12,347 nt of DNA. Origin: Clostridia bacterium. Its GTDB lineage: Bacteria; UBA6262; WVXT01; JAUXBS01. The notes under the pieces were generated by a model. That model saw only the letters and a list, made by a program, of their open reading frames with translations, searched no databases and was not told the DNA's origin. The position numbers were made by a program, and so were the translations under genes. Within the stretch, counting starts at the first letter, position 1, and each line of letters starts with the position of its first letter. The stretch covers positions 1 through 12,347 of the forward strand of contig JAUXDE010000049.1 of the NCBI GenBank assembly GCA_030618495.1. Reading direction: 5' to 3'. Positions 1 through 12,347 of this stretch are shown here, one piece after another.

Positions 1-89
1 TATTAAAATTCGGCCTCAGCGGAAATATGAAGGGGATGATAGGGGGGTATGTATTTTTTTCTGGGGTTCATGGATGGAGAAGAAATAAA
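1..89. other. Leader region upstream of ndk, no assignable gene
   Basis: These bases precede the ndk start. Two + frames stay open through most of it: one ends at TAA 86-88 and the other runs into ndk. A third frame has a TAA at 4-6. Any of these could be the tail of a gene that begins outside the window, but none of the short peptides resembles a known protein end. No convincing promoter hexamers were found. A G-rich run (about 41-47) and a T run (54-60) are the only notable composition features. Confidence 0.3.
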
Positions 90-530
90 ATGGAAAAGAC
101 TTTGATTATCATTAAACCCGATGCTCTTGTTTCCGGACTGGTGGGAAGGATTGTTTCCATAATAGAAAAGAAAGGATTTAAAATATCGGGCTTAAAGATG
201 ATTCGTTTGATGCCAAAGAAGGCAAGGGGGTTTTACAGGGTTCATAAGGGTATGCATTTTTATACGCCGCTTGTAAAATTTATGACGTCCAACCCTTGTT
301 TTGTAATGGTTGTCAGTGGGAGGAATGCTGTGAGGGGAATGAGGAAAATCATGGGAAACACCGACCCCGGTAAAGCTGAAAAGGGAACGATAAGGCGCTT
401 GTTTGCCGTTGATAACAGGCATAATGTCATACATGGTTCCGATTCCCCTGAAAACGCCGAAAAGGAAATCAGGTTCTTTTTCACGAATAATGAAGTGTTC
501 CGCTGGGAAAAGAAGAAGTACAAAATATGA
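90..530 (+). CDS. ndk: Nucleoside diphosphate kinase
   Basis: Transfers the gamma phosphate of ATP to other NDPs through a phosphohistidine, keeping cytoplasmic nucleotide pools balanced. The 146-residue product has the family length (about 140-150). Visible features are the N-terminal LIIIKPDAL strand with Lys9, the Kpn-loop and TDP region near residues 91-93, and the active-site signature NVIHGSDS with catalytic His115. The frame is open further upstream (first ATG at 27), but the family begins at MEKTLIIIKPDA. A purine-rich Shine-Dalgarno (GGAGA, 76-80) lies about 9 nt before ATG 90, so 90 is chosen. The stop overlaps the ackA start in ATGA, implying cotranscription and coupled translation. 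The usual GDF/ADF after TIR is RLF here, and the RPFF loop reads MHFY; both are variable positions in the family. Identity is very secure. Confidence 0.96.
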   Translation: MEKTLIIIKPDALVSGLVGRIVSIIEKKGFKISGLKMIRLMPKKARGFYRVHKGMHFYTPLVKFMTSNPCFVMVVSGRNAVRGMRKIMGNTDPGKAEKGTIRRLFAVDNRHNVIHGSDSPENAEKEIRFFFTNNEVFRWEKKKYKI

Positions 531-1747
531 AAATACTTGTCTTGAACTGCGGTAGTTCCTCCGTGAAGTATCAGTTCATTGATATGGACAGGGAAGAGGT
601 CATTGTAAAGGGCCTTGTTGACAGAATCGGAATGGAGGATGCGTTATTCACTTATGCCAGAGTTGTTGATAATACGGAAGTAAAGAGCGTTTTGCATATA
701 GGCAATCATGAAGAAGCCATCAGGCTTTTAATAAAAATGATGATAGAAGGGGATTACAGGATAATAAATGATAAATCCGAGATTGCCGCCGTGGGACACC
801 GGGTTGTTCACGGCGGTGAAAAGTTCAGCGGGGCGGTGCTTGTGGATAACAGGGTCAAGGAGGATATTTATGAATGTTTTGACCTGGCGCCCCTTCATAA
901 TCCCCACAATCTTAAGGGTATGGAGATTTGTGAGAAACTGCTTCAGGGTGTGCCTCAGGTTGCCGTTTTTGATACGGCTTTTCACCAGACAATGCCTTCT
1001 GATGCTTTTTTTTATGCGATACCGTACTATTTTTATGAGAAATACAAAGTTCGCCGTTACGGATTTCACGGTTCGTCCCACCAATATGTTGCCCACAGGG
1101 CTGCCTCGATGATGAAGAAAAAACTCAGGAGTTTAAAGGTGGTGACATGCCACCTGGGCAGCGGCGCAAGTATTACTGCGATAAAAAACGGGAAGTCGGT
1201 GGATACTTCAATGGGGTTTACCCCGCTTGAGGGGCTTGCCATGGGTACGCGGTGCGGGGACATTGATCCTGCCGTACCCCTGTACCTGATGGATGTAGAC
1301 GAAATTACTCTCAGAGAAATTAAGTCAATCCTTAACAAGCAGAGCGGGATTTATGGATTATCCGGTATAAGCAGTGACATGAGGGACATACTGAAGGAGA
1401 GAAAACGGGGAAACAAAAGAGCAAAACTTACGGTTGACGTATTCGTTTACAGGGTAAAAAAGTACATAGGCGCATACGCTTCTGCTATGAACGGGCTGGA
1501 TGTCCTGGTGTTTACCGCAGGGATAGGAGAGAACAGCTCCTATATAAGGGAATTGTGCTGCAGGGATATGGATTACCTGGGTATAGAAATTGACCGGAAG
1601 AGGAATAGGAAGGCAGAAGGAGTGGAATTACTGATAAGCTCCGGAAAATCAAAGGTTAGCGTATTTGCCATACCCACAAATGAAGAATTGGTTATTGCGC
1701 GTGAGGCTAATAGGATACTGCAAAATAAAAAGACTGTTTTTACTTGA
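527..1747 (+). CDS. ackA: Acetate kinase
   Basis: Interconverts acetyl phosphate plus ADP with acetate plus ATP in the cytoplasm, the substrate-level ATP step of acetate fermentation, or the activation step run backwards. At 406 residues it matches the family (about 400). It shows both ASKHA phosphate-binding regions: LNCGSSSVKYQ at 6-16 (Asn7) and the TSMGFTPLEG block near 227-236. Residues aligning with the Methanosarcina enzyme are Arg92, Asp149, His181 in GFHGSS, Arg242 in GTRCGDIDP, and Glu387 in the NEE near the end. The normally conserved Asn in HLGNG is Ser212 (HLGSG). It overlaps ndk by 4 nt with only a weak SD, suggesting translational coupling. Phosphotransacetylase is not encoded beside it. 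The rpmF promoter overlaps its stop codon. Propionate kinase is a less likely alternative. Confidence 0.96.
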   Translation: MKILVLNCGSSSVKYQFIDMDREEVIVKGLVDRIGMEDALFTYARVVDNTEVKSVLHIGNHEEAIRLLIKMMIEGDYRIINDKSEIAAVGHRVVHGGEKFSGAVLVDNRVKEDIYECFDLAPLHNPHNLKGMEICEKLLQGVPQVAVFDTAFHQTMPSDAFFYAIPYYFYEKYKVRRYGFHGSSHQYVAHRAASMMKKKLRSLKVVTCHLGSGASITAIKNGKSVDTSMGFTPLEGLAMGTRCGDIDPAVPLYLMDVDEITLREIKSILNKQSGIYGLSGISSDMRDILKERKRGNKRAKLTVDVFVYRVKKYIGAYASAMNGLDVLVFTAGIGENSSYIRELCCRDMDYLGIEIDRKRNRKAEGVELLISSGKSKVSVFAIPTNEELVIAREANRILQNKKTVFT

Positions 1748-1772
1748 CAAATCATAGTCCATCTTGTATTAT
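1744..1772 (+). promoter_or_regulatory. Sigma70-type promoter for the rpmF-fab operon
   Basis: TTGACA (1744-1749, perfect -35) and TATTAT (1767-1772, five of six at -10) are separated by exactly 17 bp. The -35 overlaps the TGA stop of ackA (1745-1747). Transcription would begin near 1779, leaving a roughly 30-nt leader before rpmF that contains an AAAGGA ribosome binding site (1799-1804). This is the best promoter match noticed in the window. It means the lipid cluster can be transcribed independently of ndk-ackA. Confidence 0.7.
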
Positions 1773-1810
1773 CCATGAATTGAAAAAATGTTTTAGGTAA
1801 AGGAATAGTT

Positions 1811-2020
1811 ATGGCGAATCCAAAAAGAAGACATTCAACATCAAGACAGAATAAACGCCGCGCGCAGTGGAAATTATCCGGTCCCCGGTTGGCTCCATGC
1901 GCCCAGTGCAAGCAACCCAGGTTGCCGCATTTCATGTGTAGTAACTGCGGTTATTATGATGGAAAAGAAATAGTGGATGTTGAGAAGATAAAAGAAAAGA
2001 AACTTAAGAAAAAAGCATAA
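1811..2020 (+). CDS. rpmF: Large ribosomal subunit protein L32
   Basis: Small basic protein of the 50S subunit. The 69-residue product opens with the family signature ANPKRRHSTSRQNKRRA. It carries a zinc ribbon of the C+ type with two CxxC pairs, Cys30/Cys33 and Cys43/Cys46, separated by nine residues. The tail is lysine-rich (KIKEKKLKKKA), as is common. AAAGGA at 1799-1804 lies 6 nt before the ATG. Heading plsX and the fab genes is the widespread bacterial arrangement. The DUF177/YceD gene that often precedes rpmF is absent; ackA sits directly upstream. The intact cysteines imply a zinc-bound form. Confidence 0.97.
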   Translation: MANPKRRHSTSRQNKRRAQWKLSGPRLAPCAQCKQPRLPHFMCSNCGYYDGKEIVDVEKIKEKKLKKKA

Positions 2021-2030
2021 CGGGGGAAAA

Positions 2031-3032
2031 ATGCGTATAGCCGTTGATGCGATGGGTGGAGATAATGCTCCCGGGTCTATTGTCCAGGGAGCTGTTCGGG
2101 CCGCAGGAGATTATAATTACAGTATAATTCTTGTCGGAGATGAAAGCAAAATAAAGAAGGAACTGAAAAAGTATACCACTGACTCGCTGCCGATTACAAT
2201 ATTGCATACATCGGAATATATCGGTGAGAGAGACTCTCCTTCTGTTGCTTTTCGTCAGAAAAAAAATGCGTCAGTCGTGCTCTGCGCCCGGCTGATTAAG
2301 GAGGGGAAAGCGGATGCGATGGTATCGGCCGGGAACTCCGGGGCAACGATGGCATCTGCCCTTGTCACCCTTCGCAGGCTGCCCGGAATATCAAGGCCTG
2401 CAATTGCATCGTTGTTACCCACAATAAAAGGTTCATGTGTTATCCTGGACGTTGGCGCCAATGTCGACTGCAAGCCCCAAAACCTTATGCAGTTTGCGGT
2501 GATGGGGGAAATTTACGTGAAACATATGATGGAAAAGGGAAAGCCCACGGTTGGACTCCTGAATCTAGGTAAAGAGGAAAACAAGGGAAACGAGCTTACT
2601 GCGAGCACTTATAAGTTGTTGAAGGAAAGCAAGGTTAATTTTATAGGTAATGTTGAAGGCAATGGTATACCAAAGGGAAAGGCTGATGTCGTTGTTTGTG
2701 ACGGTTTTGTGGGCAATGTTATACTGAAACTGACTGAAGGTGTTGGCGCGGCCGTGATGGAATGGTTCAAGGAGGATATAGGGAAAAAACCAACGGTAAA
2801 ACTTGTCAGGCTGCTGATCAGGAAAGCGCTGGCCGGTGTAAGGAAAAGAATCAATTATGATGAGTATGGCGGCGCCCCGTTACTGGGGATAAACGGCGTT
2901 TGCATAGTTTGCCATGGAATTTCCAACGCCAAGGCAATAAAGAATTCAATAGTAGTTGCCGCAAAGTTTGTTGAAGAAAAAATAAATGACCATATTGAAA
3001 AGGTAATTATACAGGATTATGAAAATGGATAA
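2031..3032 (+). CDS. plsX: Phosphate acyltransferase PlsX
   Basis: Converts acyl-ACP plus inorganic phosphate to acyl-phosphate plus ACP, the first committed step of the PlsX/PlsY route to phosphatidic acid; a peripheral membrane enzyme. The 333-residue length is typical. Seen in order: DAMGGDNAP at 6-14, SAGNSGA at 99-105, DVGAN at 140-144, NLGKEENKGN at 178-187, GFVGNVILK at 225-233, YGGAPLLGING at 279-289, and the closing HGISNAKAIKNSI from 295. It starts 10 nt after rpmF behind a GGGGGA ribosome site (2022-2027). Its end overlaps the fabH start. Identity is clear and no odd residues were noticed. Confidence 0.97.
   Translation: MRIAVDAMGGDNAPGSIVQGAVRAAGDYNYSIILVGDESKIKKELKKYTTDSLPITILHTSEYIGERDSPSVAFRQKKNASVVLCARLIKEGKADAMVSAGNSGATMASALVTLRRLPGISRPAIASLLPTIKGSCVILDVGANVDCKPQNLMQFAVMGEIYVKHMMEKGKPTVGLLNLGKEENKGNELTASTYKLLKESKVNFIGNVEGNGIPKGKADVVVCDGFVGNVILKLTEGVGAAVMEWFKEDIGKKPTVKLVRLLIRKALAGVRKRINYDEYGGAPLLGINGVCIVCHGISNAKAIKNSIVVAAKFVEEKINDHIEKVIIQDYENG
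3013..3016 (+). promoter_or_regulatory. Shine-Dalgarno that decides the fabH start
   Basis: AGGA at 3013-3016 lies inside the plsX 3' end. It is 8 nt from the ATG at 3025 but only 2 nt from the ATG at 3019 and 20 nt from the ATG at 3037. Spacing therefore favours 3025 as the fabH start, although family alignment alone would also allow 3037. Confidence 0.5.
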
Positions 3033-4011
3033 TGGCATGGTAAGAATAGTGGGTACCGGTTCCTATGTGCCCGAGAAAATACTAACGAATGCAGACCTGG
3101 AAAAGATAGTGGATACATCTGATGAATGGATTACAACGAGAAGCGGGATACGCGAAAGGCATATTGCAAGTGAAGATGAAGCTGCATCTGATTTGGGAGT
3201 GAAGGCTGCCCGGGAAGCGATAAAGGATGCTGGATTAGAACCTTCCGATGTGGATCTGATTATAGTTGCAACGATAACCCCTGATATGTTATTCCCGGCA
3301 ACAGCCTGTCTTATTGAGCGGGAATTAGGGGTAAAGAATGTTATTGCTTTTGACATAAATGCCGCGTGCAGCGGGTTTATATATGGAATATCGGTTGCCG
3401 AAATGTTCCTTAAGAATAATACCTGTAAAACAGCCCTGGTTATAGGAACGGAAGCCCTGTCAAAGATAATAAACTGGAAGGACAGGCAGACATGTGTTTT
3501 ACTTGGTGACGGCGCGGGAGCGGCTATATTGAGGAAAGAGAAAGGGAACAGGGGCATTCTGGCGTCTTATTTAAGCGCGGACGGCAGTTATTCCAACCTG
3601 CTGTTAATGCCGGGCGGGGGAACCAGGAATCCGGCAACGGTTGATACAATTGAGCAGGGGTTGCATTACTTTACGATGAGCGGCAATGAAACCTACAAGG
3701 TGGCAATACCCAAGTTATATGAATCTGCCCTGGAAGGATTGAAGCGCTGCGGGATGACCGTAGATGACGTAGATCTTTTCATTCCTCACCAGGCTAACAT
3801 AAGAATAATCCAGGCAGTGGCAAAGAAATTAGGCGTTTCGATGGAAAAGATGTTTGTAAACATTGATAAGTACGGGAATACTTCGGCGGCAACGATACCT
3901 ATTGCCCTTGATGAGGCAAAGCGCGCAGGCAGGATTAAAGAGGGCGATATCATCGAGTTTATCGGTTTCGGAGCGGGGTTTACCTGGGGTTCATGCGTGG
4001 TGCGCTGGTAA
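3025..4011 (+). CDS. fabH: Beta-ketoacyl-ACP synthase III
   Basis: Condenses an acyl-CoA primer (typically acetyl-CoA) with malonyl-ACP to start type II fatty acid synthesis in the cytoplasm. The 328-residue product has the FabH opening RIVGTGSYVPE and the TNADLEKIVDTSDEWITTRSGIRERHI type block. The thiolase-fold triad is Cys115 in AACSG, His255 in IPHQAN and Asn285 in GNTSAA. The end is the usual GAGFTWGSCVVRW. The start is placed by an AGGA site; ATGs at 3019 (two residues longer) and 3037 (four shorter) are alternatives. It overlaps plsX by 8 nt and is followed 6 nt later by fabD. Preference for straight or branched primers cannot be read from the sequence. Confidence 0.96.
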   Translation: MDNGMVRIVGTGSYVPEKILTNADLEKIVDTSDEWITTRSGIRERHIASEDEAASDLGVKAAREAIKDAGLEPSDVDLIIVATITPDMLFPATACLIERELGVKNVIAFDINAACSGFIYGISVAEMFLKNNTCKTALVIGTEALSKIINWKDRQTCVLLGDGAGAAILRKEKGNRGILASYLSADGSYSNLLLMPGGGTRNPATVDTIEQGLHYFTMSGNETYKVAIPKLYESALEGLKRCGMTVDDVDLFIPHQANIRIIQAVAKKLGVSMEKMFVNIDKYGNTSAATIPIALDEAKRAGRIKEGDIIEFIGFGAGFTWGSCVVRW

Positions 4012-4017
4012 AATAAT

Positions 4018-4980
4018 ATGAATACCAAGAAAATAGCATTTATTTTTCCGGGGCAGGGGTCCCAGTACCCGGGTATGGGCAGGGATCTGTTTGATAAATA
4101 TGAGCCTGCCAGAAGGATTTTTAATAAGGCATGTGAAGTTGTGGGTTTTGATTTAAAGGAAAAGGTTTTTAACGGGGCGGAAGAGGAACTGCAGAAAACC
4201 GAGATTGCCCAGCCTGCCATATTTACGGTATCAATGGCGTGCCTTGCTGTTCTAATTAACAAAGGGATCAATCCCGTCATGGTGGCGGGTCACAGTCTTG
4301 GCGAGTATACAGCTGTTGCGGCTGCGGGTGCCCTGGAGTTTTCCGAATGCCTGGCGCTTGTCATTAAAAGAGGCGAGTTTATCAGGGAAGCTTCTGAAAA
4401 AAACCCCGGAGGTATGGCTGCGATTATAGGGCTTGAAGCCACCCGGGTGAAGGAAGTGTGCAGCCGGGTAAATGCTCAGATAGGCGGGAATTCATCTGCA
4501 GTGGAGGCCGTGAATTTTAATTCCCCTATACAGGTTGTCGTTTCAGGCACTGCCGGCGGCTGTGAGAAGGCAGTTGAAATCGCAAAAGAGCTGGGAGCAA
4601 AAAGAGCCGCCGTCTTGAAGGTTTCCGGGCCGTTTCATCATAGTCAGTTTATGAACCCTGCCCGTGAAGGTTTGGCAGAAGAGCTTGAAAACCATGAAAT
4701 AAAAGATGCCCGAATACCCCTGGTTGCAAATTATACCGGCAATCAAGTTACTTCGGGAAAGGACATAAGAGAAGCTCTTGTTAATCAGATAAATAGCCCG
4801 GTTTTATGGGAAGATTCCGTAAAACGCATGATTGCCGAAGGTGTTAATGTATTTATAGAAGTGGGGCCGGGAAAAGTCCTTACCGGTCTTTTAAGAAGAA
4901 TATCAAAAGATGTTACGGGATTGAATATAGAGGATGAAAACAGTATTAAGAAGGCGCTGGGGATTCTAAATGAAGGATGA
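4018..4980 (+). CDS. fabD: Malonyl-CoA:ACP transacylase
   Basis: Moves malonyl from CoA to ACP, supplying the extender unit for FabH and FabF. The 320-residue protein has PGQGSQ (11-16), the nucleophile elbow GHSLGE with His92 and Ser93, Arg118 that binds the malonyl carboxylate, and His207 in GPFHHSQFM as the catalytic histidine. It is about ten residues longer than the E. coli enzyme, with some extra length near 150-165 (a Gly/Ser-rich stretch before the VNFNSP motif). The start follows the fabH stop by 6 nt with no clear Shine-Dalgarno, so translation is probably coupled. Identity is secure. Confidence 0.96.
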   Translation: MNTKKIAFIFPGQGSQYPGMGRDLFDKYEPARRIFNKACEVVGFDLKEKVFNGAEEELQKTEIAQPAIFTVSMACLAVLINKGINPVMVAGHSLGEYTAVAAAGALEFSECLALVIKRGEFIREASEKNPGGMAAIIGLEATRVKEVCSRVNAQIGGNSSAVEAVNFNSPIQVVVSGTAGGCEKAVEIAKELGAKRAAVLKVSGPFHHSQFMNPAREGLAEELENHEIKDARIPLVANYTGNQVTSGKDIREALVNQINSPVLWEDSVKRMIAEGVNVFIEVGPGKVLTGLLRRISKDVTGLNIEDENSIKKALGILNEG

Positions 4981-4981
4981 G

Positions 4982-4986
4982 AGGAG
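4982..4986 (+). promoter_or_regulatory. Shine-Dalgarno supporting the fabG start at 4998
   Basis: AGGAG at 4982-4986 lies 11 nt before ATG 4998. An in-frame ATG at 4977 overlaps the fabD stop (ATGA) but has AAGG directly abutting it, too close to act. The family N-terminus (M-x-L-x-x-K-V-A-x-V-T-G) also begins at 4998. Confidence 0.55.
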
Positions 4987-4997
4987 CCGGTTTTAAT

Positions 4998-5738
4998 ATG
5001 GATTTGAAAAATAAAGTTGCGGTTGTTACCGGTGCGGCTCAGGGGATAGGCAGGGCAATTACGTTAAACCTGGCTCAAAACGGAGCCAGTGTTGCCGTTT
5101 GCGATATTGACGAGAATCTGGCTGAGCAAACTGCCAGGGAGTTAAGGGAAACCGGTTTTAAGGCAATGGCCTGCGGACTGGATGTCACGCGGATTTCGTC
5201 TGTGGAAGAAATGGTAAAAAAAATACTTGACAAATTCGATAGAATTGATATATTGGTCAACAATGCAGGAATAACCCGCGATACTCTTTTGATCAGGATG
5301 AAAGATGAGGATTGGGACAGTGTGTTGAATGTCAATCTGAAAGGGGTATTTAACTGCACGAAAACAGTATCGAAAGTGATGATGAAGCAGAGAGTCGGCA
5401 GGATTGTGAACATTGCTTCGATAGTTGGGCTTATGGGTAATGCCGGACAGGCCAATTATTCTGCATCCAAGGGTGGTGTGATTGCGCTGACAAAGACATG
5501 CGCCAAGGAATTAGCAGGCAGGAACATTAACGTTAATGCGGTTGCCCCGGGTTTCATTCAGACAAGGATGACGGATAAATTATCGGATGAGATTAAAAAT
5601 AATTACGTAAAATTGATTCCGCTGGCAAAACTCGGTCAGCCGGAAGATGTAGCAAATACTGTATTATTTCTTGTTTCAGATTTATCCGATTATATAACAG
5701 GACAAGTACTAAAAGTTGATGGCGGAATGGTAATGTAA
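4998..5738 (+). CDS. fabG: 3-oxoacyl-ACP reductase, short-chain dehydrogenase
   Basis: Reduces 3-oxoacyl-ACP to 3-hydroxyacyl-ACP. The 246-residue product is a classical SDR: nucleotide loop TGAAQGIG (11-18), NNAG (88-91), Asn113, Ser141, Tyr154 and Lys158 (YSASK). The FabG hallmarks NNAGITRD, QANYSASK, APGFIQTRMT and the C-terminal ITGQVLKVDGGM are all present. The E. coli enzyme has Arg15 (TGASRGIG) to hold the NADPH phosphate. Here that position is Gln15, and strand beta2 ends in Asp36 (VCDID), a pattern usually linked to NAD(H). The start is chosen at 4998 by SD and alignment; 4977 would add seven residues. Position between fabD and acpP is standard. Cofactor preference is inference only. 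Confidence 0.95.
   Translation: MDLKNKVAVVTGAAQGIGRAITLNLAQNGASVAVCDIDENLAEQTARELRETGFKAMACGLDVTRISSVEEMVKKILDKFDRIDILVNNAGITRDTLLIRMKDEDWDSVLNVNLKGVFNCTKTVSKVMMKQRVGRIVNIASIVGLMGNAGQANYSASKGGVIALTKTCAKELAGRNINVNAVAPGFIQTRMTDKLSDEIKNNYVKLIPLAKLGQPEDVANTVLFLVSDLSDYITGQVLKVDGGMVM
5671..5698 (+). promoter_or_regulatory. Possible internal promoter for acpP within the fabG end
   Basis: TTGTTT (5671-5676) and TATAAC (5693-5698) are separated by 16 bp, in a noticeably AT-rich stretch of the fabG 3' end. The -10 matches five of six; the -35 only three of six. A start near 5705 would give a short acpP transcript ending at the hairpin at 6032-6061. The match is weak and could be chance. Confidence 0.25.
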
Positions 5739-5747
5739 ATTTAAAAG

Positions 5748-5753
5748 AGGAGG
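5748..5753 (+). promoter_or_regulatory. Strong acpP ribosome binding site
   Basis: A full AGGAGG (5748-5753, within AGAGGAGGA 5746-5754) sits 7 nt before the acpP ATG. It is among the strongest sites in the window, fitting the high cellular demand for ACP. Confidence 0.75.
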
Positions 5754-5760
5754 AATTTAA

Positions 5761-5997
5761 ATGGCAGCAGAAGACAAGGTAAAGGAAATTATTGTTGAAC
5801 AATTAGGAGTTGATCCCGCGGAAGTTACGTTGGAGGCTTCATTTATCAATGATCTTGGCGCGGACTCGCTTGATACGGTTGAGCTGGTTATGGCGCTTGA
5901 AGAGGAGTTCAATACGGAAATTGCTGATGAGGAGGCAGAAAAACTGGATACGGTCGGTAAAGTAGTTGAATATATAAAATCACATTCAAAACAATAA
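5761..5997 (+). CDS. acpP: Acyl carrier protein
   Basis: Carries growing acyl chains on a phosphopantetheine arm attached to Ser36 in the [12 protein letters not shown] motif. The 78-residue product is highly acidic and has the four-helix ACP pattern: helix I about 4-16, the acceptor Ser at the start of helix II (36-50, ending VMALEEEFN), and the C-terminal [10 protein letters not shown] helix. It lies 22 nt after fabG behind a strong ribosome site. A terminator-like hairpin follows, so ACP may be made in excess over FabF. Identity is unambiguous. Confidence 0.98.
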
Positions 5998-6031
5998 TAG
6001 TATATGATTAGAAACTAAATATAATGAACTT

Positions 6032-6061
6032 AAGACGCGGATTGGCAAAAATCCGCGTTTT
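6032..6061 (+). terminator. Intrinsic terminator-like hairpin between acpP and fabF
   Basis: ACGCGGATT (6035-6043) pairs perfectly with AATCCGCGT (6050-6058) around a 6-nt loop (GGCAAA). The stem extends to 12 bp as AAG (6032-6034) pairs with TTT (6059-6061), including one G-U. The T run is short (TTTT, 6058-6061) and then broken by C, so termination is probably partial. The fabF ribosome site GGAGG (6067-6071) lies just beyond the stem. Confidence 0.65.
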
Positions 6062-6078
6062 CTGTTGGAGGATGTGAA

Positions 6079-7320
6079 ATGCAACGTAGAGTTGTTATTA
6101 CGGGTATGGGTGTTTTATGTTCATTGGGTGCCGGAAATGATGAGTTCTGGAATGCGCTCATTGCCGGCAAATCGGGTATTGAGAGAATAACCTATTTTGA
6201 TTCTTCGGAGTACAACACCAGGATAGCAGGAGAATTAAAGAATTTTAACCCTGAAGACTATGTGGACGCCAAAAAGATCAACAGAACGGATAGGTTCGTT
6301 CAGTATGCTCTTGCCGCGGCAAAACTTTGTATGGAGGATTCAGGGCTTGATATTGAGAAGGAAGACAGGAACCGGATAGGCGTCATCGTCGGCTCAGGCA
6401 TCGGGGGGTTAACGAGTGTACAGGATGGGTGTAAGGTTCTTTTTGAAAAGGGGCCAAAGAAACTCAGCCCTTTTTTGATTCCCAAGATGATAATAAATAT
6501 GGCAGCAGGTGAAATTGCTATAACATACGGATTTAAGGGGCCTAACTTTGCCACGTGTACGGCCTGCGCTACAAGCAACCATGCAATCGGAGAAGCGATA
6601 AGGACTATTCGTTATGGAAGCGCTGATGTGATAGTTTCCGGCGGAGCGGAGGCTCCGGTCTCGCCAATAGGAATCGGCAGTTTCTGCGCGGCGAGGGCGT
6701 TGTCAAAACGTAATGATGATCCACATCGTGCCTCAAGGCCTTTTGATAAAAATCGTGACGGGTTCGTTATCGGTGAGGGCGCAGGAATTGTAATGCTTGA
6801 ATCTCTTGAGCATGCCAAAGCAAGGGGGGCGCGTATTTATGCCGAACTGTGCGGGTATGGCGCTACGGATGACGCATATCACATGACTGCTCCGTCTCCT
6901 GATGGTGAATCTGCTGCCAGGGCAATGTCAGATGCAATCGCATTTGCGGACGCAGTTCCTGAAGATGTGGATTATATCAATGCCCACGGCACGTCAACAT
7001 TACTGAATGATAAGTGTGAAACGGTTGCAATCAAGAAAGTCTTTGGAGACAGGGCGTATAAAATCCCTATTTCTTCCAATAAATCAATGATGGGGCATCT
7101 TCTGGGAGCGGCCGGAGCTGTTGAGTTGATATCAACAGCATTAACGATTACAAACGGTATTATTCCGCCTACGATTAATTATGAATCACCCGACCCTGAG
7201 TGCGACCTTGATTATGTTCCTAATAAAGCCAGGAAAAAAGAAGTAAACTTTGCTATTTCGAATTCCCTGGGTTTTGGCGGGCACAATGCCACAATTGCCA
7301 TTAAGAAATTCAAGGAATGA
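6079..7320 (+). CDS. fabF: Beta-ketoacyl-ACP synthase II
   Basis: Elongates acyl-ACP with malonyl-ACP. The 413-residue length equals that of E. coli FabF. The Cys-His-His triad is Cys163 in TACATS, His304 in NAHGTST and His341 in KSMMGHLLGAAG, with Lys336 also in place. RPFDKNRDGFVIGEGAG (221-237) and the C-terminal NSLGFGGHNA are typical. The usual Pro of GTSTPxND is Leu here (GTSTLLND), and the nucleophile motif has SN where GT is common (ACATSNHAIG); neither removes a catalytic residue. A GGAGG site (6067-6071) lies 7 nt before the ATG. It follows acpP after a hairpin and precedes rnc by 12 nt. Confidence 0.97.
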   Translation: MQRRVVITGMGVLCSLGAGNDEFWNALIAGKSGIERITYFDSSEYNTRIAGELKNFNPEDYVDAKKINRTDRFVQYALAAAKLCMEDSGLDIEKEDRNRIGVIVGSGIGGLTSVQDGCKVLFEKGPKKLSPFLIPKMIINMAAGEIAITYGFKGPNFATCTACATSNHAIGEAIRTIRYGSADVIVSGGAEAPVSPIGIGSFCAARALSKRNDDPHRASRPFDKNRDGFVIGEGAGIVMLESLEHAKARGARIYAELCGYGATDDAYHMTAPSPDGESAARAMSDAIAFADAVPEDVDYINAHGTSTLLNDKCETVAIKKVFGDRAYKIPISSNKSMMGHLLGAAGAVELISTALTITNGIIPPTINYESPDPECDLDYVPNKARKKEVNFAISNSLGFGGHNATIAIKKFKE

Positions 7321-7332
7321 GCAAGGTGTTAT

Positions 7333-8010
7333 ATGGCAACAGAACTGAAAAAATTTGAAGAGCATATAGGAGTAAGTTTTAAGAACAAGGCATTGCTGAA
7401 ACAAGCGCTGACCCATAGCTCTTACGCGTATGTCCGGGGATTAAAGGAAGACAATGAAAGGCTTGAGTTCCTTGGCGACAGCATTCTGGATATGGTAGTT
7501 TCCGATTATTTATTTGAAAGATACCCGGATTTGAATGAGGGTAAGTTGTCCAAAATGAAGTCCGGGCTGGTAAATAGAAACACCCTTTTCATATGGGCAA
7601 AAAGAATCGGGATACAGGATTTTATCATGCTCAGCAGGGAAGAGGAGTCGGCTGGCGGCAGGGATAAGAATTCCATTGTTGCCAATGCTTTTGAAGCTTT
7701 GATTGCGGCAATATACCGCGACCAGGGACTCATTACGGCGAAATATTTTATTCTTGGACAGATTTCCCAGCAGGAAGAACTGGAGAGGGCGGATTACAAG
7801 AGTTTGTTCCAGGAAATAATCCAAAAGAAGTACAAAATATTACCGGAATACAATGTTAAAACCGAATCCGGTCCTGACCATAAAAAATTATTTGAAATAG
7901 AAGTCAAAGTCAGGAATAGAATTTACGGCAAGGGTGTGGGTATGAGTAAGAAGAATGCGGAGCAGCAGGCGGCAAGAGAAGCTCTTGCAAAAATAAAGGC
8001 AATATACTAG
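7333..8010 (+). CDS. rnc: Ribonuclease III
   Basis: Cleaves double-stranded RNA during rRNA processing and mRNA turnover. The 225-residue protein has an endonuclease domain (about 5-150) with the signature NERLEFLGDSIL (41-52), giving Glu42, Glu45 and Asp49, plus Glu69 in NEGKLSK. A dsRNA-binding domain follows (about 154-223) with GPDHKKLFE and the closing SKKNAEQQAAREAL. In the second acidic motif the catalytic Glu121 is kept (FEALIAAIY), but the Asp equivalent to E. coli Asp114 is Asn118 (SIVANAFE). AAGG at 7323-7326 lies 6 nt before the ATG. Position after fabF is common across phyla. Product identity is secure; the effect of Asn118 is unknown. Confidence 0.95.
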   Translation: MATELKKFEEHIGVSFKNKALLKQALTHSSYAYVRGLKEDNERLEFLGDSILDMVVSDYLFERYPDLNEGKLSKMKSGLVNRNTLFIWAKRIGIQDFIMLSREEESAGGRDKNSIVANAFEALIAAIYRDQGLITAKYFILGQISQQEELERADYKSLFQEIIQKKYKILPEYNVKTESGPDHKKLFEIEVKVRNRIYGKGVGMSKKNAEQQAAREALAKIKAIY

Positions 8011-8074
8011 TAACACTACATTAGAGATTTAAGAAAAGCAAATACAAGGTATTGAGAAACGGAGGATATGAAAG

Positions 8075-9238
8075 ATGGACTACTTACTTACTGAAGAACA
8101 GAATATGATAAAAGAGTTGACTGCAAAAGTCGTACAGGAAAAGATAATACCGGTAAGAGAAGAACTGGACAGGAAGGGAGAGTTCCCCGCGGATATTATT
8201 AAGGCCATTGCTGCCGCTGACCTGTGCAGGGTTTATATTCCCGAGGAATACGAGGGCATGGGTGGGGGATGCCTGGATATTTGCCTGGTTGTTGAAGAGC
8301 TCAGCAAGGGATGCGCGGGTGTTGCTGTAACCTATGCAGCCAGTTCTTTAGGGGCATTCCCGATATTAATAGCTGGCAGTGAAGAACAGAAGAAGAAATA
8401 CCTGCCTCTTATAGCTTCCGGTGAGAAGCTTGCCGCTTTCGGCTTAACTGAACCGAATGCGGGGAGTGATGCCGGAGCCATTGAGACCACGGCGAAGCTT
8501 GAAGGAAATGAATGGGTTCTAAACGGCACCAAGGTGTTCATTACAAACGGCGGCGAAGCTGATATTTACGTGATAATCGTCATGACAAATAAAGAGAAGG
8601 GCGCGCGCGGCGCAAGCGCTATCATTGTCGAAAAGGGAACCCCGGGTTTTTCCTTCGGGAAGGAAGAAGACAAAATGGGGATTCGGTGTTCATCCACCAG
8701 GGAACTGATATTCGATAATTGCCGGGTTCCGAAGGAGAACCTTCTTGGCCGTGAGGGAACCGGATTCATTATTACGATGTCAAACTTTGATCATTCGCGT
8801 CCCGGTATAGGGGCTCAGGCTTTGGGAATTGCTGACGGCGCTTTAAGCGAAGCTGTGAAGTATGCCTGTGAAAGGGTCCAGTTTGGCAAGCCGATTTCGT
8901 CTTTCCAGGCTATACAGCATAAAATTGCCGATATTGCGCTGCAGGTAGAGGCTGCAAGGGCGCTGATTTATGCTGTTGCGAAAATGATAGACAGCGGGAA
9001 GCAGAAAAGTTTTTCCAAAGAAAGCGCAATGGCCAAGGTATTCCCTTCGGATATGGCGATGAAGGTTACGATAGAGGCGCTGCAGGTACTGGGCGGGTAC
9101 GGTTATATGAGGGATTACCCCATGGAAAAGTACGTGCGGGACGCCAAGATTACGCAGATATATGAAGGAACAAACGAGATTCAAAGGAACGTCATTGGGC
9201 TTGAATTGATAAAGGAAAATAAAAGGAAGAAGAAATGA
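8075..9238 (+). CDS. Acyl-CoA dehydrogenase, short-chain (Bcd-like)
   Basis: FAD enzyme that interconverts acyl-CoA and trans-2-enoyl-CoA, exchanging electrons with the Etf encoded next door. The 387-residue product has the helical N-terminal domain, the FAD/substrate signature FGLTEPNAGSDAG (122-134), the beta domain with NGTKVFITNGGEAD, the ERVQFGKPISSFQAIQHKIAD block (266-286), and the C-terminal QVLGGYGYMRDYPMEK. The catalytic base should be Glu364 in QIYEGTNEIQR, the short/medium-chain position. GGAGG (8061-8065) is 9 nt before the ATG; another ATG at 8068 opens only a tiny ORF. The stop overlaps etfB in ATGA. Butyryl-CoA dehydrogenase is the best guess, but related enzymes act on other short or aryl enoyl-CoAs, so no symbol is given. 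Confidence 0.9.
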   Translation: MDYLLTEEQNMIKELTAKVVQEKIIPVREELDRKGEFPADIIKAIAAADLCRVYIPEEYEGMGGGCLDICLVVEELSKGCAGVAVTYAASSLGAFPILIAGSEEQKKKYLPLIASGEKLAAFGLTEPNAGSDAGAIETTAKLEGNEWVLNGTKVFITNGGEADIYVIIVMTNKEKGARGASAIIVEKGTPGFSFGKEEDKMGIRCSSTRELIFDNCRVPKENLLGREGTGFIITMSNFDHSRPGIGAQALGIADGALSEAVKYACERVQFGKPISSFQAIQHKIADIALQVEAARALIYAVAKMIDSGKQKSFSKESAMAKVFPSDMAMKVTIEALQVLGGYGYMRDYPMEKYVRDAKITQIYEGTNEIQRNVIGLELIKENKRKKK

Positions 9239-10026
9239 ATGTAATTGTCTGTATCAAGCAGGTACCTGAGACAACCGAGGTAAAGATTAATCCTGAAAAC
9301 AACACCCTCATCCGGGAGGGTGTGACCAGTATAATAAATCCCTTCGATATGTACGCAATTGAAGAGGGGCTAAGGATTCGTGAGGCAAAAGGCGGGAAGG
9401 TGACCGTGATTACCATGGGCCCTCCGCAGGCGGAATCAGCCCTGCGGCAGTGTATAGCGCTGGGGGTGGATGAGGTAGCGCTTCTTTCCGACCGAGCTTT
9501 TGCCGGTTCGGACACGCTTGCCACATCGTATACGCTTTCCTGCGCCATAAAGAAAATACAGGATTATGATCTTATTATCTGCGGCAAACAGGCATCTGAC
9601 GGTGATACCGCGCAGGTCGGGCCCGGAATTGCGCAGCAGCTTAATATACCGTTTATTACTTATGTCAAGAAGATAGAGGACATTCCGGAAGACGGGAAAT
9701 CCATCAAGGTTGAGAAGATGGTAGATGACGGTTTTGAAGTCAGGAAAATGTTCCTGCCCGCGCTGATTACCGTGGTTAAAGAAATCAATGAACCGAGGCT
9801 GGAGTCGCTGAGGGGCAAACTGGGAGCAAAAAAAGCGCAGATTCCCGTCTGGACGTCTGCTGATATGGAAATGGATACCCAACGCCTGGGGCTGGACGGT
9901 TCGCCTACACAGGTAATAAAGATATTTACTCCTCCCCCGAGGAATTCCGGGGAAATATATGAAGGGGATACGGATAAAACGGTTAATAAACTTTTTGAGG
10001 AATTAAGAGAGAATAAAATAGTATGA
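9235..10026 (+). CDS. etfB: Electron transfer flavoprotein beta subunit, bifurcating type
   Basis: Beta subunit of the FAD-containing Etf partner of the acyl-CoA dehydrogenase. The 263-residue product opens with VIVCIKQVPETTEVKI, followed by TLIREGVTSIINPFD, VTVITMGPP, DRAFAGSDTLATS (about 86-98) and GKQASDGDTAQVGPGIAQQL. The last block and the LRGKLGAKKAQIPVW stretch resemble EtfB proteins of electron-bifurcating Bcd-Etf and caffeyl-CoA reductase systems, in which EtfB binds NADH and the bifurcating FAD. AGGA at 9224-9227 is 7 nt before the ATG. It overlaps both neighbours by 4 nt, implying tightly coupled, stoichiometric synthesis. Assignment to the bifurcating group rests on remembered motifs, not on a computed tree. 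Confidence 0.92.
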   Translation: MNVIVCIKQVPETTEVKINPENNTLIREGVTSIINPFDMYAIEEGLRIREAKGGKVTVITMGPPQAESALRQCIALGVDEVALLSDRAFAGSDTLATSYTLSCAIKKIQDYDLIICGKQASDGDTAQVGPGIAQQLNIPFITYVKKIEDIPEDGKSIKVEKMVDDGFEVRKMFLPALITVVKEINEPRLESLRGKLGAKKAQIPVWTSADMEMDTQRLGLDGSPTQVIKIFTPPPRNSGEIYEGDTDKTVNKLFEELRENKIV

Positions 10027-11216
10027 GTATAAAAGTAATTACTGATAAATGTAATGGTTGTAAATTCTGCATGTCAGCCTGTCCCCTTGACGCCATTAAG
10101 GTTGAGAATAAAAAGGCTGCTATTGAACTGGAAAAATGCAACCTTTGCAGCGCCTGTATAAGTGCATGTAAATCTAATGCCATTGTTATTGAAAAGAAAG
10201 AAATCAAGGTAGTAAATAAAGAGGATTACAGGGGTGTGTGGGTTTTTGCTGAACAAAAAAACGGTGAGATAGATTCGGTTTCATACGAGTTACTGGGAGA
10301 GGGCAGGAAACTGGCGGATAAACTCGGGGAAGAACTCTCAGCGGTTCTTGTCGGAGCTGACATAAGAAAAGAAGCGGAGAAGCTCATATGTTACGGGGCG
10401 GATAAGGTTTACGTGGTCGATAATCCGATGCTTAAGGAATACCAGGATTCGTCGTATTCAAAGGCGCTTTTCAGCCTTATCCAGAGGCACAAACCGTCGA
10501 TACTTCTTGGCGGGGCAACGACCATAGGCCGTTCACTCCTGCCGAGACTTGCCGTAATGCTTCCCACCGGCTTAACGGCTGACTGCACGGGGCTTGATAT
10601 AGATGATGAAAAAAAGCTTCTTCTCCAGACCCGCCCGGCTTTCGGCGGAAATATTATGGCTACAATTATATGCCCTGATTACAGGCCGCAGATGGCTACT
10701 GTCCGCCCGAGGGTTATGAAGAAATTGGCGGAGGAACCTTCAAGAAAGGGTGAGATTATTGATGAAGATGTCCGGTTTATTAGAAGGGACATAATGACGG
10801 AAATCGTGAATGTGGTCAAGGATACGACGATACATGTAAACCTGCAGGATGCCGAAATCATCGTTTCAGGGGGCAGGGGGTTGAAAGCGCCCGAGAACTT
10901 TAAAATAATACGCGAACTTGCCGATGCGCTCGGGGGAGCCGTCGGGTCCTCAAGGGCTGCGGTTGACGCAGGATGGATACCCTATTCCCACCAGGTCGGA
11001 CAGACGGGAAAGACGGTTGCTCCTAAAATATATTTTGCCTGCGGCATATCGGGGGCAATACAGCACCAGGTAGGGATGAGGACATCGGATGTTATTATCG
11101 CGATAAACAAAGACCCGCAGGCGCCTATCTTCCAGATTGCTTCTTATGGAATCGTTGGAGACCTTTTCCAGGTTGTACCTGCCCTGACAAAGAAATTCAA
11201 AGAAGTATCGAATTAA
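10023..11216 (+). CDS. etfA: Electron transfer flavoprotein alpha subunit with N-terminal 2[4Fe-4S] ferredoxin domain
   Basis: Alpha subunit of the Etf, extended at the N-terminus. Residues 1-60 hold two ferredoxin motifs: Cys10, 13, 16, 20 (CNGCKFCMSACP) and Cys39, 42, 45, 49 (CNLCSACISACK, lacking the usual final Pro). Residues from about 68 form the Etf alpha body: GVWVFAEQKNGEI, PSILLGGATTIGRSLLPRLA, a TRPAFGGNIMATI block near 203-215, and the C-terminal FAD site GSSRAAVDAGWIP (308-320), HQVGQTGKT and YFACGISGAIQHQVGM. At 397 residues it exceeds standard EtfA (about 310-340) by the ferredoxin module. CarE of Acetobacterium woodii has the same layout. It overlaps etfB by 4 nt with only a weak ribosome site. 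The added clusters suggest electron transfer to or from a low-potential partner. Confidence 0.92.
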   Translation: MSIKVITDKCNGCKFCMSACPLDAIKVENKKAAIELEKCNLCSACISACKSNAIVIEKKEIKVVNKEDYRGVWVFAEQKNGEIDSVSYELLGEGRKLADKLGEELSAVLVGADIRKEAEKLICYGADKVYVVDNPMLKEYQDSSYSKALFSLIQRHKPSILLGGATTIGRSLLPRLAVMLPTGLTADCTGLDIDDEKKLLLQTRPAFGGNIMATIICPDYRPQMATVRPRVMKKLAEEPSRKGEIIDEDVRFIRRDIMTEIVNVVKDTTIHVNLQDAEIIVSGGRGLKAPENFKIIRELADALGGAVGSSRAAVDAGWIPYSHQVGQTGKTVAPKIYFACGISGAIQHQVGMRTSDVIIAINKDPQAPIFQIASYGIVGDLFQVVPALTKKFKEVSN

Positions 11217-11250
11217 AGTTCACCTGGTTTTATAATGCGCGACTGTCTTT
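11217..11250. other. Convergent gap between etfA and the HD-GYP gene
   Basis: Only 34 nt separate the two stop codons. No strong stem followed by a T run is visible for either strand; the only pairing seen is a 4-bp CTGT/ACAG around CTTTTC. Transcripts from the two sides may overlap at their ends. Confidence 0.4.
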
Positions 11251-12198
11251 TCACAGCTGTTTTGCAAACTTTGCCAGCAGGTTCTTATCCCACCAGCCTT
11301 TGTCCGATTCTTCTTTCAGGATACCCAGAGCCTTTTCCTTATCCATGCCCTTACGGTAGGGCCTGTCGGATGTTAATGCGTCGTAAACGTCAACAATGGC
11401 CATTATTCTTGCCGGTACCGGGACTTCTTCTCCACTGAGCCCGTCAGGGTAACCGGAACCGTCAAGTTTTTCATGATGATGTTTTATGATGGGTATCAAC
11501 GGGCTTATTGAATTAAGAGGTTTGCATATTTTTTCCCCGATAACGGGATGCTGCCTGATTTTATCAAATTCTTCGTCCGTGAGCCTGCCCGGTTTGTTCA
11601 GTATGGAATCGGATACTCCTATTTTGCCGATATCATGCAGTATTCCTCCCATGTAGAGGGTTTGCTGTTCATCTTCGGGAAGGCCCGCTTCCTTTGCAAG
11701 GCTTGAGGCGAATGCCGCGACCCTGTCCACGTGGCCTTTTGTGTATGCGTCCTTTGCCTCAACTGCTCTTGCCAGGGCTATTATGACTTGTTCAGCATCG
11801 TCCAGCTGGTCGCTGAACTGCTTCATCTTGAGAAGTGACCTTAATCTTGCCAGGAGTTCTTCCTTATCAAAGGGGGAACTTACAAAATCATCTGAACCAA
11901 CTTCAATTCCTCTTATTCTATCCTTCTTTTCATTCAGGGCGGTTACCATAACAACGGGGATGAGCCGCGTTTCCCTGTTTTCTTTCAGGGTTGAACAGAC
12001 TTCGAATCCATCCATGCCGGGCATCATTATGTCAAGTAGTATCAGGTCGGGAGGATTGTTTTTTACTTTGTCAAGGGCCTCAATACCGTCACAGGCAAAT
12101 TCAATCCTGTAGTTTTCCTTTTCAAGGTATGCCATGAGTATTTCCCTGTTCTGTTCGCTGTCATCAACAATCAAAATCAACGGTTTATCTTTTTGCAT
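11251..12198 (-). CDS. Response regulator with REC and HD-GYP domains
   Basis: Predicted two-component output protein that hydrolyses cyclic di-GMP. The 315-residue product has a REC domain at about 6-122: acidic pair Asp12/Asp13, phosphoacceptor Asp56 in LILLDIMMPG, and Thr86 in MVTA. The conserved Lys before Pro is Ser108 (FVSSPFD). A short linker helix (about 123-140) leads to an HD-GYP domain at about 140-315. Its metal and active-site residues look complete: His156 (GHVDR), His188/Asp189 with Lys192 (HDIGK), His217, His241/His242 and Asp270, plus GYP at 249-251 in DGSGYPDG. AAGGAG (12212-12207) lies 8 nt before the ATG. It resembles RpfG in domain layout. No cognate kinase or GGDEF gene is in the window. 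The signal and the regulated process are unknown. Confidence 0.93.
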   Translation of the reverse strand: MQKDKPLILIVDDSEQNREILMAYLEKENYRIEFACDGIEALDKVKNNPPDLILLDIMMPGMDGFEVCSTLKENRETRLIPVVMVTALNEKKDRIRGIEVGSDDFVSSPFDKEELLARLRSLLKMKQFSDQLDDAEQVIIALARAVEAKDAYTKGHVDRVAAFASSLAKEAGLPEDEQQTLYMGGILHDIGKIGVSDSILNKPGRLTDEEFDKIRQHPVIGEKICKPLNSISPLIPIIKHHHEKLDGSGYPDGLSGEEVPVPARIMAIVDVYDALTSDRPYRKGMDKEKALGILKEESDKGWWDKNLLAKFAKQL

Positions 12199-12206
12199 AA
12201 TTTCTT

Positions 12207-12212
12207 CTCCTT
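12207..12212 (-). promoter_or_regulatory. Ribosome binding site of the HD-GYP gene
   Basis: Read on the - strand this is AAGGAG, 8 nt before the ATG at 12198-12196. It confirms the start, which also matches the REC family N-terminus (short lead, then LILIVDDSEQNRE). Confidence 0.7.
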
Positions 12213-12248
12213 TACTGGTGTGGTGAGTCTAACATATCTTTACATATG

Positions 12249-12321
12249 CTGGAAGTATTTTGCTTCAGCGTCAAGGAACGAAGAGTGAGAATACTGTACG
12301 TATGTGAACGATGAGTGACGC
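12249..12321. repeat. Structured repeat-like intergenic element
   Basis: This stretch combines several repeats. AGTATTTT (12254-12261) can pair with AGAATACT (12288-12295, one G-U), with an inner CTTC (12263-12266)/GAAG (12280-12283) pairing. GCGTCA (12268-12273) is the inverse of TGACGC (12316-12321). GAACGAAGAGTGA (12276-12288) recurs as GAACGATGAGTGA (12306-12318), one mismatch in 13, offset 30 bp. TACGTA palindrome lies at 12297-12302. No coding frame looks real. It may be a dispersed repeat, the leader of the - strand gene, or the edge of a feature beyond the window. Confidence 0.35.
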
Positions 12322-12347
12322 CGACGATGGACAAAAAACGACAGCCC

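Follow-up and report, generated by a model that had tools for sequence, protein, structure and literature searches.

An acyl-CoA dehydrogenase with a ferredoxin-fused EtfAB as a probable enoyl-ACP reductase of bacterial type II fatty acid synthesis

What does an acyl-CoA dehydrogenase do at the end of an operon for type II fatty acid synthesis (FAS-II)? The question is raised by the window, that is, the whole stretch of 12,347 nucleotides from a Clostridia bacterium that was analysed (contig JAUXDE010000049.1), where the gene for a protein of this family (Acd, of the ACAD family) is followed by those for an Etf pair. An earlier note on this DNA had suggested that the substrate could be an unusual enoyl-CoA. 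It rightly remarked that no pathway genes for crotonase, thiolase or 3-hydroxyacyl-CoA dehydrogenase lie next to the set, but left the FAS-II operon next door unreported. Here, it is proposed that Acd-EtfAB is probably the enoyl-ACP reductase of this bacterium's FAS-II, replacing the standard enzyme (probability roughly 0.76-0.78).

The operon has the order ndk-ackA-rpmF-plsX-fabH-fabD-fabG-acpP-fabF-rnc-acd-etfB-etfA, and thus acd-etfBA forms its 3′ end (Table 1). The last three genes overlap by 4 nt at each junction, as previously described and as their coordinates confirm. Between rnc and acd there is a gap of 64 nt, in which a scan for terminator-like sites found none on the + strand. Since the scans for promoter-like and terminator-like sites performed no better than on shuffled sequence, little weight is placed on them. 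An Rfam search gave no match.

Table 1. Genes of the FAS-II operon in the window
Feature	Coordinates	Strand	Remarks
ndk, nucleoside diphosphate kinase	93..530	+	PF00334; heads co-directional run
ackA, acetate kinase	527..1747	+	Assigned from sequence; homologues at same place in Endomicrobium operons
rpmF, ribosomal protein L32	1811..2020	+	Small-ORF scan; homologues 5′ of plsX in related operons
plsX	2031..3032	+	ORF list and comparison of related operons
fabH	3019..4011	+	PF08541, PF08545
fabD	4018..4980	+	ORF list and comparison of related operons
fabG (SDR)	4977..5738	+	Genome has only two PF13561 proteins, FabG being one
acpP, acyl carrier protein	5761..5997	+	DSLD phosphopantetheine site
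fabF	6079..7320	+	PF00109, PF02801
rnc, ribonuclease III	7333..8010	+	PF14622, PF00035
acd, acyl-CoA dehydrogenase-family flavoprotein, 387 aa	8075..9238	+	Proposed catalytic subunit of enoyl-ACP reductase
etfB, bifurcating-type Etf beta subunit, 263 aa	9235..10026	+	DGDTAQVGP, RxFxG, SPT
etfA, Etf alpha subunit, 397 aa	10023..11216	+	N-terminal 2x[4Fe-4S] ferredoxin domain, residues about 3-55

In Pfam terms, Acd consists of three acyl-CoA dehydrogenase domains, EtfB of an ETF domain, and EtfA of ETF and ETF_alpha domains together with two Fer4 stretches. Acd is the sole PF00441 protein of its genome, and E364, in a YEGT motif, is the residue expected to be its catalytic base. The sequence marks of the bEtf family are found in the Etf pair: EtfB has the b-FAD motif D122-G-D-T-A-Q-V-G-P130, the NAD site RxFxG (R87-A-F-A-G91) and the coupling motif SPT (S223-P-T225), and R204 of EtfA, in TRPAFGG, aligns in register with IRPAFGG of LctC, and also with CarE, as the arginine contacting N5 of b-FAD. 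Mutagenesis has identified motifs important for the bifurcating FAD and for NAD, and the DGDTAQVGP motif is absent from non-bifurcating Etfs (eLife 2022, PMC9232219). As every motif shown by that mutagenesis is present, the earlier reading of the Etf as bifurcating-type is supported. The eight cysteines in two 4Fe-4S motifs ascribed to EtfA are likewise in place, with both CxxCxxCxxxC motifs (C10xxC13xxC16xxxC20 and C39xxC42xxC45xxxC49) and Fer4 at residues 3-55, and this N-terminal ferredoxin domain makes it a CarE-type EtfA. Conservation of the bifurcating motifs and of both cluster motifs extends across FAS-linked sets; DGDTAQVGP is exact in 34 of the 36 sets checked (FAS-linked and near relatives), the remaining two having DGDTGQVGP.

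The best PDB match of Acd is the Bcd chain 5ol2_C of Clostridioides difficile (421 bits), with CarC far lower (296 bits), while those of EtfB and EtfA are CarD (257 bits) and CarE (473 bits, over the full length including the ferredoxin domain). The caffeyl-CoA reductase-Etf of Acetobacterium woodii (CarCDE, PDB 6FAH) likewise has a two-cluster ferredoxin domain on EtfA, an EtfB of the same type and an ACAD partner encoded alongside. It differs in that the window's Acd is nearer to Bcd than to CarC, and in its setting, which is a caffeate respiration locus there and a FAS-II operon here. Bcd-EtfAB of C. difficile and relatives (PDB 5OL2) shares with the window's set an ACAD with bifurcating EtfAB, DGDTAQVGP and the YEGT active-site motif. 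The window's EtfA, however, has the added ferredoxin domain, and its Acd falls in another clade and, in what corresponds to the acyl-pocket loop, lacks a one-residue insertion that the Bcds have. The likenesses of Acd to Bcds and of the Etf to CarDE, together with the presence of ackA upstream in the same operon, would suit a catabolic or fermentative Bcd-Etf that converts crotonyl-CoA to butyryl-CoA, or reduces another enoyl-CoA, for energy, with the fab genes as neighbours by chance. This is, however, very improbable. The FAS-linked Acds form a clade separate from the Bcds, and the genome (98% complete) has no crotonase (no ECH_1 match at E <= 1e-10), and crotonase is also absent from 28 of 44 genomes with FAS-linked sets, which leaves these genomes without a known source of crotonyl-CoA.

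The distribution of acd also speaks against a chance neighbourhood. Close relatives of Acd are found inside or adjoining FAS operons in MAGs from nine or more named phyla (Omnitrophota, Elusimicrobiota, Nitrospirota, Thermodesulfobacteriota, Myxococcota, Margulisiibacteriota, Planctomycetota, Chloroflexota and Pseudomonadota). Several gene orders occur, namely fabF-(rnc)-acd-etfB-etfA, fabH-acd-etfB-etfA-fabG, plsX-acd-fabD and acd-etfB-etfA-fabD; in one genome (G035), acd is near fabH and etfBA is at the end of a separate plsX-fabD-fabG-acpP-fabF operon. An association that recurs in so many phyla and orders is not produced by chance. In a quick tree of sequences chosen by similarity, the FAS-linked Acds form one clade (SH-aLRT 96), which excludes three solved Bcds as well as the remaining ACADs of those genomes. 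In this tree, Acd does not group with characterised Bcds. Overall, a butyrate or beta-oxidation role for Acd-EtfAB is disfavoured. The clade has conserved extra positive charges, which may reflect ancestry only, rather than ACP binding. Relatives of Acd also occur outside FAS operons. Viral contigs hold a single, distant Acd, and the plasmids searched hold none above 60% identity.

If Acd-EtfAB replaces the standard enzyme, the question is whether the latter is missing. Besides FabZ, the genome encodes a single acyl-CoA dehydrogenase and a single Etf pair, and the search of it for FabI/FabL, FabK (above the cut-off) and FabV found none; its two hits to the FabK model were rejected as FabK and are FabX-like instead. 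The comparison was extended to 44 genomes in which acd or etfBA is FAS-linked and 28 controls, the majority of them draft MAGs. Four further genomes that were searched (G020, G032, G034 and G039) are omitted from the strict FAS-linked set, as their acd is not beside FAS genes. Every enoyl-ACP reductase tested (FabI, FabL, FabK and FabV) is absent from 32/44 FAS-linked genomes vs 8/28 controls (Fisher p = 3e-4); when only strong hits are counted, a reductase is present in 2/44 and 18/28, respectively (p = 4e-8). FabZ is present in 42 of the FAS-linked genomes, and exactly one acyl-CoA dehydrogenase in 32. Sixteen of the 44 combine a single dehydrogenase and FabZ with the absence of crotonase, of known enoyl-ACP reductases and of FabX relatives; among them is a 0.8 Mb genome of the endosymbiont Endomicrobiellum, which retains the whole operon. 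Ten FAS-linked genomes, mostly of Desulfobulbaceae and relatives, have a FabI/FabL-like SDR beside the FAS-linked set, and two others have FabK-like proteins (about 240-310 bits); acd-etfBA is therefore not the sole candidate everywhere. The hits in Desulfobulbaceae and relatives share 30-36% identity with E. coli FabI and were at first taken for possible FabI; the two inspected have the FabL-like motif SSLGATRAIENYTTVGASKAAL.

The two FabX-like proteins of the genome belong to the nitronate monooxygenase family, and FabX and FabK have a common fold (PMC8626469). Conceivably, then, FabX-like proteins are the reductase, and Acd-Etf has a side task in lipid metabolism, for instance acyl-ACP desaturation as a dehydrogenase or the supply of a short-chain primer for FabH. 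Such a division of labour is improbable: of the 32 FAS-linked genomes that lack a canonical reductase, 22 give no FabX/NMO hit at E <= 1e-25, among them all three Endomicrobia as well as G003 and G004, which belong to the same order as the window's bacterium, and none of the FAS-linked loci examined has a FabX-like gene. In addition, FabX of H. pylori runs in the dehydrogenase direction (PMC8626469). The operon and the co-occurrence data place Acd-EtfAB with the FAS-II genes, where, as an enoyl-ACP reductase, it would fill the only missing step.

In the proposed reaction and its place in the FAS cycle, Acd-EtfAB would equal FabI, FabL and FabV (SDR) and FabK (NMO). Nevertheless, Acd is an ACAD, neither an SDR nor an NMO; its fold is unrelated to theirs, and it has FAD/Etf chemistry with possible ferredoxin coupling. 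A 2022 review gives enoyl-ACP reductases only as SDR-type and FabK-type and contains neither the term 'acyl-CoA dehydrogenase' nor 'flavoprotein'; it also describes FabMG, an enoyl-ACP reductase without sequence likeness to the others (PMC9260719). A search of open-access journal papers gave no report of Acd-EtfAB in this role. A precedent for an ACAD fold working on phosphopantetheinyl carrier proteins is offered by the L-prolyl-[PCP] dehydrogenase RedW and the acyl-ACP dehydrogenase MbtN, both sub-threshold NCBIfam matches of Acd, although these oxidise, in secondary metabolism, whereas Acd is proposed as a reductase in FAS-II. We infer that enoyl reduction is the direction in vivo and that ACP, rather than CoA, is the carrier. 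The earlier suggestion of an unusual enoyl-CoA is probably half right: membership of the FAS operon here and across phyla, the lack of crotonase and the missing normal enoyl-ACP reductases favour enoyl-ACP, an intermediate of FAS-II, over a CoA ester.

In the proposed mechanism, NADH, the probable electron donor, would reduce the flavin of EtfB, which would hand one electron to the mobile alpha-FAD of EtfA and by this route to the Acd flavin. Once this has happened twice, Acd would reduce the trans-2-enoyl group on ACP, which FabH/FabF, FabG and FabZ supply, giving the saturated acyl-ACP in the final step of each elongation round. From each pair, the second electron would most likely go to ferredoxin by way of the two [4Fe-4S] clusters in EtfA, in the manner of Bcd-EtfAB and CarCDE. 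NADH-driven enoyl reduction has sufficient driving force for bifurcation. We infer this coupling, as well as the chain-length range, and if Acd-EtfAB is indeed an enoyl-ACP reductase, its also reducing ferredoxin is somewhat favoured. As a variant of this explanation, with overlapping confidence, the reductase may be non-bifurcating, using its ferredoxin domain as an inlet for reduced ferredoxin, or NADH alone. Direction and coupling go beyond what sequence alone gives, and bifurcating Etfs have close non-bifurcating relatives, as in C. propionicum (PMC9232219). The retention of all b-FAD, NAD and coupling motifs and of Arg204 in EtfA makes this variant rather unlikely.

The step catalysed by enoyl-ACP reductase is central to bacterial lipid synthesis, and the enzyme is a major drug target. 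If the proposed role is true, it would account for fatty acid synthesis without a known reductase in many candidate-phylum and symbiotic anaerobes, and annotations that give such organisms butyrate production or beta-oxidation would need correcting. More tentatively, with chances near even, these sets may constitute a class of enoyl-ACP reductase that has so far gone unrecognised and is widespread among anaerobic and uncultured phyla. In this class, an ACAD-EtfAB would carry out the last step of fatty acid elongation and bifurcate the electrons of NADH, so that membrane-lipid synthesis would yield reduced ferredoxin. With such coupling, reduced ferredoxin would conserve some of the free energy of fatty acid synthesis, and biosynthesis would be tied to energy conservation.

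The acd, etfB and etfA genes are genuine and complete and overlap by 4 nt, as the earlier note had proposed, and they close a run of 13 co-directional genes (ndk-ackA-rpmF-plsX-fabH-fabD-fabG-acpP-fabF-rnc-acd-etfB-etfA). Because acd lies only 64 nt after rnc, and the gap contains no terminator-like site on the + strand, the three genes are most simply read as the last part of an operon for type II fatty acid synthesis (FAS). The operon ends in the same way in two order mates, G003 and G004. The HD-GYP response regulator beside etfA is also kept in a congener (G001, locus L039). It is proposed, from genes, motifs, context and co-occurrence, that Acd-EtfAB is an enoyl-ACP reductase, with a probability of about 0.78.

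Locations of the features discussed (L, loci; C, contigs)
Feature	Location	Strand	Remark
13-gene run	window 93-11216	+	
acd	window 8075-9238	+	
etfB	window 9235-10026	+	
etfA	window 10023-11216	+	
HD-GYP response regulator	window 11251-12198	-	convergent with etfA, directly after the run
FabZ	own genome (G000), C152:3743-4111		inside ~450-residue frame
FabX-like protein	own genome, L036:1462-2541 (C33)		
FabX-like protein	own genome, L035:1504-2583 (C26)		
NuoE/NuoF-like genes	own genome, L170:2878-7868		with formate dehydrogenase catalytic subunit
Second NuoE/NuoF-like set	own genome, L171:1826-5605		with ferredoxin-type protein and short NuoG-like protein
acd, phosphotransbutyrylase-like gene, fabH	G035, L172:4136-7224 (C21)		
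etfBA	G035, L050:8441-10437		
FabL-like SDR	L174:2739-3494; L175:1790-2647		YTTVGASKAAL motif
Planctomycetota acd match	L107:8794-10111		two overlapping pieces

When GTDB genomes were searched with a six-Acd alignment, 80 loci were recovered; FAS genes adjoin acd in about half, and many of the others are on short contigs. Hosts include Omnitrophota, Elusimicrobiota (Endomicrobium), Nitrospirota, Thermodesulfobacteriota, Myxococcota, Margulisiibacteriota, Planctomycetota, Chloroflexota and Pseudomonadota MAGs; the split Planctomycetota match suggests a frameshift or assembly error. Depending on the lineage, acd follows fabF or rnc, lies between fabH and fabG or between plsX and fabD, or precedes fabD. 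In G035, from another order, acd, with a phosphotransbutyrylase-like gene and fabH after it, stands apart from etfBA, which ends a plsX-fabD-fabG-acpP-fabF operon. Such recurrent pairing in differing orders is difficult to account for unless the genes share a function.

In the window's own genome, which is 98% complete, the SDR model PF13561 has just two matches, FabG and another SDR whose locus is of sugar-acid type, and therefore FabI and FabL are absent. FabV is also absent, and nothing scores near the cut-off of the FabK model, which picks up just two FabX-like proteins of the PDB 7e1q family (E ~1e-79 for the one on C33) with a cysteine-rich C-terminal motif, which may serve anaerobic unsaturated fatty acid synthesis. 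It is possible that FabX is the reductase here, but this is not possible in 22 reductase-less genomes that lack any FabX relative. FabZ is present; its frames of ~440-480 aa, found also in order mates and Endomicrobia, are probably fusions with LpxC. The genome has a single acyl-CoA dehydrogenase and a single Etf pair, and a role for these in a butyrate pathway or beta-oxidation is disfavoured because a genome search found no crotonase.

With cut-offs chosen for this analysis (FabI/FabL at least 80 bits, FabK-like at least 230 bits, or a FabV match), none of these reductases was found in 32 of the 44 genomes in which acd or etfBA is FAS-linked; among unrelated genomes the figure is 8 of 28 (Fisher p = 3e-4). 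When only strong matches are counted, one of these reductases is present in 2/44 versus 18/28 (p = 4e-8). Gaps in MAGs cannot account for these absences, since FabZ occurs in 42 of the 44 and acyl-CoA dehydrogenase in all. Sixteen genomes have exactly one acyl-CoA dehydrogenase and FabZ, and lack crotonase, the known enoyl-ACP reductases FabI, FabL, FabK and FabV, and FabX/NMO relatives; three are Endomicrobia, one of which, with a genome of 0.8 Mb, retains the entire operon despite heavy gene loss. In Desulfobulbaceae and relatives, a FabI/FabL-like protein coexists with the FAS-linked set, and Acd-EtfAB is possibly redundant there. The genomes with FabL-like SDRs, mostly Desulfobulbaceae, also carry acd-etfBA within the FAS operon and may hold two enoyl-ACP reductases together.

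By Pfam and PDB comparison, Acd is an acyl-CoA dehydrogenase whose nearest solved structure is C. difficile Bcd, while EtfB is closest to CarD and EtfA, along its whole length including the ferredoxin domain, to CarE. Acryloyl-CoA reductase models rank first in NCBIfam for Acd and EtfA, yet under their cut-offs, and thus neither receives an equivalog name. A quick maximum-likelihood tree was built from 103 Acds picked by likeness to that of the window. In it, FAS-linked Acds lie in one clade (SH-aLRT 96) without three solved Bcds or the same genomes' other acyl-CoA dehydrogenases; given this choice of sequences, the tree shows that they are separate from Bcd but does not map the whole family. 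Bcds carry a one-residue insertion, in a loop matching the acyl pocket of medium-chain ACADs, that this clade lacks, and the clade has gained conserved positive charges at residues 28, 226, 303 and 315. Both features are only suggestive of longer, ACP-bound substrates.

The bifurcating-type EtfB block and EtfA cluster motifs reported earlier were borne out. All the motifs that mutagenesis in a 2022 study tied to the bifurcating FAD and NAD (PMC9232219) are found in the window, with EtfA Arg204 within TRPAFGG aligning with LctC IRPAFGG. Among FAS-linked or near-relative sets, DGDTAQVGP is exact in 34 of 36 (DGDTGQVGP in the remaining 2), and both cluster motifs occur in 34 of 35 EtfA proteins. 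This conservation supports electron bifurcation, although it is not proof.

A 2022 review of enoyl-ACP reductases names FabI, FabL, FabL2, FabI2, FabMG, FabV and FabK, and the terms 'acyl-CoA dehydrogenase' and 'flavoprotein' do not occur in it (PMC9260719); the Etf-based bifurcating kinds in a 2018 survey are Bcd, Car, Ldh and Fix (PMC6085437). No proposal of this role for Acd-EtfAB was found in a search limited to open-access papers, and an earlier mention in subscription papers or preprints is possible. The protein family is already known; its enoyl-ACP reductase role is, as far as could be checked, new.

If Acd-EtfAB does have this role, coupling to ferredoxin is somewhat favoured. The b-FAD of EtfB would take electrons from NADH; one would pass via alpha-FAD to the Acd flavin, two rounds reducing the enoyl-ACP, and the other would reach ferredoxin through the two EtfA clusters. 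None of the Complex1_51K matches in the own genome has the size of RnfC. Candidate users of reduced ferredoxin there are the NuoEF-type formate dehydrogenase cluster and the second NuoE/NuoF-like cluster, both probable NAD/ferredoxin-linked electron transfer modules.
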